DNA of 64,000 bases, from the NCBI GenBank assembly GCA_016212965.1, contig JACRDA010000346.1, positions 1 through 64,000 of the forward strand. Direction: 5' to 3'. Positions 1-64,000 of the stretch are shown piece after piece. The number at the start of each line of letters is the position of its first letter. Positions within the stretch are counted from its first letter, which is position 1. The notes under the pieces were generated by a model. That model searched no databases and was not told where the DNA came from. It saw only the letters and a program-made list of their open reading frames with translations. This DNA comes from Myxococcales bacterium. GTDB taxonomy: Bacteria; Myxococcota_A; Polyangia; Polyangiales; Polyangiaceae. A program made the position numbers and the translations under genes.

Positions 1-92
1 CCGCACTCGCACCCGCCCGCGCGCCCGCCCGCGCGCCCGCACGCGCACCCGCCCGCGCGCCCGCCCGCGCGCCCGCCCGCGCCCGCCCCATC
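1..92. repeat. Low-complexity C/G tract of cccgcgcgcccg units
   Basis: The first 92 bases consist almost only of short cccgcgcgcccg-like units with occasional ca/ac interruptions. Read on the minus strand, such tracts encode Ala/Gly-rich linkers of the kind seen in several proteins of this window (for example near 28.65 kb), so this may be the cut-off end of a linker-containing gene lying to the left. No complete reading frame can be judged. Confidence 0.7.
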
Positions 93-101
93 GCCCGAGG
101 G

Positions 102-150
102 GGGTCATCCCCGAAATTCTCCCCAACAGCGGGAGTAAACTGGGGGATGG
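102..150. repeat. REP-like repeat, first (decayed) doublet
   Basis: Positions 102-123 hold a 22-base unit (gggtcatccccgaaattctc plus cc) that recurs exactly at 153-174. Its would-be inverted partner, about 130-150, is recognisable but degenerate. The element therefore looks like an older copy of the clean hairpin just downstream. Placement next to a RAYT gene fits REP/REPIN biology. Confidence 0.6.
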
Positions 151-152
151 GT

Positions 153-203
153 GGGTCATCCCCGAAATTCTCCCGGTTTTTGGGAGAAATTCCGGGATGA
201 CCC
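153..203. repeat. REP-like inverted-repeat doublet (REPIN-like hairpin)
   Basis: The 22-base arm at 153-174 is followed by a 7-base loop (ggttttt) and an inverted arm at 182-203; the arms match except at the centre (about two mismatches). The shape, two REP units head to head beside a RAYT transposase, is that of a REPIN. The unit also has lower GC than its surroundings. Whether it is dispersed in the genome cannot be seen here; no further copy was found in the window. Confidence 0.65.
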
Positions 204-311
204 CCCCGGTGCGCGGCGTGTCGGCCCAGGCGCCACCCTCTCGAGACCTGGGCGGCCCGCCGGCGGGCGCCGACGGCCGCCGGGCGCGGGCGCCGCAAGC
301 CCGCGATCTAC

Positions 312-1256
312 ATGCGCCACATGTGCGGCACGCGCCGTGCTGGCGCCGTCGGCATGGACGCTCTCTGCTATCACGCGGTCGCGCGCGTCTCGGGCGGGCC
401 GCCCCTCGACGACGAGGCGATCGCGCCGCGCCTGGGGCGTGGGCTGCGCCTGGCGTTGCCGGCCGCGCTCGGCGCCGTGCTCATGCCGGACCATCTGCAC
501 GTCGTGACGCTCGCGGCCGGATCCGACGACGCCCGCCTGTCGCTCGTGCGCGTGCTGAGCGGCCTGCGCCGGAGCAAGGGCCTGTGCGCAGAGGTGCGCT
601 GGGAGACGGTGCCGCTCCCCGCGCAGGTGCCGGACGCCCACCACGCGCTGCGGCAGGTCCGGTACGTCGCGCTCAATCCGTGTCGCGCCGGGCTTGCCGT
701 CGACCCGCTCGCATGGCCGTGGTCGACCCACCGCGACGTCGTCGGCGCGATCGCCGAGCCGTGGGTGACGCAGGCGCGGCTCGCGGCCGTGCTCGGCCGG
801 CCCGTCGCAGGCTTCGCCGTCTGGTTCCACCGCTACGTGTCCGCGGATCCGTCCGTGCACGTCGCCGGCACGCGCCCGCCGGTCGCAGCCGCGCCGCTGC
901 TGCTCGCGCACGAGCCGCTCGCGGTGATCGCGGCCGCCGCGGCCGCCGCGTCGCGGGCGTACGTCGCGGACATCCGTCGCGCGTCGCAGACGCGCCGCCT
1001 CTTCGTTCACCTCGCCGTGCACGCCGGCTGGCGCGAACGGCGCTCGGTCGCGCGCGCCTGCGGCGTCAGCGTGAGCGCCGTCGGCAAGCTCCTGCGCCAG
1101 CCCGTCGCCGGCCTCGACGCGGCCGCCCTCTGCCTCGGCGACGCGCGCCTGCGCGTGCTCGCGCGCGCGGCTCCGCATGACCCCCGCGGGGCTGCTCGCC
1201 GGCTCACCGCTCCGGGAACAGGGTCGGCGGCGGCAGCGGCAGCGACGACGGAATGA
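312..1256 (+). CDS. REP-associated tyrosine transposase (RAYT, IS200/Y1-like)
   Basis: Single-strand HUH endonuclease-like transposase of the kind thought to mobilise or maintain REP sequences. The HUH motif is visible as MPDHLHV (residues about 58-64). The conserved RAYT block YVALNPCRAGL starts near residue 118 and its Tyr is a likely catalytic residue; the typical WPWS follows. The C-terminal part (about 215-290) resembles a DnaA-type helix-turn-helix, with DIRR and ARACGVSVSAVGKLL. Starts at 312, 321 or 354 are all possible; the protein begins a few residues before the expected YH strand. The 3' end overlaps the convergent lipoprotein gene by 53 bases, which suggests a recent junction. 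REP-like repeats lie just upstream. Confidence 0.8.
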   Translation: MRHMCGTRRAGAVGMDALCYHAVARVSGGPPLDDEAIAPRLGRGLRLALPAALGAVLMPDHLHVVTLAAGSDDARLSLVRVLSGLRRSKGLCAEVRWETVPLPAQVPDAHHALRQVRYVALNPCRAGLAVDPLAWPWSTHRDVVGAIAEPWVTQARLAAVLGRPVAGFAVWFHRYVSADPSVHVAGTRPPVAAAPLLLAHEPLAVIAAAAAAASRAYVADIRRASQTRRLFVHLAVHAGWRERRSVARACGVSVSAVGKLLRQPVAGLDAAALCLGDARLRVLARAAPHDPRGAARRLTAPGTGSAAAAAATTE

Positions 1257-1599
1257 TCACCGAGTACGTCGACTCGGGCGCCGAGGGCGGGCGCGGGCGC
1301 GAGGTCGTGGCGGGAGGCGTCGACGCCGGGTGCGGCGGCGCGGGCGTCGGAGCCGGCGCGAGAGTCGGAGCCGGCGCGGAACGCGGCCACGCAGGCGGTG
1401 CCGTCGTGCACGCCTCGCAGCGCGGGCACGCGGGACAGGTGGCGACGGGCGTGGGGGTGGGCGGCCCCGCCGCCTCGCACGCGGGCGGCGCCTGCGGGCC
1501 GCACGCCAGGAGGCCGACCGCGAGCGCGAGCGCCGCGAGGCGGCCGAGCCCTCGTGATCCTGCGAAGCCGAGCACGTCGCGGAGGCGAATGGGTCTCAC
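1204..1599 (-). CDS. Small Cys-rich lipoprotein, Pro/Ala-rich
   Basis: A 131-residue product if the GTG at 1599 is used, which is preceded by AGGAGA at good spacing; an upstream GTG at 1635 is the alternative. The N-terminus has a hydrophobic stretch (LAALALAVGLLAC) ending in a lipobox, so export and lipidation are likely. Soon after comes a tight Cys cluster (CPACPRCEAC), then a long Pro/Ala/Thr linker and a short C-terminus. I recognise no family; the Cys cluster could bind a metal or form disulfides. The gene is convergent with the transposase and overlaps its end. Confidence 0.5.
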   Translation of the reverse strand: MRPIRLRDVLGFAGSRGLGRLAALALAVGLLACGPQAPPACEAAGPPTPTPVATCPACPRCEACTTAPPAWPRSAPAPTLAPAPTPAPPHPASTPPATTSRPRPPSAPESTYSVIIPSSLPLPPPTLFPER

Positions 1600-1799
1600 G
1601 GACTCTCCTGCGGAGCCGGTCGCCCCGGGGCCCACCTGTCCCGTGCCGGCGCCTTGGCCCGAGCGTATCCGCTGGCTCGAGCGAGCTCAACGGCCCCGGG
1701 ACGGACGGGCCAGCCCTTGCCCGTGCCCGCGCCGCGCCGCGCCACGCCGCGCCTCGCCTCGGGGCGTCGTGTATGCTCTCGTCCCGAACGGAGATCCGG

Positions 1800-3239
1800 A
1801 TGAGCGATAGAGAGATCCTCGCAGCGACTGCCCTCGAGCAGGCCAAGTGGGTGCGGACGCGCCAGCTCTCGGCCGAGGAGCTGACCCGGCTCTACCTCCG
1901 CCGCATCGCCGCCCACGACGGGCGCTACACGGCGTTCGTCGAGCTCCTCGCGCGCTCGGCCCTGTGCACGGCGCGGCGCATCGATCGGCGGCGCGGCCAC
2001 GCGGGCCCGTTCGCGGGCGTGCCCATTGGCATCAAGGACCTCAACCTGGTGCGCGGCTCGTTCACGCGCTTCGGCTCGCGCGCGCTCGCCTGGGTGTGGA
2101 CGCCCTTCGACGATCGCGTGACGGCGCGCATTCGTGCGGGCGGCTTCGTCATCCTCGGCAAGCTCGCGACGAGCGAGCTCGGCGCCCTGCCCGTGACCGA
2201 GCCGCCGATCCACGCGCCGACCCGCAACCCCTGGGACACGGCGCGCACGCCCGGCGGCTCGAGCGGGGGCTCGGCCGCGGCCGTTGCGGCGGGCCTTTTG
2301 CCCATCGCGCAGGGCAGCGACGGCGCGGGCTCGATCCGCATCCCATCCGCGTTCTGCCACCTCTTCGGCTTCAAGCCCTCGCGCGGCCTCGTGCCCGACG
2401 CCTACGGCCGCGACGAGCCGCGCAGCCTCTCGGTGAGCGGGCCCCTGGCGCACGGCGTCGACGACGCGGCGGCGCTGCTCGACGTGATGGCCGCGCCACC
2501 ACGCTCCGGGGTGCCGGGCAGGCGCCCCTTCGCCGAGCAGGCGCGCGAGCCGAAGAAGCGCTTGCGCGTGCGGGTCGTGCTCGAGTCCCCGCTCTGCCAG
2601 CCCGAGCCCGAGATGCGCGCGGCCGTCCTTCGCACCGCCAAGGAGCTCGAGGCGCTCGGCCACGACGTCGAGGAGGGGCTGCCCCCGGTCGGCACGCTCG
2701 CCGAGTTCCTGCCCCTCTGGCAATGGCTCGTGGGCTCCGTGCCCGTCCCGAGCCGCCGCCTGCTCGGGCCGGTGCCGCGCTGGCTCTCGAGCGCGCGCCC
2801 GTCGCTCGAGCGCGCGGCCGTCGAGGCGCGCCACGACGAGCTCGATCGGCGCCTCCGCACCTGGTTTGGCGATGCCGATCTCTGGCTATCCCCGACGGTG
2901 GGCGTCACGCCGCCCCTCATCGGCTCGCTCGAGCGCCCCGAGCCCGCCGACACCTTCGCGGCCGCCGCAGCCCTCGGTGCCTTCACGGCCCTCTTCAACG
3001 TCACGGGCCAGCCCGCCGCGACCGTCCCTGCCGGCCTCACCGCCGCGGGACATCCCATTGGCGTGCAGCTCGCAGGCCGCCGCGACGCGGACGGCGAGGT
3101 GCTCGCCGTGGCGCGCCAGCTCGAGGCCGTGATGCCGTGGCGGGGGCGGCGCGCGCCGGGCTGGCCGGGTGCGGCCTCGGAAGAGTGCGACGGAATCGAC
3201 GGCGCGCGCCGCATCGACCTCGAGGCGAGGCGTGGCTGA
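1800..3239 (+). CDS. Amidase signature family hydrolase
   Basis: 479-residue amidase of the Ser-cisSer-Lys family, hydrolysing a carboxamide or related substrate; the substrate is not predictable. The signature elements are present: catalytic Lys in GIKDLN (about residue 79), the GGSSGGSAAAVA stretch holding the cis-Ser, and the nucleophile Ser in GSDGAGSIRIPS. Length and C-terminal FNVTGQPAATVP and HPIGVQL motifs match GatA-like amidases, but no gatB or gatC lies nearby, so a stand-alone amidase is more likely. The start at 1800 (MSDREIL) fits the family N-terminus. The last 78 bases recur at 4432-4509. Confidence 0.88.
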   Translation: MSDREILAATALEQAKWVRTRQLSAEELTRLYLRRIAAHDGRYTAFVELLARSALCTARRIDRRRGHAGPFAGVPIGIKDLNLVRGSFTRFGSRALAWVWTPFDDRVTARIRAGGFVILGKLATSELGALPVTEPPIHAPTRNPWDTARTPGGSSGGSAAAVAAGLLPIAQGSDGAGSIRIPSAFCHLFGFKPSRGLVPDAYGRDEPRSLSVSGPLAHGVDDAAALLDVMAAPPRSGVPGRRPFAEQAREPKKRLRVRVVLESPLCQPEPEMRAAVLRTAKELEALGHDVEEGLPPVGTLAEFLPLWQWLVGSVPVPSRRLLGPVPRWLSSARPSLERAAVEARHDELDRRLRTWFGDADLWLSPTVGVTPPLIGSLERPEPADTFAAAAALGAFTALFNVTGQPAATVPAGLTAAGHPIGVQLAGRRDADGEVLAVARQLEAVMPWRGRRAPGWPGAASEECDGIDGARRIDLEARRG

Positions 3240-3255
3240 AGGCATCCCGTTCCGG
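3177..3255 (+). repeat. Source copy of a 78-base duplication
   Basis: This segment spans the amidase stop and the start of the following gene and recurs at 4432-4509 with about 95% identity and one indel. Because it is functional sequence here, this is the parental copy. Confidence 0.85.
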
Positions 3256-3875
3256 GCGCTCGGCGCGAGGTTCGAGCTCGTGTGGGAGATGGACGCCCTG
3301 AGGCAGGGCCGCGAGCAGGCGTCGTTCCGCATCACCGAGCGGGAGCAGGCCCTACGCTGGGTGGGCTTCGTGCTCGACGAGCCGCACGGGCTCCGCCTGC
3401 TTCGCGCCGTGCTCGCGGCGAGCCCCCACTTCGAGCCCGACCGCCTGACGGACGTCGAGGTCATCGAGGAGGTGCTGAAGGCGCTCGAGCGGCGGCGTCT
3501 GCGGGTGTTCCAGGGGCTGGATCTTCGGGGTGGCGGGACGGCGCCGGGGCCGCGTCCGCCGTCGCGGCCGGACCTCGACCCGGTTCGCCTGGTCAACAGC
3601 CCGAGCGTGCTCTGTCGTTCTACGAGATTCTGGTCGTCGACGAGCGCGAAGACCCGACCCTGAATCCGTACTGGTCGGAGCTTCAGCGCATTCGTGCGTT
3701 TCCCTTCGGTGGCGCCGCCCCGCCCCCTTGGGCAGCCCCCGTTCCCGCCGAGACAGCCAGCATGTGGCAGCAGTTCGCCCTTTTCGGAGGTGAGCCGCCG
3801 GGGCCCGACGCGCCCACGCAGTGGGGTCTAGCGATCACCTACTTCCGCCACTTTCTCTCTCTCTCCGGGCTATGA
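3232..3875 (+). pseudogene. Unknown protein, frameshifted
   Basis: A GTG at 3232 overlaps the amidase stop and opens a frame reading MAEGIPFRALGARFE... that is protein-like up to about 3560, then turns into low-quality Pro/Ser/Arg sequence ending at 3663. In the next frame a clearly protein-like stretch (ALSFYEILVVDER, NPYWSELQRIRAF, then a Trp/Pro-rich tail) runs to the stop at 3873-3875. One indel at about 3550-3600 would join the two into a single product of about 213 residues. The stop overlaps the ATG of the next lipoprotein (ATGA). I do not recognise the family. Either a true pseudogene or a sequencing error in a GC-rich stretch. Confidence 0.55.
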
Positions 3876-4042
3876 GCTTCACTCGCCTCACCACCTGCGT
3901 GTCCCTGCTCGTCGCGGTGCTCGTGAGCGCTTGCGGCTCCTCGGGGGGCGCTCCGCCGAGCGAGTGCCTCACGGCGAGCGCCGCCCTGCCGGTCGGCGAC
4001 AGCTCGGCGCCCGACGCCGGAGTGCCGAGCCCGCAATGGTAG
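3872..4042 (+). CDS. Short, probably truncated lipoprotein
   Basis: 56 residues beginning with a textbook lipoprotein signal (MSFTRLTTCVSLLVAVLVSAC) followed by a Ser/Gly/Pro-rich stretch and a stop. The ATG overlaps the upstream stop as ATGA, implying translational coupling. The reading frame ends just before a region assembled from copies of neighbouring genes, so the mature domain has probably been lost. It could still yield a small lipopeptide. Confidence 0.5.
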   Translation: MSFTRLTTCVSLLVAVLVSACGSSGGAPPSECLTASAALPVGDSSAPDAGVPSPQW

Positions 4043-4120
4043 GGAACGGGTCGGTGTGGCTCGCGACGGGTCGCGCGCTCTGGGTCGCAGAATCGCGACG
4101 GGGCGGCGCATGCGTCGCCG

Positions 4121-4260
4121 CCGCCGCGCCCGCGCCGTCAGCCCGCGAGCAGGCCCGGCAGGCGCTTCGTGATGAGCGCCTCGGCCTCGGCCATGATGCG
4201 GTCGACGAGCGCGCGGCAGGTCGGGATGTCGTGGATGAGGCCGGCGACCATGCCGCAGGA
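4121..4260 (-). pseudogene. 3'-terminal fragment of the nitronate monooxygenase gene
   Basis: 140 bases identical at 139 positions to 5721-5860, covering the last 41 codons and stop of the gene at 5738-6715 plus 17 bases beyond. No start or active-site region is present. The near identity indicates a very recent copying event or ongoing gene conversion. Confidence 0.85.
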
Positions 4261-4431
4261 CCCGCCGTGACGCCGGTGATGAGCGCGTTGCTGCACGATC
4301 AGCACCGACAAGGGGATCGCCGCCTCCGGCAACGCCGCCGTCACCCTCGACGGCGGCCCTCCGACGCGCGTGGGACTCCAGGCCAATGAGGCCGACGAGA
4401 CCGGGAAGTGACGGGCAACATGAGGTCGTCG

Positions 4432-4509
4432 TCGGAAGAGGCGACGGGATCGACGGCGCGCGCCGCATCGACCTCGAGGCGAGGCGTGGCTGAAGGCATG
4501 CCGTTCCGG
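4432..4509 (+). repeat. Derived copy of the 78-base amidase-end duplication
   Basis: Matches 3177-3255 (end of the amidase gene and start of the frameshifted gene). The copied GTG start is not followed by an open frame here, so the segment is non-coding debris. Confidence 0.85.
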
Positions 4510-4679
4510 CGGTGGCCGGCTGCGAGGCCGTCGACGAGCCGTCGACGAGCCGTTGCCCGCCGGAGTCAGCTGTCGTAGCGTCGGCGGCGCTTGTGGGGTG
4601 GGGGCCTTGGGGAAGCTTGGGCCTGGACACCGCACTGGCTATCGACCCGTGGAACCGCATTTCTCCGAGGCTATCGAAC

Positions 4680-5648
4680 ATGACGAAGACGACGATCGCG
4701 CTGTTCACTGCCGGGACTCTGCTGCTCGCTTTCGCTGGTTGCGACAAAGGCGGAGGGGGCGGCACCGCAACCAATGAAGCCAAGACCGAGGCCAAGCCCG
4801 AGAGCAAGGCGGCGGGTGCGTCCGGTGAATCGGTCAGCGCTCCCGAGTGCGACGAGGTCCTCAAGAAGGCAGCTGCGCCCGAGTGCAAAGACAAGCCCGG
4901 CATGTCGGCCATCACGGCGAACCGCGACAACTGGAAGAATGGCTTGGCCAACGCGACGACCAAGGACGCCACCATCCAGGCCTGCAAGGCGGCGATGGAG
5001 GCGGTCAAGGCGGTCGGCTGCGGCGGTGGCGCGACGGGCGCGGGCGCTCCGACGAGCGCGAGTGCGAGCGCGAGCGCGGGTGCGGGCGCGACGGATTCGG
5101 TGGGCGCTCCCGAGTGCGACGAGATCCTCGAGAAGGCAGCTTCGCCAGCGTGCAAGGACAAGCCCGGCATGTCGGCCATCACGGCGAACCGCGACAACTG
5201 GAAGAATGGCTTGTCGACCGCCATGACCAGGGACGCCACCATTCAGGCGTGCAAGGCGGCGATGGAGGCGCTCAAGGCGGTCGGCTGCGACGGCGGCGCG
5301 GCGGGCGCGACGGGTACGGGTGGGTGGGACGGCAAGACGCCGTACAAGTGCGGCGGCAACGACAACGCGCTCATCACCGGCGTCACCGCGAACATCGCGG
5401 CGGGCCCGGCGATCGAGGCCGCGGGCAACTGCAAGGTCACGTTCAAGGGCTGCACGATCACCACCGACAAGGGGATCGCCGCCTCCGGCAACGCCGCCGT
5501 TACCCTCGACGGCGGCGAGCTCCAGGCGAGCGACACCGCGATCGACGCGAGCGGCAACGCGCAGGTGACCGCCAACGGCGCGAAGGTGAGCGGCAAGGTG
5601 CACACGAGCGGCAACGCCAAGGTGACCGGCGTCTCGGCGACGAAGTAG
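4680..5648 (+). CDS. Lipoprotein with duplicated four-Cys domain and beta-helix-like tail
   Basis: 322 residues with a lipoprotein signal (FAGC, Cys21). After a Lys/Glu-rich linker come two near-identical domains of about 62 residues (about 53-114 and 141-202), 88 residues apart, each with four Cys (57, 69, 102, 114 in the first) and the shared core GMSAITANRDNWKNG. They are joined by a Ser/Ala-Gly/Ala linker. The C-terminal 100 residues form short repeats of the type ASGNAxVTxxG, as in right-handed beta-helices. The two DNA copies are highly similar, so the duplication is recent. Likely anchored in the envelope; function unknown. Parts of the beta-helix region were copied into 4267-4357. Confidence 0.8.
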   Translation: MTKTTIALFTAGTLLLAFAGCDKGGGGGTATNEAKTEAKPESKAAGASGESVSAPECDEVLKKAAAPECKDKPGMSAITANRDNWKNGLANATTKDATIQACKAAMEAVKAVGCGGGATGAGAPTSASASASAGAGATDSVGAPECDEILEKAASPACKDKPGMSAITANRDNWKNGLSTAMTRDATIQACKAAMEALKAVGCDGGAAGATGTGGWDGKTPYKCGGNDNALITGVTANIAAGPAIEAAGNCKVTFKGCTITTDKGIAASGNAAVTLDGGELQASDTAIDASGNAQVTANGAKVSGKVHTSGNAKVTGVSATK

Positions 5649-5668
5649 CCGGGCGCACGAAGGCCCGG
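5649..5668. terminator. Possible bidirectional hairpin between convergent genes
   Basis: ccgggc-gcacgaag-gcccgg forms a perfect 6-bp stem immediately after the stop of the lipoprotein gene, between it and the convergent NMO gene. There is no T-run, so it is only a candidate. Confidence 0.3.
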
Positions 5669-5737
5669 TCCCGCTGGGATCGGAATGGGCTGCTCTTGCG
5701 GGCGTGCGGCTTGGCGCGAGCCGCCGCGCCCGCGCCG

Positions 5738-6715
5738 TCAGCCCGCGAGCAGGCCCGGCAGGCGCTTCGTGATGAGCGCCTCGGCCTCGGCCATGATGCG
5801 GTCGACGAGCGCGCGGCAGGTCGGGATGTCGTGGATGAGGCCGGCGACCATACCGCAGGACCAGGCGCCCGCGCCGACCTCGCCGTCGACCATGACCTTC
5901 GGGTAGATGCCCGCCACCTCGGCCATGATGTCGCCGATGCTGAGCGCGGCGCCCTTCGCGCGCTCGGTCTCGAGCAGGCGGTCGACGGCCGAGTTCTTGA
6001 GCACGCGCTCGGTGTTGCGCAAGGGGCGCATGATGAGGCGCGTGTCGAGCTCGGACGCGGCGACGATGGCCTGCTTCACGTTGTCGTGCACGGGTGCCTC
6101 CACGGTGGCGATGAAGCGCGTGCCCATGTTCATGCCCTCGGCGCCGAGCGCGAGCGCCGCCACCAGGCTGCGGCCGTCGGCCATGCCGCCCGAGGCGACG
6201 AACGGGATGCGGAGCTCCTCGGCCGCGCGCGGCAGCAGGATCATGTTCGGGATGTCGTCCTCGCCCGGATGACCGCCGCACTCGAAGCCGTCCACGCTGA
6301 CGGCGTCGCAGCCGATCTTCTCGGCCTTCAAGGCGTGGCGCACCGAGGTGCACTTGTGGATGACCTTGATGCCGGCGGCCCGGAGCGCCGGCATGTGCTC
6401 CTCGGGGTTGCGCCCGGCGGTCTCGACGATCTTCACGCCGCCCGCGATGATGGCGGCGATGTACTCGCCGTACGGCGGCGAGATGAAGGCCGGCAGGAAC
6501 GTCAGGTTCACGCCGAAGGGCTTGTCGGTCAGCTCGCGGCAGCGGGCGATCTCCTTGGCGAGCGCGTCGGGCGTCCCGAGCGTGAGGGCCGTGATGATGC
6601 CGAGCGCCCCGGCGTTCGACACGGCGGCCGCGAGCGGCGCGAGCCCCACGTAGTGCATGCCGCCCTGGACGATCGGGTGCTCGATGCCGAACAGCTCGGT
6701 GATGCGCGTTTTCAT
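5738..6715 (-). CDS. Nitronate monooxygenase / 2-nitropropane dioxygenase family flavoprotein
   Basis: 325-residue TIM-barrel FMN oxidoreductase. Family features: N-terminal PIVQGGM, the AAAVSNAGALGIITA segment, VNLTFLP, the ECGGHPGEDD loop with downstream PNMILLPRA, and the FMN phosphate region ASGGMADGRSLVAALALGA followed by NMGTRF. These enzymes oxidise alkyl nitronates using oxygen; some relatives are FabK-like enoyl-ACP reductases, but the GHPGEDD pattern suits the NMO-type group. The gene is a single unit on the minus strand, convergent with the repeat lipoprotein. Its 3' end was copied to 4121-4260. Confidence 0.88.
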   Translation of the reverse strand: MKTRITELFGIEHPIVQGGMHYVGLAPLAAAVSNAGALGIITALTLGTPDALAKEIARCRELTDKPFGVNLTFLPAFISPPYGEYIAAIIAGGVKIVETAGRNPEEHMPALRAAGIKVIHKCTSVRHALKAEKIGCDAVSVDGFECGGHPGEDDIPNMILLPRAAEELRIPFVASGGMADGRSLVAALALGAEGMNMGTRFIATVEAPVHDNVKQAIVAASELDTRLIMRPLRNTERVLKNSAVDRLLETERAKGAALSIGDIMAEVAGIYPKVMVDGEVGAGAWSCGMVAGLIHDIPTCRALVDRIMAEAEALITKRLPGLLAG

Positions 6716-6876
6716 GGGTCGTTACCGCTTTCTGCCGCCGCTTGGGCTGCGTCGAGTGACTGCCGGAGCCGCTTCCCCAAGCGCGCACCGTTCCCGGGGG
6801 GCGCCGCGCAGCGAGCTTCGCGTGCCTCTCGGTACCGCCACGTCTGCGCCGAGGCCAGGGCGCTCGGGGCGGCTGC

Positions 6877-7869
6877 CTAGCGCGGCGGCCCTGCGTCCCC
6901 GGCCAGCGCCCGGAGCGCGGCCTCGGCCTCGTCGCGGAGCTCGTCCGTGCCCTCGCGGGCGAGGCGCTCGAGATCCGCGCGCGCCTCGGTGGCGCGCAGG
7001 GCGAGGAGCACGCGCACGGCGTGCGGGCCGGCCTCGGGGTGGTCGAGGAGCGCGCGCATGCGCGCGACCGTGGCCGGCTGGTTCAGACGGCAGAGCTGTC
7101 GTTCGGCGTGCTCGCGCTTCGGCCGGTCGAGGGTGCAGAGGAGCGAGGCGTACACCTCGAGCGAAGGGCGACCGGCCTCCTCGTCGGGCACGAAGCGATA
7201 GCCGCGCCGCGCGAGCTCGTCGGCGAGGGGGTGCCGGGCCGCGAGCTCGCCCGTGCGCCGGCGCGAGACCCACACGGGGAGCGCGAGCGCGACGGCGGCG
7301 AGCCCCATGCCGATCGAGATGGGAAGCCACGCGCCGACAGCGCCGCCGAGCGCGGCCCCGAGCGCGAAGGCGACCGCGATGCCGGCGGCGTTCACGCCGA
7401 GGATCCAGGCGAAGATCCACGCCCCGCGGAGCTCGAAGCGCGGGCGGCTCGCACGGTCGCACGCGGCGCAGAGCGGGATGGCGAGGCGCACGCGCTCGAG
7501 GGCGTGGATCTCGAGGTCGCCGACCGTGAACGAGGCGCCACCCGAGCGCACGGCCGAGACCCCACGCTCGACGACGGGCTGGGCGTCGCGGCACCGCAGG
7601 CACACGCCCGGCTCCCGCCCGGCCGCGAGCACGAGCTCGAGGGCGCGCGCTCGCTCCTCGGCCTCGCGCTCGGCCACGCGCCGCCCGGCCGCCGCCTCCT
7701 CGGCGAGCGCCCGACGCTCGCGTCCGAGATCGACCCCGCGCTCGGCGAGGAGCTCGCCGGCCAGCGTCACCGCTTCTTCCGTGAAGTCGCCGGGGCGCTC
7801 GAAGACGATGGCGTGGAGCTCGGCGTCGCTCATGGCGAGGTAGCGCGCGCGGAGCTCGCCGAGGTCCAT
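6877..7869 (-). CDS. Membrane protein with CxxC pairs and HEAT-like tail
   Basis: 330 residues. The N-terminal 90 are helical and charged. Two CxxC pairs (CLRC, CAAC) suggest a zinc-ribbon-like fold around residues 95-150, followed by two hydrophobic segments (about 160-205) and a C-terminal helical part with LL..RATEARADLERLAREG-type repeats that resemble HEAT/PBS units. The ATG shares its A with the hisC stop (TGATG), so translation is likely coupled to hisC. No family assigned. It probably sits in the inner membrane with a cytoplasmic metal-binding head. Confidence 0.75.
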   Translation of the reverse strand: MDLGELRARYLAMSDAELHAIVFERPGDFTEEAVTLAGELLAERGVDLGRERRALAEEAAAGRRVAEREAEERARALELVLAAGREPGVCLRCRDAQPVVERGVSAVRSGGASFTVGDLEIHALERVRLAIPLCAACDRASRPRFELRGAWIFAWILGVNAAGIAVAFALGAALGGAVGAWLPISIGMGLAAVALALPVWVSRRRTGELAARHPLADELARRGYRFVPDEEAGRPSLEVYASLLCTLDRPKREHAERQLCRLNQPATVARMRALLDHPEAGPHAVRVLLALRATEARADLERLAREGTDELRDEAEAALRALAGDAGPPR

Positions 7870-8981
7870 CACCTCTCCCCGAGCGCCTCGAGCCGTCCGT
7901 CGGTGCGCATGGCGCGGAGCGCGGCCGCGAAGCGCGCGCGCTCGTCCGGCGTCCCGACGGTGACGCGCACGGCGCGATCGAGGGGCGGGGCGCCCGGCAT
8001 GCGGATGAAGATCCCCTCGGCGAGGAGCGCGTCGAGCAGGCCGCGCGCCCGCGCGGCGCCGCCGAGGTCGAAGAGGACGACGTTCGTGGCCGACGGCAGG
8101 GTCGGCAGCGCGAGCTCGCGGCCGAGTGCGGCGTACTCCTGCCGGCCGCGGGCCACCTCGGCGATGACGCCGGCCGCGAACTCGCGGTCGTCGAGCGCCG
8201 CCTGCGCGCCGGCCTGGGCCACGCCGTTCACGCCGAAGTGCAGGCGCACCTTGTCGAAGGCCGCCACGACCTCGGGCGGCGCGACCGCGTAGCCGATGCG
8301 CGCGCCGGCCATGCCGTAGAGCTTCGAGAAGGTCCGGACCCGAAGCACGCGTGGGTCGTCGGCGGAGAGCTCGGGCGCGCGCGGCGCGAACTCGAGGTAG
8401 GCCTCGTCGAGCACGAGCACGCAGTCGGCGGGCAGGCGCTCGACGAGCGCCTCGACGGCCTGGGGCGTGTGCCACGAGCCGCTCGGGTTGTCGGGGTTCG
8501 CGAGGTAGACGAGCCGGGCGCGCCGGCGCGTGGCGGCCTCGGCGAGGGTCTCGAGATCGACGGCGTCGTCGCGATAGGGCACGGCCTCGACGAGGCCGCC
8601 GTGGCCGATGACGTGATAGGCGAAGGTCGGGTAGCTGCCGCGCGCCATGACGGCGACCTCGCCGGGCGCGACGAAGCAGCGCACGACGAGGCCGAGCAGC
8701 TCGTCGATGCCCGAGCCGACGAGCAGGTGCGCGCGCGTCACGTCGAGCAGGCCCGCGAGCTTGTCGCGGAGCTCGAAGGACTCCGGATCGGCGTACCAGC
8801 TCTGGCGCGGGACGGCGCGCACCATCGCCTCGGCCGCGCGCGGCGACACGCCGAAGGCGCTCTCGTTCGCGCCGAGGCGGACGGCGATGCGGTGCCCGCG
8901 GCGCTCGAGGGCGTCGGGCGCGACGAAGGGCACGGTGGCGGGGATGGCTTCGAGGAGCGGGGTGAATCTCGGGCGGCGCAT
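7869..8981 (-). CDS. hisC: Histidinol-phosphate aminotransferase-like PLP enzyme
   Basis: 370-residue fold-type I aminotransferase. The PLP lysine lies in TFSKLYGMAGARIGY (Lys220), with the family pattern LGANESAFG near the N-terminus, NPDNPSG, and VLDEAYLEF. In histidine synthesis the enzyme converts imidazole-acetol phosphate and glutamate to histidinol phosphate. No other his gene is in the window, and HisC homologues outside his operons may act on aromatic amino acids or in other pathways, so the role is less certain than the family. Start at 8981 (MRRPRFTPLL) precedes the domain directly; the stop overlaps the next gene. Confidence 0.85.
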   Translation of the reverse strand: MRRPRFTPLLEAIPATVPFVAPDALERRGHRIAVRLGANESAFGVSPRAAEAMVRAVPRQSWYADPESFELRDKLAGLLDVTRAHLLVGSGIDELLGLVVRCFVAPGEVAVMARGSYPTFAYHVIGHGGLVEAVPYRDDAVDLETLAEAATRRRARLVYLANPDNPSGSWHTPQAVEALVERLPADCVLVLDEAYLEFAPRAPELSADDPRVLRVRTFSKLYGMAGARIGYAVAPPEVVAAFDKVRLHFGVNGVAQAGAQAALDDREFAAGVIAEVARGRQEYAALGRELALPTLPSATNVVLFDLGGAARARGLLDALLAEGIFIRMPGAPPLDRAVRVTVGTPDERARFAAALRAMRTDGRLEALGER

Positions 8982-9013
8982 CGCGGCCCGAGCATACACC
9001 GCTCCCGCCGGCG

Positions 9014-9697
9014 TCATTCGAGCAGGCTGAGCGAGGCGACGAGCGGCGCGATGTGGTCGGCGCCGAGCACGCGCTCGCAGTCGGCGTCCTCCGTGCCGGG
9101 GTCGGCGTCGACGGCCGCCGAGACGACGAGCCCCTCGCGCTCCTGTTTTTGCGACGGCACGAGCGCGACGCACCAGTCGGAGCTCGCCTCGCGCTCGCCC
9201 ACGCGGAACGCGACGGCCGCGCGCCGGGCGCCCGCGAGCGCGACGCGCGTCGGGGCTCCCTCGCGGAGCGGAGTCGCGGCGGTCGTCGTGAGCGGCGCGA
9301 CCATGTCGCGGAACAGCTCCGCCGCCGCCTCGCTCGTCGGATCGCGCTCGGTGTAGCCCTTCACGACGAACATGAGCATCCGGTCCGGCGGCCCGGCGAG
9401 GCTCACGTAGGTGCCGGCGATGGGGTGGCGGTTCGCGACGAAGTTGGGCCAGATGCCCGACAGGCGCAGGCCGATGCGCGGGAGCTTCGCGGGCGGGCCC
9501 TCCTCCGGCAGGATCAGGATGGTCGAGGCGTCCTCGGCCGAGGCGCCGTTCGCGCCACCCGCCTTCTTCGTGGCGCCCGACGCGAACACGAGCGGGCCAC
9601 GCCGCTCGCGCTCGGGCTTGGCCACCGAGCACGCGCCGACCCCCACGCCGAGGCCGAGAACCCACACCACGAGCCGCCGCGTTGCGCGTGCCGCCAT
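9014..9697 (-). CDS. Lipoprotein of unknown function
   Basis: 227 residues with a strong Shine-Dalgarno (GGAGGTGGGC) and a lipoprotein signal ending GVGVGAC. The mature part starts with a Lys/Gly/Ala linker, then one alpha/beta-looking domain with RIGLRLSGIWPNFVANRHPIAG and two Cys late in the chain (DWC and DADC). I recognise no family. It lies 32 bases upstream of hisC on the same strand and may be cotranscribed with it. It is divergent from the delta-60 repeat gene. Confidence 0.7.
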   Translation of the reverse strand: MAARATRRLVVWVLGLGVGVGACSVAKPERERRGPLVFASGATKKAGGANGASAEDASTILILPEEGPPAKLPRIGLRLSGIWPNFVANRHPIAGTYVSLAGPPDRMLMFVVKGYTERDPTSEAAAELFRDMVAPLTTTAATPLREGAPTRVALAGARRAAVAFRVGEREASSDWCVALVPSQKQEREGLVVSAAVDADPGTEDADCERVLGADHIAPLVASLSLLE

Positions 9698-9827
9698 CGA
9701 GCCCACCTCCGAGTGTCCGGTCGGACCTGCGTTGGACAGAGCGTGGCGCACGGGAGTTCCAGGTGAGATGCATTTTTCCGGAGTGGTGCGAAGAATGGGC
9801 GGGCAAAGTGCGCTAACGTGTGTGTCC

Positions 9828-11240
9828 ATGACACCTCGACGCGCGCCCGGGTCGCACGTGGCGCTCGTGGCGCTCCTTCTCATGGGCGCCGCCTGCGGTC
9901 CGGCGTCGAGCGGGCCTGCGCAGGGGCCGGAGGTCGCCGTCCCGGCAGCGAGCGCGCTCGTCCTCGAGCCCCTGCCCGAGACCGAGGTCGCCCGGCCGGG
10001 CGGCATCGCGCCGGGCTCGCTCGACGGCTCGTTCGGCAAACAGGGCGTGGTGGTCGGCTTTCCCGGCACGTCCGGCGAGAGCCACCTCGCGGCCGTCGCG
10101 GTCGACGCGGACGGGCGCATCGTCGCGGCGGGGTACGTCGGGCCGCCGGGCGAGCCGGCGCGCATGATGGCCCTGCGCATGCTGCCCGACGGCCGGCCCG
10201 ACGCGAGCTTCGGCGCGCGCGGGCTCGCGGTCGTGCCCACCGAGGGCTCGTCGTTCGCACAGGGCGTCGCGCTCGGCCGCGACGGCGAGGTGTGGGTGAG
10301 CGGCTACCGGGGCGAGGACGCCATGCTCGTGCGCTTTCGCCCCGACGGCACGCTCGACGCGCGTTTCGGCCAGGGTGGCGTCGTCGAGACCGACTACGGC
10401 TCGCGCGACGACCGCGGAGGTCAGGTGGTGGCGCTCGCCGACGGGGGCGCGCTCACGGTCGGCATCCGCTGCGAGCCGTGCGGCGGGCACCGGTTGGCGC
10501 CGACCCACTACGGCATCGTCGTCGTGCGGCACGGCGCGGACGGGCGCCCGCTCGGCAAGCAACAGCTCGACGTGGGCACGCAGCGCGATTTCCCGACGCG
10601 CATCGCGCGCGCGCCCGACGGCGGGCTCGTCATCGGCGGCTACACGAGCTCGCGCCAGCCGGCGCCGGGCACGAGCTACGATCTCTTCGCCGCGCGCCTG
10701 GGACCCGATCTCGCGCTCGACACCGGCTTCGGCGAGGGCGGTTACCGCGTCGTCGATCTCGGCGGCGACGAGATCGGCTGGGCGCTCGCCGTCGCGCCCG
10801 ACGGCAAGATCCTCCTCGGTGGCCACAGCGAGCTCGGGCACGTGGCGTCGCCGGCGGTCGTGCGGCTCACGCCCGGGGGCGCGCTCGACGAGTCCTTCGG
10901 CGGGGGTCGCGGCTCGGTCGTGCTGCGCCGCCGCGAAGGCGAGCTTCAGTTGTATGGTCTGCACGCCCTCGCGGACGGGGCGATCGTGGGCACGGGCTTC
11001 GCGCGGGCCGGCGGCGACGCCCAGGCGACGCTCGCGCTCGTGCGCTTCACGGCCGCGGGCGCCGCCGACGTGCGCGCCTGGCCGCCCGACGGCACGCGCG
11101 TCTTTCGCGCCGGCAAGGGCGAGAGCCTGCTCGGCACCTCGGCGCTCGCGCCCGACGGGCGCATCGTGCTCGCGGGCTACCTGTCGAGCGCGGACGAGGG
11201 CGGTGCGGCGGAGGTCGTCGTCGCGCGCGTGTGGCCCTGA
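9828..11240 (+). CDS. Delta-60-repeat lipoprotein (beta-propeller-like)
   Basis: 470 residues with a lipoprotein signal (LLLMGAAC). The mature protein repeats units of about 55 residues, each with a PDG.I...G and LD.SFG.GG pattern (for example GSLDGSFGKQGVV, RPDASFGARGLA, TLDARFGQGGVV), the hallmark of the delta-60 repeat found mainly in Deltaproteobacteria-related groups. Such repeats probably fold as propeller blades. At least seven units are visible. A CEPC pair sits mid-protein. An envelope-exposed, non-enzymatic binding role is the most likely. Its last codons take part in the repeat that flanks the toxin-antitoxin pair. Confidence 0.82.
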   Translation: MTPRRAPGSHVALVALLLMGAACGPASSGPAQGPEVAVPAASALVLEPLPETEVARPGGIAPGSLDGSFGKQGVVVGFPGTSGESHLAAVAVDADGRIVAAGYVGPPGEPARMMALRMLPDGRPDASFGARGLAVVPTEGSSFAQGVALGRDGEVWVSGYRGEDAMLVRFRPDGTLDARFGQGGVVETDYGSRDDRGGQVVALADGGALTVGIRCEPCGGHRLAPTHYGIVVVRHGADGRPLGKQQLDVGTQRDFPTRIARAPDGGLVIGGYTSSRQPAPGTSYDLFAARLGPDLALDTGFGEGGYRVVDLGGDEIGWALAVAPDGKILLGGHSELGHVASPAVVRLTPGGALDESFGGGRGSVVLRRREGELQLYGLHALADGAIVGTGFARAGGDAQATLALVRFTAAGAADVRAWPPDGTRVFRAGKGESLLGTSALAPDGRIVLAGYLSSADEGGAAEVVVARVWP

Positions 11241-11282
11241 AGGCGGGTACGCTCTCTGGATGGCGACGCTCCACGACGACGT
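11226..11282 (+). repeat. Left degenerate direct repeat flanking the TA pair
   Basis: Aligns without gaps to 12036-12092, the region around the ppc start codon, with about 50 of 57 positions equal and the last 22 identical. It includes a decoy ATG (11260) and the first codons of ppc, so it is a remnant of the ppc 5' end sitting before the VapBC-like genes. Confidence 0.85.
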
Positions 11283-11314
11283 CGGTGCCAGATCACCGGC
11301 AGCTCGCGCCGGCA

Positions 11315-11692
11315 CTACACCGCGTGCAGCCTCAGCTCCGGGGCGAGCCTTCTCAGGTCGTCGGGATCGGAGGTCAGGACCACGTGACCACGCGTGCGCG
11401 CGCACAGGACGACCGAAGCGTCGACGACGTCGCTCGTGCGGGTCGCGCCGCACAGCTGTCCGGCTGCCCGCGCGCGTGCGTCGTCGAGCGGCTCGACCTC
11501 GACGGCGTCCGAGCCGAGCAGTCGGACCAGCCGCACCTGCCTCTTGCCGTCGCGCCACGCCTGTCCCACGACGCCCGCCGGCACGACCACACCGAGGCGT
11601 CGCTGCACGGCGCGCAGGATGACGGACACGACGAGCCGGTCGTTGCGCTCGAACGCGACGAGGGCGCCGGTGTCGAGCGTGATCCCGCTCAT
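11315..11692 (-). CDS. vapC: PIN-domain ribonuclease toxin, VapC-like
   Basis: 125 residues with the PIN acidic residues in place: Asp in LDTGALVAFER near the N-terminus, Asp in DVVDASVVLCAR, and Asp in LTSDPDDLRRL. VapC toxins cleave RNA, often tRNA or rRNA. Preceded on the same strand by the RHH antitoxin gene with an ATGA overlap, the usual antitoxin-toxin order. The pair is a foreign-looking insert between two copies of the ppc 5' region. Confidence 0.82.
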   Translation of the reverse strand: MSGITLDTGALVAFERNDRLVVSVILRAVQRRLGVVVPAGVVGQAWRDGKRQVRLVRLLGSDAVEVEPLDDARARAAGQLCGATRTSDVVDASVVLCARTRGHVVLTSDPDDLRRLAPELRLHAV

Positions 11693-11946
11693 GCCGCCGT
11701 GCGCTTGCGGGCCTTGCCGGTTGCGAGGATCCGATCCGCCTGCCTGCGCTCGGCCGCGGTCATCGGGCCGCCCGTCTCCGCCAGCATCTGCTCGAGCAGC
11801 TGTTCGAGCTCGTCGAGCTTGCTCTTCTGCTCGAGGGCACTCGCGACGTAGGCGCTCACGCTCGCCGCCCGACCGCGTGCGACGGCCGCCCGCGCCCGAT
11901 GGAGCAGGCGCTCCGGAATGCTCACGGCGATTTTCGCGACGGTCAT
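11689..11946 (-). CDS. vapB: Ribbon-helix-helix antitoxin, VapB/CopG-like
   Basis: 85 residues from the ATG at 11946 (an ATG at 11958 would add MHPG). The N-terminal VAKIAVSIPERLLHRARAAV followed by SVSAYVASAL matches the beta-helix-helix of RHH repressors. The C-terminal half (KLDELEQLLEQM..AERRQADRIL) is a helical tail suited to wrap the toxin. It should neutralise the PIN toxin and repress the pair by binding the region just upstream. The stop overlaps the toxin start by four bases (ATGA). Confidence 0.78.
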   Translation of the reverse strand: MTVAKIAVSIPERLLHRARAAVARGRAASVSAYVASALEQKSKLDELEQLLEQMLAETGGPMTAAERRQADRILATGKARKRTAA

Positions 11947-12007
11947 ACCAGGATGCATACCGGCTGCTCGCCGAGTCGTCAACGCCCGGGCCGTCCCCGA
12001 TCCGAGG

Positions 12008-12092
12008 GTCGTGGGCACGGGCTTCGCCCGGGCCGCGCGTCTGGCCCCGAGGGCGAGTACGCTGTGCGGATGGCGACGCTCCACGACGACGT
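12008..12092 (+). repeat. Right repeat: fused copies of delta-60 gene pieces and ppc start
   Basis: 12008-12035 matches 10983-11010 inside the delta-60 gene at 26 of 28 positions, and 12036-12092 matches 11226-11282. The two source blocks are 215 bases apart upstream but adjacent here, so this arm is a deleted duplicate. It contains the true ppc start (12070). Confidence 0.75.
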
Positions 12093-14595
12093 GAACCGCC
12101 TCGGCCGCCTGCTCGGCCGGGTGGTGCAGGAGCAAGAGGGCGCGGCGTTCTTCGCGCTGCTCGAGGACGTGCGCACGCAGACGAAGGCCCTGCGCGAGGC
12201 CGGTCTCGACACGGCGCCGCTCCAGGCGCGGCTCGCCTCCGTGTCGCTCGCCGAGGCCGAGGGGCTGGTGCGCGCCTTCTCGCTCTACTTTCAGCTCGTG
12301 AACCTCGCCGAGGATCACGAGCGGCTGCGGCGCGTCGCCGAGGCGCCGGGCCCGCGCCGGCAGGGGCTCGAGGACGCGCTCCGGCAGCTCGCCGCCCGCG
12401 GCCTCTCGGCCGACGCGGCCGAGGCGCTCGTCGCGGGGGTCGAGCTCGGGCTCACCTTCACGGCGCATCCGACCGAGATGCGGCGGCGCACCGTGCGCGA
12501 GCACCTCGCCGCGGTCGCGCGCGAGCTCGGCACGCTCGCGACGCCCGCCTCCGAGGAGCGCATCACGGCGCACGTCGAGGCCCTGTGGGGCACGCTCGAG
12601 CTCGAGCGCGTGGAGCCGACCGTGCGGGACGAGGTCGTGGGCGGCCTCGGCTACGTCGCGGTCATCGCGTCCGTGCTCCCGGCGCTCGAGCGCGAGCTCC
12701 GGGCCGCGTTCCGGCGCGTGTTCGGCCGCGAGACGGCGCTCGAGCTGCCGCTCGCGCTCTGCTCCTGGATCGGCGGCGACCGCGACGGCAATCCGAACGT
12801 CACGGCCGAGGTCACGCGCGAGACCTTCGGCTACCACGCTGCGAGCGCCCGGACGCTGCTCCGCGCGGCGATCACCGAGGCCTACGCGAGCCTGAGCCAG
12901 CACGCCGTCCGCCTGGCGCGCGTACCGCCCGAGCTCGCTGGGCCGCCCGAGCCGTGGCGCGCGGCGCTCTTCCTGCTCCACGAGGAGCTCGGGGGCGACG
13001 GCCCCGTCGAGCCGGCGCCGCGCCTCGCCGCGATCGAGCGCACGCTCCACGCGAGCGGGCAGCACCGGAGCGCCGAGTGCTTCGCGCTGCCGCTGCGCGT
13101 CACGGCGCGCGCGCTCGGCGTGCACTTCGTGTCGCTCGACATCCGCGAGCACTCGGCCGTGACCGGCGCGGCCGTCGCCGAGCTCTTCCGCCGGGCCGGC
13201 CGGGGCGGCTACGCCGAGGCGGACGAGCCCACGCGCCGCGCGTGGCTCCGGGCGGAGCTCGCGACGCGCCGGCCGATGCTGGCCGTCGGCGAGGTCGGCT
13301 CCGAGGCGCTCCTCGCCGTGCTCGAGCCCCTGCACGCGGCGCGCGACGCGATGGCGGCCGCGGGCTCGCGTGCCTTCGGGCGCTACGTCACCTCGATGAG
13401 CGAGGAGGTGAGCGATCTGCTCGAGGTGCTCGTGCTCGGGCGCGAGGTCGGCGTGCGCGTCTTGCCCGTGCCGCTCTTCGAGACGCGGGAAGATCTCGCG
13501 CGCGCGCCCGAGGTGCTGCGCGAGGTGCTCGCCCTGCCGGAGTACCGCGCGCACCTCGGCGACGACGTGCAGGAGGTGATGATCGGCTACAGCGACAGCA
13601 ACAAGGACGCCGGCTTCTTCGCGGCGCACTGGTCGCTCCACCAGGCCCAGCGCCGCGTGGCCGAGGTGTGCCGGGCCGCGGGGGTGCGCTACCGCTTCTT
13701 CCACGGGCGCGGCACCAGCATCGGCCGCGGCGGCGGGCCCATGGTGCGCGGCCTGCTCGGCCAGCCACCCGGGACGATCGGCGCCGGCCTGCGCATCACC
13801 GAGCAGGGCGAGGCGCTCGCCGACAAGTACAGCCACCCGGAGCGCGCGCGCCGCAACCTCGAGCAGGCGCTGTACGGCCTGCTCGTCGCGGCCGCCGCCG
13901 AGCCCGAGCCCTTGCCCGACGCGTGGGTCGAGGCGCTCGATCGCGCGGCCGAGGCGAGCGTGCGGGCCTACCGCTCCCTCGTGGAAGATGCGGAGTTTCT
14001 CCCGTTCTTCGAGGCGGTGACGCCCATCAACGAGATCGCGCGCCTGCGCATCGCGTCGCGGCCCGTGCGCCGGCCCGGCGCGGCGACGCTCCAGAACCTG
14101 CGCGCCATCCCCTGGGTCATGGCGTGGACGCAGAACCGCGCCAACTTGCCGGGTTGGTACGGCCTCGACACCGCGCTCGCCGCCCTCGGTGAGCCGCTCG
14201 CCCGCGAGCTCTACCTGCGCGCGCCGCTGTTCCGCGCGATGCTCGACAACGCCCAGCTTTCGCTCGCCACGAGCGACGCCGGCATCTTCCGCGCCTACCT
14301 CGGCCTCGCCCCCGAGGGTAGCGCGCTCGGCGCCCGCATCCTCGAGGCGCGCGAGCGGACCGAGCGGCTCGTCGCGGACGTCCTCGTCGCGCCGCTGCTC
14401 GCCGGCGAGCCCGCCCTCGCGCGCTCCATCGCGCTCCGCAATCCGTACGTGGAGCCCATCCACCGCTTGCAGGTCGAGCTACTGCGGCGCGCGCGGGCGC
14501 GTGCGCTCGCCGGCGAGCCCGTCGACGCAGAGCTCGAGCGCGCCTTGCTCCTGTCGATCCACGGCATCGCGGCGGGCGTGCGCAACGCGGGGTAG
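12070..14595 (+). CDS. ppc: Phosphoenolpyruvate carboxylase
   Basis: 841-residue anaplerotic enzyme making oxaloacetate from PEP and bicarbonate. Hallmarks: catalytic His in FTAHPTE (His133), the SWIGGDRDGNP signature, GYSDSNKDAGFFAAHW with Lys512, FHGRGTSIGRGGGP, and the C-terminal SIHGIAAGVRNAG close to the usual end (family: M(N/H)GIAAGMRNTG). Slightly shorter than the E. coli type. The start MATLHDDVNRLG is supported by conservation with the remnant at 11260. The usual Gly-rich regulatory ends are present. Promoter and leader were probably involved in the duplication described for the TA pair. Confidence 0.95.
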   Translation: MATLHDDVNRLGRLLGRVVQEQEGAAFFALLEDVRTQTKALREAGLDTAPLQARLASVSLAEAEGLVRAFSLYFQLVNLAEDHERLRRVAEAPGPRRQGLEDALRQLAARGLSADAAEALVAGVELGLTFTAHPTEMRRRTVREHLAAVARELGTLATPASEERITAHVEALWGTLELERVEPTVRDEVVGGLGYVAVIASVLPALERELRAAFRRVFGRETALELPLALCSWIGGDRDGNPNVTAEVTRETFGYHAASARTLLRAAITEAYASLSQHAVRLARVPPELAGPPEPWRAALFLLHEELGGDGPVEPAPRLAAIERTLHASGQHRSAECFALPLRVTARALGVHFVSLDIREHSAVTGAAVAELFRRAGRGGYAEADEPTRRAWLRAELATRRPMLAVGEVGSEALLAVLEPLHAARDAMAAAGSRAFGRYVTSMSEEVSDLLEVLVLGREVGVRVLPVPLFETREDLARAPEVLREVLALPEYRAHLGDDVQEVMIGYSDSNKDAGFFAAHWSLHQAQRRVAEVCRAAGVRYRFFHGRGTSIGRGGGPMVRGLLGQPPGTIGAGLRITEQGEALADKYSHPERARRNLEQALYGLLVAAAAEPEPLPDAWVEALDRAAEASVRAYRSLVEDAEFLPFFEAVTPINEIARLRIASRPVRRPGAATLQNLRAIPWVMAWTQNRANLPGWYGLDTALAALGEPLARELYLRAPLFRAMLDNAQLSLATSDAGIFRAYLGLAPEGSALGARILEARERTERLVADVLVAPLLAGEPALARSIALRNPYVEPIHRLQVELLRRARARALAGEPVDAELERALLLSIHGIAAGVRNAG

Positions 14596-14610
14596 CCCCC
14601 CCGCGCGCGG

Positions 14611-15105
14611 TCATCCGATCTGCTTCAGCATCGTGTCCGCGTCGCTCACCTCGAACTTGCCAGCCTCTTCGACGTTGATGCGCCGGATGACGCCGTCCTC
14701 GACGAGCAGCGAGAAGCGCTTGGAACGCACGCCCATGTTCGGGATGTCGACCTGGAGCCCGAGCTTGCGCGTGAAGACGGCCGCGCCGTCGCCGAGCATG
14801 CGCACCTTGCCGATCGCGCCGAGCTCGCGGCCCCAGGCGGCCATCACGTAGCCGTCGTTCACGGCCACGCACCACACCTCGTCGACGCCCTTCGCCTTGA
14901 GGTCGGGCAGGTGCTTCACGTAGCCCGGCACGTGCTGCGCCGAGCACGTCGGAGTGTAGGCGCCGGGCAGGCCGAAGATGACGATGCGCTTGCCCTTCGC
15001 GCTCTCGGCCACCTGGATTTTCTGCGGGGAGACGGGGCAGGCGGGGCCGAACTCGGTCGACTCGGTGAGGGTTGCGTCAGGGAGCTGGTCGCCGATCTTG
15101 ATCAT
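14611..15105 (-). CDS. Peroxiredoxin, Prx5/redoxin type
   Basis: 164 residues. Peroxidatic Cys in PGAYTPTCSAQHVPGY; the Prx5-type motifs VNDGYVMAAWG and GDGAAVFTRKLGL are clear. Reduces hydrogen peroxide and organic peroxides using thiol donors, in the cytoplasm (no signal peptide). The ATG at 15105 has an excellent Shine-Dalgarno (GGAGGAAATAC). The gene is convergent with ppc, 15 bases between stops. There is one further Cys late (DEVWCVAV) that could act in resolution or glutathionylation. Confidence 0.92.
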   Translation of the reverse strand: MIKIGDQLPDATLTESTEFGPACPVSPQKIQVAESAKGKRIVIFGLPGAYTPTCSAQHVPGYVKHLPDLKAKGVDEVWCVAVNDGYVMAAWGRELGAIGKVRMLGDGAAVFTRKLGLQVDIPNMGVRSKRFSLLVEDGVIRRINVEEAGKFEVSDADTMLKQIG

Positions 15106-15228
15106 GTATTTCCTCCGGGGCTCGCGGCTTAGGCCGGAGCGGGCGCGGAGCATACGAGAAAACGCGGGCGACGCACGTCCGGCGCGCGCGAGCCCGTCAG
15201 GGCACCATGTCCGACACCACGGCGGCGC

Positions 15229-15960
15229 TCAGCGCCGCGGGCCGACGACCTTGTAGGTGTGGTGGCCTTCGGCGTCGGTCGCGGCGGGCAGGATGCGCAG
15301 CGCCTCGAGGCGCAAGACGAGCATGCGGCCAGCGGGCGTGCGCACGCGCGTACCGCCGGACGGATCGTCGCCGAGGACGGCGCAAAGCCCGAACTGCGGG
15401 TGATCGAGGAGATCGCCCGCGTTGACGACCTCGATGCCGCCCTCGTCCTCGTCGGGCACGGGCGCAGGGGGGCGCTTCGGCACCGGGATCGGGCCGAAGC
15501 CGAGCGCGACGGGCGGCGCCGCGGGCGACTCGGCCTGCACGGGTCTCGGGGCCGGTGCCGCGGGCGGGCTCGGCAGCGGCGCGGGTCGCGCGCGCGCGGT
15601 GACCGCCTGCCGGCCCACGATCGCGTCCACGACGAGACTGAGCGGGCCCGTGACCGCGGCGACGATGAGCCCGCTCTTCGCCTCGCCCGCCGCGAGCACG
15701 GTCGCGTGCAGGGCGACCTCGACGCCGCCTTCGCGCCGCGTGATGCGGCCCGCGAGGGAGGTGACCGCCGCGTTCTCGAGCGTCGTCGCGTCGCCGGGCG
15801 CCACCGCCAGCTCGCACAGCTCGAGGACGCCGGCGCCGGAGACGAGCGCTTCCTCCCAGCCGGCGGCGCGCGCCAGCGTGGCGAGCGCCGCAAGGAGATC
15901 CTCTCCCGGATCGGTCCGGATGATCCCCCGTGAAATCGCGTCCGCGTCGACGAGTCGCAC
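15229..15960 (-). CDS. PPC/DUF296 domain protein with C-terminal small beta domain
   Basis: 243 residues from the GTG at 15960, which has GAGG upstream; a longer frame to 16137 exists but its extension is Arg-rich and not protein-like. Residues about 1-130 resemble the plant-and-prokaryote-conserved (PPC, DUF296) domain: an AALATLARAAGWEEALVSGAGVLELCEL core and trimer-like beta strands with ..EVALHATV..... A Pro/Ala linker (about 135-175) leads to a C-terminal piece, LLDHPQFGLCAVLGDD...VRTPAGRMLVLRLEALRILP, a combination seen in PPC-domain proteins of this type. Possibly DNA-binding, but no AT-hook is visible. Divergent from the next gene. Confidence 0.7.
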   Translation of the reverse strand: MRLVDADAISRGIIRTDPGEDLLAALATLARAAGWEEALVSGAGVLELCELAVAPGDATTLENAAVTSLAGRITRREGGVEVALHATVLAAGEAKSGLIVAAVTGPLSLVVDAIVGRQAVTARARPAPLPSPPAAPAPRPVQAESPAAPPVALGFGPIPVPKRPPAPVPDEDEGGIEVVNAGDLLDHPQFGLCAVLGDDPSGGTRVRTPAGRMLVLRLEALRILPAATDAEGHHTYKVVGPRR

Positions 15961-16135
15961 TGGGCCTACCTCGGCAGGGCGGACCCGCGGTCCGCCGTGG
16001 CTCGCTCGCCGCCGCGCGGGAGCGCGCCGCGGGAGCAGGGGCGCACGTTGCCCCGAGTCCGCGGCGGCCGCAACTGCGACCCGTCGGCGTGGCCCGGCGC
16101 ATCCCGGCTCGCGCGAGGCGTGGTAAGGGTCGCGC

Positions 16136-19102
16136 ATGTCGGATCACGCTCGCCTCCGGCCTCCGCGGGCGCTCCGCCCGGGCTCGGCCGTCTGCGCCCT
16201 CGCGCTCGCTGCGGGCTGCGTGCCGAGCGCGGCCCATCCCGAGCTCGCCCCTCCGACCGCGGCCGCCGGCGTCCGCGTGTGGCTCGACCCGCCCATCGAC
16301 CCCACTGCGGCGTCCGCCGTGGGCGTGCTCCCGGACGGGCGCACCGCCTTCGTGCTCGGAGGGAACCGCCTGGCCCTCGGCGCCGCCGCGGAGTGGGCGA
16401 GCGCGCGCTTCGCGACGCCGATCGTCGGCGCCACGCCGGTGGCGAGCGGCTGGCTCTTCGCGGCCGCGGACGGCGCCGTCGGGCGGGCGCCGGATTTCCT
16501 CGGTCCGCTCGAGCGCGTCGGCGGCCCGGCCGAGGCCGTCGCGGTCGCGCTCCTCGGCTCCGGACGCGCGGGACTCGTGACCGTCTCGGGCGCCCTCTAC
16601 ACGAGCGACGGCAGCGCCGACTTCGCGCCGGCGCCGCTGCCGCAGGGCGCGCGCGCGACGGGCGGAGCGTTCGCCGACGCGCGGCACGGGGTCGTGCTCG
16701 CCGAGGGCGGCACCGCGTACGCGACGAGCGACGGCGGCGCGAGCTTCGCGCCGTTGCCCCTCGGGCTCGAGGCGGCGTGGCGCGTCGATCTCGCGGGGCG
16801 CGCGCTCGTCGTGACGACGACCGCCGGCGCGCACCTCGTGACGGAGGCCGGAGCGCTCGCGCCCGTGCCGCCGGGCCTCGTGGCCGAGACGGGCGTCTCG
16901 TGGCTTCCGCCCGCGCCCCTGCATCGGGGGCCGGGCCGCGCGTTCTTCCCGCGCGCGCGCGAGCTCGAGGTCGTCGCCTCGCGCTTCGCGCGCTTCCCGG
17001 CGAGCGCCGCGCTCGCCGCCGCGGCACCGGACGGCGTCCTGCCCGACGGCCGCGTGGTGCACTCCGAGCCCGGCGCGCTCTTCGTGCTCGATCCGGTGAC
17101 GGGCACGCACGCGGCCCTGCCGCTCGGGGAGGGCATGCCGGCCGATCGCAGCTGCTCCATCCTCCGCTGGGGCGCGGGGCTCGTCGCCGCGTGCGACGCC
17201 GATCGCGGGTCGGGCGCCGTCTTTCGCGTCGACGGCCCGAGCCCGCCCGCGCGCGTGCCCGGCCTGGCGCCGGGGCCTTTCGTCGCCTTCTCCGACGACG
17301 GCGTGCACGCCGCCTGGCTCGGCGCGTGCGACGGCGTCGAGCAAGAAGGAGCTGCGCGCAAGCTCTGCGCCTACGCGGGCGGCCCGGCGCGCGAGCTCGC
17401 GCTCGACCTCGAGGCCGAGGAGCTCGTCGCCGTGCGCGGCGCGCGCGCCCTCGTGACCGGCACGGCCGACGGCGGCGCAGCGAGCGCGCGCGTCGTGGAT
17501 CTCGAGGGCGGCACCGTCGTGCCGCTGCGGGTCGAGGTCCCCGCCGAGGGCGGCGCCGCGCTCGAGCTCGAGCGCGCGAGCTTCGCCACCGCGGACGTGG
17601 TCACGGCCGTGGTGCGCGCCGGCGCTTCCACCCCCGCGCGCTCCCTCGCGATCGGCAGGCCCGAGGAGCCCCTCGCGCTCCGCGCCCTGCCACCGGGCGC
17701 GCGCGCCGTCGGGCTCGTCGACGCCGAGCGCGGCGTGGCGGCGGGCCGCACCGCGGCCGAGCTGTGGACGACGAGCGACGGCGGCCGGAGCTGGAGCGCC
17801 GCGCCTGCCGCCGTCGACGGCGCGAGCGACGCCGTCCCGCTCGCGCGCGACGGGCGCGCGCCCGAGGTCGCGTGCGACGGCCGCGGTTGCAGCGTGGGTG
17901 ACGTCGTCCACGTCGCCTTCGCGGCGGAGCCCGCCGCGGGCCCGCTCCCGCTCGCGCGCGCGGCGGGCGGTGCGCCGACCCCGACGCCCCCGGACGAGGG
18001 CGAGGTCGACTTCGACGGCGAGCCGGTGTCGCGGAGCGCCGCTGTGCCTGCCTGCGACCTGGCGCGCGCCTCGGATGGGCCCGAGCCCGAGCCGTTGCCG
18101 CCTTCGACCTACCCACCGAGCGCGGCGCGCGAGGCCCGCGTGCTCGAGCTCGGCCGGGGCGGCGTACGAGCGCGGCTCGACATCGTGCCGCGCCCCGACT
18201 GGCGCGCCGAGCTCGTGTGGCGCCCGCTCGGCGCCGTCGAGCCGCTCGCGACCGGTCCGTGGCCCGTCGGTGTCGAGCACCCGGAAGAGGACGTGGTCGG
18301 CGCGTCCGTGGCGAGCTACGCGCTCGTCGGCGCGGAGGCCGAGCAGGCGCTCGTCGCGCGTTGCAGCGGGCAGCGCGGCGACCGGTCCTGCGAGCTCTTG
18401 CGCGGCACGCCGGAGCACGCGCTCACGGTCGTGACCCGCGTCGCGGCGGTCGCGGCCCCGCCGAACACGAGGAGCCCGGTCGTCGCGCTCGGTCTGCCGG
18501 ACGGCGGCGCGCTCCTGCTCGTCGCGAGCCAGCCGAGCGGGCTCGCGGACGGAATCGCGTTGCCGAGCCTCGACCTCGTGCTCCGCGTCCGTGCGGACGG
18601 GTCGCTCGCGGGCCGGCGCGCCTTCGCGTGGACGGAGCGCCCGCGGCGCCACTCCGGCCTTGCGCAGCGCCAGGGCGTCGCCGGCTACGTGGCGACCGCG
18701 CCCGGGGCCCCCGAGCGCCTCGAGTTCTACCCGCTCGCGCGCGAGCTCGGGGCCGGGCCGGAGCCCTTCGCGACGCTCGCGACTCTGCGCGTTCCGCGCT
18801 GCGGCGCGTCGGGCGTCGGTGGCTCGGGCGCGAGCCCCGGTGGCGCGCACGTCTGGCTGCCGGCGAGCGCCACCCGTGTCGGCATCGCGCACGACCTCGG
18901 TGTGCTCGAGGGCATCGCCACGCTCGACCTCTCCGGGACGGGCGCGTGCCTCGCCGCCTTCGACAGCGCGCACGAGCTGCCGACGCCGGGGCTCGGCGCG
19001 CCCGACCCGCGCGCGAACCTGCACCTCGAGGCGCGCGCCGGCGAGCTCGTGGGCAGCGTCGTCGCCGCGGACGGCCGGGCGCGGTTGAGGTGCGGGCCGT
19101 AG
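16136..19102 (+). CDS. Giant lipoprotein, probable beta-propeller
   Basis: 988 residues with a lipoprotein signal (ALALAAGC). The first two thirds contain repeats with ..SDGG.SF or TSDGG.SW (for example YATSDGGASFAPLP and WTTSDGGRSWSAAP), the BNR/sialidase-type Asp-box pattern typical of propellers. A long Pro/Glu linker near residue 620-650 separates a second globular part with several Cys. Cellular location is the envelope or surface; there is no catalytic signature, so a structural or binding role is most likely. It is flanked by a 175-base divergent promoter region to the left. Confidence 0.75.
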   Translation: MSDHARLRPPRALRPGSAVCALALAAGCVPSAAHPELAPPTAAAGVRVWLDPPIDPTAASAVGVLPDGRTAFVLGGNRLALGAAAEWASARFATPIVGATPVASGWLFAAADGAVGRAPDFLGPLERVGGPAEAVAVALLGSGRAGLVTVSGALYTSDGSADFAPAPLPQGARATGGAFADARHGVVLAEGGTAYATSDGGASFAPLPLGLEAAWRVDLAGRALVVTTTAGAHLVTEAGALAPVPPGLVAETGVSWLPPAPLHRGPGRAFFPRARELEVVASRFARFPASAALAAAAPDGVLPDGRVVHSEPGALFVLDPVTGTHAALPLGEGMPADRSCSILRWGAGLVAACDADRGSGAVFRVDGPSPPARVPGLAPGPFVAFSDDGVHAAWLGACDGVEQEGAARKLCAYAGGPARELALDLEAEELVAVRGARALVTGTADGGAASARVVDLEGGTVVPLRVEVPAEGGAALELERASFATADVVTAVVRAGASTPARSLAIGRPEEPLALRALPPGARAVGLVDAERGVAAGRTAAELWTTSDGGRSWSAAPAAVDGASDAVPLARDGRAPEVACDGRGCSVGDVVHVAFAAEPAAGPLPLARAAGGAPTPTPPDEGEVDFDGEPVSRSAAVPACDLARASDGPEPEPLPPSTYPPSAAREARVLELGRGGVRARLDIVPRPDWRAELVWRPLGAVEPLATGPWPVGVEHPEEDVVGASVASYALVGAEAEQALVARCSGQRGDRSCELLRGTPEHALTVVTRVAAVAAPPNTRSPVVALGLPDGGALLLVASQPSGLADGIALPSLDLVLRVRADGSLAGRRAFAWTERPRRHSGLAQRQGVAGYVATAPGAPERLEFYPLARELGAGPEPFATLATLRVPRCGASGVGGSGASPGGAHVWLPASATRVGIAHDLGVLEGIATLDLSGTGACLAAFDSAHELPTPGLGAPDPRANLHLEARAGELVGSVVAADGRARLRCGP

Positions 19103-19196
19103 GGAGTCGACTCCGCGGTCATGCCCCGCGCCGCCCCGCGCTCGTCGCGCCTCCAGCCGCGCCCGACCCGGCGTGCCCCCCGACACCTCCCCCCTT

Positions 19197-20330
19197 TCAG
19201 GGAATGCCGAGCTCGCGGCACAACGCCGCGAAGGGCAGCACGCGCACCCCGTCCACGACGGCGTCGGTCGTGCCGAGGTGCACCTGGTAGAAGCGCCGGA
19301 TCCCCGTGCGCTCTTTGAAGTAGCGCAGCGCCGGGCTCGGACCGCGCTCGGCGCTCTTCACCTCCACGGCTAGCTCTGGCTTGCCGCCCTTCAAGATGAC
19401 GAAGTCGACCTCACGGCCGTCGGTGTCCCGCAGGTAGCGCAGCTCCATGCGGTGACCCTCGGTGTCCTCGAGGAAGTGGCAGAGCTTGAGCATGTGGCAG
19501 GCCACGAGGTTCTCGAAGCGCGGCCCCGCATCGGGGACGGCGGACCAGTCCCAGAGGTAGAGCTTCCGCTCCTTCTTCACGGCCCGGATGCGGGGCGCGC
19601 CGAGCGGCGCGATGCGGAAGCACACGTAGAGGTTCTCGAGAATGCCGAGCCAGCGCTCCGCCGTGGCGTGCGCAACCTCGAGATCCTCCCGCAGGTTCTT
19701 GACCGAAAGCGGCGAGCCAACCCGCGCAGGCAAAGCGTCCACGAGCAGCTCGATGAGCGAGAGCTCGCGCACTCGCTCGAGATCGCGGACGTCGTCGCGC
19801 ACGACGCGGTCGATGCGCTCCCGCTGCCAGCGCCGCCAGTGGGTCGTCTGACCGCGCAAGAGCGGCTCGGGAAAGCCGCCGAACTTCAGCAGCGCGTCGA
19901 GCAAGTCGGCGTGCCCGCCGAGCTCGGGGAGCGAGAAGGGATGCAGGCGATAGGCGTGGTAGCGGCCCTGCAGCGAATCGCCGCCGCGCCGGTAGATGTC
20001 GAGGCGCGCAGAGCCGGTGACGATGAACGACTGCCCGGGCTCCCGTGTGTCGAAGAGCCCCTTCACGAGACCGCGCCAGCGGGCATACTTGTGGATCTCG
20101 TCGAGCACGATGCGCGGCTCGGCCGCGGGCAGTTCGCCCTGCCGAATGCGCGGCCGCGCACGGACGTCGTCCCAGCTCAAGTAGGCCGGGTGGCGCGCGT
20201 CGCGAGCCCCCGCGAGCCGGAGCGCGAGCGTCGTCTTGCCCACCTGCCGCGGACCGCTGATGAACACCATCTTCTCCTCGAGATCGCGCTCGATGGGGTC
20301 GTGCAGGTAGCGCTTCGCGGCTTCGGGCAT
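19197..20330 (-). CDS. AAA ATPase with DUF4143 domain
   Basis: 377 residues from the ATG at 20330 (MPEAAKRYL); upstream in-frame codons are AT-rich promoter sequence. Walker A is FISGPRQVGKTT, Walker B IVLDEIHK, and sensor-1 VTGSARLD. The C-terminal half is DUF4143-like with YLWDWS, FENLVACHMLK, then a PD-(D/E)XK-like strand set (LRYLRDTDGREVDFVI, ELAVEVKSAERG). These stand-alone ATPases are common and of unknown role; the E..D..E.K pattern hints at a nuclease fold. The gene and its promoter have lower GC and more varied codons than the neighbours, suggesting horizontal transfer. Confidence 0.85.
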   Translation of the reverse strand: MPEAAKRYLHDPIERDLEEKMVFISGPRQVGKTTLALRLAGARDARHPAYLSWDDVRARPRIRQGELPAAEPRIVLDEIHKYARWRGLVKGLFDTREPGQSFIVTGSARLDIYRRGGDSLQGRYHAYRLHPFSLPELGGHADLLDALLKFGGFPEPLLRGQTTHWRRWQRERIDRVVRDDVRDLERVRELSLIELLVDALPARVGSPLSVKNLREDLEVAHATAERWLGILENLYVCFRIAPLGAPRIRAVKKERKLYLWDWSAVPDAGPRFENLVACHMLKLCHFLEDTEGHRMELRYLRDTDGREVDFVILKGGKPELAVEVKSAERGPSPALRYFKERTGIRRFYQVHLGTTDAVVDGVRVLPFAALCRELGIP

Positions 20331-20380
20331 GCTGAGTGAATTACAGTTTATGCTACTTCGCTCATGAGTAAAGTTGGCTT
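20331..20380 (-). promoter_or_regulatory. AT-rich promoter of the DUF4143 ATPase
   Basis: On the minus strand TTTACT and TAAACT are spaced by 16 bases and lie about 20 bases before the start codon, a good sigma-70 match. A TACT...AGTA inverted pair around ctcatgag could be an operator. The base composition stands out in this GC-rich window. Confidence 0.45.
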
Positions 20381-20414
20381 CACGAGACTTCGCCAAGCGA
20401 CCGGGTGAGCCGCC

Positions 20415-20461
20415 GCAACACCACGACGGACCCCACCGTGGCGGGGTCGCTTGGTGGTTGC
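20415..20461. terminator. Nested hairpin after the AgmX/PglI lipoprotein gene
   Basis: An inner stem gacccc/ggggtc (20429-20434 with 20443-20448) is enclosed by an imperfect outer stem gcaacaccac/gtggttgc. It lies between the 3' end of the gene at 20595 and the ATPase promoter. No T-run follows, so the role as terminator is a guess. Confidence 0.35.
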
Positions 20462-20594
20462 ACCGGTCGTGACCGCGAACCGCCCCCCGCGCGGCGAGCG
20501 GGCCGCGATGGACGTCGCGTGGGGGATCGGCGCCACGCGGAGCCGCTCGTGACGGCGCTCAGCCCGCCATGAGCGCCCGCAGCAGCGCGCGAGC

Positions 20595-21881
20595 CTAGGC
20601 CGGGCTCCCGGCCACGACGCCGAGGTAGATCCCCGCCTCCTGCCAGACGGCGCCCTCGCTCACGAGGCGCGCGCGCTCCGCCTCGGTCAAGGCGTCGAGC
20701 GCGCCCGGGCGGAACGCGGGCACGAAGTAGATGGTGATCGTCTTGTCGCCGCGGCGCAGCTCGAGGACGGACACCGGGCCGCGCGCGTGGGTCGTCACGT
20801 CGCTCCAGCCCGCGGCGCGAAACGCCTCGGCGAGGTCGCTCGCGGTGACGGACGCGGCAGGCTTGCCGGCGATGCGCGCGCTCGTCGGACCGCCCGGGCT
20901 CGGCGCCGCAGGTGCAGCTGCGCTCGCGGTGCCCGCGGCGGTGGCCGTGCTCGCGGCAGGCGCGGGGCTCGCGGCGGCGGGCGCCGCGTCGCCCGGGCTG
21001 AAGGCGATGGGGTAGCTCACCTTCACGATGCCGCCCTCGGGCGCCGGGAACGCCAGCCCGCCAAGGACGCGCTCGACGCAGCTCGTCACGACCGCGTCCG
21101 GGAGATCGCCTCCGACGGCGACGCCCGACGCCTCGCCGGAGCGCTGGATGGTGAAGCTCACGGCCACGCGCCCCTCGAGCTTCGGGTCCCGCGCGAGGCC
21201 CTGCTCGTAGCACAGGCGCAGCTTGCCGAACTGCTGGCGCACGATGCGCGTCACGACCTCCGGCGGCAGGCGCCCGGACACGCTCGGCGCGCCCATTCGC
21301 ACACGGGGCGGCGTCGCGCGGCCCGTGCCGAGCCGACCGGCGCCCGCACCCCGACCGTAGCCCTGTCCCGTGCCGGCGCCGTGGCCGATGACCCCGACGT
21401 TTCCGAGGCCGATGCCCTCGCCGCGTCCTCCGCCCCCCTCGCCGACGCCCGCGAGGCCGAGCCCCCCGGCCCCGAAGGACTCGCCGATCTGGTCGCCCCA
21501 CATGTTGCCGCGGGCCTCGAGCGGGTCCGTGCCGATGCTGCTGTCGCGACCCCAGGGTGCCGTCGGCGCGTCGGGATCGCCTCCCTTGCCGGCGTTGAGG
21601 AGGCCGATCAGCCCGAATTCCTGAGCATCCCTGAGCGCCGCCTGGCGCGCCAGCTCGCGTGCCGAGGCGTCCGCCGACGCGACCGCACGCGCCGAGGCCG
21701 AGGCGTCCGGCGCCGCCGTCGCGGTGGCGGTCGCGGCCTCGGTCGCGCTCGGGGCCGCGGGGGCCGGCTCGGCCGGCGTGGTCTCGACCGCGGTCGGGCT
21801 CGCGGATGCGTCCTCGTGGCGCTTCGAGCACCCCGCCGCGGCGAGGGCCCCGAGTGCGATGATCCAGCGAGCTCTCATCAT
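20595..21881 (-). CDS. Lipoprotein with AgmX/PglI-type C-terminal domain
   Basis: 428 residues starting MMRARW after GGAGG; lipobox LAAAGC. A long Ala/Ser/Thr-rich and then Gly-rich linker precedes a TonB-C-like domain: GRLPPEVVTRIVRQQFGKLRLCYEQGL, LEGRVAVSFTIQRSGE, VTSCVERVLGGLAFPAPEGG. The family is named from Myxococcus gliding/PglI proteins. Another Ala/Pro linker leads to a C-terminal domain (ASDLAEAFRAAGWSDVTTHA..). These proteins act in the periplasm, probably linking envelope complexes. No partner energiser genes (ExbB/D) are nearby. Confidence 0.82.
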   Translation of the reverse strand: MMRARWIIALGALAAAGCSKRHEDASASPTAVETTPAEPAPAAPSATEAATATATAAPDASASARAVASADASARELARQAALRDAQEFGLIGLLNAGKGGDPDAPTAPWGRDSSIGTDPLEARGNMWGDQIGESFGAGGLGLAGVGEGGGGRGEGIGLGNVGVIGHGAGTGQGYGRGAGAGRLGTGRATPPRVRMGAPSVSGRLPPEVVTRIVRQQFGKLRLCYEQGLARDPKLEGRVAVSFTIQRSGEASGVAVGGDLPDAVVTSCVERVLGGLAFPAPEGGIVKVSYPIAFSPGDAAPAAASPAPAASTATAAGTASAAAPAAPSPGGPTSARIAGKPAASVTASDLAEAFRAAGWSDVTTHARGPVSVLELRRGDKTITIYFVPAFRPGALDALTEAERARLVSEGAVWQEAGIYLGVVAGSPA

Positions 21882-21977
21882 CCCCTCCGACATAGCAGTG
21901 GCGACGGGGCGCCGCCGCTCCCGCTGATACGCGCGCCGCCGTCGGAGCTTCCCTGCGGTCACGGCGCGGCCCGGCCG

Positions 21978-22580
21978 TCAGCCGTAGATCTTCCGGTACG
22001 CCGGACGCTCCTGGATGCGCCGCTGCCAGCCGAGCACGTTCGGGTACGGCGTGAGGTCGATGCCGATCATCGGGGCGACGGCGAGCGAGGCGGCGATGGA
22101 GACGTCGGCGATCGAGTAGTGGTCGACGATCCACTCGCGCCCGCCGAGCTCCTTGTCGAGCGGTCCCACGCAGCGGGCGATCTCGCTGCGGCCGTTCTCG
22201 ACGAGCTTCGGGATGCGGTCGGCCTCGGGCAGGCGGATGGTGTGCGCGAAGACGTGCGCCAGCGCGGGCGACAGGTGCGCCGCGTTCATGAACATCCACT
22301 GCGCGACGCGCGCCCGGGTCTGCGGCGTGGCGCCATCGAGTGCCTTGTGCGGCACCTTCTCGGCGAGGTACCGCAGGATCGCGTTCGACTCCCACAGGGC
22401 GAACTCGCCGTCGACGAGGACGGGCACGCGGCCGGTCGGGTTGAGGCGCAGGTAGTCGGGCTGCTTGTGGGCCGCGCTCATCAGATCGACCGGCACGAGC
22501 TCGTATGCGAGCTCGGCCTCTTCGAGGCCGAGCAGCGCCCGGCGCGTGTTCGGGGACATCGGGAATCCGTGGAGCTTCAT
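21978..22580 (-). CDS. Glutathione S-transferase family protein
   Basis: 200 residues. N-terminal thioredoxin-fold starts MKLHGFPMSPNTRRALL, with the SPNTRRA stretch in the usual Ser/Cys catalytic position and the cis-Pro in GRVPVL followed by LWESNAILRYLAEK, the glutathione gamma-Glu binding element. The C-terminal helices carry WIVDHYSIADVSIA with the conserved N-capping motif. Conjugates glutathione to electrophiles or acts as reductase; substrate unknown. Cytoplasmic. It follows the metallopeptidase lipoprotein on the same strand by 13 bases, so the two may share a transcript. Confidence 0.9.
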   Translation of the reverse strand: MKLHGFPMSPNTRRALLGLEEAELAYELVPVDLMSAAHKQPDYLRLNPTGRVPVLVDGEFALWESNAILRYLAEKVPHKALDGATPQTRARVAQWMFMNAAHLSPALAHVFAHTIRLPEADRIPKLVENGRSEIARCVGPLDKELGGREWIVDHYSIADVSIAASLAVAPMIGIDLTPYPNVLGWQRRIQERPAYRKIYG

Positions 22581-22593
22581 GGTCCGCACCTTC

Positions 22594-24726
22594 TCACAGG
22601 TCGATGGCGTACACGAACGACGTCTTCGGCAGGCGCAGGAGGCGCTCGGTGATGACCTTGCGGAGGTCCGCCCAGGCGCCCTCCTTGTCGACGTACTCGG
22701 CCACGAGCTTCTCGGCGTCGGCCTTGTCGCCGCGCGCCTTGATGCCGAGCACGCGCTTCTCGAGCGCCGCCACGGCCGGGGCGGTCTTGTCGAAGGCGAA
22801 CGCGAAGCAGCCCTTGTCCTTGGCGTTCGCGGCCATCTCGTCGGCGCGCCACACGATGGCACCCGCGTCCATGAGCGCGCCGACCTGGATCGAGGCGAGC
22901 TGGCTGTAGGGCTGCGGCTTGTTCTGCGGGTCGTACATGCCGCGGCTGATGTGGCCGAAGCCCCAGATGATGTCGCGCGCGTACGAGCGCTCGGCCATCT
23001 TCGCGTCGTCGAGCAGGTTCTTGGCGGCGAGCCACTCGACGAAGTAGAGCGCGCTCGTCTGCGCCTTCAGCTCCTCGAGCATGCTGGCGAGCTTGCCGCC
23101 GAAGACCTCGGTGTCCTTCTTGCCGTCGACCTTGTACTCGTGCGACGGCCCGAGGTTGTGGGCAGCCTCGTGGAGCACGGTGCTCATCGTGAGCAGGGCC
23201 GGCTCGAAGCTCACGCTCGGCATCGCGTCCTGACAGAAGAGCGAGCTCGTCTGCTCGACGAAGGCGAGCCGGTTGTCCTCGTCCGTGTAGAGGTTCGTCA
23301 TGGCGACGGTGCGGCCGCGGCCCTCGTTCGCGACGGGGCCCCAGTTGGGCAGGCTCTGCCCGATCGTCGCCCCGAAGGCGCTGCGCGAGTCGCCGGCGTT
23401 GAGCACGATGTCGATGAAGTCCGGCACGTGGAACTTCACCTCGCGCGCCTTGTACGGCGCGCCGGCGAGCTCCCCGAGGGCCTTCTCCATGTCGCCGCGC
23501 AGCGGCGTGAGCTTCTCCTGCCATTTACGCGAGTCCTGGTTGATGCGCGCGAAGCTCACGTGAAAGCCAGCCTTGCGGCTGCAGGGCTCGTGGTAGGTCT
23601 CGTCCGGGCCGATGCGCAGGTACCACTTGGAGTTGTCGACGCTCATCTTGCTCCAGGCCTCGTCGGCGGGCTCCCACTTGTCGTCGAGGAAGGCCTGGGC
23701 GGCGGCCTCGAGGTAGGCCTTGAACGCTGCCTCCCCGGGGCTCGTGATCGCGGCGGCGGCGGCCGCGAGCTCGCGGCTCACCGCCTCCATCTCGGCCTGG
23801 TAGGCCACGTGGTAGGGCACCGGCGCGAGGTCCTTGTCCTTCTCGACCACCGTCACGAACTGGTGCAGGAGCTTTTCCTGGTCCTTGCGCTTGTCGAGCG
23901 CCTCGCAGAACTTCGGGTCCTTCTGCAGGCTCGCCGGGTACAGGCCGGAGACTTTCGGCGGGCGCGACGCCAGCGCGCTGCAGTCCGGGTCGCTCCCGGT
24001 CTTCGGGGCCTCGCACCACGGGCCCTGGTTGCGGAAGAAGAGCATCCGGCTGGCGGTGTCCTCGGCCGGGATCTGGGCGGCGAGGCCGTCGGTGCCGCTC
24101 TGCTTGCCGTAGAGCGCCTCGATGCCGATCGCCGCCCGGAGCACGTGCTCGACGATGGCGCGGTCCTCGGCCGAGGCCGCGCGGAAATCGGAGTAGATCG
24201 CGGCCGGACGCGCCTGCCGGAGCTCGGCCGCGACGGCGAGGCGGCGCTTCTTCTCGGCGGCGTCGGGCGTGTCGAAGCGCGCGTCGCCCGCCGCCTTCGC
24301 CTTCTCGAGCGCGGCGTAGGCGTCGTCGAACGCCGGCGTGAATTTCCCGCCCTCGACCCACTTCGTCGGCTGGCCGATACCCCAGAGGCTCACGACCTCG
24401 TCGGGATCGACGGCACCCGACCCGTTCCGGTCCGCCACCCAGAAGAGCGGCAGCGCGAGCTCGACCGCGAGCTCGTTGAAGTCGGCGCGCGCCAGGGCCG
24501 CGCGCCCGCCCGCGGGCTTGGCGCTGGCGGCGGGCGCGGCGACGACGCTCGCGGCGACCGAGGCCTGCGCCGACACGGGCGGCTTCTCTGCGGTCGCGGC
24601 GGTCGTGCCGAGCGCCGTCGGCCAGGCGCTCTCGGTCTGCTTGCCGTGGGTCTTTCTCGGGGGGTACGGCTCCTCGCAGGCGGTGAGCGGCACGAGCAGG
24701 AGCGGCAAGAGCAGGGCCTTCTTCAT
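22594..24726 (-). CDS. Large lipoprotein metallopeptidase, M49-like
   Basis: 710 residues with lipobox LTAC (Cys17). After an Ala-rich linker there is an EF-hand-like loop, DRNGSGAVDPDE (about residues 97-108). The centre is helical. HEAAHNLGPSHEY begins at His519, a zinc-binding pattern close to the HECCHGIGPH of nudix-linked M49 (dipeptidyl peptidase III-like) proteins; the following EELKAQTSALYFVEWL could supply the third ligand Glu, as EEAKAD does in that group. Predicted to cleave peptides at the cell envelope, with Ca2+ as a possible cofactor. Family assignment rests on the motif alone; canonical M49 has HExxxH, here HExxH. Confidence 0.75.
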   Translation of the reverse strand: MKKALLLPLLLVPLTACEEPYPPRKTHGKQTESAWPTALGTTAATAEKPPVSAQASVAASVVAAPAASAKPAGGRAALARADFNELAVELALPLFWVADRNGSGAVDPDEVVSLWGIGQPTKWVEGGKFTPAFDDAYAALEKAKAAGDARFDTPDAAEKKRRLAVAAELRQARPAAIYSDFRAASAEDRAIVEHVLRAAIGIEALYGKQSGTDGLAAQIPAEDTASRMLFFRNQGPWCEAPKTGSDPDCSALASRPPKVSGLYPASLQKDPKFCEALDKRKDQEKLLHQFVTVVEKDKDLAPVPYHVAYQAEMEAVSRELAAAAAAITSPGEAAFKAYLEAAAQAFLDDKWEPADEAWSKMSVDNSKWYLRIGPDETYHEPCSRKAGFHVSFARINQDSRKWQEKLTPLRGDMEKALGELAGAPYKAREVKFHVPDFIDIVLNAGDSRSAFGATIGQSLPNWGPVANEGRGRTVAMTNLYTDEDNRLAFVEQTSSLFCQDAMPSVSFEPALLTMSTVLHEAAHNLGPSHEYKVDGKKDTEVFGGKLASMLEELKAQTSALYFVEWLAAKNLLDDAKMAERSYARDIIWGFGHISRGMYDPQNKPQPYSQLASIQVGALMDAGAIVWRADEMAANAKDKGCFAFAFDKTAPAVAALEKRVLGIKARGDKADAEKLVAEYVDKEGAWADLRKVITERLLRLPKTSFVYAIDL

Positions 24727-24900
24727 GGCGGAACCTCGGGTTGCTGGCGCGGTCGCGCGCGAGCACGGCACGGCGCGCGCCCCTTTTCGTCGAGGGCGGT
24801 GCGCGCGTAAAGACCTTCCGGGTCCGGTCGCGCTCGCGCGAGCTGACGCAGGGCCACAGGTCGAGTACGCGGGAGCGCGGCTCGTCGCACAGGAGGATGG

Positions 24901-26145
24901 ATGAACGACCTCGGCCCCAGCATTCCCGGCGTGGACGCCGTGGCACAGAGCTCCGACTCCGAGCGCCACGCGCCCGCGGCGGCGCGCACCGCGGTCCACC
25001 CGCTCCGTTCGCACGGCCACGCCGTCGAGCACGACGACCGCGGCCTGTCGCCGCGCCCCTTCCCGGGCCCGCCCCCGCGCTGGGGCCTGCCGCTCGTGCT
25101 CGGCCTGCGCCGCATGCTCCTGCGGCTCGCCGACGCCATCACGCCGCCCGCGCTCGCGATGTTCGACCGCGCCGTGGGCGTCGGTCGCACGCAGATCGTC
25201 GGCGCCATCGCCCGCCACCGCATCGCCGACCTCGTCGAGGCGCACGGCCCGCAGACCGCGGCCGAGCTCGCCCGGCGCACCGGCCTCGACGCGGACGCCC
25301 TGCACCGCACGCTGCGCGCCGCGGCGTGGGACGGCATCTTCGCGCTCGACGCACGGGGGCGCTTCTCGCAGACCCGCCTGTCGCGCGCCCTCTGCTCGGG
25401 TCGGCTCGACCGCATGCGCGAGGGCTGCGAGTACATGGCCTCGCCCGCCATGGGGCCGGCGTGGTGCGACTACGAGCGCACGCTCCAGACGGGCGGCCCG
25501 GCCTTCGACCGCGTGCACGGCGCGGACGTGTGGCGCTTCTTCGAGGGGCGGCCCCACGACCGCGAGGTGTTCGCGCAGTTCATGATGGGCATGACCACGG
25601 CGCATGGCCCGATCGCGGCCTCGCTCTACCCCTTCGCCGACGTGCGTCGCCTGTGCGACGTCGGCGGCGGGCGCGGCACCATGCTGTCGGAGCTGCTCGT
25701 GCGTCACCCGCACCTCAGTGGCGTTCTGTGCGATTCGCCGGGCGTCATCGCCTCGGCGCGCTCGCTGCTCGAGCGTCGTGGCGTCGCCGAGCGCGTGACG
25801 CTCGCGCCCGGCAACTTCTTCGAGTCGGTGCCCCGGGGAGCGGACGCCTACCTGCTCAAGAACATCCTGCACGACTGGGACGATGCGCGCGCCGTGCAGG
25901 TGCTCGGCAACGTGCGCCGCGCCATGGAGCCCGGCCACAAGCTCCTCGTCGTCGAGGACATCGTGGAGACCAACCAGTCCCACGGCCTCGGCCCGGTCGC
26001 GGACGTGCACATGATGATCGTCTGCTCGGGCGGTCGCGAGCGCTCGCGCGCCGAGTTCGCGCGCCTGTTCGAGTCGGCCGGCTTCGCGCTCGCGCGCGTG
26101 TTCGCGGCGCAGCCGATCGCGGTTCTCGAGGGCGTGCCGCGCTGA
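24901..26145 (+). CDS. SAM-dependent O-methyltransferase (plant-type/HIOMT-like)
   Basis: 414 residues. The N-terminal winged-helix dimerisation part contains RHRIADLVEAHGPQTAAELARRTGLDADALHRTLRA; the Rossmann part has CDVGGGRGTMLSELL (motif I), then NFFESVPRGADAYLLKNILHDWDD with the conserved Lys-Asn-Ile-Leu-His that carries the general-base His. Acts on hydroxyl groups of small aromatics or polyketides; the substrate is unknown. About 60 extra N-terminal residues are low complexity. An AGGAGG lies four bases before the start. No biosynthetic cluster is next to it. Confidence 0.88.
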   Translation: MNDLGPSIPGVDAVAQSSDSERHAPAAARTAVHPLRSHGHAVEHDDRGLSPRPFPGPPPRWGLPLVLGLRRMLLRLADAITPPALAMFDRAVGVGRTQIVGAIARHRIADLVEAHGPQTAAELARRTGLDADALHRTLRAAAWDGIFALDARGRFSQTRLSRALCSGRLDRMREGCEYMASPAMGPAWCDYERTLQTGGPAFDRVHGADVWRFFEGRPHDREVFAQFMMGMTTAHGPIAASLYPFADVRRLCDVGGGRGTMLSELLVRHPHLSGVLCDSPGVIASARSLLERRGVAERVTLAPGNFFESVPRGADAYLLKNILHDWDDARAVQVLGNVRRAMEPGHKLLVVEDIVETNQSHGLGPVADVHMMIVCSGGRERSRAEFARLFESAGFALARVFAAQPIAVLEGVPR

Positions 26146-26176
26146 GAGTCGTCGGCCGTCGGCTGTCGCAGATCCA

Positions 26177-26419
26177 TCACGACGGCAGCGCCGAGCTGGG
26201 GACGAAGACGCAGGGGATCTCGCTCCGCCTGTAGCGCGGCATCGAACGCCCACTCAGTGCCCAGGCCGCTCGCGTCAGTCGAGCGACGAGCGCCAGCGCC
26301 TCCGCGCCCGAGACGGCCGCGGGATCCTGGTCGAGCCACCCAGCGCGGCGGATGGTGACGCGGCCCCGGCGTGCCTCGGCGCTGCGGCGTCGTGCGTCCT
26401 CGTTCGCCGACGAGCTCAT
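26177..26419 (-). CDS. Small protein resembling a toxin-partner or accessory protein
   Basis: 80 residues, MSSSANEDARRRSAEARRG.... The core ALVARLTRAAWALSGRSMPRYRRSEIPCVF recalls small proteins often found beside nucleotidyltransferase or PIN toxins in this group, with the pattern LT..AW.L.G...P.Y.R...P. I see no partner gene here. The start is uncertain: the ATG at 26419 has GGAGG only one base away. Convergent with the O-methyltransferase gene. Confidence 0.5.
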   Translation of the reverse strand: MSSSANEDARRRSAEARRGRVTIRRAGWLDQDPAAVSGAEALALVARLTRAAWALSGRSMPRYRRSEIPCVFVPSSALPS

Positions 26420-26494
26420 GCCTCCATGGTAGCACCGAAGCGTGGCGACCGTTCGCGGCCACCCCGGGCGGAGTGGCCCGGCAAGGGGGGCCAC

Positions 26495-27052
26495 TCAGTC
26501 GTCGGCCGAGAGCATCTCGACGCTCACGCCGAGCGACCCGCGCGCGAAGCCGACGGGCTCGCTGACGGTCTTCGAGCCGCGCAGGACCACCTGGGCGCCG
26601 AGGTAGGGCCCGACGAGCAGGCGCGCGTCGTGGCTCCCCGAGCCGAACTCGCGACCCGCGGCCACGAAGGGCAGCGAGGCCTCGGCCCCGAAGCCCACGG
26701 CCGTCAGCCGCTGCTCTGCGAAGTACATGGGCGCCCGCAGGCTGCCCCGGATGCCGACGCGCTTGTCGTCCGGCGCGAGGAGCATGTCGAGCCCGGGGCC
26801 GAGCTGGCCCTCGAGGCCGCGACCGTCGTGGGCGAGCCCGACGCCGGTGATGATCGCCGGGCCGCCGAAGGCCTGGTCCTCGGGCTCGGCGTCGATGAGG
26901 ACGTTGGTGACGAGCGTCGCCTCGACGCCGGCGTGCGCCCGGAGATCGCTCGTGGCCCCGACGTTGACGCGCAGCGAAGCGCAGCCGGTTGCGCAGAGGC
27001 ACAGGCCGAGCGCGATCGCGGGGAGCTCTCGGGGCGAGGGTCGAGCCTGCAT
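26495..27052 (-). CDS. Lipoprotein, probable small outer-membrane barrel-like protein
   Basis: 185 residues beginning with a signal ending LCATGC. The mature sequence alternates hydrophobic/polar residues in strands (LRVNVGATSDL, GVEATLVTNVLI, RVGIRGSLRAPMYF, ARLLVGPYLGAQVVLRG), as in small beta-barrels, and has no Cys or catalytic motif. No family assigned. It follows the SDR gene on the same strand by 68 bases. Confidence 0.6.
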   Translation of the reverse strand: MQARPSPRELPAIALGLCLCATGCASLRVNVGATSDLRAHAGVEATLVTNVLIDAEPEDQAFGGPAIITGVGLAHDGRGLEGQLGPGLDMLLAPDDKRVGIRGSLRAPMYFAEQRLTAVGFGAEASLPFVAAGREFGSGSHDARLLVGPYLGAQVVLRGSKTVSEPVGFARGSLGVSVEMLSADD

Positions 27053-27120
27053 CGGGGCTACCAACGGCGGGCGGTGCGCCGAGCTTACACCCGCTCGCGC
27101 GGCTCCGGTTGCGCGCCGCG

Positions 27121-27921
27121 TCACAGGCCCCCTGGGATGACGAAGGGCCAGTTCGAGGCCACGGTCCCGCCGTCGACCTCGAGGATCTTGCCCGTGATCC
27201 AGCTCGCGGCCGGCGAGGCCAGGAACAGGATCGCCGCCGCGACGTCCTCGGGCTCGGCGAGGCGCGCCATGGGCGTCCGAGCCTCCATCTGCTGGCGCAG
27301 CTCGTCCACGGCCACGAAGGCCTCGAGCGCGTCCGTCACCGTCGCGCCGGCGGCGACCGCGTTGACGCGCACCTTCGGCGCCCACTCGGCCGCGAGCAGG
27401 CGCGTCAGGTGGTTGAGGGCCGCCTTGGCCGCGCCGTACGCGACGAAGCCGACGTCGACGAGGTGCGAGAGCGCGCTCGACGTCTGGACGATCGCGCCTC
27501 CGCCCGGGCTCTTGGCCAGGTGCGGCGCGGCTTCGCGCGACAGGTGGAAGGCCGCGGTCACGTTGAAGTGGTAGGCCGCCTCGAGCGCCTCGTCGGGCAC
27601 GGCGAGCGCGATGCAGGGCGGCGCGCCGCCGGCGTTGTTGACGAGCACGTCGAGCCGGCCGAAGGCCGCGAGCGTCTGCGCGAGCAGGCGATCGAGCTCG
27701 GCGCCCACCGTGACGTCGGTCGGGACGGCGAGCCCACGGCGCCCGCGCGCCGCGATGCCCGCGACGACCGCGTCGAGCGTGTCGCCGCGCCGCGCCGCCA
27801 CGACCACGTCCGCGCCCGCCTCGGCGAGGGCGAGCGCCGTGGCCCGGCCGATGCCGCGCCCGGCCCCCGTCACGAGCGCGACGCGCCCGTCGAGCCTGAA
27901 CCGTTCGAGCACGCTCTTCAT
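27121..27921 (-). CDS. Short-chain dehydrogenase/reductase
   Basis: 266 residues of the classical SDR type. The dinucleotide site is TGAGRGIGRA; NNAGG follows, the catalytic Ser is in QTSSAL and the Tyr/Lys pair is YGAAK. The C-terminus has LFLASPAASWITGKILEVDGG. Reduces a carbonyl or oxidises an alcohol with NAD(P)H; substrate unknown. The ATG at 27921 follows the CPBP protease stop by 28 bases on the same strand, so cotranscription is possible. Confidence 0.92.
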   Translation of the reverse strand: MKSVLERFRLDGRVALVTGAGRGIGRATALALAEAGADVVVAARRGDTLDAVVAGIAARGRRGLAVPTDVTVGAELDRLLAQTLAAFGRLDVLVNNAGGAPPCIALAVPDEALEAAYHFNVTAAFHLSREAAPHLAKSPGGGAIVQTSSALSHLVDVGFVAYGAAKAALNHLTRLLAAEWAPKVRVNAVAAGATVTDALEAFVAVDELRQQMEARTPMARLAEPEDVAAAILFLASPAASWITGKILEVDGGTVASNWPFVIPGGL

Positions 27922-27949
27922 GGCGCCCGACGATAGCCGAGCGGGTCGC

Positions 27950-28804
27950 TCACAGCAGCTCCTCGAGCACCACGATCGCGTTCCACGCGGCGTGCGCCGC
28001 CATGCCCGGGTAGAGGCTCTTCGTCCGCAGGCGCACGAGCCCGAGCACGAGGCCGATGGCGAAGTGGCTCAGGAACACGAGCGGCATGAGGTGCAGCACC
28101 GAGAACATCGCCGCCTGGATGACGAGGGCGTCGCGCGGCCCGACCACGCGCTCGAGGCGCGTCCACACGTAGCCCCGGAACGCGAGCTCCTCGACCACGG
28201 CCGGCAGCCCGCTCACGAAGGCGAAGACGGCCCACGTCGGCCAGCCCGCCGCGCGGTAGTGGTCGAGGAAGCGGAGCTCCTCGACGCCGAAGGCGCCGAG
28301 GGCGAGAAAGTAGAGCTCCATGAAGGCGAAGATGCAGGCGACGGCCGCGAGCGCGTAGAGCGCGCTCCGCCCGGGCGCGGCGTGCCTGCCGAGCAGCGGA
28401 GCGAGCGCGCGCCGCTCGCCGAGCGCGAAGGCGGCGATGATCGCGGCGTCGACGAGGGCCGCGGCGAGCTCGTAGGTCGCGGTGTGCTCGGGGTGCGCTC
28501 GACTGGCGAACACGACGAAGCCCGAGCTCCCGAGCAGGAGCACCATGAGCCAGAAAAGCGGCGTCAGCGTGCGCCACGCCGCAAGCGCCCGGCGGCTCGG
28601 CGACCCCAGGGACTCCGGCCCGCCCGTCCCCGCACTCGCCCCCGCGCCCGCACTCGCACTCGCGCTCGCACTCGCCCCCGCGCCCGCCCCCGCGCCCGCC
28701 CCCGCACTCACAGGCCGCGCGTCGCCGGGTGTGAAGGGCTCCCCGCAGCGCCGGCAAAAGCGCGCGCCGGGGCGGTGGTCGGCGCCGCACGCCGGGCAGC
28801 GCAC
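27950..28804 (-). CDS. CPBP-family intramembrane metalloprotease with zinc ribbon
   Basis: 284 residues. N-terminal zinc ribbon (CPACG...CRRCG) is joined to the membrane part by an Ala/Gly/Ser linker encoded by a hexamer-like DNA tract (about 28620-28715). The membrane domain carries the CPBP/Abi signature: VEELAFRGY, then FSVLHL with further HFAIGLVLGLVRLRTKSL and HAAWN. These are Rce1-like proteases that cut within or near the membrane; roles include CAAX processing and bacteriocin self-immunity, none proven here. Start is GTG at 28804, one base after the stop of the upstream gene, so the two are coupled. Confidence 0.88.
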   Translation of the reverse strand: MRCPACGADHRPGARFCRRCGEPFTPGDARPVSAGAGAGAGAGASASASASAGAGASAGTGGPESLGSPSRRALAAWRTLTPLFWLMVLLLGSSGFVVFASRAHPEHTATYELAAALVDAAIIAAFALGERRALAPLLGRHAAPGRSALYALAAVACIFAFMELYFLALGAFGVEELRFLDHYRAAGWPTWAVFAFVSGLPAVVEELAFRGYVWTRLERVVGPRDALVIQAAMFSVLHLMPLVFLSHFAIGLVLGLVRLRTKSLYPGMAAHAAWNAIVVLEELL

Positions 28805-28805
28805 G

Positions 28806-29447
28806 CTACGCCGTGCTCGCGGGTGGCGCGCTCGCGGCGCGCACCTCGAGCGCCGCCTTGATGCCCGCGACGAAGGCCGCGATCGCGAGCACCTTGATGA
28901 TGATGCCCTGCACGATGGTGGCCGGGTCGAGGAGGAAGTTGACGAAGTGGACGACGAAGAAGAGCGCGAAGGCCGTGATGATCGCCGGCAGCGGCGATTT
29001 CCGCGCCCAGAGGTAGAGCCCGCCCATCAGGCTCGCGAGCACGACGTTGACGACGAGCAGCTGCACGGGCTCGGCCGCGACCTTGGCGCGCAGGGCGCCG
29101 ACCTTGTAGGTGACGCCGTCGATGGGCGTCGGGAAGGTGGCATCGTCGGGCATGCCCGCGAGCATGGCGATGGCCTTGTCGGCCTGCCCCTTCTGGATAG
29201 CGTAGAAGATCGCGCCCGACACGAGGAACAGGACTCCGAGGATGGCGATCATGTTCGCCGCCTTGCGCACCTTGGTCCGGAGCACCATCGCCCGGTCGTC
29301 GTCGGCGGCCTGCGCCGCCAGGCGGTCGAGCGCCTCGACGAGCCGCGCCCTCGTGTCGGCGTCGACCTCCTTGCCGCACGCCTGGCAGAAGGCGTCGCCG
29401 CGCGCGATGGGCTCGCCGCAGGAGCAGGGGACGGTCGTCTTGGCCAC
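28806..29447 (-). CDS. Zinc-ribbon membrane protein
   Basis: 213 residues. The N-terminus holds CSCGEPI...CQACG, a zinc ribbon; one hydrophobic segment follows at about 67-85 (MIAILGVLFLVSGAIFYAI) and two or three more at about 130-195. The soluble insert of about 40 residues between them is predicted periplasmic. No family recognised. It is the first gene of a two-gene unit with the CPBP protease, and the matching N-terminal zinc ribbons suggest a functional pair. Confidence 0.75.
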   Translation of the reverse strand: MAKTTVPCSCGEPIARGDAFCQACGKEVDADTRARLVEALDRLAAQAADDDRAMVLRTKVRKAANMIAILGVLFLVSGAIFYAIQKGQADKAIAMLAGMPDDATFPTPIDGVTYKVGALRAKVAAEPVQLLVVNVVLASLMGGLYLWARKSPLPAIITAFALFFVVHFVNFLLDPATIVQGIIIKVLAIAAFVAGIKAALEVRAASAPPASTA

Positions 29448-29508
29448 GGTCGGATTCGAGCAGCGGGTCGCGCGGGGCGCAAGGGGCGCGGGGTTCGTCG
29501 TCGGAGCC

Positions 29509-31362
29509 TCAACCCCCCCGCCGCGCGATCGCCGCGAAGAGCTGGTCGTCGACGAACGCGCCCGTCTCGTCGGCGAGCGCGCGCGCCTCGGCGAGCAGGG
29601 CCTCGCACGCGGCGCGCTTGTCGGCGACGTAGGCCGGGTCCTTGATGTCCTTCAGGTTGATGAGCACGTTCCAGAGCCCGCCGCGCACGCCCGCGAAGGC
29701 GATCTGGACGCCGACCGCGCCGTCGGAGAGCGAGGCGGGGTTGCCGATGGCCGCGACGGCGCGCGCCAGGCGCATGGCCGCGAGGCTCGCCTGCGCGGTC
29801 GCCCAGGGCACGTCGGCCGCGGCGACGAGGCCCTCCTGCATCTTCTTCGTGCGCAGCGCCCTCTCCTCGGCCGTGCCCTGCGGCATGCGCAGGGCGGCCA
29901 TGAAGCCCGCGAACGCGTCCGAGTCGGCGTCGACCGCGACGACGAGCTCGTCCTTGATGCGCTGCGCCTCCTCGGCGATCCGCGCGAGCTCCGGGTCGCG
30001 CGCCTCGGTGCCCTCCTTGCCGTAGGTGAGGTTCGCGACCATCGAGGCGAGCGCGGCCCCGAGCGCGCCCGCGAGCGCGGCCACCGATCCGCCGCCCGGC
30101 GCCGGCGAGTCGCGCGACACCTCGTCCGTGAACTCGAGCACGGTCTTCTGCACGAGCGCCTTGTCGGAGACGACCGGCAGGCCGAGCACCTTGTTGTCGA
30201 TCTCGAACGGCGCGACGTCCGTGAGGCCGAGCGAGCTCACGGCGGTGGCGAGCACGTCGCGCTTCGGTTGCCCGAGCGTGCGCCCCTGCCGCTCGAGGTA
30301 GTAGCGACCCGCCTCGTAGAGCGCCTGGTAGGGCACGAGGCCGACGATCTCGCTCCCGGTCACGACGAGCCCGCGCTCGGCCGCGAGCGCGCGCGACGCC
30401 TCGAGGACGGCGTGGGGCGGCGTCGTCTTGTAGTTGGTGAGGTTGATCGACACCTGCGCGCGCCGGTAGTCGTCCACGTACCAGCCGATCGCCTTGCAGG
30501 CCCGGAAGAGGCCGGGGCGGAAGACCGTTTTCCCGACCACGGCGGGCGGCGCGAGGTCGTTCGACCGCAGCAAGGCGTCGAGGTCGTAGCCGTGCGCGCT
30601 CGCGCAGTGCTCGCGGACGGCCTCGTAGCTCGGCTGGACGAGCTCGCAGCTGCCGCACGGAAAGGCGCCGTCGCGGTAGAAGAGCTTCTGGCCGCGCGCG
30701 TAGTAGGGCCGGGTGTGGCCGCTCCGCGCGACGCGCCCCTTCTCGCGGAGCGCGAACGCGAGGTCGCTCGCGTGGCCCTTGTCCGTCGAGTTCAGGTTCA
30801 CGTTGTAGGCGATGAGGAACTCCCGCGCGCCGATCACCGTCGCCCCGGCGCCGGCGTGCAGGCGGGCCGGTCCGAAGTCGGGCTGCCACGCGGGGTCGGC
30901 GAGCTTCTTCTGGAGGCCCTCGTACTCGCCGCGCCGGATGTCGGACAGGTTGCGGCGCTCGGGCCGCGTCGCGGCCGCCTCGTAGAGGTAGACGGGGATC
31001 TCGAGCTCGCGCCCCACGCGCTCGCCGAGCCGGCGCGCGATGCCGACGCAGTCGTCCATGGTGACGCCCTCGACCGGCACGAAGGGGCACACGTCCGTCG
31101 CCCCCATGCGCGGGTGGGCGCCCGTGTGCCGGCTCATGTCGATGAGCTGCGCCGCCCGCGCGATGGCTGCGAAGGCCGCCTGCTCCACGACCGCAGGCTC
31201 GCCCACGAAGGTGACGACCGTGCGGTTCGTGTCGGCACCCGGCTCGACGTTGAGCAGGCGCGCCCCGCCGACGGCCTCGATGGCGTCGGTGATGAGCTTC
31301 ACCTTCGCGCGGTCGCGCCCCTCGGAGAAGTTCGGGACGCACTCGACCAGGGCAGTAGCCAT
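29509..31362 (-). CDS. ftcD: Bifunctional glutamate formimidoyltransferase / formimidoyl-THF cyclodeaminase
   Basis: 617 residues starting MATALVECVPNFSEG, the typical N-terminus. Residues 1-180 are the formiminotransferase N-domain with DMSRHTGAHPRMGATDVCPFVPV (His as catalytic residue), about 181-330 the C-domain with AYNVNLNS, and about 400-610 the cyclodeaminase domain with SPAPGGGSVAALAGALGAAL and MVANLT. The enzyme moves the formimino group from formiminoglutamate to tetrahydrofolate and releases ammonia, completing histidine breakdown. The full-length fusion is the animal-like form; many bacteria have separate genes. No hutH/U/I is adjacent. Confidence 0.93.
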   Translation of the reverse strand: MATALVECVPNFSEGRDRAKVKLITDAIEAVGGARLLNVEPGADTNRTVVTFVGEPAVVEQAAFAAIARAAQLIDMSRHTGAHPRMGATDVCPFVPVEGVTMDDCVGIARRLGERVGRELEIPVYLYEAAATRPERRNLSDIRRGEYEGLQKKLADPAWQPDFGPARLHAGAGATVIGAREFLIAYNVNLNSTDKGHASDLAFALREKGRVARSGHTRPYYARGQKLFYRDGAFPCGSCELVQPSYEAVREHCASAHGYDLDALLRSNDLAPPAVVGKTVFRPGLFRACKAIGWYVDDYRRAQVSINLTNYKTTPPHAVLEASRALAAERGLVVTGSEIVGLVPYQALYEAGRYYLERQGRTLGQPKRDVLATAVSSLGLTDVAPFEIDNKVLGLPVVSDKALVQKTVLEFTDEVSRDSPAPGGGSVAALAGALGAALASMVANLTYGKEGTEARDPELARIAEEAQRIKDELVVAVDADSDAFAGFMAALRMPQGTAEERALRTKKMQEGLVAAADVPWATAQASLAAMRLARAVAAIGNPASLSDGAVGVQIAFAGVRGGLWNVLINLKDIKDPAYVADKRAACEALLAEARALADETGAFVDDQLFAAIARRGG

Positions 31363-31452
31363 GCTGCGATCTCCCACTCTACCGGCGCGCCCCGTGGGCG
31401 ACAACGCGGAACGCGCGCACGAGCCAGCGCTCTGGCCCGTGCCGCAGCGCGC

Positions 31453-31605
31453 TCAGCGAAACCCGTACTCGCACGCCTTGACGAACGGCGGCAGCTCCGC
31501 GCTCGTCTTGCACCCCGTCACGCGCCGCCCCGGGTAGCTCGGGCAATCGGCCGCGCTCCGGCAGAGCAGCTGTTGCTCCCGACACCCTCCTACTAGCGTG
31601 AGCCC
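31453..31605 (-). other. Cys-rich open stretch without a start codon
   Basis: Between ftcD and the deformylase gene a minus-strand frame reads ...LTLVGGCREQQLLCR then more Cys at regular spacing and ends at a stop (31453-31455). LVGGC looks like a lipobox and the five Cys look selected, but no ATG/GTG/TTG start precedes it and the sequence upstream is not signal-like. It may be a remnant of a small lipoprotein gene. Confidence 0.3.
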
Positions 31606-31608
31606 GCA

Positions 31609-32298
31609 ATGAGCCCCTTCGCCTGCGCCACCGCCGTGAGCTTGCTCCTCGTGTCGGGCTGTGCCGCCGTGCCGGCGCCGACCTCACCCGGGCCCGCCGC
31701 GCCGTCCCCCGCGGCAGGCGACATCGTTCAGGCGGGGACGCCGGGGCTCCGGACGCGCGCCGCCGAGGTGCCCCGGGAGCGCATCGCCACCCCCGAGCTT
31801 CAGGCGCTCTTCGCGCGCATGATCGACACCATGCGCCGGGCGCCCGGCGTCGGGCTGGCGGGCCCGCAGATCGGTGTCCCGTGGCGGGTCATCGTGCTCG
31901 AGGACCGGGCGGAGCTCATGGCGCGCGCCACGCCCGAGGAGGTGGCGGAGCGGGGGCGCGTCGCCTTCGGGCCGCGCGTCTTCGTGAACCCCGTTCTGCG
32001 GCTCGTCGGCGAGGAGCGGGCCTCGTTCTTCGAGGGGTGCCTCAGCGTGCGGGGCTACGTGGGCGTCGTGGCGCGCCACCTCGAGGTCGAGGTGAGCGGG
32101 CTCGACGAGCACGGGGTCGAGCAGGTGTGGCGCGTGCGCGGCTGGCCCGCGCGCATCCTGCAGCACGAGGTGGATCACCTCGACGGCACGCTCTACGTGG
32201 ACCGCATGCTCACCCGTTCCTTCGCGAACGCCGACCTCGCCCGGGCGCTCTACGGCGGCAAGCCCGCCGCGGAGATCCTGCGCCTGCTCGGCCCCTGA
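31609..32298 (+). CDS. def: Peptide deformylase with a lipoprotein signal peptide
   Basis: 229 residues. The catalytic domain is complete: GVGLAGPQIG (80-89), EGCLS (142-146, Cys144 ligand) and QHEVDH (His186, Glu187, His190). It removes formyl groups from N-formyl-Met using Fe2+ or Zn2+. Unusually the first 18 residues form a signal peptide with lipobox SLLLVSGC, followed by a Pro/Ala linker, which would place the enzyme outside the cytoplasm, where nascent chains do not occur. No internal Met start lies between the signal and the domain that would give a cytosolic form, apart from Met in MIDTM (after residue 66), inside the fold. Confidence 0.82.
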   Translation: MSPFACATAVSLLLVSGCAAVPAPTSPGPAAPSPAAGDIVQAGTPGLRTRAAEVPRERIATPELQALFARMIDTMRRAPGVGLAGPQIGVPWRVIVLEDRAELMARATPEEVAERGRVAFGPRVFVNPVLRLVGEERASFFEGCLSVRGYVGVVARHLEVEVSGLDEHGVEQVWRVRGWPARILQHEVDHLDGTLYVDRMLTRSFANADLARALYGGKPAAEILRLLGP

Positions 32299-32452
32299 GA
32301 CGCGGGGCGGCGGCGCCCGGCCCTGACTACCACGGACCACACCGCCCCCGGAGCCTTCGGAGCCGGGCTTGCGAGCGCGCCTCGGCGGGCGCACCTTCAA
32401 GATGCTGGGTACGCGCGTCCACGAGCCATCCGCAAGAAAGGTGGCAGACGAC

Positions 32453-34879
32453 ATGAGCGTTCGCCCGCTCTCGCCCGAAGAGCTGTGCATCCGGTGCGAC
32501 CCCGGTCGCTTCGCGTTCCAGTCCACCGCCGAGCTCGAGCCCGTGTCGGCGCGGGTCGGGCAGGAGCGTGCCGTCGAGGCCCTGCGCTTCGGCATGGGTA
32601 TGCGCCACGACGGCTACAACTTCTACGCCATGGGGCGGCCCGGCGCGGGCAAGTTCACGGCCGTCCGCGCCACGGTGCAGGAGCGCGCGGCCGGGGAGCC
32701 GGTGCCGCGCGACATCTGTTACGTCGACGACTTCGCGGCCTCGCACAAGCCGCGCCACATGCTCCTGCCTGCCGGCAAGGGCAAGGAGCTGAAGCGCGAC
32801 GTCGAGCAGCTCGTCGAGGAGCTGCGCACCGTGATCCCGGGCGCGCTCGAGACCGACGAGTTCCGGACGCGCAAGCACACGCTCGACGAAGAGCTGAAGG
32901 GGCGGCAGGAGTCGGCCCTGCACGAGCTGCGCGCGCGCGCCTCGAAGAAGGGGATCGCGCTCGTGCACACGCCCATGGGGTTCGCGCTCGCCCCGGTGAA
33001 GGACGACGAGGTGGTGCCGCCCGACGACTTCGCGAAGCTCCCGGAGGCGGACCGAAAGCGCATCGAGGAGGACATCCAGGCGCTCGGCGAGGACGTGCGC
33101 GCCATGCTCGCCAAGGTGCCGCGCTGGGAGCAGGAGGCGCGCCACAAGATGAAGGAGCTCGTGCGCGGCGCGATGCGCGCCGCGGTCGCCCACCTGCTCG
33201 AGGACGCCAAGAAGAAGTACGCGGAGCTGCCGGAGGTCGTCGCCTTCCTCGTCGCCGTCGAGCAGGACGTGCTCGAGAACGCCAGCGCCTTCATGAAGCG
33301 CGACGAGGCTGCGGGGGTCGCCGCCCTGCTCGAGGGCGACGAGGGCGCGCAGCTGCGGCGCTACCAGGTGAACCTGCTCGTCGACCACTCGGAGACGAAG
33401 GGCGCGCCGGTCGTGTTCGAGGACTCGCCCGCCTACGACAACCTCGTCGGGCGCATCGAGCACCTGTCGCGCTTCGGCGCCCTGTTGACGGACCACAACC
33501 TCATCAAGCCGGGCGCCCTGCACAAGGCCAACGGCGGCTACCTCCTGCTCGACGTGCGCAACGTCCTCCTTTCGCCCTACGCCTGGGAAGGACTGAAGCG
33601 CGCGCTCCTGTCGAAGCAGATCCGCATCGAGTCGGTGGGTCGCGTGCTCGGTCTCGGCAGCACGGTGTCGCTCGAGCCCGAGCCCGTGCCGCTCGACGTC
33701 AAGGTGGTGGTGCTCGGCGAGCGGCGCCTGTTCTACCTCCTGTCGGCCTTCGACCCGGAGTTCCGCGCGCTCTTCAAGGTCGCGGTCGACTTCGAGGACG
33801 AGGTGGACCGCTCGGACGACCACGATCTGCTCTACGCGCGGCTCGTCGCCACGGTGGTCAAGGACGAGAAGCTCCGGGCCTTCGACCGCACGGGCGTCGC
33901 GCGCGTCATCGAGCACTGTGCCCGGCTCGCCGACGACGCGGCGAAGCTCTCGGCCCACATGGGCAAGCTCTGCGACCTCGTGCGCGAGGCGAGCTACTGG
34001 GCCGGCGAGCGCGGCGTCGAGCTCGTGACGGCGGCCGACGTCGAGCGCGCCATCGACACCGGTGTCACGCGGGTCGCGCGCGTGCGCGAGCGCATCTACG
34101 AGGAGATCGAGCGCGGCACGCTGTTCGTCTCGACGACGGGCGAGCGCGTGGGCCAGGTCAACGGGCTCGCCGTCCTCGAGCTCGGGGGCTTCGCCTTCGG
34201 CCGGCCGAGCCGCATCACTGCCCGGGTGCGCCTCGGGCGCGGCGAGGTCGTCGACATCGAGCGCGAGGTCGAGCTCGGCGGGCCGCTGCACTCGAAGGGC
34301 GTGCTCATCCTCTCGGCCTTCCTCGGCGCCCGCTTCGTGCAGGAGCTGCCGCTGTCGCTCGCGGCCACGCTCGTCTTCGAGCAGTCCTACGGCATGGTCG
34401 AGGGCGACAGCGCCTCGTCGGCCGAGCTCTACGCGCTCCTGTCGGCGCTCGCGGACGTGCCGTTGAAGCAGAGCCTCGCCGTCACCGGCTCGGTGAACCA
34501 GCACGGCGAGGTGCAGCCCATCGGCGGCGTGAACGAGAAGATCGAGGGCTTCTTCGACGTGTGCAGCGCCCGCGGCCTCAGCGGCGAGCAGGGCGTCGTC
34601 ATCCCGAAGAGCAACGTCAAGCACCTGATGCTGCGCGGCGACGTGGTCGAGGCCGTGCGCGCCGGGCGCTTCCACGTGTACGCCGTCGAGTCCATCGACG
34701 AGGGCATCGAGGTGCTCTCGGGCGTGCCCGCGGGGGCGCGCGACGCCGCCGGGAAGTTCCCCGAGGGCAGCGTGAACGCTCGGGTCGAGGCCCGGCTCGA
34801 GGCCCTCGCCCAGCTGCGCCTGCGCCTCGGCAAGGACAAGGACGAGGACAAGGCGCGCGGCAACGGAGACAAGCCGTGA
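32453..34879 (+). CDS. LonB-like ATP-dependent protease
   Basis: 808 residues, MSVRPLSPEEL, start favoured by aaagg upstream. Walker A GRPGAGKF (Lys67) lies early; a long helical insert (about 110-310) with KRDVEQLVEEL and ARASKKG follows; Walker B-like GGYLLLDVRN, then the AAA lid. The Lon protease domain holds the catalytic dyad: Ser653 in GDSASSAE and Lys696 in GGVNEKIEG. No transmembrane segment, so a cytosolic LonB/LonC-like (YcbZ type) protease. Its function in protein quality control is inferred. The stop overlaps the next GTG (GTGA). Confidence 0.9.
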   Translation: MSVRPLSPEELCIRCDPGRFAFQSTAELEPVSARVGQERAVEALRFGMGMRHDGYNFYAMGRPGAGKFTAVRATVQERAAGEPVPRDICYVDDFAASHKPRHMLLPAGKGKELKRDVEQLVEELRTVIPGALETDEFRTRKHTLDEELKGRQESALHELRARASKKGIALVHTPMGFALAPVKDDEVVPPDDFAKLPEADRKRIEEDIQALGEDVRAMLAKVPRWEQEARHKMKELVRGAMRAAVAHLLEDAKKKYAELPEVVAFLVAVEQDVLENASAFMKRDEAAGVAALLEGDEGAQLRRYQVNLLVDHSETKGAPVVFEDSPAYDNLVGRIEHLSRFGALLTDHNLIKPGALHKANGGYLLLDVRNVLLSPYAWEGLKRALLSKQIRIESVGRVLGLGSTVSLEPEPVPLDVKVVVLGERRLFYLLSAFDPEFRALFKVAVDFEDEVDRSDDHDLLYARLVATVVKDEKLRAFDRTGVARVIEHCARLADDAAKLSAHMGKLCDLVREASYWAGERGVELVTAADVERAIDTGVTRVARVRERIYEEIERGTLFVSTTGERVGQVNGLAVLELGGFAFGRPSRITARVRLGRGEVVDIEREVELGGPLHSKGVLILSAFLGARFVQELPLSLAATLVFEQSYGMVEGDSASSAELYALLSALADVPLKQSLAVTGSVNQHGEVQPIGGVNEKIEGFFDVCSARGLSGEQGVVIPKSNVKHLMLRGDVVEAVRAGRFHVYAVESIDEGIEVLSGVPAGARDAAGKFPEGSVNARVEARLEALAQLRLRLGKDKDEDKARGNGDKP

Positions 34880-35718
34880 GCCGAGACCCCCTCGAGCTCC
34901 GCGTGCGGCGGCTGCTCGTGGCGCTCGACGCCTCGGCGCACGGGCTCGCCGGGCTCGAGGCGGCGGCGCGCCTGGCGGAGCGCGCGCGCTCCGAGCTCGT
35001 CGGGCTCTTCGTCGAGGACGCGGGCCTCTTGCGCCTCGCGGCCTCGCCCGTGGTGCGCGTCGTCGCCTCGGCCGGGGCGGGGCCCGAGAGCATGCAGGTC
35101 GCCGAGATGGAGCGCGCGCTCCGCTCGCGCGGCGACCGCGCCCGCGCGGCCGTCCGGGAGGCCGCCGAGCGGGCGAAGCTCACCTTCTCGTTCCGCGTCG
35201 TGCGCGGCGAAGTGACGCACGAGGTGGTGGCGGCCTCCGCGAGCGTCGACGTCGTCGTGCTGCCGCTCGGCGTGTCGGTGCTCGGCCGGCCCGACGTCGC
35301 GGCCGAGACGGCCCGGCGCGTGAGCGAGCAGGCCGAGCGCCCGGTGTTGCTCATCCGGGCCGGGCACGCGCTCTCGGGGCCGACGGTCGTGTACGACGGC
35401 AGTCCGGAGGGCGCGCGGGCGCTCGCGGCGGCGGCCTCCCTCGCGCGCCACGACGGCGGCGTCGTCACGGTGCTCGGGGTCGGCGACACCGAGGCGGCGG
35501 CCCTCGGCGCCGCCGAGGCGGCGCGCGGCGGGCTCGCGGTGCGCGGCGTCGCGGCCCGGGTGCGCACGGTGTTGCGGCCGGCGCTCGGCGAGGTGCTCAT
35601 GGCGCTCGGCCAGGTCCCGGGCGGCGCCCTCGTCCTCGCGGCGGGCGCACGGGCGGCGGGCGTGCCCCTCGCGCGGCTCGCCGAGCGCGCGCGGCGGCCG
35701 ATCATGCTCGCGCGCTGA
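34876..35718 (+). CDS. Tandem universal-stress-protein domain protein
   Basis: 280 residues from the GTG that overlaps the protease stop. The first USP-like domain (about 8-155) has RRLLVALDASAHGLAGLEAAARLAE and VVLPLGVSVLGRP, with a V.HEVVAASASVDVVVLP strand; the second (about 160-280) starts SGPTVVYDGSPEGARALAAAASLARHDGGVVTV and ends ALVLAAGARAAGVPLARLAERARRPIMLAR. ATP-binding residues are only partly kept in the first domain. The gene is translationally coupled to the LonB-like protease, suggesting joint stress response. Cytoplasmic. Confidence 0.85.
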   Translation: MSRDPLELRVRRLLVALDASAHGLAGLEAAARLAERARSELVGLFVEDAGLLRLAASPVVRVVASAGAGPESMQVAEMERALRSRGDRARAAVREAAERAKLTFSFRVVRGEVTHEVVAASASVDVVVLPLGVSVLGRPDVAAETARRVSEQAERPVLLIRAGHALSGPTVVYDGSPEGARALAAAASLARHDGGVVTVLGVGDTEAAALGAAEAARGGLAVRGVAARVRTVLRPALGEVLMALGQVPGGALVLAAGARAAGVPLARLAERARRPIMLAR

Positions 35719-35819
35719 GGTCGCCGCGCCGTGCCCGCGGCTCGTCGACAACGTGGCCGGGACTCGGCTTGACGCGAGCCTTGTGACGGGTGAGCCTGCG
35801 CGCGAGCACCTCACGCCCT

Positions 35820-35865
35820 GGTTGTGAGTACAACTATTTGAAAAGCTTGCGCAAACCAATGCCGA
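35820..35865 (+). promoter_or_regulatory. AT-rich patch with small palindromes before a lipoprotein gene
   Basis: gttgtgagtacaac and ttgcgcaa are short palindromes in a stretch of low GC, about 55 bases upstream of the ATG at 35915. Probably promoter or operator sequence; no clear -35/-10 pair can be chosen. Confidence 0.3.
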
Positions 35866-35914
35866 GCATCGGCGGTGCGGCGTCTCGCCCGCACGGCCGG
35901 CCCGGGGGGACACC

Positions 35915-36571
35915 ATGATCTGGACCCGTCGCGCGTCGATCGCGCTGGCGGCGGTCGTCGCGGCCATGACCGCCTGCAACAGCCGCCCGAAGGTGGGCGA
36001 CGCCTGCCGCAACGAACGGTCGCCCGACGGGGCCAAGGCGACGCCGGTCGCGTGCGCCGACGACAGGACGTATCTCGTGTGCGTCGGCGGCAAGTTCGAG
36101 CCGATGCCATGTCCCGGGCCGAAGGGCTGCACGCCGGGCCGGATGGAGAACAAGAACGAGTTCTACGCCATGTGCGATTTCAGCACGGCGCGCGAGGGCG
36201 ATGCCTGCGTTCAGCACGAGCAGACCTACTTCCGTTGGGAACGTTGCGACGGTGTCGACGCGGTCCTCGTGTGTATCGACAAGGCGTTCCGGCGATTTGC
36301 GGTGCGAGGTCCCGGCGGATGCCGCGACGACAAGCCGCTCGACTTTTCCGTCGCCGTGGAGGGCGAGCCGTGTCTTCGCTCGCCGTGGCCGATGAGCGAC
36401 GCATGCAGCCGCGAGCGCACTGCGCTCCTGCGCTGCGACGGGCCCCCGCTGCCTGACGACATCCAGTACGCAACTGCCGGGACGTGGGTCAGGGTGCGCG
36501 AATGCAGGGGCTGTCGCATCGAGGGGGGCGGGGGCGCCGGCAGGAACGTCGTGCGGACGGTCTGCGACTGA
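35915..36571 (+). CDS. Cys-rich lipoprotein
   Basis: 218 residues with lipobox MTAC preceded by a hydrophobic stretch. The mature part has 15 or so Cys in units such as VGDACRNE, PVACADDRTYLVCVGGKF and GPKGCTPG..., repeated loosely (GDACVQHE, LVCIDKAFRRF, GPGGCRDD). Units of this kind are disulfide-bonded exported domains frequent in Myxococcota. No enzymatic motif. The upstream 200 bases contain an AT-rich patch; a hairpin follows the stop. Confidence 0.78.
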   Translation: MIWTRRASIALAAVVAAMTACNSRPKVGDACRNERSPDGAKATPVACADDRTYLVCVGGKFEPMPCPGPKGCTPGRMENKNEFYAMCDFSTAREGDACVQHEQTYFRWERCDGVDAVLVCIDKAFRRFAVRGPGGCRDDKPLDFSVAVEGEPCLRSPWPMSDACSRERTALLRCDGPPLPDDIQYATAGTWVRVRECRGCRIEGGGGAGRNVVRTVCD

Positions 36572-36577
36572 CCACCT

Positions 36578-36597
36578 GCCGAGCCGCGGCGCTCGGC
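36578..36597. terminator. Possible hairpin after the Cys-rich lipoprotein gene
   Basis: gccgag-ccgcggcg-ctcggc, a 6-bp GC stem beginning 6 bases after the stop and lying between convergent genes; no T-run follows. Candidate only. Confidence 0.3.
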
Positions 36598-36786
36598 CAG
36601 ACTCGACCTTCCCACTTTCGGACGAGAGTCTCGAGGCTCCAGGCTCGCCGGGTGGCGCCGCGGGGCTGCCCCCGGCGCTTTCACAGAGCCGGCCGTGCGT
36701 CGCGGCGCTGGCTCCGCCACAACCCCGGCAGCCTCGGCGAAGTTGGCCGACTCGGGGCGGAGTCGAGGCGCTGGGCGCCGATGCGG

Positions 36787-37629
36787 TCAGAGATCGACGC
36801 CCGTCCACGCGACGCTGTGCGCCCAGAGCTTGCGCGCGAGTTCGTCGTCGAGCGCGAGCGGGCTCGGTCGCTTCTCGCGGCAGCGGTCGTAGTAGCGACC
36901 GTCGTCGCCGGCGACCTCGGGCGCGGTGGCGCAGTGGACGCTCGTGGCGGCGCCCTCCGCGTTCGAGAGCATGAGGAGCTTCATGAGCGGGCGGATGGGC
37001 CACGGAATGCGGCGCCACCCGTCGGAGGCGACGACGCCGGGATGAAGCGCGTAGCTGTGGATGCCGTCCGGCCCGACGCGGCGCGCGAGCTCGCCCGTGA
37101 AGAGCACGTTGGCGAGCTTCGAGACCGCGTACTCCCGCAGGCCCGTCACGGTCTCGGTAGGCTTCCTCACCGCCTCGAAGTCGATGCCCTTGGCGTCGTA
37201 GTGCGCCGCGCTCGAGACGTTGACGATGCGCGCGGCCCTCGCCTGTCGCAGGAGCGGCATCACGAGCAGCGTGAGCAGGAAATGCCCGAGGTGGTTCGTG
37301 CCGAAGGCGAGCTCGAAGCCGTCGGCGGTCTGCCCGCGCTGGCCCGCGAGCCCGGCGTTGTTGAGCAGGACGTCGATCGGCCGCCCGGTGCCCACGAGGC
37401 CCGCGGCGCAGGTGCGCACGCTCGCGAGCGACGCGAGGTCGAGCGCGACGAAGTCGGCCTCGCCGCCCTGCCTGCGCAGGGCCTCGACGACGGGCAGGGT
37501 CTTCGCCTCCGAACGACAGGCGAGCGCCAGCTTGGCGCCGCGTGCGGCGAGGATCTCGGCCGTTGCGAGGCCGATGCCCGTGTTGGCGCCGGTGATGACG
37601 ATGAAGCGCCCTGCGAGGTCCCTGTCCAT
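36787..37629 (-). CDS. SDR, retinol-dehydrogenase-like
   Basis: 280 residues. Cofactor site TGANTGIGLATA, NNAGLAG, catalytic Ser in NVSSAAH, and YAVSKLAN with the Tyr/Lys pair; HPGVVASDGWRR matches the RDH/WWOX-like subgroup. Uses NADP(H) or NAD(H) on lipophilic alcohols or carbonyls; substrate unknown. Cytoplasmic. The start ATG at 37629 directly precedes the Rossmann fold. Convergent with the Cys-rich lipoprotein gene. Confidence 0.9.
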   Translation of the reverse strand: MDRDLAGRFIVITGANTGIGLATAEILAARGAKLALACRSEAKTLPVVEALRRQGGEADFVALDLASLASVRTCAAGLVGTGRPIDVLLNNAGLAGQRGQTADGFELAFGTNHLGHFLLTLLVMPLLRQARAARIVNVSSAAHYDAKGIDFEAVRKPTETVTGLREYAVSKLANVLFTGELARRVGPDGIHSYALHPGVVASDGWRRIPWPIRPLMKLLMLSNAEGAATSVHCATAPEVAGDDGRYYDRCREKRPSPLALDDELARKLWAHSVAWTGVDL

Positions 37630-37710
37630 GGCGCGCGTCGTACCATGGGAGCGGGGCGCGCCCTCCACTCATACGGCCGCGGCGTCCCTTCATGCTAGCT
37701 TCGGTGGGTG

Positions 37711-38589
37711 ATGGCGTGCCGTTTCACCGCAGCCAAGCGAGCGTCCTTGGGGACCCTCGGGCGGCCGCGCGGGCGCTGCCGCGGCCGGGCGCGGTCCCTC
37801 GGCGCGCTCGCGCTCGTGCTCCTCTTGCCCTGCTGCGATGGCCACCACCGGGAGCGGCGACCCTCCGACACGAACGAGACGCCGATCCCGCCGCCTCCGC
37901 CCCCGCCGGACCTCACGCCGTCGCGGAGCGCCGGCCCGCGGCCCGCCCCGCCGACGGTGCGCACGAGCGCGCGCTCGAGCGACCCCCCGCTCGACCCCAC
38001 GCGGCGCAGCGTGCCGATATCCGTGCCCGACGCCGCGAACGCCGAGCTCGCAGGCGTGCTCGAACAGGCCAGAGCCCTCGCGCTTTCGCTCGACGAGCGC
38101 GTCGGCCTCGTCACGCTCGGGGTGGAGCACATGACCGCGGCCGGCGGCGTCGACCTCACCCGCGACATGGCGCTCTACGTCACCTTCGGCTTCCACGAGC
38201 TCGATCCGACGAAGGCCCCCGGCGCCGATCTCGTCGAGGTGGGCGTCTCCATCACGAGCTCCGTGGGCTTCTGCCGCGACGTTCCGGCGCCGTGCCTCCT
38301 CGGGCGGCTCCAGGACTCGAGCCAACTCGAGCTCGGCGCCAAGCCCCGGCCGCTGCCGGCCTGCTCCCTTGCCGACGCCTGGCGCGCCGCGCACGCGAGC
38401 GGGGTCCCCGCGAACGCCGTCGCCAGGGCGACGTACGGCTTCTGGGAGGGTCCGCCCCAGCTCTGGAGCTTCGAGGTCGCGGGGCACCGGGAGCTCCGGC
38501 GCGACATCGACGGCGCGACCTGCAGGCGCGCGACGAGCGAAGACGTCTTCCGCGCCATGGAGGGGACTCGACGCACGCGCCGCCGGTAG
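37711..38589 (+). CDS. Lipoprotein of unknown function
   Basis: 292 residues (a GTG one codon upstream is also possible). Arg-rich N-terminus followed by ALALVLLLPCC, a lipobox-like end with two Cys. Then a Pro-rich linker and a domain of about 190 residues containing two Cys pairs (VGFCRDVPAPC, PACSLADAW) and ending Arg-rich. No family recognised. Divergent from the SDR gene; predicted envelope protein. Confidence 0.65.
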   Translation: MACRFTAAKRASLGTLGRPRGRCRGRARSLGALALVLLLPCCDGHHRERRPSDTNETPIPPPPPPPDLTPSRSAGPRPAPPTVRTSARSSDPPLDPTRRSVPISVPDAANAELAGVLEQARALALSLDERVGLVTLGVEHMTAAGGVDLTRDMALYVTFGFHELDPTKAPGADLVEVGVSITSSVGFCRDVPAPCLLGRLQDSSQLELGAKPRPLPACSLADAWRAAHASGVPANAVARATYGFWEGPPQLWSFEVAGHRELRRDIDGATCRRATSEDVFRAMEGTRRTRRR

Positions 38590-38734
38590 TCCTCCCGCCG
38601 CCGGGAGTCGTAGGGTCGAGTGCCCACCGCGGGCGACGCGGCGGCCGCCGCGCCCGAGCGGTGACGCCGAAGGTCGCCGGTGCTCCGCCCGGCGCGGGGT
38701 AGCCGGAGGCCGCGCGCCGGTCTACGACGGGGCC

Positions 38735-39451
38735 ATGGCAGCACCCGGCTGGGACTTTACGGGCAAGGTGGCGGTCGTCACGGGCGGCGGGCGCGGCATC
38801 GGGCGCGTCATCGCGCGCATGCTGGCGGCAGCGGGCGCCGAGACCCACGTCTTCGATCGCGCGGAGGGCGACCCCGACCCGTCGCTCCGCTTCCACGCGG
38901 TCGACATCGGCGCCACGGCGAGCGTCACCGCGGCCGTCGGGAGCCTGCCGCGGCCCGCGACCCTGCTCGTCAACAACGCCGGCATCACGCGCGACAAGAG
39001 CCTGCTCAAGATGAGCGACGACGAGTGGCAGTCGGTGCTCGACGTGAACCTGTCCGGCGCCTTCCGCCTGATCCGCGCGCTCGCCCCGGCCATGCGCGCG
39101 GCGGGCGGCGGGCGCATCGTGAACATCACCTCGATCAACGGCCTGCGCGGCAAGTTCGGCCAGGCGAACTACGCGGCGGCGAAGGCCGGCCTCGTCGGCC
39201 TCACGAAGACGGCGGCGCGCGAGCTCGGGCCGAAGGGCATCACCGTCAACGCGGTCGCGCCCGGGATGGTCATGACCGAAATGGCCCGCCAGCTCGACGA
39301 GGACGTGCGCGCCCGGGCGCGGGCCGAGGCGGTGCTCCCCGAGCTCGCCGCGCCCGAGGACGTCGCCCACGCGGTCCTGTTCCTGCTCTCCGACGCGGCC
39401 CGCGCGATCACCGGCGAGGTGTTGCGCGTGGACGCCGGTCAGTACATCTGA
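38735..39451 (+). CDS. FabG/PhaB-like ketoreductase (SDR)
   Basis: 238 residues starting MAAPGWDFTGK. NADP site TGGGRGIGRV, NNAGITRD, catalytic Ser in NITSINGLRG, and YAAAKAGLVGLTK, with C-terminal LFLLSDAARAITGEVLRVDAGQYI. The NNAGITRDKSLLKM segment is typical of 3-oxoacyl-ACP and acetoacetyl-CoA reductases. Its neighbours, 24 bases downstream, are an OYE-family enzyme and an unknown gene, suggesting a shared reductive pathway. Confidence 0.9.
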   Translation: MAAPGWDFTGKVAVVTGGGRGIGRVIARMLAAAGAETHVFDRAEGDPDPSLRFHAVDIGATASVTAAVGSLPRPATLLVNNAGITRDKSLLKMSDDEWQSVLDVNLSGAFRLIRALAPAMRAAGGGRIVNITSINGLRGKFGQANYAAAKAGLVGLTKTAARELGPKGITVNAVAPGMVMTEMARQLDEDVRARARAEAVLPELAAPEDVAHAVLFLLSDAARAITGEVLRVDAGQYI

Positions 39452-39475
39452 CGTGCAGTCGAAGGTCGAAGCCCC

Positions 39476-40540
39476 ATGAGCAAGCTGTTCTCTCCGCTGC
39501 GCCTGCGCGAGACCACGTTCCGCAACCGCATCTTCGTCTCGCCCATGTGCCAGTACTCGTGCGTGGACGGGCTCGCCACGCGCTGGCACCTCGTGCACCT
39601 CGGCAGCCGCGCGGTCGGTGGCGCGGCGGCCGTGCTCGCCGAGGCCTCGGCGGTGTGTCCCGAGGGGCGCATCTCGCCCGGGGACCTCGGGCTCTGGTCC
39701 GACGCCCATGCCGAGGCGCTCGCCGAGACGGCGGCCTTCGTGCGCGAGCAGGGGGCCGTGCCCGGGATCCAGCTCGCCCACGCCGGGCGCAAGGCCTCGA
39801 CCGCGGCGCCCTGGGACGGGGGCGCGCCCGTGCCGAAGGAGGCGGGGGGCTGGGAGCCGGTCGCCCCGAGCGCCGTCGCCTTCGCGCCGGGTCACCCGAC
39901 GCCGCGCGCGCTCGACGCGGCGGAGATCGACGCCGTGGTGGCGTACTTCGTGGCCGCGGCACGGCGCGCGCTCGCGATCGGCTTCGAGCTCGTCGAGCTC
40001 CACATGGCGCACGGCTACCTCCTGCACGAGTTCCTGTCGCCGCTCTCGAACCAGCGCGACGACGACTACGGCGGGAGCTTCGCGAACCGCACGCGGCTGC
40101 CGCTGCGCGTGGCGCGGGCCGTGCGCGAGGCGTGGCCGGCGCGCCTGCCGCTCTTCGTGCGGCTCTCGGCCACCGACTGGGTCGAGGGGGGCTGGGACCT
40201 CGCGCAGACCATCGAGCTCGCCAAGGCGTTCCGCGGCCTCGGCGTCGATCTGGTCGACTGCTCGAGCGGCGGGCTCGCGCCGCACGCCACCGTGCCCGCG
40301 GGGCCGGGCTTCCAGGTGCCCTTCGCCGAGGCGGTGCGCCTCGAGGCCGGCATCCCGACGGGCGCCGTCGGCCTCATCACCCAGCCGAAGCAGGCCGAGG
40401 AGATCGTCGCGACGGGCCGTGCCGACGCCGTGCTGCTCGCCCGCGAGCTCCTGCGCCACCCGTACTGGCCGCTCCACGCCGCCGAGGTGCTCGGCGCCGA
40501 CATCGACTGGCCGAAGCAGTACCTGCGCGCGCGCCGCTAG
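39476..40540 (+). CDS. NADH:flavin oxidoreductase, Old Yellow Enzyme family (YqjM/NamA-like)
   Basis: 354-residue FMN enzyme. Cys25 in SPMCQYS, LAHAGRKAS, the His pair in HMAHGYLLHEFLSPLSN, and the phosphate-binding GLITQPKQAEEI identify the YqjM (thermophilic-like) subgroup. Reduces activated C=C bonds of enones or nitro compounds with NAD(P)H. The first ATG gives the typical MSKLFSPLRL N-terminus. Located 24 bases after the SDR and 21 bases before an unknown gene, all in the same direction, so probably one operon. Confidence 0.93.
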   Translation: MSKLFSPLRLRETTFRNRIFVSPMCQYSCVDGLATRWHLVHLGSRAVGGAAAVLAEASAVCPEGRISPGDLGLWSDAHAEALAETAAFVREQGAVPGIQLAHAGRKASTAAPWDGGAPVPKEAGGWEPVAPSAVAFAPGHPTPRALDAAEIDAVVAYFVAAARRALAIGFELVELHMAHGYLLHEFLSPLSNQRDDDYGGSFANRTRLPLRVARAVREAWPARLPLFVRLSATDWVEGGWDLAQTIELAKAFRGLGVDLVDCSSGGLAPHATVPAGPGFQVPFAEAVRLEAGIPTGAVGLITQPKQAEEIVATGRADAVLLARELLRHPYWPLHAAEVLGADIDWPKQYLRARR

Positions 40541-40561
40541 GCGTCGCCGGCGAGTCGAGCC

Positions 40562-41272
40562 ATGGCCGAGCTGCGCCCCGCTCCCCTGCTTCCGACCGTC
40601 GAGCTCGCCCGCGCGCGCGGCCTCGCGCTGCCGGACGGCGACCCCTTCGAGGTCGAGCGGCTGGCGGCGCTCGTCGTCGACGCGCGCCTGCTGCGGCGCA
40701 CGGGCTGGAGTGAGCAGAAGTGGCTGTCGCCGGACGACGTGAAGGGCCTGTCGCGCGAGCTGCCCCCGACGGGCCAGCCGGGCGCCATGTACCACGTGCT
40801 CGGCCGGCAGCTCGCAGCGCGGGCGGGCTTCGTGCGCTGCCAGCTGCACCACTACAGCGACGACGCGTGCTCCTTGCGCGACACCTACGTGCCCGCGCTC
40901 ATCACGGCCGCCCCCGAGATGGCGCACTTCGACGACGCCCTGCGCGCGCTGACGGCCGGCACGCCGCCCGAGGCCCTGCGCTGCACCGATCTCGCACCGC
41001 GGGTGGTGGGCGCCGCGTACCGCTCGGTGCCGAGCACCCTACCGCCCGACTTCCACGGCTTCGCGTACGCCGACGCGCTCGTGCGCGCCGCCACCACCGT
41101 GGGGGGCCTGTTCGCCCGCGGCACGGTGCTCGCGGGCGAGGTCGACGTGTTCGCGTGGCCGATCCTGTGGCTGCGCTACGGGGCCGTGCGCCCCGAGCCC
41201 GACGTCGCGCTCACCTTCGACGCGGCCGGCGAGCTCCATGCGATCGGCGGCGTGCTGCCGGCAGGGCCCTGA
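40562..41272 (+). CDS. Unknown protein, third gene of SDR-OYE unit
   Basis: 236 residues, cytosolic, no signal or membrane segment. Features: WSEQKWLSPDDVKGLSRELPPTG, a Cys-containing QLHHYSDDACSLRDTYVP, PPDFHGFAYADALVRAATT and WPILWLRYGAVRPEP. Several conserved-looking His/Asp/Tyr residues suggest an enzyme or binding fold, but I recognise no family. Spacing to the OYE gene (21 bases) implies cotranscription. Confidence 0.65.
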   Translation: MAELRPAPLLPTVELARARGLALPDGDPFEVERLAALVVDARLLRRTGWSEQKWLSPDDVKGLSRELPPTGQPGAMYHVLGRQLAARAGFVRCQLHHYSDDACSLRDTYVPALITAAPEMAHFDDALRALTAGTPPEALRCTDLAPRVVGAAYRSVPSTLPPDFHGFAYADALVRAATTVGGLFARGTVLAGEVDVFAWPILWLRYGAVRPEPDVALTFDAAGELHAIGGVLPAGP

Positions 41273-41341
41273 CCGACCCGGCGGTGCTCGCCGCCGAGCT
41301 CGCCGCGCCGTCCTCATGGCCGGTCCCCGAGGTGCGACCCG

Positions 41342-42742
41342 CTATTGCTCGCTCGTCGTCGCCGGGCAGAACGAGACCGTCGAGGGCTCGGTGTCGATGG
41401 CCGCGATGGGTGTGCCGAGCATCCAGGCGCCGAGCGCGTCGTGCACCGTGAGCGGCGTGCCACCCGCGCCCTCGACGGTCGCGTTGTTCTGCTGCGCGAC
41501 GCCGAACCAGGTGCTGTTGAGCATCACGATGTGCTGGCCGCAGTTGCTCGCATAGCTGCCGGGCGCGACCGTCATCGACGCCTGCTCCTCCGAGCTCTGC
41601 AGGGCGCCGGCGAGCCGCAGCATGCTCGTGTACGTCCACGCCGCGATCTGCGGGATGGTGGCCCCGGCCGCCTCCAGGTACTGGGCCGACACCGGGTCGG
41701 TGAGATCCTGGCGCGAGAAGAAGGGCGTCGTCGTGTGGTCGAGCTGCAGGTGACTCGTCAGCCCGCACAGGTAGGCGTCGGCGCCGGGGTGCAGGGCGAG
41801 GCAGCTCTCGTCCGTGAAGGCGTGGTAGAGGGTCTGCTTCACGGTGGTCCACTGCGCCTGCATGCCGGTGAGGTAGGTGGCCGCGATCGTCGGGTCGGTG
41901 ACGTCCTCGGGCAGCGGCAGGAAGATCGAGTCGAGCATGCCGCCGACCTGGGTCGCGTTCGGCACCTGCGCCGCCCACCAGTCGAGCGTGTGCGACAGGC
42001 CGTTCGAGCCCGCCGAGCTGCCGCTGAAGAGCACGTGGGTCGCGGCGTCGAGCGACGGCAGGGTCTCGACGCCGTCGTCCGAGGTGACGCCCGCCGCGAG
42101 CGCCGCCGCGGCGGCCTCGAGGATGTCGTGGCCGCGGAAGTGCAGGCGGAAGGTCGGGCGCGTCCCGGTCGTGTCCTCGAGCACGGCATCGCTGCGCCGG
42201 CCGATCCAGCCGTCGGAGCTACAGTAGTAGATGTAGACCTGGTTCAGGTTGCCGAAGGCGTTGTTGGCGTTGCGGGCGAAGATGCCCGAGCCGTTCGTCG
42301 CTTCGGGCGCGAAGCGCGAGCTCATCTTGTCCGCCTCGTACGCGCCGATGCCGCACCAGCGGTCGTAGCAGACGTCGTAGTCGGAGCAGCTGCCGCCCGG
42401 CTGCATGTGGATGACCCAGCGGTTCGTGGCCTGCACCGTCGCCGCCTTGCGCACGTACATGATGGCCGGCGAGCCGTCGTTGCAGAGCGCCTCGGGGTCG
42501 GCGTCGAGCGTCACCTTGTGCAGCTCGTTGCCGATGTTGACCCCGGTGCCGGGGGGCTTGCCGCCCACGCACGCGCCGTCGAGCGCCGTGTCGACGAGCG
42601 GGATGGCGCTGCCGCCCGACCCGCCCGACCCGCCGGCAGCGCCGCTGCCGCCCGATGCCCCTGCGCCGCCCGTGCCGCCCTCGCCCCCGCACGCGACCGC
42701 TCCGACGAGCAGCAAACCCACGCCGACCCAACGTTTGCTCAT
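41342..42742 (-). CDS. Pectinacetylesterase/Notum-like secreted esterase, lipoprotein
   Basis: 466 residues with lipobox VGAVAC followed by Gly/Ser/Ala-rich linker. The PAE/Notum family features are seen: oxyanion-like GGSCSDYDVCYDRWCG, the nucleophile Ser in FSGSSAGSNGLSH, and DESCLALHPGAD...LC, with a late His in CGQHIVMLNSTW. Such enzymes deacetylate polysaccharides or remove acyl groups. Eight or so Cys, probably disulfides, fit export. Located in a minus-strand run with two other alpha/beta hydrolases. Confidence 0.82.
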   Translation of the reverse strand: MSKRWVGVGLLLVGAVACGGEGGTGGAGASGGSGAAGGSGGSGGSAIPLVDTALDGACVGGKPPGTGVNIGNELHKVTLDADPEALCNDGSPAIMYVRKAATVQATNRWVIHMQPGGSCSDYDVCYDRWCGIGAYEADKMSSRFAPEATNGSGIFARNANNAFGNLNQVYIYYCSSDGWIGRRSDAVLEDTTGTRPTFRLHFRGHDILEAAAAALAAGVTSDDGVETLPSLDAATHVLFSGSSAGSNGLSHTLDWWAAQVPNATQVGGMLDSIFLPLPEDVTDPTIAATYLTGMQAQWTTVKQTLYHAFTDESCLALHPGADAYLCGLTSHLQLDHTTTPFFSRQDLTDPVSAQYLEAAGATIPQIAAWTYTSMLRLAGALQSSEEQASMTVAPGSYASNCGQHIVMLNSTWFGVAQQNNATVEGAGGTPLTVHDALGAWMLGTPIAAIDTEPSTVSFCPATTSEQ

Positions 42743-42801
42743 CCCGATCCTCCCAGCACCCAGGGGCTCAAGCTAGCGCGGAGGTGCGGCCCTGCCAACG
42801 G

Positions 42802-42833
42802 TCGCAGAGCGAGCGTGTCGCAGAGCGAGCGTG
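42802..42833. repeat. 16-base tandem repeat, two copies
   Basis: tcgcagagcgagcgtg occurs twice in a row and is followed by a decayed third (agagagcgagg). It lies between two esterase genes, upstream of the PAE-like gene, and may affect its promoter. Confidence 0.75.
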
Positions 42834-42863
42834 TAGAGAGCGAGGCACCGCGGGGCGGGGCCG

Positions 42864-43961
42864 TCAGCGCTCGAGCCCGGCCTCGCGCCACAAGAAGCTC
42901 GTCGCCGGGAAGCGCCCGGGCGGCAGGCCGGCCGTGCCGGTGGGGCCGCCCGGCCAGGTGTGCACGCCGTCGTCGACCGCGACGAGGGCGATGGGCGCGC
43001 GGCAGCGGCGCGGCTCGATGCGCGTGCCGTCGTCGAGCGGCGTGCGCTCGGGATCGGCGGGGGCGCAGCCGTTGCGCTCGGCCGCGACGCGCAGGAACCA
43101 CGCCTCCTGACCGAGCAGCGGTGGCAGCCCCGGCCGGTAGCTTCCGTCGTAGGTCACCGTGCGGTCTTGGCGGCTCGCGACGGCGAGCAGGCGCAGTGCC
43201 GGGCCTGCCCCGCAGCGCGCGAGCGTGCCGTCGTCGATGGCCGGGATGACCGGCGCGGCGAGGGCGAAGGCGCCCGCCGTGCGCGCGTCGCAGGCCGCGA
43301 GCAGCGTCAGCGCGCCGCCGTTCGACTCGCCCGTCACGAGGATGCGCCCGGGATCGACGCAGTGCTCGTCGACGAGCCGCCGCACGAGCGCCGCGAGGTA
43401 GCCGACGTCGTCCTGCCCGTGCGTCGAGAAGCGGCTCGTGCCGGTGTCCCAGCCGAAGCCCTCCGGCCGGGTCGGCGTGCCCTCCGGATACGCGACGAGC
43501 GCCTGCCGGCCGGCGAGAAAGTCCGTCCAGCCCGAGGTCTCTTCGATACGCTCGGGCGAGCCGGTGTAGCCGTGGAGCACGAGCACGGCCGGGGCGGGCG
43601 CCGCGAGGGCAGGGCTCCGCACGAGCGCACGGCGACCCGCGCCCACCGGGATGTAGCCGCGGAGCGCCGCTCCGCAGCCGCGCCCGCTCGCGTCCACGGT
43701 CGCGCTCGACCGGGGTGGGGCGGCCGGCGCACTCGCGCTCGCGCTCGCGCTCGCGTCCGCGCTCGCGCTCGACGGGGGCGGGGTCGGCGCGCTCGCGGCC
43801 GGCGCCGTGCGGGCGTCGGCGGCTCGCTCCGCGTCCCGGGGGCTCGCGCACGCCGACGCCGTCGCCCACGCGCTCACGGCCGCGGCGAGCCAGGCGAGCC
43901 GGCCGCGCCCGAGGCGGGCGTGCGGGTGATGAGCTCGCACGCCCGCCGCGCGCGCGGTCAC
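42864..43961 (-). CDS. LpqC/PHB-depolymerase-like exported esterase
   Basis: 365 residues; start GTG at 43961 overlaps the preceding stop, but a downstream GTG would give a cleaner signal ending ATASAC. A Ser/Ala hexamer linker (DNA about 43733-43785) leads to an alpha/beta-hydrolase: LVLHGYTGSPE, TGESNGGALTLLA with the nucleophile Ser, and DGVHTWPGGP with the catalytic His. Resembles feruloyl esterase/depolymerase LpqC. Envelope-located lipoprotein acting on polyesters or aryl esters. Confidence 0.83.
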   Translation of the reverse strand: MTARAAGVRAHHPHARLGRGRLAWLAAAVSAWATASACASPRDAERAADARTAPAASAPTPPPSSASADASASASASAPAAPPRSSATVDASGRGCGAALRGYIPVGAGRRALVRSPALAAPAPAVLVLHGYTGSPERIEETSGWTDFLAGRQALVAYPEGTPTRPEGFGWDTGTSRFSTHGQDDVGYLAALVRRLVDEHCVDPGRILVTGESNGGALTLLAACDARTAGAFALAAPVIPAIDDGTLARCGAGPALRLLAVASRQDRTVTYDGSYRPGLPPLLGQEAWFLRVAAERNGCAPADPERTPLDDGTRIEPRRCRAPIALVAVDDGVHTWPGGPTGTAGLPPGRFPATSFLWREAGLER

Positions 43962-44083
43962 TTCTTCTTCAGGTTCGGATCCCTCGGCTTGGCCTTCTCT
44001 GCCGCGGCCGCCTTCTTCTGACCCTTGTCCCTGTCGTCTTGCTTCTTGGCCTTTTCCTTGGCCTTCGGAGACTTGTCACCCAC
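43958..44083 (-). CDS. 41-residue Lys-rich protein (MGDKSPK type)
   Basis: A GTG-started frame gives MGDKSPKAKEKAKKQDDRDK... ending KKK, rich in Lys/Ala/Asp/Gln and without hydrophobic core. Very similar tiny proteins beginning MGDKSPK occur in many bacteria; their function is unknown, and a nucleic-acid-binding or disordered role is likely. The stop overlaps the GTG of the LpqC-like gene. The family resemblance and the composition make it credible despite its length. Confidence 0.65.
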   Translation of the reverse strand: MGDKSPKAKEKAKKQDDRDKGQKKAAAAEKAKPRDPNLKKK

Positions 44084-44192
44084 GGGGCACCACCTGGGCT
44101 CGGGCTTCGGTTCGGATCGCCTGCCGCGACGGTAGCACGAGCCTCGGGCGCCGACGTCACGCCGCGCGAGCGGGCCGTGCTCAGCCTCGCTC

Positions 44193-45422
44193 TCAGCCGC
44201 GCTTCTCGCGGAAGCCGATGGCGTCGAGGAAGTCCCGGATCGCCAGCAGGTAGGCCCCGCGGTCGAGGTGCACGATGTGGCTGCCGGGGAACCAGTGCAG
44301 CCGGCAGCGGTCCCAGTGCTCCCAGAGCAGGCGCGCGTGCTTCGGTGGCGCGAGCCGGTCGCCGATGCCGCCGATGATGAGGCGGCGCTCGCGCGGCACG
44401 ACGCACGGCCAGCTGAGCGGCGTCGAGACGGCGAGCAGGCGCCGCGCGTCGGCGAGCGTCGTGCCGGTGAGCTTCAGCATGGCACGCGTCGCCATGCCGA
44501 TGGGCTCCCACTCCATCACGAGGTCCGCGACCGAGACGACCGGCACGTTCGGGATCACGAAGGCGAGGCGGCGCTCGACCGTGGCGAGGAGCGAGGCCGT
44601 GAGCCCCCCGAGGCTGACGCCCGTGACGCCCACCTTGGTCACGCCGCGCGCGTGCTCGAGCCAGTCGAGCAAGATGCGCGCGTCGTACACGCCCTGCGCG
44701 AAGGCCTCGTTGATGCGCGGCGCCCCGCCCGCGAAGAAGCCGTGGCCCGAGAAGGGCGAGCCCCGGCCCGCGCGGCGGCCGTGGAAGGGCAGGGTGAAGA
44801 GCAGCACGTCGAAGCCCTGCCGGTAGAGCCAGGGCAGCGAGAAGAACCACTCGTTGACGTGGTAGAGGTCGGCGCTGAAGCCGTGGATGGCGACGACGGT
44901 GGGGCGCGGCCCGCGGTGGTGGCGCCAGTAGCGCGCGTGCGCGACCGCGTTGCGCCGGTGCCGGGCGTAGCCGGCGGCGAGGGCGGGATTGACGGCGCGG
45001 AAGGGGCTCTCGAAGCACAGGTCCTCGCAGGCGCCGTCGCCCGGCACGAACAGGGGATTCCGGGCGCGCGCGCCCGTCACCGCCACGCCCCGCGGCGGCG
45101 TGTGGAAGAACGCCTCGGGCTCGCCGGCGAGCGCCAGCGGCTCGTAGACCGCGCGCGCCCGCACGGCGGCGCGGAGCGCGAGCGGGTGGTACCCGAACGG
45201 AAACGCGAGCGAACCCACGAGGCACGCCCCGAGCGTGCGCAGGACGACGTCGACCGCCGCCGTCGCGCCCACGCGTGCGCGGTCGAGCGCCGCGAGCTCG
45301 AAGCGCTCCTCGCGCGAGGGGAAGTCGGGCGGCAGCGCCTCCCACCACGGCGCGTGGGTCGAGAGCGTCGGGGCGCTCGCGGCACCCGAGTGCGCGATGC
45401 GGGACACGATCGCGGGCGTCAT
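44193..45422 (-). CDS. Alpha/beta hydrolase
   Basis: 409 residues. The N-terminal 150 residues are helical and unlike a simple lid. The hydrolase core holds VVAIHGFSADLYH (oxyanion-hole region), TGVSLGGLTASLLA with the nucleophile Ser, IGGIGDRLAPPKH (Asp region) and FPGSHIVHLDRG with the catalytic His. No signal peptide, so probably cytosolic or membrane-associated. Substrate unknown. A GTG two codons upstream is an alternative start. It faces the divergent Cys-cluster gene across about 118 bases. Confidence 0.85.
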   Translation of the reverse strand: MTPAIVSRIAHSGAASAPTLSTHAPWWEALPPDFPSREERFELAALDRARVGATAAVDVVLRTLGACLVGSLAFPFGYHPLALRAAVRARAVYEPLALAGEPEAFFHTPPRGVAVTGARARNPLFVPGDGACEDLCFESPFRAVNPALAAGYARHRRNAVAHARYWRHHRGPRPTVVAIHGFSADLYHVNEWFFSLPWLYRQGFDVLLFTLPFHGRRAGRGSPFSGHGFFAGGAPRINEAFAQGVYDARILLDWLEHARGVTKVGVTGVSLGGLTASLLATVERRLAFVIPNVPVVSVADLVMEWEPIGMATRAMLKLTGTTLADARRLLAVSTPLSWPCVVPRERRLIIGGIGDRLAPPKHARLLWEHWDRCRLHWFPGSHIVHLDRGAYLLAIRDFLDAIGFREKRG

Positions 45423-45540
45423 CGTCACGTTCAAGTTAGCACCTTCGTCCGGCGTCGGTGGTGCAGGCGCCCGGCCTGCACAGGGAGGGCGCGTTTGTCC
45501 GTGCCCGTCCCGGCGTCGCGTTGTAGGGTTCGCGGCGCGC

Positions 45541-46800
45541 ATGGCGGAGAAGCTCTCCACGCATCCGGGGCAGCGCTTCGAGTGCCGCGACTGCCCGGCG
45601 CGCTGCTGCCGCCTGCCCGCGAGCGTCGTCATCGACCGCGACGACGTCGCGCGCTTCCGCGCCGAGCCCTGGGTGCGCGAGCGCCTTCCGGAGCAGGGGC
45701 TCGCCATCCTCGAGCGCGGCGTCCTGCCGATGCGCGAGGTCGAGCGCGGCCTGCGCTGCGCGTTCCTCGACGACGATCTGCTCTGCGGCCTGCAGAAGCG
45801 CTTCGGCGAGGCCTACCTCCCGCGCGCCTGTCAGGCCTTCCCCTTCGGCTTCACCCGCAACGAGAAGGACGTCACCGTCGCGCAGCTCTCGCAGCTCTGC
45901 CCCTCGATTCGCGACAACTACGGCGAGCCCCTCGACGGGCAGCTCCGCGGCAAGCTCGCGAAGAAGGGCGCGACCGAGCGCATGTCGACGGCGATGGCGA
46001 CGCTCCGGGGCGTCATCTTGCCGCGCGCGCAGTACCTGCGCGTGGCCGAGGGCTGGGACGAGACGCTGGCGAGCGACGCCCCGCCCCTGCCGGCGCTCGC
46101 GCTGATCTACGACGCCACGCGCGCCTTCGAGGACGCCCTCCCCTTCGGCTCCGAGAAGGTGCCGGACGCGGCCGTCGCCGCGGCGCTCGCGCAGGCGGCG
46201 GCGCGCGAGCCCGAGCCGCTCGGCACGCGCCGCGCTCCGTCGTTCCACGCGCGAGTCGTCTTCGCGTACCTGCTCGGCAACCTCTGCTACCCGTCGCGGG
46301 TCCGCCTCGCCCAGCGCATGCGGTCCGCGCCCGCCACCCGCTTCGAGGCGCTCCGGAGCTTCGGCAACAAGCTCGCCTGGATGCTCGGCCGGGGCACGGT
46401 CGATCTCCTGTACGTGCCGCGGCCCGTGAAGCTAGGGCGTGTGCGCCGCGTCGCGCGGTTCCTCGCCGAGGACGGCGCCGAGGCGCGGCGCGTCGCCGGG
46501 TACCTCCGGCTCGTGCTCGCGCGGCGGCAGATCTTCTCGCGGCCTCGCCACCTCATGGCGGTCGTGCTCGATCTCTCCCTCGCGGCGGCGGTCATCTCGC
46601 GCTTCGCGCGCTGCCGGGCCGCTGCGGACGAAAGGAGCGCCGTCTCGGCCGAGGACGTGGGCGAGGCGATCGGCGTCGCCGAGCTCGTCCTCTTGAGCCA
46701 CCGGAGCCTGACCGAGGACGGCAGACTCATGAAGAACCTGCGCTGGCTCCTGCTCACGAAGCCGGAGCGCTTCCGCGGCGTGCTCGAGGGCGAGGCGTGA
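45541..46800 (+). CDS. YkgJ/FliB-like Cys-cluster protein
   Basis: 419 residues. The N-terminus carries the CxxC..CC metal-cluster pattern CRDCPARCCR, then LRCAFLD...LLCGLQKRFG and RACQAFPFGFTRNE, which together match the YkgJ-type cluster region found also in FliB (flagellin lysine-N-methylase). The long C-terminal helical region with LLGNLCYP resembles FliB-type proteins. Possibly an Fe-S or Zn-dependent methyl transfer enzyme. No flagellar genes are near, so target unknown. Confidence 0.78.
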   Translation: MAEKLSTHPGQRFECRDCPARCCRLPASVVIDRDDVARFRAEPWVRERLPEQGLAILERGVLPMREVERGLRCAFLDDDLLCGLQKRFGEAYLPRACQAFPFGFTRNEKDVTVAQLSQLCPSIRDNYGEPLDGQLRGKLAKKGATERMSTAMATLRGVILPRAQYLRVAEGWDETLASDAPPLPALALIYDATRAFEDALPFGSEKVPDAAVAAALAQAAAREPEPLGTRRAPSFHARVVFAYLLGNLCYPSRVRLAQRMRSAPATRFEALRSFGNKLAWMLGRGTVDLLYVPRPVKLGRVRRVARFLAEDGAEARRVAGYLRLVLARRQIFSRPRHLMAVVLDLSLAAAVISRFARCRAAADERSAVSAEDVGEAIGVAELVLLSHRSLTEDGRLMKNLRWLLLTKPERFRGVLEGEA

Positions 46801-46849
46801 GGCGCCGCCCGCGCCAGCTCGAGGCCCCTCGACATTCCTCGCTCCCCGT

Positions 46850-46885
46850 GGCGCTGTCCCCAGCGCCGCCTTCTTCCCTTCTGTT
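46850..46885 (+). terminator. Hairpin followed by pyrimidine tract after the Cys-cluster gene
   Basis: ggcgct-gtcccc-agcgcc makes a 6-bp stem, followed by gccttcttcccttctgttcttctt, which is T-rich on the coding strand. It lies 50 bases past the stop and faces the porin gene end. A plausible but not canonical terminator. Confidence 0.4.
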
Positions 46886-46939
46886 CTTCTTGTGAATCCT
46901 CTGGGAATCCACCAGAAACGAGGAATCTCAGGGGCCGAG

Positions 46940-48817
46940 CTAGAACTGGTAGCGCGCGCGCGCGAACACGGTCGAGCCGCCCTCGGCGGGGTCGCCGAAC
47001 TTCGTGCGCTCCTTGCCGATCTTGAGCTGCGCGCCCACGGCGAGCCCCATGCCCGGGATGACCTCGTACTCGACCTCGGGCACGACGACGGCCGAGAAAC
47101 CGTCGGGCGTGAACATCGAGTGGTGCGTGCGCACGCGCGCGCCCTCGACGGGGTCGAAGTAGTCCTCGGTCACGCCGAGCAGGTCGAAGATGGCGAGCGT
47201 GCGGAGCGAGAGCGCGTCGTCGAGGAGGCGCACCTCGAGCTCCGCCGTGAGGTAGTCGCCGAGGCGCGGGCGCACGACCTCGTACGCGCTCGTCGTGCCG
47301 TCGCCGCTGAGCGCGCACTGCACGGCATTGCACGCCGGCCCGGCGACGCCGCCGAACAGCACCGTCTCGCCCGGGCTGATGAAGTCGCCCGCGCCGTACT
47401 CCTCGGGTAGGCCGTGCACCCATTGCAGCCCGGCCGTGAGCTCCGGCACGAAGCGGTACGAGAGTCCGAGCACCCACTTCGCGAAGGGCGTCCTGCGCAC
47501 CGTCTCCGGGACCGGACCGCCCGGGATGCCGTCGCCGTCGTAGTCGTAGCTGCCCGGCCCCTGTGCCGGGATCACGGGCAGGGCGCCCGTCTCGATCTCG
47601 AGCTCCGCCCGCTCGGGGACGACGAGCGCGGCCTCGAGGTGATAGTCGAGCGGCGCGGCGTCCTCGTCGAGCTCGTCGAGCGGGATCGCGCCCGCGACGT
47701 TGAGCCCGAAGGCGTGCATGCGCGGGTAGTCGAGCTCGATCGCGTTGGCGAGCACGCCCTTGGTGCAGGTGCCGGGCTCGTCGGGGTCGCACACCGGCGT
47801 CGCGTCGTAGTGAATGCTGCGCTTCCTGGCCTGCGGGAAGTCGGTGCGGCCGAGGTAGTACGAGAGCGCGAAGTGCTGGCGCGCGACGTCCACGGCGACG
47901 CGGTAGCCCACCTGCATGTTCTCGAAGGCCGGCTTCGGCAGCTCGGGCACGATCTCGCGCACCACGTGCGGGATGCCGACGAGCGGCCCGGCGGCCGCGG
48001 CGGCCTCGGCCTCGAGCCGGTGGCGCAGCGCGGCGTCGTCGAGTCCGAGCCTGTCGACGCGCGTCCAGGCGAGGTTCGCCGTCTCCGGCAAGAGGGCGGG
48101 TCGGAAGATGGGCACGAGCACGCCCGCATGGCTCAGGTACCGGTTCACCCGGTAGTCGATCCGCAGCATCAGGTTGCCCTGCTGGCGGCCGTACTCGAGC
48201 GGATCCTCGACGTCGTCGGCGTTCAGGTTGTCGGTGGGGTTGAAGTGGCGCGCCGTGCCCCAGCGCACGAGCTGCTGGCCGACGCGGAGCAGCAGGCCGT
48301 CGGTGAACAGGCCGTCGACCTCGACGTAGGCCGCGCGCGGGTCGAAGCGCAGCGGATTGACGCGCGGCAGGAGCGACAGCTCCTCGAGGCCCTCGAGCGT
48401 CTCGGGCCGACCGTAGAACACGACGTCGAGGTCGAGGACCGCCTTCACCGGGGCGTACTCCGCGCTCACCATCGCGTTGACGGCGTTCTCGTTGCGCGCG
48501 ACGCCGAGCGGAGCCGTCAAGCGGTCGTAGAACGAGCCGACGGCCTTCTCGTGCACGCGGAAGCGCACGTCCGAGCGGATCCCGCCGCCGAAGGTGAAGG
48601 TCGGGATGGGGGCGGGCTCCGTCGCCGCCTCCTCGTCCGCCTCGGTCGTTGCGGCGGCCTCGCTCTCGGTCGTCGCGGGCGGGGTGTCCGCCTCGGCTGC
48701 AGTGCTCGGTGCCGCCTGCCCCGCTTCGTCCTCCGGGGCCTGCGCGGCCGCCGTCGCGGCGCAGAGGAGCGGGCACAAGAGCCCGGCCAGGGACAGCGGC
48801 AACGCGGTGCGCCTCAT
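46940..48817 (-). CDS. Outer-membrane beta-barrel, DUF1302-like, candidate porin of the cytochrome conduit
   Basis: 625 residues with a Sec signal (LSLAGLLCPLLCAATAAAQA). After an acidic Ala/Thr/Glu linker, the rest alternates amphipathic strands with turns, and the last residues FARARYQF end in Phe, the usual barrel-insertion signal. Motifs LLLRVGQQLVRWGTARHFNP and NLNADDVEDPLEYGRQQGNLMLRIDYRVN match the DUF1302/alginate-porin type group. In its operon it follows the cytochromes, 56 bases from the 17-haem gene. It may form the sheath through which an outer-membrane cytochrome wire passes, or export a substrate. Confidence 0.82.
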   Translation of the reverse strand: MRRTALPLSLAGLLCPLLCAATAAAQAPEDEAGQAAPSTAAEADTPPATTESEAAATTEADEEAATEPAPIPTFTFGGGIRSDVRFRVHEKAVGSFYDRLTAPLGVARNENAVNAMVSAEYAPVKAVLDLDVVFYGRPETLEGLEELSLLPRVNPLRFDPRAAYVEVDGLFTDGLLLRVGQQLVRWGTARHFNPTDNLNADDVEDPLEYGRQQGNLMLRIDYRVNRYLSHAGVLVPIFRPALLPETANLAWTRVDRLGLDDAALRHRLEAEAAAAAGPLVGIPHVVREIVPELPKPAFENMQVGYRVAVDVARQHFALSYYLGRTDFPQARKRSIHYDATPVCDPDEPGTCTKGVLANAIELDYPRMHAFGLNVAGAIPLDELDEDAAPLDYHLEAALVVPERAELEIETGALPVIPAQGPGSYDYDGDGIPGGPVPETVRRTPFAKWVLGLSYRFVPELTAGLQWVHGLPEEYGAGDFISPGETVLFGGVAGPACNAVQCALSGDGTTSAYEVVRPRLGDYLTAELEVRLLDDALSLRTLAIFDLLGVTEDYFDPVEGARVRTHHSMFTPDGFSAVVVPEVEYEVIPGMGLAVGAQLKIGKERTKFGDPAEGGSTVFARARYQF

Positions 48818-48873
48818 CGTCGTATTCCTCACGTCGTGGCGGAGCGCGCGCGCCGGGCGCGTCCGTGTGGGTG

Positions 48874-50991
48874 TCACTTCTGGTGACAGCTGTTGCACTC
48901 GAAGGGGTTCTCGAAGCGGTAGGGGGCGCCCCACGTCACGGCGACCTGGGCGAGGTGACACGACACGTCGCTGCACGAGCGCGTGCCGGGGTCGTAGCTC
49001 GCGCTGCCGAGGTCGAAGCTCGTCGCCAGCATCGGCACGGGCGCCGTCGTGAAGGCCACGGTGCGCTCGCCGTCCACGTGGCGCGTGTGGTCGGCGATGG
49101 GCACGGGCGCGTAGACCGACCAGCCGTAGGTGGCCGGGGCCGTGCTGCGCGTGCGCGTGCCCTCGGCCGTCACGGTGGCGGCGTGGCAGCCCGTGCACGC
49201 CATCGGCTCGGCACCGTGGAGCCAGCCGTGGAGGTTCTCGTTGCCGCCCGCGTCGATGTACGAGTGCGAGTCTCCGACGCCCGCGGCGACCTCGGGGCTC
49301 GCGGTGCGGGGCGGGAAGCCGTGACAGCCGCCGCACGAGAGCGTGTCGCCCCAGCTCGGCGTGCGATACGTGCGCGCCAGCGTGACGCCGTAGCTCGGGT
49401 ACTGGATCGGGTAGCCCGCGAACGGCAGATCGACGCCCGGCTCCGGGACGGGACCCGGGGCGTCCACGCCCGCCGCGCTGTGGCAGTACACGTCGCTGCA
49501 GGTCCCGCCCTCCGTGTAGCGGAGCCCCTCGGCGTCGACGGCCACGGTCGCGCCCGGCTGGTAGCTCGCCGTCCCGAGGTGCATGGCCCGGAGCGAGCCC
49601 GGCGCTGCGCCCGCGGGCGACAGCTCCACCTCGGCCTGCCCGCCACCCGCGTTGTCGATGCCGTTCGCGTGGCTCGCGAGATCGAGCGGGTGGCAGTTAC
49701 CGCAGTCGAAGGCGTACGCCGTCCCGGCCGGCATGAGCTGCGCCGTCGCTCCGACCCCGCCGTAGCTCGCGGAGGTGGGCAGCGCTGCGAAGTGGACGAG
49801 GTGGCTCCCGGTGGCCGGCGGCGCGCCGTGGCAACCGTCGCACGGACCGTTGGTCGCGACCTGGAGCAGGCCGTCGATGTGCAGGCCCGCCGCGACGTCG
49901 ATGGTCCCGGTCGTCCCGTCCATCGTGCCGGGGTGGCAGGACTCGCACGCGTCGTTCTGCGGGTGAGGCCCCGGGGGCGGCGCGCCGTGGCAGGTCCCAC
50001 ATGCGGCCTGCGAGCCGTCGACCAGCGTCCACTCCGGGGTCGTGTTCGTGCCGCCGCTGAGCGTCGCGCCGTGGCAGTAGGTCGCGGCGCAGGTCGCGAG
50101 CGCGCGGTCCCAGCTCGGCGCGACCGCGTGGGCCTGCGCGAGCACGCCCCACTCGAGCTCGGCCGGCGCGGCGTCGCGGTGGGTCGGCTCGTCGGCCGAG
50201 GTCGGCACGCGGTGGCACTCCTGGCACAGGACGGCACGCCGGATGGCGCCGTCGCGCAGGTGCGACGCGTGCGCGCCGACCTCGACGGCGGTCGTGTCCG
50301 TGAGACCTCCGACGGAGGTCGGGGGCGCCGGATGTCCCGCGCTCCCGTGGCACGAGGAGCAATCGGGCGTGACGTCGACGACGCCGTCGACGTGCTTGCC
50401 GCCGGCGATGTCGATGGCGCCGCTCGTGCCGTCCATCGTCTCGGGGTGGCAGTCCTCGCAGCGGTCGCGATCGGGGTGGGGCGCCGGTGGCGGCGCGCCG
50501 TGGCAGCTGTCGCAGCCCGTCTGGCTCCCGTCGACCTCGGTCCAGACGGGGCTCGTGGTGGTGCCGCCCGCGAGCGTCGCGCCGTGGCAGTAGCTGCCGG
50601 CGCACGTGGCGTCCGCGCGCTCCCAGCTCGGCGCGGCACCGCTCGCGCGGGCGAGCGCGCCCCAGGTGACCTCGGCCGGCCACGCGTCGAGGTGACCCGG
50701 ATCGGTCGGGCTCCACGGCACGACGTGGCATTCGCCGCACGCGACGGCCGCGCGGTAGCTGCCGTCCACGAGGTGCGCCTGGTGCGCTCCGACCTCGACG
50801 GCGTCGGTCGCGCTCGCACCCGAGAGCGCGCCCGGTGGGGCCGCGTTGTCGGCGCTGCCGTGACAGCAGCTGCAGTCGGCACCGCCCGCGACCGGCCCGT
50901 GCTCGGCCGCGGGGTCGCAGCCGAGCAAGGCGAGGCCGACGCACGCGCACAGGGCGAGCGAAAAGCCCGAGGTCGTCGTGCGCTGGCTCAT
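48874..50991 (-). CDS. 17-haem c-type cytochrome, lipoprotein
   Basis: 705 residues, lipobox LALLGC (Cys25). By my count it holds 13 CxxCH and 4 CxxxxCH sites (such as CAGSYCH, CAATYCH, CSDVYCH, CSDVSCH). The first ten sites form two repeats of the pattern CxxCH-CxxCH-CxxxxCH-CxxCH-CxxCH; the last seven are more divergent, ending NPFECNSCHQK. CxxxxCH with CxxCH partners is typical of Geobacter-like extracellular cytochromes. The ATG overlaps the stop of the 20-haem gene (ATGA), so they are translationally coupled. Expected to sit at the outer membrane. Confidence 0.9.
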   Translation of the reverse strand: MSQRTTTSGFSLALCACVGLALLGCDPAAEHGPVAGGADCSCCHGSADNAAPPGALSGASATDAVEVGAHQAHLVDGSYRAAVACGECHVVPWSPTDPGHLDAWPAEVTWGALARASGAAPSWERADATCAGSYCHGATLAGGTTTSPVWTEVDGSQTGCDSCHGAPPPAPHPDRDRCEDCHPETMDGTSGAIDIAGGKHVDGVVDVTPDCSSCHGSAGHPAPPTSVGGLTDTTAVEVGAHASHLRDGAIRRAVLCQECHRVPTSADEPTHRDAAPAELEWGVLAQAHAVAPSWDRALATCAATYCHGATLSGGTNTTPEWTLVDGSQAACGTCHGAPPPGPHPQNDACESCHPGTMDGTTGTIDVAAGLHIDGLLQVATNGPCDGCHGAPPATGSHLVHFAALPTSASYGGVGATAQLMPAGTAYAFDCGNCHPLDLASHANGIDNAGGGQAEVELSPAGAAPGSLRAMHLGTASYQPGATVAVDAEGLRYTEGGTCSDVYCHSAAGVDAPGPVPEPGVDLPFAGYPIQYPSYGVTLARTYRTPSWGDTLSCGGCHGFPPRTASPEVAAGVGDSHSYIDAGGNENLHGWLHGAEPMACTGCHAATVTAEGTRTRSTAPATYGWSVYAPVPIADHTRHVDGERTVAFTTAPVPMLATSFDLGSASYDPGTRSCSDVSCHLAQVAVTWGAPYRFENPFECNSCHQK

Positions 50992-53171
50992 GGCAGGAGC
51001 TCCACGACGCCGTTGACGTGCGTGCTCGGCAGCACGTCGCCCGGCAGGGGGTGACAGGTGACGCAGATGGGGTCGTTCACGTGGGGCAGCGCCGGTGGGA
51101 AGTCGTGACAGCTCCCGCACGGTGCACCGCCGCCGACCCAGTCCGGCGTCACGCTCGCGCCCCCGCTCACCGTCGCGCCGTGACAGTGGGTCCCGGCGCA
51201 CGTCCGGGTGACCGGGTCCCAGCTCGGCACGGCCCCGAACGCCGTCCCGACCGGCCCGCCGAAGGTGATCTCGGCCGGCGCGGCGTCCATGTGCGTGCCG
51301 TCCTTCGGGTCCGACGGCACGAGGTGACACTCGGAGCAGGCGTAGGCCGCGTGCAGGAAGGTCTCCCGCACGTGCGCCTGGTGCGCGCCCACGGCGACGT
51401 CGTTGGGATCGCTCGAGCCCGTCGTCGACACGGGTGGAGCGGCGTTTTCCGCGCCTCCGTGGCAGCTGCTGCAGCCGAGGTCGCCCACGTCGACGACGCC
51501 GTTGACGTGCTTGCCACCCGCGACGAGCACCTGCCCCGTGTCGTCCACGGTGTCCGCGTGGCACTTCCAGCACTCGCTGCGGGGCGGGTGCGGGCTCGGT
51601 GGCGGCAGGCCGTGGCAGGTGCCGCAGGCCGCCTGGCCGGTGCCGACCTCGGTCCACACCGGTGTGGTGAGGCTGCCTCCCCCGAGCGTGCTGCCGTGGC
51701 AGTAGACCGCGCTGCAGGTCGCGCTCGGGCGGTCCCACCCGGGGGACGAGCCGTCGGCGAGCGGCAGCACGCCCCAGACGACCTCGGCCGGCAGGCCATC
51801 CATGTGGGTCGTCTCACCCACGCTCGACGGGACCACGTGACACTCCTGGCAGGGGATCGGCCCGCGCAGGCTGCCGCCGGCGACGTGCGCCTGGTGAGCG
51901 CCGACGCCGACGAAGGTGGTGTCGCTCTCGCCGGTCGTGGCGCTCGGCGGGGCCGCGTTGGCTGCGCCGCCGTGGCAAGCGTTGCACGCGGAGGCGGGCA
52001 CGAAGTCCGCGACGCCGTTCACGTGGTAGCCGCCGGCCACGTCGAGCCCGCCCGCGGGGTCCATCGTGAGCTGGTGGCACGCCTTGCAGTCGGAGCTCGC
52101 CGGGTGGGGCGGCGGTGGCGGCAGGCCGTGGCACGCGCCGCAGAACGCCTGCGTCCCGTCGACGACGGTCCAGGTCGGTGTGGCCACGAGCCCGCCCCCG
52201 AGCGTCGCCCCGTGGCAGTACACGTCGCTGCAGGTCTCGGCGTCGCGGTCCCACGTGGGCGCGAGGCCCGGCCCGGTGGCAGTGACGCCCCAGACGACCT
52301 CGGCGGGGGAGGCGTCCTGATGGGTCGGCTCCTCGAGCGTGGTCGGCACGACGTGGCACTCCTGGCAGGGGAACGCGAGCGCGAGGGGGCCCTGTCGCAC
52401 GTGCGCCTGGTGCGCCCCCACGGTGACCTCGCTCGTGGCGCTCGCGCCCTCGAGCGATCGCGGCGGCGCGGCGTTCTCGGGCCCGCCGTGGCAGCGCGCA
52501 CAGAGCTCGCCCACGAGCTCGACCGAGCCGTCGAGGTGCGTGCCGGCCCCGAGATCGATCACGAGCGCGCCGTTCTGCACCATCACGCCGGGGTGGCAGG
52601 TCCCGCAGTCGCCGTCCTCGGGGTGGGGCGCAGGCGGCGGGGCACCGTGGCAGCCGTCGCAGCCGAGTGCGCCCGCGGGCTCGGTCCAGCTCGGTGTCAC
52701 CGCGACCCCGCCCGTCAAGGTGGCGCCATGGCAATAGGTGCCGGCGCAGGTCGCCTCGGCGCGGCTCCACACGGGCTCGGCCGACGCGGCCGACGCGAGC
52801 GGCCCCCAGGTGATCTCGGCCGGTGCGGCATCGAGGTGGCCGGGATCGTCGAGCCGTGCCGGCATGACGTGGCACTCGGAGCACGCGACGCCAGCGCCGA
52901 GCGCACCCGGCTGCACGTGCGCCTGGTGCGCGCCGACGGCGAGCTCGGTGGTGGCGGTCGCGCCGTTCGTCGCGCGCGGCGGCGCCGGATTGTCGGCCCC
53001 GCCGTGGCAATCGCTGCAGCTGCCGCCCGAGAGCGAGGTCGGCGCGGGCGGATCGGCCTTGCAGCCGAAGGCCCCCGCGGCTGCAGCGGCAAGCCCGAGC
53101 CCGAGTCCGAGCGCCCGCGCGCGCGTGGCAGCCCGCCGGGTCACGGCTCGATTCCTGGTGTCATGGGACAT
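50988..53171 (-). CDS. 20-haem c-type cytochrome, lipoprotein, four five-haem repeats
   Basis: 727 residues, signal ends AFGC (Cys37). Four tandem units begin at about residues 50, 224, 394 and 565, each with five haem sites ordered CxxCH, CxxCH, CxxxxCH, CxxCH, CxxCH (20 in all: 16 CxxCH, 4 CxxxxCH). Each unit also repeats GAHQAHV and a later PPPHP-type segment; extra His in HQAH may give distal ligands. DNA periodicity is about 515 bases. The design suggests a rod of repeating five-haem modules. The start ATG 53171 lies 13 bases after the 13-haem gene stop. Confidence 0.9.
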   Translation of the reverse strand: MSHDTRNRAVTRRAATRARALGLGLGLAAAAAGAFGCKADPPAPTSLSGGSCSDCHGGADNPAPPRATNGATATTELAVGAHQAHVQPGALGAGVACSECHVMPARLDDPGHLDAAPAEITWGPLASAASAEPVWSRAEATCAGTYCHGATLTGGVAVTPSWTEPAGALGCDGCHGAPPPAPHPEDGDCGTCHPGVMVQNGALVIDLGAGTHLDGSVELVGELCARCHGGPENAAPPRSLEGASATSEVTVGAHQAHVRQGPLALAFPCQECHVVPTTLEEPTHQDASPAEVVWGVTATGPGLAPTWDRDAETCSDVYCHGATLGGGLVATPTWTVVDGTQAFCGACHGLPPPPPHPASSDCKACHQLTMDPAGGLDVAGGYHVNGVADFVPASACNACHGGAANAAPPSATTGESDTTFVGVGAHQAHVAGGSLRGPIPCQECHVVPSSVGETTHMDGLPAEVVWGVLPLADGSSPGWDRPSATCSAVYCHGSTLGGGSLTTPVWTEVGTGQAACGTCHGLPPPSPHPPRSECWKCHADTVDDTGQVLVAGGKHVNGVVDVGDLGCSSCHGGAENAAPPVSTTGSSDPNDVAVGAHQAHVRETFLHAAYACSECHLVPSDPKDGTHMDAAPAEITFGGPVGTAFGAVPSWDPVTRTCAGTHCHGATVSGGASVTPDWVGGGAPCGSCHDFPPALPHVNDPICVTCHPLPGDVLPSTHVNGVVELLP

Positions 53172-53184
53172 GCGGCGGACGGGG

Positions 53185-55137
53185 TCACTCGTTGGTGCAT
53201 TCGTTGGAGCAGCCATCACCGTCGACCTTGTTCCCGTCGTCGCACGCCTCGACGCCCTCGAGCACGCCATTGCCGCAGGCCTGGCAGCCGAAGGAGTTGT
53301 TGCCGCCGCCCCAGTCGTAGTTCTCCCAGTCCTGGCCGTGGCCGTGGCAGGTCTGGCAGCCGCCGCAGTACGCGTGCCAGTCGTAGGCTTCGAGCCATTG
53401 CGCGTGACAGGTGCTGCACAGGCCCGTGGCCCCGCCCCAGTCCACGCTCGCGGGGTCCGAGCCGCCGGGCGGAGGATTGGCGCCCGGTGTCACCGTCACG
53501 ATGACCTCGCGTGTGGCGCCGAAGGTGTTCCAGGGCGGCCCGGTCCACGCAGCGCCCGGCCGTACCCCGTCGTCGACGAAGGCCTTGCCGTCGACGACGT
53601 CGCGGATCGCGTAGGGGTTGCCGGCCGGGTTGTTCGCCGAGTACGAGCCGTGCGGGTCGTGGCACACCGTGCAGTCGACCTCGGCCCCCGGCGCGTCCGA
53701 GTACCCGGCCCAGCCGCGCTTCGAGTCCCCCCCGTGGGTGCTGTGCGCCCAGGTGTAGCTCGTCCAATAGGGCACCGTGACGTACTCGCACGAGGCGAAG
53801 GGGCGCAGGCCCGAGGCGAGCGTGAAGCCGCCGCTGCAATCGGCCGACGGGTTGTCGCAGGGCACGCCGCTCGGGTCCACGCGAATGACGGACGTCTCGA
53901 CGCCCGCCGGCATCCGTGTGTCGGTGGGACCCTCGCCGCCCGCGTGACAGCGCAGGCAGAAGTTGGTGGTCGTGCCCGCCCACGGCTGGGTCGTGTCGTC
54001 CGGGTCGGCGAGCTTCTGGCCCGCCGAGGGATTGTGCGCGCCGTGGCAGCTCAGGCACTCGAGCTTGGCGCCGCTCGCGGCCTGATCGGCGTCCGACAGA
54101 TCGTGGTGCGAGTTGACGAAGCGCAGCGTGCCCTCGGAGCCGAAGCACCAGTCGCCGTACCACTCGTTCCAGGCGAGGGTGCCCGCGAAGCGGCTCGCGA
54201 CCTCCGGCGGTGCGAAACCGCTCGCGAAGGGGTCGAGCGGCGTCGCCAGCCGGGCGGCGCCGTCGCCGTCGTGGCAGCGGGCGCAGAAGGTCGACAGATC
54301 GGGGTCGGACGCGAGGTCGCTCGGCCGCTCGAAGGTGACGAGCGCGCCCGTGTCCGGATCGAGCAAGTCGACGCGCCCGTCCGCGTGCGTCGCGACGTCG
54401 TGGCACACGAGGCAGTCGGCGTCCGATACGGGGCTCTGGCGCAGGTGCGCGTGGCTCGTGCCGACGGGGTACTCGCCGACCATGGCGCGGCGCCCGCCGA
54501 GCGGTGTGCCGTCGCCATTGTCCTGCGCGAGCGCGTGGCAATCGGTGCAGGAGCTCGGCAAGAAGCCCTTGTCGTGCCGGTGGCAGAAGGTGCAATCCAT
54601 GCCGACGTTGTGGCCGTTGTCGGCGCTGCCGTCGTTGCGATGATAGGCCGTCTGCGTGTGGCAACTCTGGCAGATGCCGTCGTAGGGGGTGCTGCCCGTC
54701 GGGAAGGCGAAGTGCTGCGGCCGCTGCTGGAACACGGCGGGCTCGAGCGCGGCCGGCACGTACTTCGCCGTGTCGGCGCGCACCAGGCTCCGGTTGTCGG
54801 CGCTGACGCCGCCCGGATGCGGGTCGGCGCTCGCGTGCCGGCGGTGCGGGTCGTGGCACGAGCCGCAGTCCACGATCGTCGTCCCGCCATTGACGTTGTG
54901 GAGCGCCACGTCGGCCATGCTCGCGGCCTGGCCGGTCGGGTTGTGGCAGCTCTTGCAGACCACATCCTGGTCGAGATCGCGCGGCAGGAGCGGATCGACG
55001 TCGGAGTGCGAGGCGTGGCAATCGCGGCACGCGATCGTGTTCGAGGCGTCGTGGGGCGGGTCGAAGGCGCGTGCGACCCCACCCGCGACGGTGAGGAGCA
55101 GGCCGAGCGCGGCGCCGAGGGCGAGAGGACGCGACAT
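53185..55137 (-). CDS. 13-haem c-type cytochrome with Cys-rich Myxo-type tail
   Basis: 650 residues with a Sec signal (ALGLLLTVAGGVARA); no lipobox, so periplasmic or secreted. Thirteen CxxCH sites by my count, no CxxxxCH. Between the sites are His-rich stretches (HNVNGGT, HDPHRRH, HGQDWENYDWGG). The C-terminal 35 residues, CGNGVLEGVEACDDG and following GDGCSNEC, match the DUF4215/Myxo cysteine-rich repeat, usually found on surface proteins. Starts three bases past the NHL gene stop. Probably takes electrons from inner-membrane donors and passes them to the lipoprotein cytochromes. Confidence 0.9.
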   Translation of the reverse strand: MSRPLALGAALGLLLTVAGGVARAFDPPHDASNTIACRDCHASHSDVDPLLPRDLDQDVVCKSCHNPTGQAASMADVALHNVNGGTTIVDCGSCHDPHRRHASADPHPGGVSADNRSLVRADTAKYVPAALEPAVFQQRPQHFAFPTGSTPYDGICQSCHTQTAYHRNDGSADNGHNVGMDCTFCHRHDKGFLPSSCTDCHALAQDNGDGTPLGGRRAMVGEYPVGTSHAHLRQSPVSDADCLVCHDVATHADGRVDLLDPDTGALVTFERPSDLASDPDLSTFCARCHDGDGAARLATPLDPFASGFAPPEVASRFAGTLAWNEWYGDWCFGSEGTLRFVNSHHDLSDADQAASGAKLECLSCHGAHNPSAGQKLADPDDTTQPWAGTTTNFCLRCHAGGEGPTDTRMPAGVETSVIRVDPSGVPCDNPSADCSGGFTLASGLRPFASCEYVTVPYWTSYTWAHSTHGGDSKRGWAGYSDAPGAEVDCTVCHDPHGSYSANNPAGNPYAIRDVVDGKAFVDDGVRPGAAWTGPPWNTFGATREVIVTVTPGANPPPGGSDPASVDWGGATGLCSTCHAQWLEAYDWHAYCGGCQTCHGHGQDWENYDWGGGNNSFGCQACGNGVLEGVEACDDGNKVDGDGCSNECTNE

Positions 55138-55140
55138 GGC

Positions 55141-56118
55141 TCACTGCCCTCCTTCGGGCGCAGCGAAGCGCGCGATGCGGTGGTTCTCCGCGTTGGCGAC
55201 GACGAGCGCGCCGTCCGGCGCGAGCTCGACGTCGAGCGGCAGGTAGAGCTCGCCGGGGCCGCGGCCGAGCCGGCCGTGATGCGCGAGGTAGCCGCCGCCG
55301 TCGGCGTCGAGCACCTGCACGAGCGCGAGGCGGCTGTCCGCGGCGTACACCCGGCCGGCGCCGTCCGTCGCCACGCTCTGCAGCCGGACGAAACGCCCCT
55401 GCCAGTCCGCGTCGAAGGCCTCCATGCGCTCGCCGAGCTGCCGGAGCGCGCGGCCCTCGAGATCGAGCACGACGACGCGGCCGTTGCCCTGGTCGGCGAC
55501 GTAGAGCTCGCCCGTGGCGGTCCCGTCGGCTCCGAGCTGGCTCGTGACCGCCACCGCGGCCGGGAACCGGAAGGGTGAGGCGTCGCCCGCGCCCTCGATG
55601 ACGCGCACGAGCGCCCGCGACGCCGTGTCGTAGACGCGCACCGCGTCGGCGGCGCTGTCGGCGACGTACAGCTGCCCGGCCGCGTCGAGCGCGAGGTCGT
55701 TGGGCATGCCGATCGCGCCCGGGCCGATCGCGTGGAGCAGCCCGCCGGTGGGCCCGTACACCTCGACGGCGGCGCGGTCGCGCGACCCGACGTAGATGCG
55801 GCCGGCCGCGTCGACCACGACCCCGAGCGGGCCGCCGAGGCCCTTCAGCTCGGCGACGACCGCGCCTTCGTCTTGCACGAAGACAGAGCCCACCTTGACG
55901 TCGCTCACGTAGAGCCGCCCGTCGGGACCGTGGGCGAGCCGGGTCGGGTACTCGAGCGCGTGCTCGACGGTGAGCGCGCTGCAGAGCGGGCCCGGCTCGA
56001 TGCGCACCGTACCCTCCTCCGAGCGCGGGGGCGCGTGGGTCGAGGGCGCCGGTGCCGAAGTGCAGGACCCGAGGGCGAGGGCCGCTGCTCCCAGTACGTG
56101 ACGATGGCAAAGTCGCAT
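55141..56118 (-). CDS. NHL-repeat beta-propeller lipoprotein
   Basis: 325 residues with lipobox ALALGSC (Cys19). Six or so NHL-like blades are readable (RLAHGPDGRLYVSDV, GVVVDAAGRIYVGSRD, DLALDAAGQLYVADS, AVTSQLG...LYVADQGNGRVVVLD, SVATDGAGRVYAADS, DVELAPDGALVVANAENHRI). No catalytic motif. It is the first gene of the cytochrome operon; NHL propellers next to multihaem cytochromes are seen in metal-reducing bacteria and may scaffold or cap the conduit. An upstream ATG is possible at 56286, but the signal peptide fixes the start at 56118. Confidence 0.87.
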   Translation of the reverse strand: MRLCHRHVLGAAALALGSCTSAPAPSTHAPPRSEEGTVRIEPGPLCSALTVEHALEYPTRLAHGPDGRLYVSDVKVGSVFVQDEGAVVAELKGLGGPLGVVVDAAGRIYVGSRDRAAVEVYGPTGGLLHAIGPGAIGMPNDLALDAAGQLYVADSAADAVRVYDTASRALVRVIEGAGDASPFRFPAAVAVTSQLGADGTATGELYVADQGNGRVVVLDLEGRALRQLGERMEAFDADWQGRFVRLQSVATDGAGRVYAADSRLALVQVLDADGGGYLAHHGRLGRGPGELYLPLDVELAPDGALVVANAENHRIARFAAPEGGQ

Positions 56119-56421
56119 GGCGGACGAGATCACGTCGCAATGGGTAATGCCGCGCCCACCCCTCGCGGCCGATGAATGAATGAACCCGGTCGGCGAGCAA
56201 GAAGCGCGCCGCACCCGCGATTGCGAAGATCGCGGCGGCGCGCGCGCGAAATCGTCGCGCGGCCCCGCGAACGGTTTGCGCCGCAACGAAGCTACTGCGC
56301 CACGGGTCGCACGCGGACGCGAGCGTGCATGACGGCGCGCAAGTCTCGCCTTCTCTTAGTTAGAAGCCGATCACGCGCGCGACGACGGCCCGCTCGTGCG
56401 GTCCCACGGCGGCGGGCTCGC
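56119..56421 (-). promoter_or_regulatory. Presumed promoter region of the cytochrome operon
   Basis: A 303-base interval with no credible gene between the nucleotidyltransferase stop (56422) and the NHL gene start (56118). It must contain the promoter for the five-gene operon. I see an imperfect palindrome gcgattgcgaagatcgc near 56217 and a taactaaga patch near 56355 on the minus strand, but no clear sigma-70 or sigma-54 match. Confidence 0.35.
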
Positions 56422-57744
56422 TCACCGGATCTCCGTCCCGCCGGCGCGCTCGTCGTCGAGGGCGACCGCGGGAGGCGCCGGCGCGTCGCGGCCTAGCGGG
56501 CCTGGCTCGCGTAGCACCCAGCGGCGGGCCGCCTCCGCGCCGATCCGGCGCAGCAGCGCGTCCGCGCGGGCGAGGTCGGGGCGGCGCGGGAGCGGGGTCG
56601 ACTGGCGCGCGGCCTCGAGCTCGCGGGCGCGGACCTCGGCCTCGCGCAGCGTCTGGTCGAGCGACAGCTCTCCCTTCTTGATCGACAGCAGCAGATCGCG
56701 GAACGCTCCGGTGACCTCGAAGGTGGGCTCGCCGGAGCGGAGCCAGCCGATGGCCGTGCCGATGAGGCGCACCAGGTTGTAGGCGTTCTTGGGCCGCAGA
56801 TCGGACGGCAGATCGAGGTCGGCGGCGTGCTCGCGGGCGAACCGCACGAGCGACGGGTAGTCGCGGTGCGCCAGCAGCCCCTGATCGTAGAGCGAGCGAT
56901 AGAGCTGCTTCACGTACTCCTTCGCCTGCAGGACGGCGTCGGCCTCGGTGGGGAACGTGCGACGGCTGGCCTGCGGCTCGGGGTGGCGCTCGCCTCCGCT
57001 GGGCGTCGCCCCGAAGATGGCGCGAGCGAGCCGCTCTGCGACCGTGTCGAGATCGGGGGCCGGGTCGCGGCGCAGCCAGTCGAGGACCACGGCGCGGTGC
57101 TCGGCGAGGCGCTGCGATTGAACGAGGCGCGCGAGCTGCGAGAGCGCGTAGCGGCCGAAGCTGCCGTAGATCTCGGCCGAGGCGAACGCGTCCCGCTCCG
57201 CGAGGATCCACGCGCCGATGGGGTCGAGGGGCCGCACCGTGTGCAGGTACAGGAGCTCGAGGGTGTTGGGGTCGGCGCGCAGCGCCTGCCGGATCGCCTT
57301 GCCGACCTCCCAGTAGGTGGCGCTGCCGTCCTCGCTCACGAGGTCGCGCGGAGGCTCGGCGAGGCCCGAGGCCCAGGGCAGCGGCAGCACGAAGACGCCG
57401 CGCAGATCGTGGTCCGAGCCCTCGTCGGCCAGACCCCACGCCCGCGAGCCCACGGTGGCCTCGAGCACGACCGTGGGGCGAAGCGCCTCCCACGCGCCCG
57501 CGCGGCGCTGTGCGTAGCGTAGCTGCCCCATCTTGCGGGGGACGAGCTCGCTCCGCGCGTAGCGGAGCACGCCCACGCCGACGATCGTGACGTCGAGCTC
57601 GTCGCCGCGCGCGGCGGTCACGCGCCCGACGGCGCCCTGCGGCACGCGCCTGCCGGGGCTGAGCACGCGGTCGACCCTCGTGGTCACCTCGGTGCCGCTC
57701 GGCAGCGGGACGCCGAGCGGATCGATCGACGACAGCTCGCGCAT
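56422..57744 (-). CDS. RlaP-like DNA polymerase beta superfamily nucleotidyltransferase
   Basis: 440 residues from the ATG at 57744 (a GTG at 57756 would add four). The nucleotidyltransferase signature GSRAWGLADEGSDHDLRGVF (starting residue 99) has GS and the DxD metal ligands, then a long helical C-terminus with NTLELLYL and KEYVKQLYRSLYDQG. It resembles RlaP, a putative nucleotidyltransferase tied to RNA repair in some bacteria. No RNA ligase, Hen1 or Pnkp is in the window, so it stands alone here. The N-terminal 60 residues form a separate small beta domain. Confidence 0.82.
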   Translation of the reverse strand: MRELSSIDPLGVPLPSGTEVTTRVDRVLSPGRRVPQGAVGRVTAARGDELDVTIVGVGVLRYARSELVPRKMGQLRYAQRRAGAWEALRPTVVLEATVGSRAWGLADEGSDHDLRGVFVLPLPWASGLAEPPRDLVSEDGSATYWEVGKAIRQALRADPNTLELLYLHTVRPLDPIGAWILAERDAFASAEIYGSFGRYALSQLARLVQSQRLAEHRAVVLDWLRRDPAPDLDTVAERLARAIFGATPSGGERHPEPQASRRTFPTEADAVLQAKEYVKQLYRSLYDQGLLAHRDYPSLVRFAREHAADLDLPSDLRPKNAYNLVRLIGTAIGWLRSGEPTFEVTGAFRDLLLSIKKGELSLDQTLREAEVRARELEAARQSTPLPRRPDLARADALLRRIGAEAARRWVLREPGPLGRDAPAPPAVALDDERAGGTEIR

Positions 57745-57845
57745 GCGACGGTCCACGGCTCGACAAGGTACCAGCTTCGCCGCCGCGCAGGACCGCCGGC
57801 CTTCCGTTCGCGCGGCAGCGCGACTACCAGCGTCGTCACCCAGCG

Positions 57846-59897
57846 ATGAGACCCGTCCTCGTCACGAGCGCCCTGCCGTACGCCAACGGCCACATCCACA
57901 TCGGCCACCTGGTCGAGTACATCCAGACCGATATCTGGGCACGGGCCCAGCGCGCGATGGGGCGCCGGGCGATCTACGTCTGCGCCGACGACACGCACGG
58001 GTCGGCCATCATGTTGCGCGCCCGCGCCGAGAAGCGCTCCGAGATCGACCTCATCGCCGAGATGAGCGCGGCCCACCAGCGCGACTTCGCCGCGTTCCAG
58101 ATCGCCTTCGACCACTACGGCAGCACGCACTCGGCCGAGAACCGCGCGTTCGCGGGCGAGATCTGGGCGGCGTTCCGCGCGGGCGGCCACGTCGCGAAGC
58201 GGCCGGTGCAGCAGCTCTTCGACCCGGTCGAGAAGATCTTCCTCGCCGATCGCTTCGTCCGGGGCACCTGCCCGAAGTGCCGGGCACCGGGCCAGTACGG
58301 CGACAACTGCGACCAGTGCGGCGCCACCTACGCGGCGACCGAGCTCATCGACCCGACGAGCGTCCTGTCGGGCGCGACGCCGGTCCTCGGCGAGGCCGAT
58401 CACTACCTCGTCTCGATCGAGCACGAGCGCCCGTGGCTCACGGCGTGGACCCAGGCCGAGGGGCGCATGCCGCGGGCGACGGCAAAGTACCTCGCGGGCT
58501 TCTTCCTGCCGGAGCCGCTCCACGACTGGGACGTGTCCCGCACGGCCCCGTACTTCGGGTTCGAGATCCCGGACGCCCCGGGCCACTACTTCTACGTCTG
58601 GTTCGACGCGCCCATCGGGTACCTCGCGGCGACCCAGCAGTGGTGCGACAAGGCGGGGGAGAAGTTCGACGACTACTGGCGCTCGGCCGAGGCCGACATC
58701 GTCCACGTCATCGGCAAGGACATCGTGAAGTTCCACACGCTGTTCTGGCCGGTGATGCTGAAGACCGCGGGCTTCAGCCTGCCGCGTCGCGTGCAGGTGC
58801 ACGGCTTTCTCACCGTAAACGGCGCGAAGATGTCGAAGTCGAAGGGCACCTTCGTGCTCGCTTCGACCTTCGCCCGGCACCTCGACCCGACCTACCTCCG
58901 CTACTACTACGCGACCAAGCTCGGGCCCAGCGTCGACGACCTCGATCTCGACGTCGACGAGCTCGAGAAGCGCGTGAACGCCGAGCTCGTGAACAAGATC
59001 GTGAACCTCGCGAGCCGCTCGGCGCGCTTCGTCCCGGCGGGGCTCGCGCTACCGTATCCGAACGACGGGGGGCTGTTCGCCGCGGGCGCTGCGCTCGCCG
59101 ACGAGGTCGCGGCCGCGTACGACGGCTGGGATTTCGCGAAGGTCACCCGCCTCGTCACGGGCCTCGCCGATCGCGCCAACGAGGCCGTCGACCGCGCGGC
59201 ACCGTGGGCGCTCGCCAAGGACCCGGCCCGGGCCGCCGAGGCCGAGGCCGCCGCGAGCATCGCGCTCAACCTGTTCCGGCAGATCGTCGTCTACCTCGCC
59301 CCCGTCCTGCCGCGGCTCGCGGGCGACGTGGCGGCGCTGTTCGGGGCGCCCGTCGACCGCTTCGAGCTCGCCCGAACGCCGCTCGCCGGCACGAAGCTCG
59401 CTCCTTACCAGCACCTCCTGAAGCGGGTCGACCCCGCGAAGGTCACGGCCATGATCGACGAGAGCAAGCCCGCCGAGCCCCTCGCCGCCGCTGCCGCGCC
59501 CGCTGCCGCGCCTGCCCCACCCGCCGGCGCGCCCGACGACGGCGCGGCCCTCGCAGCGGAGCCGCTCGGGGCGACCTGCACCATCGACGATTTCACGAAG
59601 GTCGATCTGCGCGTGGCGCGCATCGTCGCCGCCGAGAGCGTGCCCGAGGCGAAGAAGCTCCTCAAGCTCACGGTGTCCCTCGGCGGCGAGGCGCGCCGCA
59701 CGGTCTTCGCCGGCATCAAGGCTCACTACCGGCCCGAGGAGCTCGTCGGACGGCTCGTCATCGTCTGCGCGAACCTGGCGCCCCGTCAGATGAAGCTCGG
59801 CCTGAGCGAGGGGATGGTCCTCGCGGCCGGCGCCTCGGGCGAAGCGTTTCTGCTGTCGCCCGACTCGGGCGCCCGGCCCGGCATGCGCGTGCACTGA
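57846..59897 (+). CDS. metG: Methionyl-tRNA synthetase
   Basis: 683 residues. HIGH-type motif HIHIGH at 16-21 and KMSKS at 328-332; the zinc knuckle has CPKC and CDQC pairs (about residues 140-160). The C-terminal part after about 580 is the Trbp111/EMAP-like tRNA-binding domain (FTKVDLRVARIV, GIKAHYRPEELVGR), joined by an Ala/Pro linker. Charges tRNA-Met for initiation and elongation. The first ATG gives MRPVLVTSALPYANG, the expected N-terminus. Divergent from the RlaP-like gene by about 100 bases. Confidence 0.97.
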   Translation: MRPVLVTSALPYANGHIHIGHLVEYIQTDIWARAQRAMGRRAIYVCADDTHGSAIMLRARAEKRSEIDLIAEMSAAHQRDFAAFQIAFDHYGSTHSAENRAFAGEIWAAFRAGGHVAKRPVQQLFDPVEKIFLADRFVRGTCPKCRAPGQYGDNCDQCGATYAATELIDPTSVLSGATPVLGEADHYLVSIEHERPWLTAWTQAEGRMPRATAKYLAGFFLPEPLHDWDVSRTAPYFGFEIPDAPGHYFYVWFDAPIGYLAATQQWCDKAGEKFDDYWRSAEADIVHVIGKDIVKFHTLFWPVMLKTAGFSLPRRVQVHGFLTVNGAKMSKSKGTFVLASTFARHLDPTYLRYYYATKLGPSVDDLDLDVDELEKRVNAELVNKIVNLASRSARFVPAGLALPYPNDGGLFAAGAALADEVAAAYDGWDFAKVTRLVTGLADRANEAVDRAAPWALAKDPARAAEAEAAASIALNLFRQIVVYLAPVLPRLAGDVAALFGAPVDRFELARTPLAGTKLAPYQHLLKRVDPAKVTAMIDESKPAEPLAAAAAPAAAPAPPAGAPDDGAALAAEPLGATCTIDDFTKVDLRVARIVAAESVPEAKKLLKLTVSLGGEARRTVFAGIKAHYRPEELVGRLVIVCANLAPRQMKLGLSEGMVLAAGASGEAFLLSPDSGARPGMRVH

Positions 59898-59922
59898 GCG
59901 TGCGCCGACCCCGGCGACGTCG

Positions 59923-61587
59923 TCAGCTCGCGAGCTTCGTGCCGAAGAAGTTGTTGTAGCGCGGGTCGTTGTAGCGGGCGAAGTCGATGGCGAAGGGCGC
60001 GAACTGCGTCACGCCGCCCTTGAAGCGCACGGTGAGCGCCATCGGCGTCACCTCGCGGTAGTTGCTGCGCTCGGGCAGATCGGCGTTGGTCGAGCCGCCG
60101 GCCGAGAACAGGCTGAGCAGCGTGCCTTCGGGCTCGTCGTAGATCTTGCGGAAGCCCTCGATGACGCGCTCGTGGCCGCGGACGAGCGTGCGGCACCCGA
60201 TGCGGCCGAGGAAGCTCTGGAACTGCTTGCTCCCGAAGGGGAAGCGCGCGACGTCCTTCTGCAGCTCGTGCGGGATGACCTCGGCCTTGGCCGGGTCGCT
60301 CCACAGCATCTCGAAGCGGATGGCCGGGTCGTTGAGCGAGTGGATGCCCTGCCAGCGCTCCGCCAGCGTGGCCTCGCGCGGCAGACCGCCGTGCACGAAG
60401 AAGGTGCGGTCGAACACGAGCGAGTTCGGCAGGGCGTCGAACAGGCGCATGTACGCGCCGAAGACGCCGTCGGCTGCGACGGGCTTCAGGGCGTCCATCG
60501 CCTCGCAGGGGCGCACGGGCGCGACGACGCGGCCGTGGATCTCGACGTAGTACTCGTGGTTGCCGCGCAGCATGTGCACGTGCTCGGGGGCGTGGATCTT
60601 GAGCTGCATCGCCGTCCGCAGCACGCCCGCGTAGCTGAAGCGCCCGCGGTCGATGTAGTCGCCGAGCAGGACGAGGTCGATGGGCGGGTTCTTCTGGGGG
60701 TCTTCCTTGTGCGCCTCGAGCTTGCCGAAGAAGTCGGCCTGGAGCAGGGCTGCCTTCAAGCACGAGTAGCAGCCGTGCAGATCGCCGATGACGAGCAGCT
60801 CGTGGTCCGGCTTGGGCGGCACGACGTAGACGTGGCCGTCGAGGAACGAGGGACCGCCGGCGAAGGCCGCGAAGTCGCGCGCGCCGGCGAGCTTGTCCTT
60901 GCCTTCGGCGCGCTGGGTGTCGAGCCGCTCCATGACCTCGCGCACGAGGTCGAGGTCGCCCTGGCACTGCAGGGCGAAGGTGTCCTTGTCGCTCGCGTAG
61001 TCCCACTCCGAGCTCCGGAGGAACGGGTGGTCGTCCACGCGCGGCACGAGCTGTCGCACCTCGTCGAACAGGATGCTGCCCGACGCCACCGGCTCGACCT
61101 CGGCCTCGTCGAGCTCGATCTCGCGGTCGACGAGCGTCATGACCTCGTCGCGGAAGGCCTGCTCGTTCGGGTGCACGACCCCGTCGGCGTGCATGAGCTC
61201 GTCGACCGTCTGGAGCAGGGCGGCGCGGCCCTCCTGGTCGAAGGTCCGGAAGAGCTCGAAGCACCCGAGCTTCAACTTCAAGAGCACGAACTGCTCGCTC
61301 GTCTCCTCGCCGCACACGCTCTCGGTGAAGTGGCTGAGGATGTCGCGCTCGTAGTGCTCGAGGATTTCGCCGTAGTGCTGGGCGAGGCGCGCGACGACGT
61401 CCTCGCCGACCCCGGTCTGGCCGTGCTGCTCGAGGCGCGCCACCACGAGCTTGCGGATGTGCCCGGCGATGAAGTCCTTCTCCGAGCGGCTGAAGTTCGC
61501 GTCGATGTAGGCGAACGCCACCAGGCAGAAGATGACGGCCTGCATCTGCCTTTCGGCCTCGGTCGGGTCGTTGGAGAAGCGAATCAT
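59923..61587 (-). CDS. PPP-family protein phosphatase with N-terminal TerB-like domain
   Basis: 554 residues. The N-terminal 150 residues are helical, with FAYIDANFSRSEKDFIAGHIRKL and MHADGVVHPNEQAF, like the TerB (tellurite resistance) fold with acidic metal ligands. The rest has the PPP signature GDLHGCYS (Gly268), GDYIDRGRFS, RGNHEYY, and a later HGG. Such enzymes remove phosphate from Ser/Thr (or related) residues with two metal ions. It is divergent from a Ser/Thr kinase gene, which suggests a kinase-phosphatase pair. Confidence 0.88.
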   Translation of the reverse strand: MIRFSNDPTEAERQMQAVIFCLVAFAYIDANFSRSEKDFIAGHIRKLVVARLEQHGQTGVGEDVVARLAQHYGEILEHYERDILSHFTESVCGEETSEQFVLLKLKLGCFELFRTFDQEGRAALLQTVDELMHADGVVHPNEQAFRDEVMTLVDREIELDEAEVEPVASGSILFDEVRQLVPRVDDHPFLRSSEWDYASDKDTFALQCQGDLDLVREVMERLDTQRAEGKDKLAGARDFAAFAGGPSFLDGHVYVVPPKPDHELLVIGDLHGCYSCLKAALLQADFFGKLEAHKEDPQKNPPIDLVLLGDYIDRGRFSYAGVLRTAMQLKIHAPEHVHMLRGNHEYYVEIHGRVVAPVRPCEAMDALKPVAADGVFGAYMRLFDALPNSLVFDRTFFVHGGLPREATLAERWQGIHSLNDPAIRFEMLWSDPAKAEVIPHELQKDVARFPFGSKQFQSFLGRIGCRTLVRGHERVIEGFRKIYDEPEGTLLSLFSAGGSTNADLPERSNYREVTPMALTVRFKGGVTQFAPFAIDFARYNDPRYNNFFGTKLAS

Positions 61588-62110
61588 CGGTGTTCCAGGG
61601 CGGCCTTTCACGCCCCGGAACCGTACGGTGGCCCAACCTCGACGGCAAGCCGGCACCACCGTCCCCAATCCGGCGGCAAGGTTCTTGCGCTCGCAGCTCG
61701 CTCCGGCGCCGCGGGGCCCCCAAGAGCGCCAGGGTCGAGAGGATTCCTGTCGGGCTTGGACGCTTCCACGCCGTCTTGCGCGCCGCGCGCCCCTCATCAT
61801 CTTGGCGCTCTTGGCGCCGTGGCGGTTGTCCTCTGTGTGCGCCAGGCAGAGTTACCAGCCGGACGAGCCCGGGCTCGCCCGGCCCCCTACTTGGCGGCTC
61901 GTCTTCATCCGCTCGCGCCCGCGGCGGGCAGCCCGAGGCCCTGCGCTCTCCGGGGGGCGGGGGCGGTCCGCGATCGCGCGGTTGTCGGCGGACCGTCTCC
62001 GGCCTACCTTCGTGCCTGGCGCTCGGCGGCCGGTTCGTGGCACGCTGTGGCCCGTTCTACTCCCGGGTAGTTCCCGTCTGCCCACCGAGCAAACCGATTT
62101 TTCCGCGCCG
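61588..62110. other. Long divergent intergenic region
   Basis: 523 bases between the phosphatase and kinase start codons. It should hold both promoters. I found a 12-base palindrome gagcccgggctc (about 61867-61878), but no credible gene, tRNA or ncRNA. The length is unusual for this dense window and may hide a small RNA or regulatory sites. Confidence 0.5.
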
Positions 62111-64000
62111 ATGGCTGTGACCACGTCCATCCCGCAGGGCACCGTCCTGTCGGGCAAGTACCGCGTCGGGCGTGAGCTCGGGCGTGGCGGCATGGCGGCG
62201 GTCTACGAGGCCGAGAACATCGACATCGGCAAGCACGTGGCCATCAAGGTGCTCGCCGGGCACCTGACGACCTCGCGCACCGTGGTCGAGCGCTTCCTGC
62301 GCGAGGCGCGCGCCGTCGCGGCCATCCGCAGCCCCCACATTTGCGACGTGTTCGATGCCGCGAGCCTCGAGGACGGCTCGCCCTACCTGGTGCTCGAGCT
62401 GCTCGAGGGCGAGTCGCTGTACGACAAGATGTACCGCGAGCGGCAGCTCTCGGTGGAGGTCACGCTCGCCATCGTCCTGCAGGTCTGCCGCGGCCTGGCG
62501 CGCGCCCACGGCGCGCAGATCGTCCACCGCGATCTCAAGCCCGAGAACATCTACCTCGTCACCGACGAGGACGGGCTCATGCTGGTGAAGATCCTCGATT
62601 TCGGGCTCGCCAAGTTCTACGAGGCGCCCGAGAGCACGCGCAGCGGCAAGAAGGCGGCCCGCCTCACGCGCGACGGGGCGGTGTTCGGGACGCCCGTCTA
62701 CATGAGCCCCGAGCAGGTGCGCGGGCAGGCGGCGGCCGACCACCGTGCCGACCTCTGGGCGCTCGCCTGCATCACCTACGAGTGCTTCACCGGCACCACC
62801 GTGTGGTCCACGGACGAGGGCGTGGCGATGACCTTCGCGCAGATCGCCAGCGCGCCCATCCCGGACCCGGGCAAGTACCGCCCCGACTTGCCTGCGAGCT
62901 TCGTCGCGTGGTTCCGCCGCGCGCTCGACCGCGACATCACGAAGCGCCACCAGACCATCCAGGAGTTCGCCGACGCGCTCGCCTCGTCCTTCGGTCTGCA
63001 GGCCCCGGGCGGCGGCACCGATGCGGCGCTGGTCAAGCGGCTTGCCCAGCGCGCCAGCGATCCCAGCGCCCCGCCGGGGGGGCCCTCGTTGCCGGGCGAC
63101 GTGCCCGAGCCCCCGCTGCCGACCTTCTCTCGGGCCGGGCCCACCCAGACGGGGGCCGTGCATCCGACCCCGACGCCCGTCGCGCCGCCGGCGCCCGCGC
63201 GCGGCTCGCGCTGGCGGTGGCTCGTCGCGCTCGGCCTCGTCGGGGCGACCGCCGCCGGGGTGGTGGTGTGGCGCACGCGCGGCGCGGGCGGCGAGACCGA
63301 CCCCGCCACCGCCACCTCGTCCGGCACTGCCGAGCCGAGCCACGAGCCGAGCGGGACGCCCGGCCCGAGTGCGAGCGCACCCGACAAGCCCCGGCTGGGC
63401 TACGAGCTCGGTCACGCCTGGCTGCCGCGCGTGCGCGAGGCCCAGAGCCTGCTCGCGGCGCGCGAGTACGACAAGGCGCTCGAGCTCCTGCGCAAGACCT
63501 TCGACGAGTCGAAGCACGGCATGCTGCGCAACCTCGCCGACCAGGCGAAGGTCGCGCGCGACCTCAAGGTCGCCGGCTCCGCGTGCGAGATCACCGGGCT
63601 GTCGCGCCCGCGGCGCTACGATCTGCTCGACCCGAGCCCGCGCCCCTCGAACGGCTCGGCGCCGGCGCTCGCGCTCGGGCCCAAGGGCGTGGTGGTGGCC
63701 TGGACCGACGATCACACGGGCCCCGAGCGCGCCTACGCCGCCGTGCTCGACGACGATCTGCGCAACACCGCGGCCGCCGTCGAGATCACGCCGGAGGGGC
63801 AGGCGGTCAAGGGGCCGGCGCTGCTCGCCTCGGACGGTCGCATCGTGACGACCTACTGGGAGGCGGCGGGCAACGCGCCCGGCGTCTACCTGCGCTGGCT
63901 CGGCCCCGACGCGGTCATCGAGAGCGCCCCGGTGCTCGTCTCGAAGCCCGAGCCCGGCACCTACATGCCGAGCACGGTGGCGCGGCCCGGCGGCGGCTTT
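62111..64000 (+). CDS. Ser/Thr protein kinase, membrane-anchored (partial)
   Basis: Open from the ATG at 62111 to the window end (630 codons, no stop). Hanks-type domain: GRGGMAAVY (glycine loop, about 24-32), VAIK with Lys46, HRDLKPEN (His139, Asp141), DFG (Asp163), and GTPVYMSPEQ. A Pro/Ala/Gly linker, then a single transmembrane segment at about 369-388 (LVALGLVGATAAGVVVW). The extracytoplasmic part looks like helical repeats followed by a propeller-like region with LALGPKGVVVAWTDDH. Typical of PknB-like Myxococcota kinases. Divergent from the PPP phosphatase. Confidence 0.93.
   Translation, partial: MAVTTSIPQGTVLSGKYRVGRELGRGGMAAVYEAENIDIGKHVAIKVLAGHLTTSRTVVERFLREARAVAAIRSPHICDVFDAASLEDGSPYLVLELLEGESLYDKMYRERQLSVEVTLAIVLQVCRGLARAHGAQIVHRDLKPENIYLVTDEDGLMLVKILDFGLAKFYEAPESTRSGKKAARLTRDGAVFGTPVYMSPEQVRGQAAADHRADLWALACITYECFTGTTVWSTDEGVAMTFAQIASAPIPDPGKYRPDLPASFVAWFRRALDRDITKRHQTIQEFADALASSFGLQAPGGGTDAALVKRLAQRASDPSAPPGGPSLPGDVPEPPLPTFSRAGPTQTGAVHPTPTPVAPPAPARGSRWRWLVALGLVGATAAGVVVWRTRGAGGETDPATATSSGTAEPSHEPSGTPGPSASAPDKPRLGYELGHAWLPRVREAQSLLAAREYDKALELLRKTFDESKHGMLRNLADQAKVARDLKVAGSACEITGLSRPRRYDLLDPSPRPSNGSAPALALGPKGVVVAWTDDHTGPERAYAAVLDDDLRNTAAAVEITPEGQAVKGPALLASDGRIVTTYWEAAGNAPGVYLRWLGPDAVIESAPVLVSKPEPGTYMPSTVARPGGGF

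Follow-up and report, generated by a model that had tools for sequence, protein, structure and literature searches.

Among the systems described so far, those closest to the locus reported here are the TnpA-Y1 transposases of subclass 2.1, for which the passages of PMC6006769 on this subclass give a DnaA-tailed architecture with a C-terminal HTH related to Bac_DnaA_C, HTH_23 or HTH_28. This subclass is probably the same as the TIRYT group of PMC3733652. The passages on subclass 2.1 also state that automatic and manual searches found no REP-like sequences beside its genes, and five residues with which TnpA-REP of E. coli reads GTAG are named elsewhere in that paper (PMC6006769). REPs usually number over 100 per genome, according to the abstract of PMC2817692. 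The types of protein and hairpin treated below are known already, and a link of such a transposase to sigma54 or competence has not met us in print. In the open-licence literature, outside which most subscription journals lie, no report was seen among the matches listed that ties a TIRYT, RAYT or Y1 transposase to sigma54 or competence, that puts comM, radC and ssb under sigma54, or that describes sigma54-driven natural transformation in Myxococcota. In the one paper where RAYT and RpoN occur together, rpoN serves as a qPCR reference.

The window, by which we mean the whole analysed stretch of DNA, spans positions 1 to 64,000 of contig C248, which has 81,390 bases and belongs to a Myxococcales genome, G000, whose assembly of 8.99 Mb in 502 contigs is 86% complete. 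Base 1 of the window is base 1 of the contig; the view leftward ends there, and 101 bases separate the contig end from the hairpin element. Closest to G000 is the genome of a congener, G001, and both assemblies are fragmented. The features at the left end of the window are listed in Table 1. No Rfam match was obtained in bases 1-2000 of the window, and a PHROGs search gave weak hits only. On balance, and with modest confidence, we favour the reading that the gene encodes a hairpin-associated transposase of the RAYT superfamily that belongs to a sigma54 competence regulon and has its own low-copy family of hairpin doublets, at the same place in two species. The DnaA-like C-terminal domain and the sigma54-type element common to competence genes had been missed by the initial annotation. 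For us, the regulation of the gene is the point of interest.

Table 1. Features at the left end of the window, with the evidence for each
Feature	Position	Strand	Evidence
GC-rich tract of degenerate CCCGCN-type repeats, at the end of the contig	1..101		Like tracts adjoin most dispersed copies in G001
Hairpin doublet element, family A, 102 bp	102..203	+	11 full copies aligned; folding as ssDNA
Hairpin 1, imperfect; its right arm is the "decayed" copy of the initial annotation	102..152	+	Alignment; folding z -1.55
Hairpin 2, nearly perfect	153..203	+	Folding z -5.4
CGCCACC, possible half activator site (weak)	231..237	+	Inferred; G001 ortholog without it
Sigma54-type -24/-12 element CGGCACGCGCCGTGCT	326..341	+	14 of 16 weighted points
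HuH/Y1 transposase, 300 aa	354..1256	+	H47, H49 and Y104 invariant in 19 of 19 aligned sequences
Catalytic domain, about residues 1-147, TnpA-REP fold	354..794	+	Predicted model against TnpA-REP 4er8_A: Z 13.6, rmsd 2.9, 142 aligned
C-terminal domain, residues 187-265, DnaA domain IV fold	912..1148	+	Predicted model against 3pvp_B and 1j1v_A

The gene most likely starts at 354. A start at 312 is less likely, because the G001 ortholog has no ATG or other start codon at the corresponding place and because a promoter-like element lies at 326-341; the relatives begin near the place of 354. The product carries the HxH and Y motifs that had led the initial annotation to place a HUH/RAYT gene directly after the repeats, and the same arrangement is found in G001. 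H49 and Y104 are separated by 55 aa, against 58-67 aa as the range of medians across several TnpA-Y1 subclasses. The NCBIfam model REP_Tyr_transpos (NF047646) gives the window protein 32 bits, below its cut-off of 80, and matches all 19 aligned sequences at E 0.1 or better, while a profile built from the 19 sequences matches PDB 4er8 with an E-value of 1.9e-9. The structure was predicted with a mean pLDDT of 89.5, residues 271-300 being low. In this predicted model, the catalytic part aligns with TnpA-REP (Table 1) and residues 187-265 align with DnaA domain IV (3pvp_B, Z 9.7, rmsd 2.0, 79 aligned; 1j1v_A, Z 9.1). At the sequence level an HTH is seen as weak HTH_23 matches in 3 of the 19 sequences, and the window protein has no Pfam match. 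Five residues read GTAG in E. coli TnpA-REP; in the 4er8 profile alignment W94 alone finds an equivalent, and the other four are not kept. As judged from the model, the protein is a HuH/Y1 transposase of the RAYT superfamily, with HuH and Tyr set in a TnpA-REP fold, and its predicted architecture is that of TnpA-Y1 subclass 2.1 (TIRYT), given the DnaA-domain-IV-like C-terminal domain.

The 19-row profile finds matches at 1e-10 in 99 of 377 genomes drawn from the phylum. The strongest are full-length relatives (E from 4e-113), whereas many of the weaker matches cover mainly the catalytic core. One copy, L015 (G014:C123:202-1092), has lost the HuH motif (TPAAIELL) with its frame open and is possibly non-catalytic. 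This type of transposase is also carried by L051, L052 and L061, the first two with the promoter element; these records are titled Klebsiella pneumoniae MAGs, probably wrongly.

Upstream of the gene, the 22-base unit that had been reported in three copies was recovered at 102-123 (+), 153-174 (+, identical) and 182-203 (-, two mismatches), and not one match to its inner 20 bases turned up when the window was dinucleotide-shuffled 100 times. There is also a fourth arm, which has diverged, at roughly 131-151. The unit is not confined to this locus: G000 has it at two further places (C460 and C433, with 2 and 3 mismatches; 0 for the reversed-pattern control), and G001 holds nine full copies of the element. 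The repeat unit proper is one conserved 102-bp doublet of two hairpins, family A, with two full copies in G000 and nine in G001. All 11 could be aligned end to end with a mean column identity of 88%, and partial copies lie at G000:C433 and G001:C103. The folding energy of the doublet as single-stranded DNA is -32.8 kcal/mol, compared with -17.3 +- 2.6 in shuffles (z -6.1). Hairpin 2 folds strongly on its own, and for hairpin 1 alone 11 of 200 shuffles fold as well (Table 1). The arm once taken as decayed is of the same kind in all 11 full copies; the decay reading is wrong, and the turnover deduced from decayed and intact doublets finds no support. The two 22-mers described as a clean inverted pair turned out to be the two arms of one hairpin and not two REPs.

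The doublet next to the transposase gene is found at the same place in G000 and G001, inside DNA of 92% identity. Most G001 copies adjoin GC-rich hexamer tracts and a left extension of up to 85 nt, which is present, at least in part, beside seven of the nine and is lacking at the copy beside the transposase gene. The left extension was also seen without hairpins, at G000:C394:3422-3502, where GC-rich hexamer repeats directly follow, and at G001:C542:180-231. The two hairpins of family A are too palindromic to be oriented (direct 0.62-0.80 vs inverted 0.67-0.82). The doublet ends in GGGGTCAT, which agrees with GGGGWSAS at seven of eight positions. At G001:C618, around 547-708, we noticed a repeat of about 110 bases that is unrelated to the element and is dispersed over many places in G000 and G001.

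Empty sites were searched with flank probes from 10 element loci, which led to orthologous places for four. For C379 of G001, the orthologous G000:C452 lacks an 882-bp block in which the element lies together with GC-rich tracts and a small reading frame; no more than CC is shared at the junction. At the C360 locus, other DNA stands at the orthologous place in G000. The element of G000:C460 is absent at the G001 site, yet the right flank is not homologous, and for G000:C433 just one flank was located in G001. A clean insertion of the doublet alone was thus found at none of these four places. A role of the doublet as an uptake sequence was considered and is held unlikely, because its copies are few. 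It may be a by-product of the activity of the enzyme and need not serve the cell.

G001 has a second transposase of the same kind (on C535), with a different hairpin family, B, on both sides. No transposase gene of this kind other than that of the window was detected in G000 (E 0.01). Family B occurs at 18 places in G000 and on nine contigs of G001 (E 1e-4 or better). Among 37 neighbouring hairpin pairs from 18 loci, the spacing was 52 nt in 22 and 63 nt in 15, and the direct orientation was the closer one in 28, with four ties and five inverted. Tandem arrays of family B with a 115-bp period (52 + 63 nt) were observed at G001:C535 (L124) and at 18 places in G000, among them L088, L090 and L107, and array length seems to vary between G000 and G001 places with similar flanks. 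We also scanned the flanks of relatives. A strict scan gave 11 hairpins in 21 loci vs 0.4 in shuffles, and a looser one 109 vs 38.8 over 45 loci. Since two alike hairpins were found by the looser scan in only six of the 45 loci (0 in shuffles), paired hairpins beside these transposases are not established as general. When the two flanks of each gene were compared (43 loci), inverted repeats reached a z over 4 in 15 and direct repeats in 14; of the 17 loci with either type, two of them duplicate records, direct beat inverted in 14. The flanks of the window gene share neither an inverted nor a direct repeat, the best inverted z being 0.3 with an upstream flank of 353 bp to the contig end.

Between doublet and gene, the element CGGCACGCGCCGTGCT lies 12 nt before the start codon. 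In relatives, a TGGCACG-N4-TTGCW, which we take to be the sigma54 -24/-12 consensus, recurs upstream of the gene at a distance of about 28 nt from the start codon. A gene was counted as having the element when at least 13 of 16 points were reached at -31 to -26 from an in-frame start. By this test, 22 of the 39 loci of the first set, the window gene included, scored at least 13, and 19 scored at least 14. As background, 2 of 918 window ATGs scored at least 13 at that distance, one being that of this gene, and so did 1 of 2367 ATGs of other stretches; each background ATG offers one start, whereas the tested genes have several possible in-frame starts, a freedom that the 30 controls from weaker Y1 relatives had equally. 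Scored with the identical distance and threshold, 17 of 30 further family members had the element (16 of 29 after removing one duplicate; 15 at 14 points or more), compared with none of the 30 weaker Y1 relatives of the phylum. Altogether, 69 relatives were tested, one of them counted twice, and 30 do not reach 13 points, including the tested copies of G014 and G316. The gene for sigma54, rpoN, is present in both G000 and G001.

The composition of the sets was as follows. Five records of genes already included (L165, L171, L174, L175 and L176) were left out of the 39 loci, as were L166 and L167 (which repeat the genes of L009 and L006), L177 and L188 as pieces at contig ends, any shorter record of a gene already represented, and L015, L049, L050, L056 and L059, the last from the same contig as L178, which was kept. 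L053 and L168 are one gene and were both kept as misses; L192, with no testable start, was counted as a miss. The further set comprises 30 of the 35 strong profile matches without a locus, two already in and three partial ones being omitted; L195 in it is the same gene as L051, and several of its genes have paralogs in the first set. For the 30 controls, a part of the weaker matches (about 3e-18 to 1e-12) was taken, going down their list.

The motif can also be read as a dyad. Its GCA-N7-TGC anchor alone was present in 32 of 61 loci taken regardless of score, and at the sigma54-preferred places around it the counts among these 32 were G 28, T 17, A/T 21 and T 20; in the further set alone (n=15) they were G 13, T 5 and A/T 9. 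The neighbours of the anchor are asymmetric and, at the level of sequence, fit sigma54. Because of this asymmetry, it appears less likely that the -28 element is only a dyad or an RNA hairpin. A separate dyad close to TGACGGACGTCCGTCA was found in 12 of the 30 further members (11 of 29 after deduplication), at a distance of 67-103 nt upstream, compared with 0 of 30 controls (shuffles 0.05). It is a putative site, sitting where a sigma54 activator would bind.

This dyad led to genes other than the transposase. With up to two mismatches, it occurs at 3 to 27 places in G157, G233, G353, G267, G102 and G089, compared with 0 to 3 for its reversed form; it is no commoner than the reversed control in G000 (2 and 2) and G001 (3 and 3). 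Among the sites listed, 44 dyad loci were read, and in 37 of them a -24/-12 element of at least 13 points lies within 130 nt on a side; in two, the divergent comEC/radC pair L258 and L295, both sides carry it. The survey passed over a few two-mismatch sites and those whose connection with this transposase was already established, and 30 of the 37 downstream proteins were compared with Pfam. ComM (Mg_chelatase with ChlI) was identified in four of the 30 (L273, L287, L296, L302), ComEC (Competence) in three (L258, L285, L299), RadC in four (L258, L276, L290, L297) and SSB in three (L259, L265, L288). The remainder comprised two alpha-amylase-like proteins, two weak matches below the cut-off and 12 without a family. 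Two more downstream proteins are the transposase itself (L257, L262). ComM, ComEC, RadC and SSB have roles in natural transformation. The competence-type genes behind dyad and element come from five genomes (G267, G353, G233, G089 and G102).

The other genes behind dyad and element encode alpha-amylase-like proteins, an Rpn-nuclease-like group without Pfam match, TPR-like proteins and two further groups of look-alikes (L274, L293, L272, L275, L281, L260, L261, L283, L286, L289, L292, L270, L284 and L294); new competence-linked genes are possible among them. At L295:317-1063 (minus strand, G233), a further Y1-like protein with a THVHLL motif and no Pfam match lies behind a dyad and a 16/16 element.

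A search was also made in five genomes of the window's own family, where comM and comEC were chosen by Pfam domain irrespective of the dyad. A strong comM match was present in four of the five (G000, G001, G014 and G007) and comEC in three (G001, in part, G014 and G007); comEC was not found in G000, whose assembly completeness is given above. All four comM genes, that of G000 included, have the element (15, 15, 15 and 14 points), and in G000 and G001 it stands exactly 12 nt before an ATG, as at the window gene. The three comEC genes have it as well (13, 14 and 14 points), in what is a weaker test with many possible in-frame starts. Upstream motifs in these flanks are of another type (GGCGATCGCC, TGGCGGCCGCCA, CGCCACC and kin). 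They occur at -81 to -116 in 7 of 7 comM and comEC flanks and within 190 nt in 6 of 12 transposase flanks of the family, including four of five from G025, a genome in which the assumed starts of L049 and L050 were misplaced by 21 and 9 nt. The motifs were picked after inspection of the flanks, and one of them also turns up in 11% of shuffled flanks and in 1 of 17 control flanks. At the window gene, a single weak CGCCACC half lies at -123, and its G001 ortholog has none of the motifs searched.

In the reading we favour, a sigma54 (RpoN) promoter would drive the transposase gene as part of a regulon that would also drive comM, comEC, radC and ssb in the phylum. During competence, the enzyme would be made together with ComM, RadC and SSB and might bind the hairpins when the DNA is single-stranded, on imported or displaced strands. 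Nicking and rejoining of hairpins would then move or multiply doublets, and incoming DNA might perhaps be edited. That the enzyme binds and cuts the doublet as ssDNA is suggested by analogy with E. coli TnpA-REP; use of the promoter, membership of this gene in the regulon, work on imported or displaced strands and a benefit to the cell are what we infer. The sigma54 consensus has a usual distance to the transcript start, from which the start is predicted about 2 nt before the start codon (near 352). With a promoter so near the start codon, the mRNA would have almost no leader, an unusual situation that counts against this explanation. The same holds for the relatives that do not reach 13 points, the weak half site of the window gene and the missing one of its G001 ortholog, the dyad counts in G000 and G001 that do not exceed the reversed control, the comEC gene not found in G000, and the failure of the flank probes to show a clean insertion of the doublet alone.

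We also considered that the locus is an ordinary REP/RAYT system, in which a classical TnpA-REP spreads the element as a REPIN through GT[AG]G tags. The REPIN-like label of the initial annotation holds insofar as dispersed hairpins do exist and adjoin a RAYT-superfamily gene, and the best point in its favour is an internal GTGG, overlapping the stem, that precedes hairpin 2 in 10 of the 11 full copies. At the outer feet, however, GT[AG]G is present on one side in two copies and on neither side in nine, the full copies are few in both genomes, and most of the GTAG-reading residues of the E. coli enzyme are not kept. This leaves a REPIN reading of the repeat doubtful and an ordinary REP/RAYT system quite unlikely. 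In another explanation, the doublet has some other function (a transcription terminator, an RNA hairpin or a MITE that belongs to a different transposon) and lies beside the gene by chance. It would fit the seven G001 copies that adjoin, near GC-rich tracts, a left extension absent at the transposase gene, as well as the copy that came or went inside the 882-bp block. We regard it as very unlikely, given that the doublet keeps its place beside the gene in two species and that the second such transposase in G001 has another hairpin family on both its sides.

More weight is due to a TIRYT/TIRtron as understood in 2013. In that case terminal inverted repeats would flank the gene, competence would play no part, and the -28 element would be an ordinary regulatory feature or a site bound by the enzyme itself. 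The protein architecture is alike, as far as the account of subclass 2.1 goes (PMC6006769), the end of the doublet is a single position off GGGGWSAS, and the motif is partly palindromic (GCACG-N3-CGTGC), which makes a repressor site possible. On the other hand, no inverted copy lies downstream of the gene, the motif neighbours are asymmetric and sigma54-like, and comM, comEC, radC and ssb bear the element too. We therefore consider this explanation unlikely, and prefer to see the gene as a member of a sigma54 competence regulon.

The preferred reading touches two old open questions, namely the host role of RAYT-type domesticated transposases and the spread of REP-like hairpins. A promoter in common with natural-transformation genes suggests a concrete role, the processing of ssDNA during competence, and it points to a sigma54 competence regulon in Myxococcota together with a small list of candidate genes. 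More tentatively, the whole lineage of domesticated Y1 transposases in Myxococcota could consist of sigma54-controlled competence enzymes that cut and join hairpins of imported ssDNA and leave the doublets as a trace; we see this as possible but short of probable. If true, such a lineage-wide role in competence would account for the persistence of RAYT-like genes without insertion-sequence behaviour.

Compared with known systems, the locus resembles TnpA-Y1 subclass 2.1/TIRYT in its HuH and Tyr core, its DnaA-domain-IV-like C-terminus and its different GTAG-reading residues. TIR families of TIRYTs can be self-complementary and occur in dimers or clusters, as does the doublet here, according to the passages on them in PMC6006769 and PMC3733652. 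It differs in that the window gene has no downstream inverted repeat, the doublet lying upstream with one mismatch to GGGGWSAS, and in the sigma54-type element common to competence genes, of which the TIRYT descriptions in those passages make no mention (PMC6006769, PMC3733652). With E. coli TnpA-REP (4er8) it has the catalytic fold and residues in common, and the window gene is not a multi-copy IS in G000. In contrast to the REPs and REPINs of E. coli, the element here mostly (9 of 11) has no outer GT[AG]G, its stems are longer and its copies few, and the enzyme has an extra C-terminal domain. In the CRP-S/Sxy natural-competence regulons of Pasteurellaceae, comM, comEC, radC and ssb are switched on together. 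The set of genes is common to the regulon proposed here, whereas control is apparently by sigma54 and a dyad activator site, and a Y1 transposase is among the members.

Follow-up and report, generated by a model that had tools for sequence, protein, structure and literature searches.

What does a cell gain from a single polypeptide predicted to hold 20 haems, assembled from four repeats of five haems each and encoded among other multihaem cytochromes? The question is raised by cytA, a gene in a 64,000-nucleotide stretch of DNA from a Myxococcales bacterium of the family Polyangiaceae (assembly GCA_016212965.1, contig JACRDA010000346.1), which we refer to as the window. A preliminary description had read the gene as coding for four identical five-haem modules that form a periodic haem chain, possibly a rod or a filament, and whose number may change by recombination between strains. 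The features of the locus are as follows, in the order of the operon.

55141..56118, minus strand: NHL-repeat beta-propeller, predicted lipoprotein; first operon gene
53185..55137, minus strand: multihaem cytochrome with 13 haem motifs, a signal peptide, a DmsE/decahaem-like N-terminal part and a C-terminal myxo cysteine-rich repeat
50988..53171, minus strand: cytA, 727 aa, predicted 20-haem lipoprotein c-type cytochrome of four five-haem modules, with TIGR01904, PF14522 and PF09698 matches
53061..53171, minus strand: lipoprotein signal peptide of cytA, ending in the lipobox AFGC with Cys37, the sole non-haem cysteine
52509..53024, minus strand: cytA five-haem module 1, residues 50-221
51993..52508, minus strand: cytA five-haem module 2, residues 222-393
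51480..51992, minus strand: cytA five-haem module 3, residues 394-564
50991..51479, minus strand: cytA five-haem module 4, residues 565-727, with no extra C-terminal domain
48874..50991, minus strand: cytB, 705 aa, predicted lipoprotein with 17 haem motifs, paralogue of cytA
46940..48817, minus strand: predicted outer-membrane beta-barrel protein, 625 aa, with a signal peptide and C-terminal F; last operon gene

Results

Repeat architecture and reading frame

The cytA coding sequence opens with ATG and closes with TGA on the minus strand, and its product contains 20 haem motifs in which the order CxxCH, CxxCH, CxxxxCH, CxxCH, CxxCH (2-2-4-2-2, counting residues between cysteines) occurs four times; 2000 shuffles of the protein gave a mean of 0.28 motifs and a maximum of 4. 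Units are 163-172 aa each, the distance from any motif to the fifth one after it is 169-173 residues, and the stretch GAHQAHV is present in all four, as had been proposed. Self-comparison of the DNA gave 53% ungapped identity at a lag of 516 bp and up to about 40% at other lags, and the coordinates given in the preliminary description are exact, its motif order, fourfold repetition and period (about 515 bases) right. Tandem Repeats Finder reported no array, but its longest period is 500, so the 516-bp period lies outside its range. The modules are not identical, as had been stated; pairwise, they share 45-59% identity. Codon positions in cytA differ sharply in composition (GC3 0.92 vs GC2 0.62), a pattern lacking in a plus-strand ORF that overlaps the gene, and cytA and its copy in a congener differ mostly in the third codon position (13/11/57), indicating that the minus-strand gene is the coding one.

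Haem ligands

The 41 cysteines of cytA comprise 40 in haem motifs and the lipobox Cys37, and 20 of its 43 histidines belong to motifs. Among the 23 histidines outside motifs, 20 are conserved, five to a module (two from GAHxxH, then one each from an H-x-D stretch, PHP or PHV, and HVNG/HLDG); the other three are H3, which lies in the signal, H607 and H662. Across 57 four-module and 127 two-module segments of relatives, all haem cysteines and histidines are invariant, and each of the five distal histidine columns per module shows either full conservation or conservation of 90% or more. For each of the 20 haems there is thus one conserved non-motif histidine available as candidate distal ligand, and with the set complete in every module we see no haem left with an open coordination site. 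As predicted from these residues, the ligand set is what an all-bis-histidine electron carrier would need, which speaks against an open, catalytic haem.

Family assignment

Judged by its profile matches, cytA is a TIGR01904/PF09698 (Geobacter CxxxxCH) cytochrome. The NCBIfam model TIGR01904 scored 167.8 bits over five stretches (E=3.2e-50; cut-off 27 bits), single matches on the genome having 45-64 bits, and PF09698 and PF14522 of Pfam were above cut-off. The CxxxxCH motifs read CAGTYCH, CSDVYCH, CSAVYCH and CAGTHCH, each followed 27-30 residues later by a CxxCH. The c7 triheme model TIGR04257 (nanowire_3heme) reached 15.9 bits, below its cut-off of 40; no nitrite, sulfite or tetrathionate reductase family of Pfam or NCBIfam matched cytA, a PDB sequence search gave no relative at E<0.05, and no paper on the TIGR01904/PF09698 domain came up when the literature was searched for these names.

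The family takes its name from Geobacter sulfurreducens, and its models find their matches, with the same CxxxxCH and subsequent CxxCH, in all four cytA modules. However, the curated models span 73 or 36 residues, whereas the repeat of cytA is a five-haem block of about 172 aa, one that neither Pfam nor NCBIfam reports as a single domain. To go by the repeat pattern, the natural unit is this five-haem block, which the curated models see only in part.

Structure models

An AlphaFold2 model of cytA modules 2-3 (127 rows) was confident (pLDDT 87.8, pTM 0.70) and, together with the retention of every haem cysteine and histidine in the 127 two-module segments, it upholds the earlier proposal of a periodic chain of five-haem modules. 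Foldseek, which performs poorly on proteins that have so few regular elements and are modelled haem-free, found no PDB fold match for this model, and the model is therefore no more than suggestive of a new fold. The full-length model, built from the 57 four-module rows, had a pLDDT of 70 and a pTM of 0.39, with uncertain placement of module against module, and likewise no PDB fold match; on that pTM it was dropped as a source of geometry. Searches of the PDB by sequence and by fold found no solved structure of the five-haem module.

Spread of the five-haem module

Of 284 Myxococcota genomes, 53 had a TIGR01904 match at E<=1e-10; the 14 control genomes had none. A contig scan of the collection, for which a module alignment of four rows served as profile, one of 13 rows being too heterogeneous, located the five-haem unit in Anaeromyxobacter soli, A. 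terrae, A. oryzae and Anaeromyxobacter PSR-1, in many Myxococcota/deltaproteobacterial bins, and in bins labelled Calditrichota, KSB1, Latescibacterota and Ignavibacteria/Melioribacter; none of the matches was on an annotated plasmid. Among these relatives, spacing inside the module varies very little and exceptions to the motif order are rare, with 2-2-4-3-2 and 2-2-3-2-2 as variants, while copy number runs from 1 to about 16 modules and haem number from 5 to 81. Lipoprotein-like signals are very common among them by a regular-expression test, which misses some that are visible by eye.

Three single ORFs from uncultured Myxococcota/deltaproteobacterial genomes, each made up mostly of the five-haem module, contain 81 (L134:4212-13088), 80 (L047:7166-16534) and 78 (L046:3167-11782) haem motifs. 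A record haem number was considered and rejected, since proteins with 86 (PMC9012536) and 112 (PMC11495043) haems have already been published. Three genomes of one genus (L135:3557-12412, L136:4397-13165 and L137:3971-12880) encode a 72-motif protein with one and the same motif string, of 2-2-4-3-2 units with CX3CH at position 4; copy number can thus also stay constant. A 67-haem protein (L107:3422-10198) consists of six-haem units (2-2-2-2-4-2), which are related to the five-haem module and carry one haem more. Many long arrays, such as those of L046, L099, L061 and L137, finish with a divergent cap that carries several haems and closes with CHG...W; cytA has no such cap.

Change in copy number

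The arrays of A. terrae (L070) and A. soli (L074) are orthologous, with conserved flanks of 94.5% and 89% identity, and count 11 and 9 modules, respectively. In A. terrae, modules 5 and 6 share 94% identity, and these two and modules 4 and 7 are all closest to one A. soli module; modules 5 and 6 of A. soli both match A. terrae module 8. Such a difference between syntenic orthologues means that modules have been gained or lost within the genus. The claim that unit number changes therefore stands for the family, from its range of 1 to about 16 modules and from Anaeromyxobacter, but is at present unsupported for cytA itself, where the longest exact DNA stretch common to two units is 22 bp, adjacent modules have a DNA identity of at most 0.80, and the congener also keeps four modules (its gene spans two contigs that overlap by 94 identical bp). 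We saw no sign in the cytA sequence of recent copy-number change. Rapid change of unit number in cytA, by recombination between strains, is thus highly unlikely, even with the near-identical adjacent modules and unequal orthologues of Anaeromyxobacter in its favour.

The operon and the cassette of relatives

The five minus-strand genes of the operon are separated by gaps of +3, +13, -4 and +56 nt, the overlap of 4 nt being that of the cytB start with the cytA stop, and encode, in order, the NHL propeller, the 13-haem cytochrome, cytA, the 17-haem paralogue cytB and the barrel-like protein; the three cytochromes together have 50 haem motifs. In cytB, two five-haem modules (about 50368-50880 and 49849-50367) are joined to a divergent C-terminal part of seven motifs. 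The C-terminal repeat of the 13-haem protein (53185-55137) is the myxo cysteine-rich acidic repeat TIGR02232, seemingly an unusual feature in a multihaem cytochrome. Gene order is kept, over two contigs, in the congener, Polyangiaceae bacterium SJ101, and the linkage of an NHL gene, a multihaem gene and a CxxxxCH gene recurs in loci L040 and L044.

In many loci, across phyla, a CxxxxCH-module protein adjoins a barrel-like family and a dense cytochrome of 11-14 haems (25 in L044), and one copy of this cassette is present in the genome studied here (G000:C409). An iterated profile search within locus flanks gave 18 members of the cassette barrel family, whose profile had no match in the PDB or Pfam; strand-like alternation, signal peptides and C-terminal residues suggest that they are barrels. 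The barrel of the window belongs to another family, a profile comparison with the cassette family giving a short GQQ/GRQ-motif match only, with a probability of 55%. No multihaem genes lie near its homologues in five other genera or near its paralogue at G000:C92, which weakened the case for this protein (46940-48817) as the porin of a porin-cytochrome (Pcc) conduit. Beside module genes we also encountered very dense cytochromes of about 18-19 residues per haem, with 26 haem motifs in 476 aa (L014:3228-4655), 25 in 454 aa (L018:2-1363) and 17 in 326 aa (L031:3-980).

Discussion

We consider cytA to be a lipid-anchored, all-bis-histidine, 20-haem TIGR01904 cytochrome that probably sits at the outer membrane or on the cell surface, where it would carry electrons over nanometre distances and store them, as an outer partner in extracellular electron exchange. 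It probably arose by tandem duplication of the Geobacter-type CxxxxCH (TIGR01904) five-haem module, and would act at the cell envelope as a tethered chain of low-spin haems, for transport or storage of electrons. One could envision the 13-haem protein supplying electrons from the periplasm, cytA and cytB passing them along or buffering them, and the NHL propeller and the barrel helping in assembly or docking. A periplasmic multihaem cytochrome is indeed encoded next to cytA, the 13-motif protein, which has a signal peptide and whose gene lies 13 nt upstream, but it is not of the dense 11-14-haem type. The lipobox would make cytA a lipoprotein, the mature protein beginning with CKADPPA; its Lys at +2 and Ala at +7 give conflicting hints, being, respectively, an inner-membrane mark and a matrix mark of lipoprotein sorting in Myxococcus (PMC3222651), a rule taken from another family. 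These mixed sorting signs are a point against the reading given above, and another is the operon, which has its own barrel, of another family, and neither the typical Pcc 11-14-haem partner nor a Pcc-type barrel.

Alternatively, cytA could serve chiefly to store electrons, as a capacitor or a buffer in the periplasm, and not to conduct them in one direction as a wire, in which case the number of haems would matter and their order would not. Selection for capacity would be expected to leave no fixed length, as seen in the 5 to 81 haems of relatives, and such a role has been speculated for proteins with very many haems (PMC11495043). Nevertheless, the strict spacing and nearly invariant motif order inside the module sit poorly with indifference to order, and the recurrent cassette of barrel and dense cytochrome points to a conduit in relatives, so that we regard a role mainly as a store as rather unlikely. 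Polymerisation into an extracellular filament of the OmcS/OmcE/OmcZ type, the repeats serving as covalently pre-assembled protomers, would account for the periodicity of cytA and for the multihaem genes next to it, but appears very improbable: the N-terminal lipobox argues for membrane anchoring over a freely polymerising subunit, candidate haem ligands balance within the chain, copy number varies in the family, unlike the fixed protomers of known filaments, and neither sequence nor fold matches the solved filaments in the PDB. Multihaem reductases exist, and CxxxxCH is an atypical haem motif, so one may ask whether cytA is an enzyme, such as a terminal reductase, with a catalytic haem. The full complement of conserved candidate distal histidines and the lack of a match to the three reductase families searched make this the kind of assignment we would hardly entertain. 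The reading of cytA as a tethered carrier at the cell envelope is the one that we retain.

On a wider scale, the five-haem CxxxxCH module may be an undescribed, open-ended building block used by Myxococcota and several other phyla for haem wires, each a single chain tethered to the membrane and its length set by copy number up to 81 haems, with a fold absent among solved structures and a haem chain continuous through every junction; we offer this proposal tentatively and hold it, as a whole, to be somewhat doubtful. The CxxxxCH family is already known, as is module fusion, from the cytochrome c7 fusions of 12 and 27 haems (PMC2996986). New, as far as our searches reach, are three points: the block that evolves is the five-haem unit, its copy number forms a series, and it seems to have no solved structure. 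Annotated domains hide the real unit, and many myxobacterial and other cytochromes become one family whose members differ by copy number. This family offers a natural length series for asking how the length of a haem chain affects conduction or storage, and the module connects poorly studied environmental Myxococcota with extracellular electron transfer.

Comparison with known systems

The Pcc conduit, described in Geobacter, Anaeromyxobacter and Ignavibacterium, is laid out as a porin, a periplasmic cytochrome and an outer cytochrome; the periplasmic partner of Ignavibacterium has 14 haems in 400 aa, and atypical CX3-4CH motifs have been reported in Pcc outer cytochromes (PMC4245776). The cassette of relatives and of G000:C409 resembles such a conduit in that a putative barrel and a cytochrome of 11-14 haems are neighbours of a five-haem-module protein. 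The window operon differs: its 13-haem protein is of another type, and a different barrel closes the operon. With the OmcS, OmcE and OmcZ filaments, cytA shares a multihaem chain for electron transport, but it has a lipid anchor and no PDB sequence or fold match, and its repeats lie inside one chain where the filaments are made of polymerised subunits. Geobacter also has GSU2495, a protein of 26 haems encoded beside the OmcS maturation cluster. The c7 fusions of Geobacter, made of four or nine c7 modules, resemble cytA in that copies of one small multihaem module are fused in tandem into a long haem protein; the module is a three-haem c7 unit in those proteins, whereas in cytA it is the five-haem CxxxxCH block.
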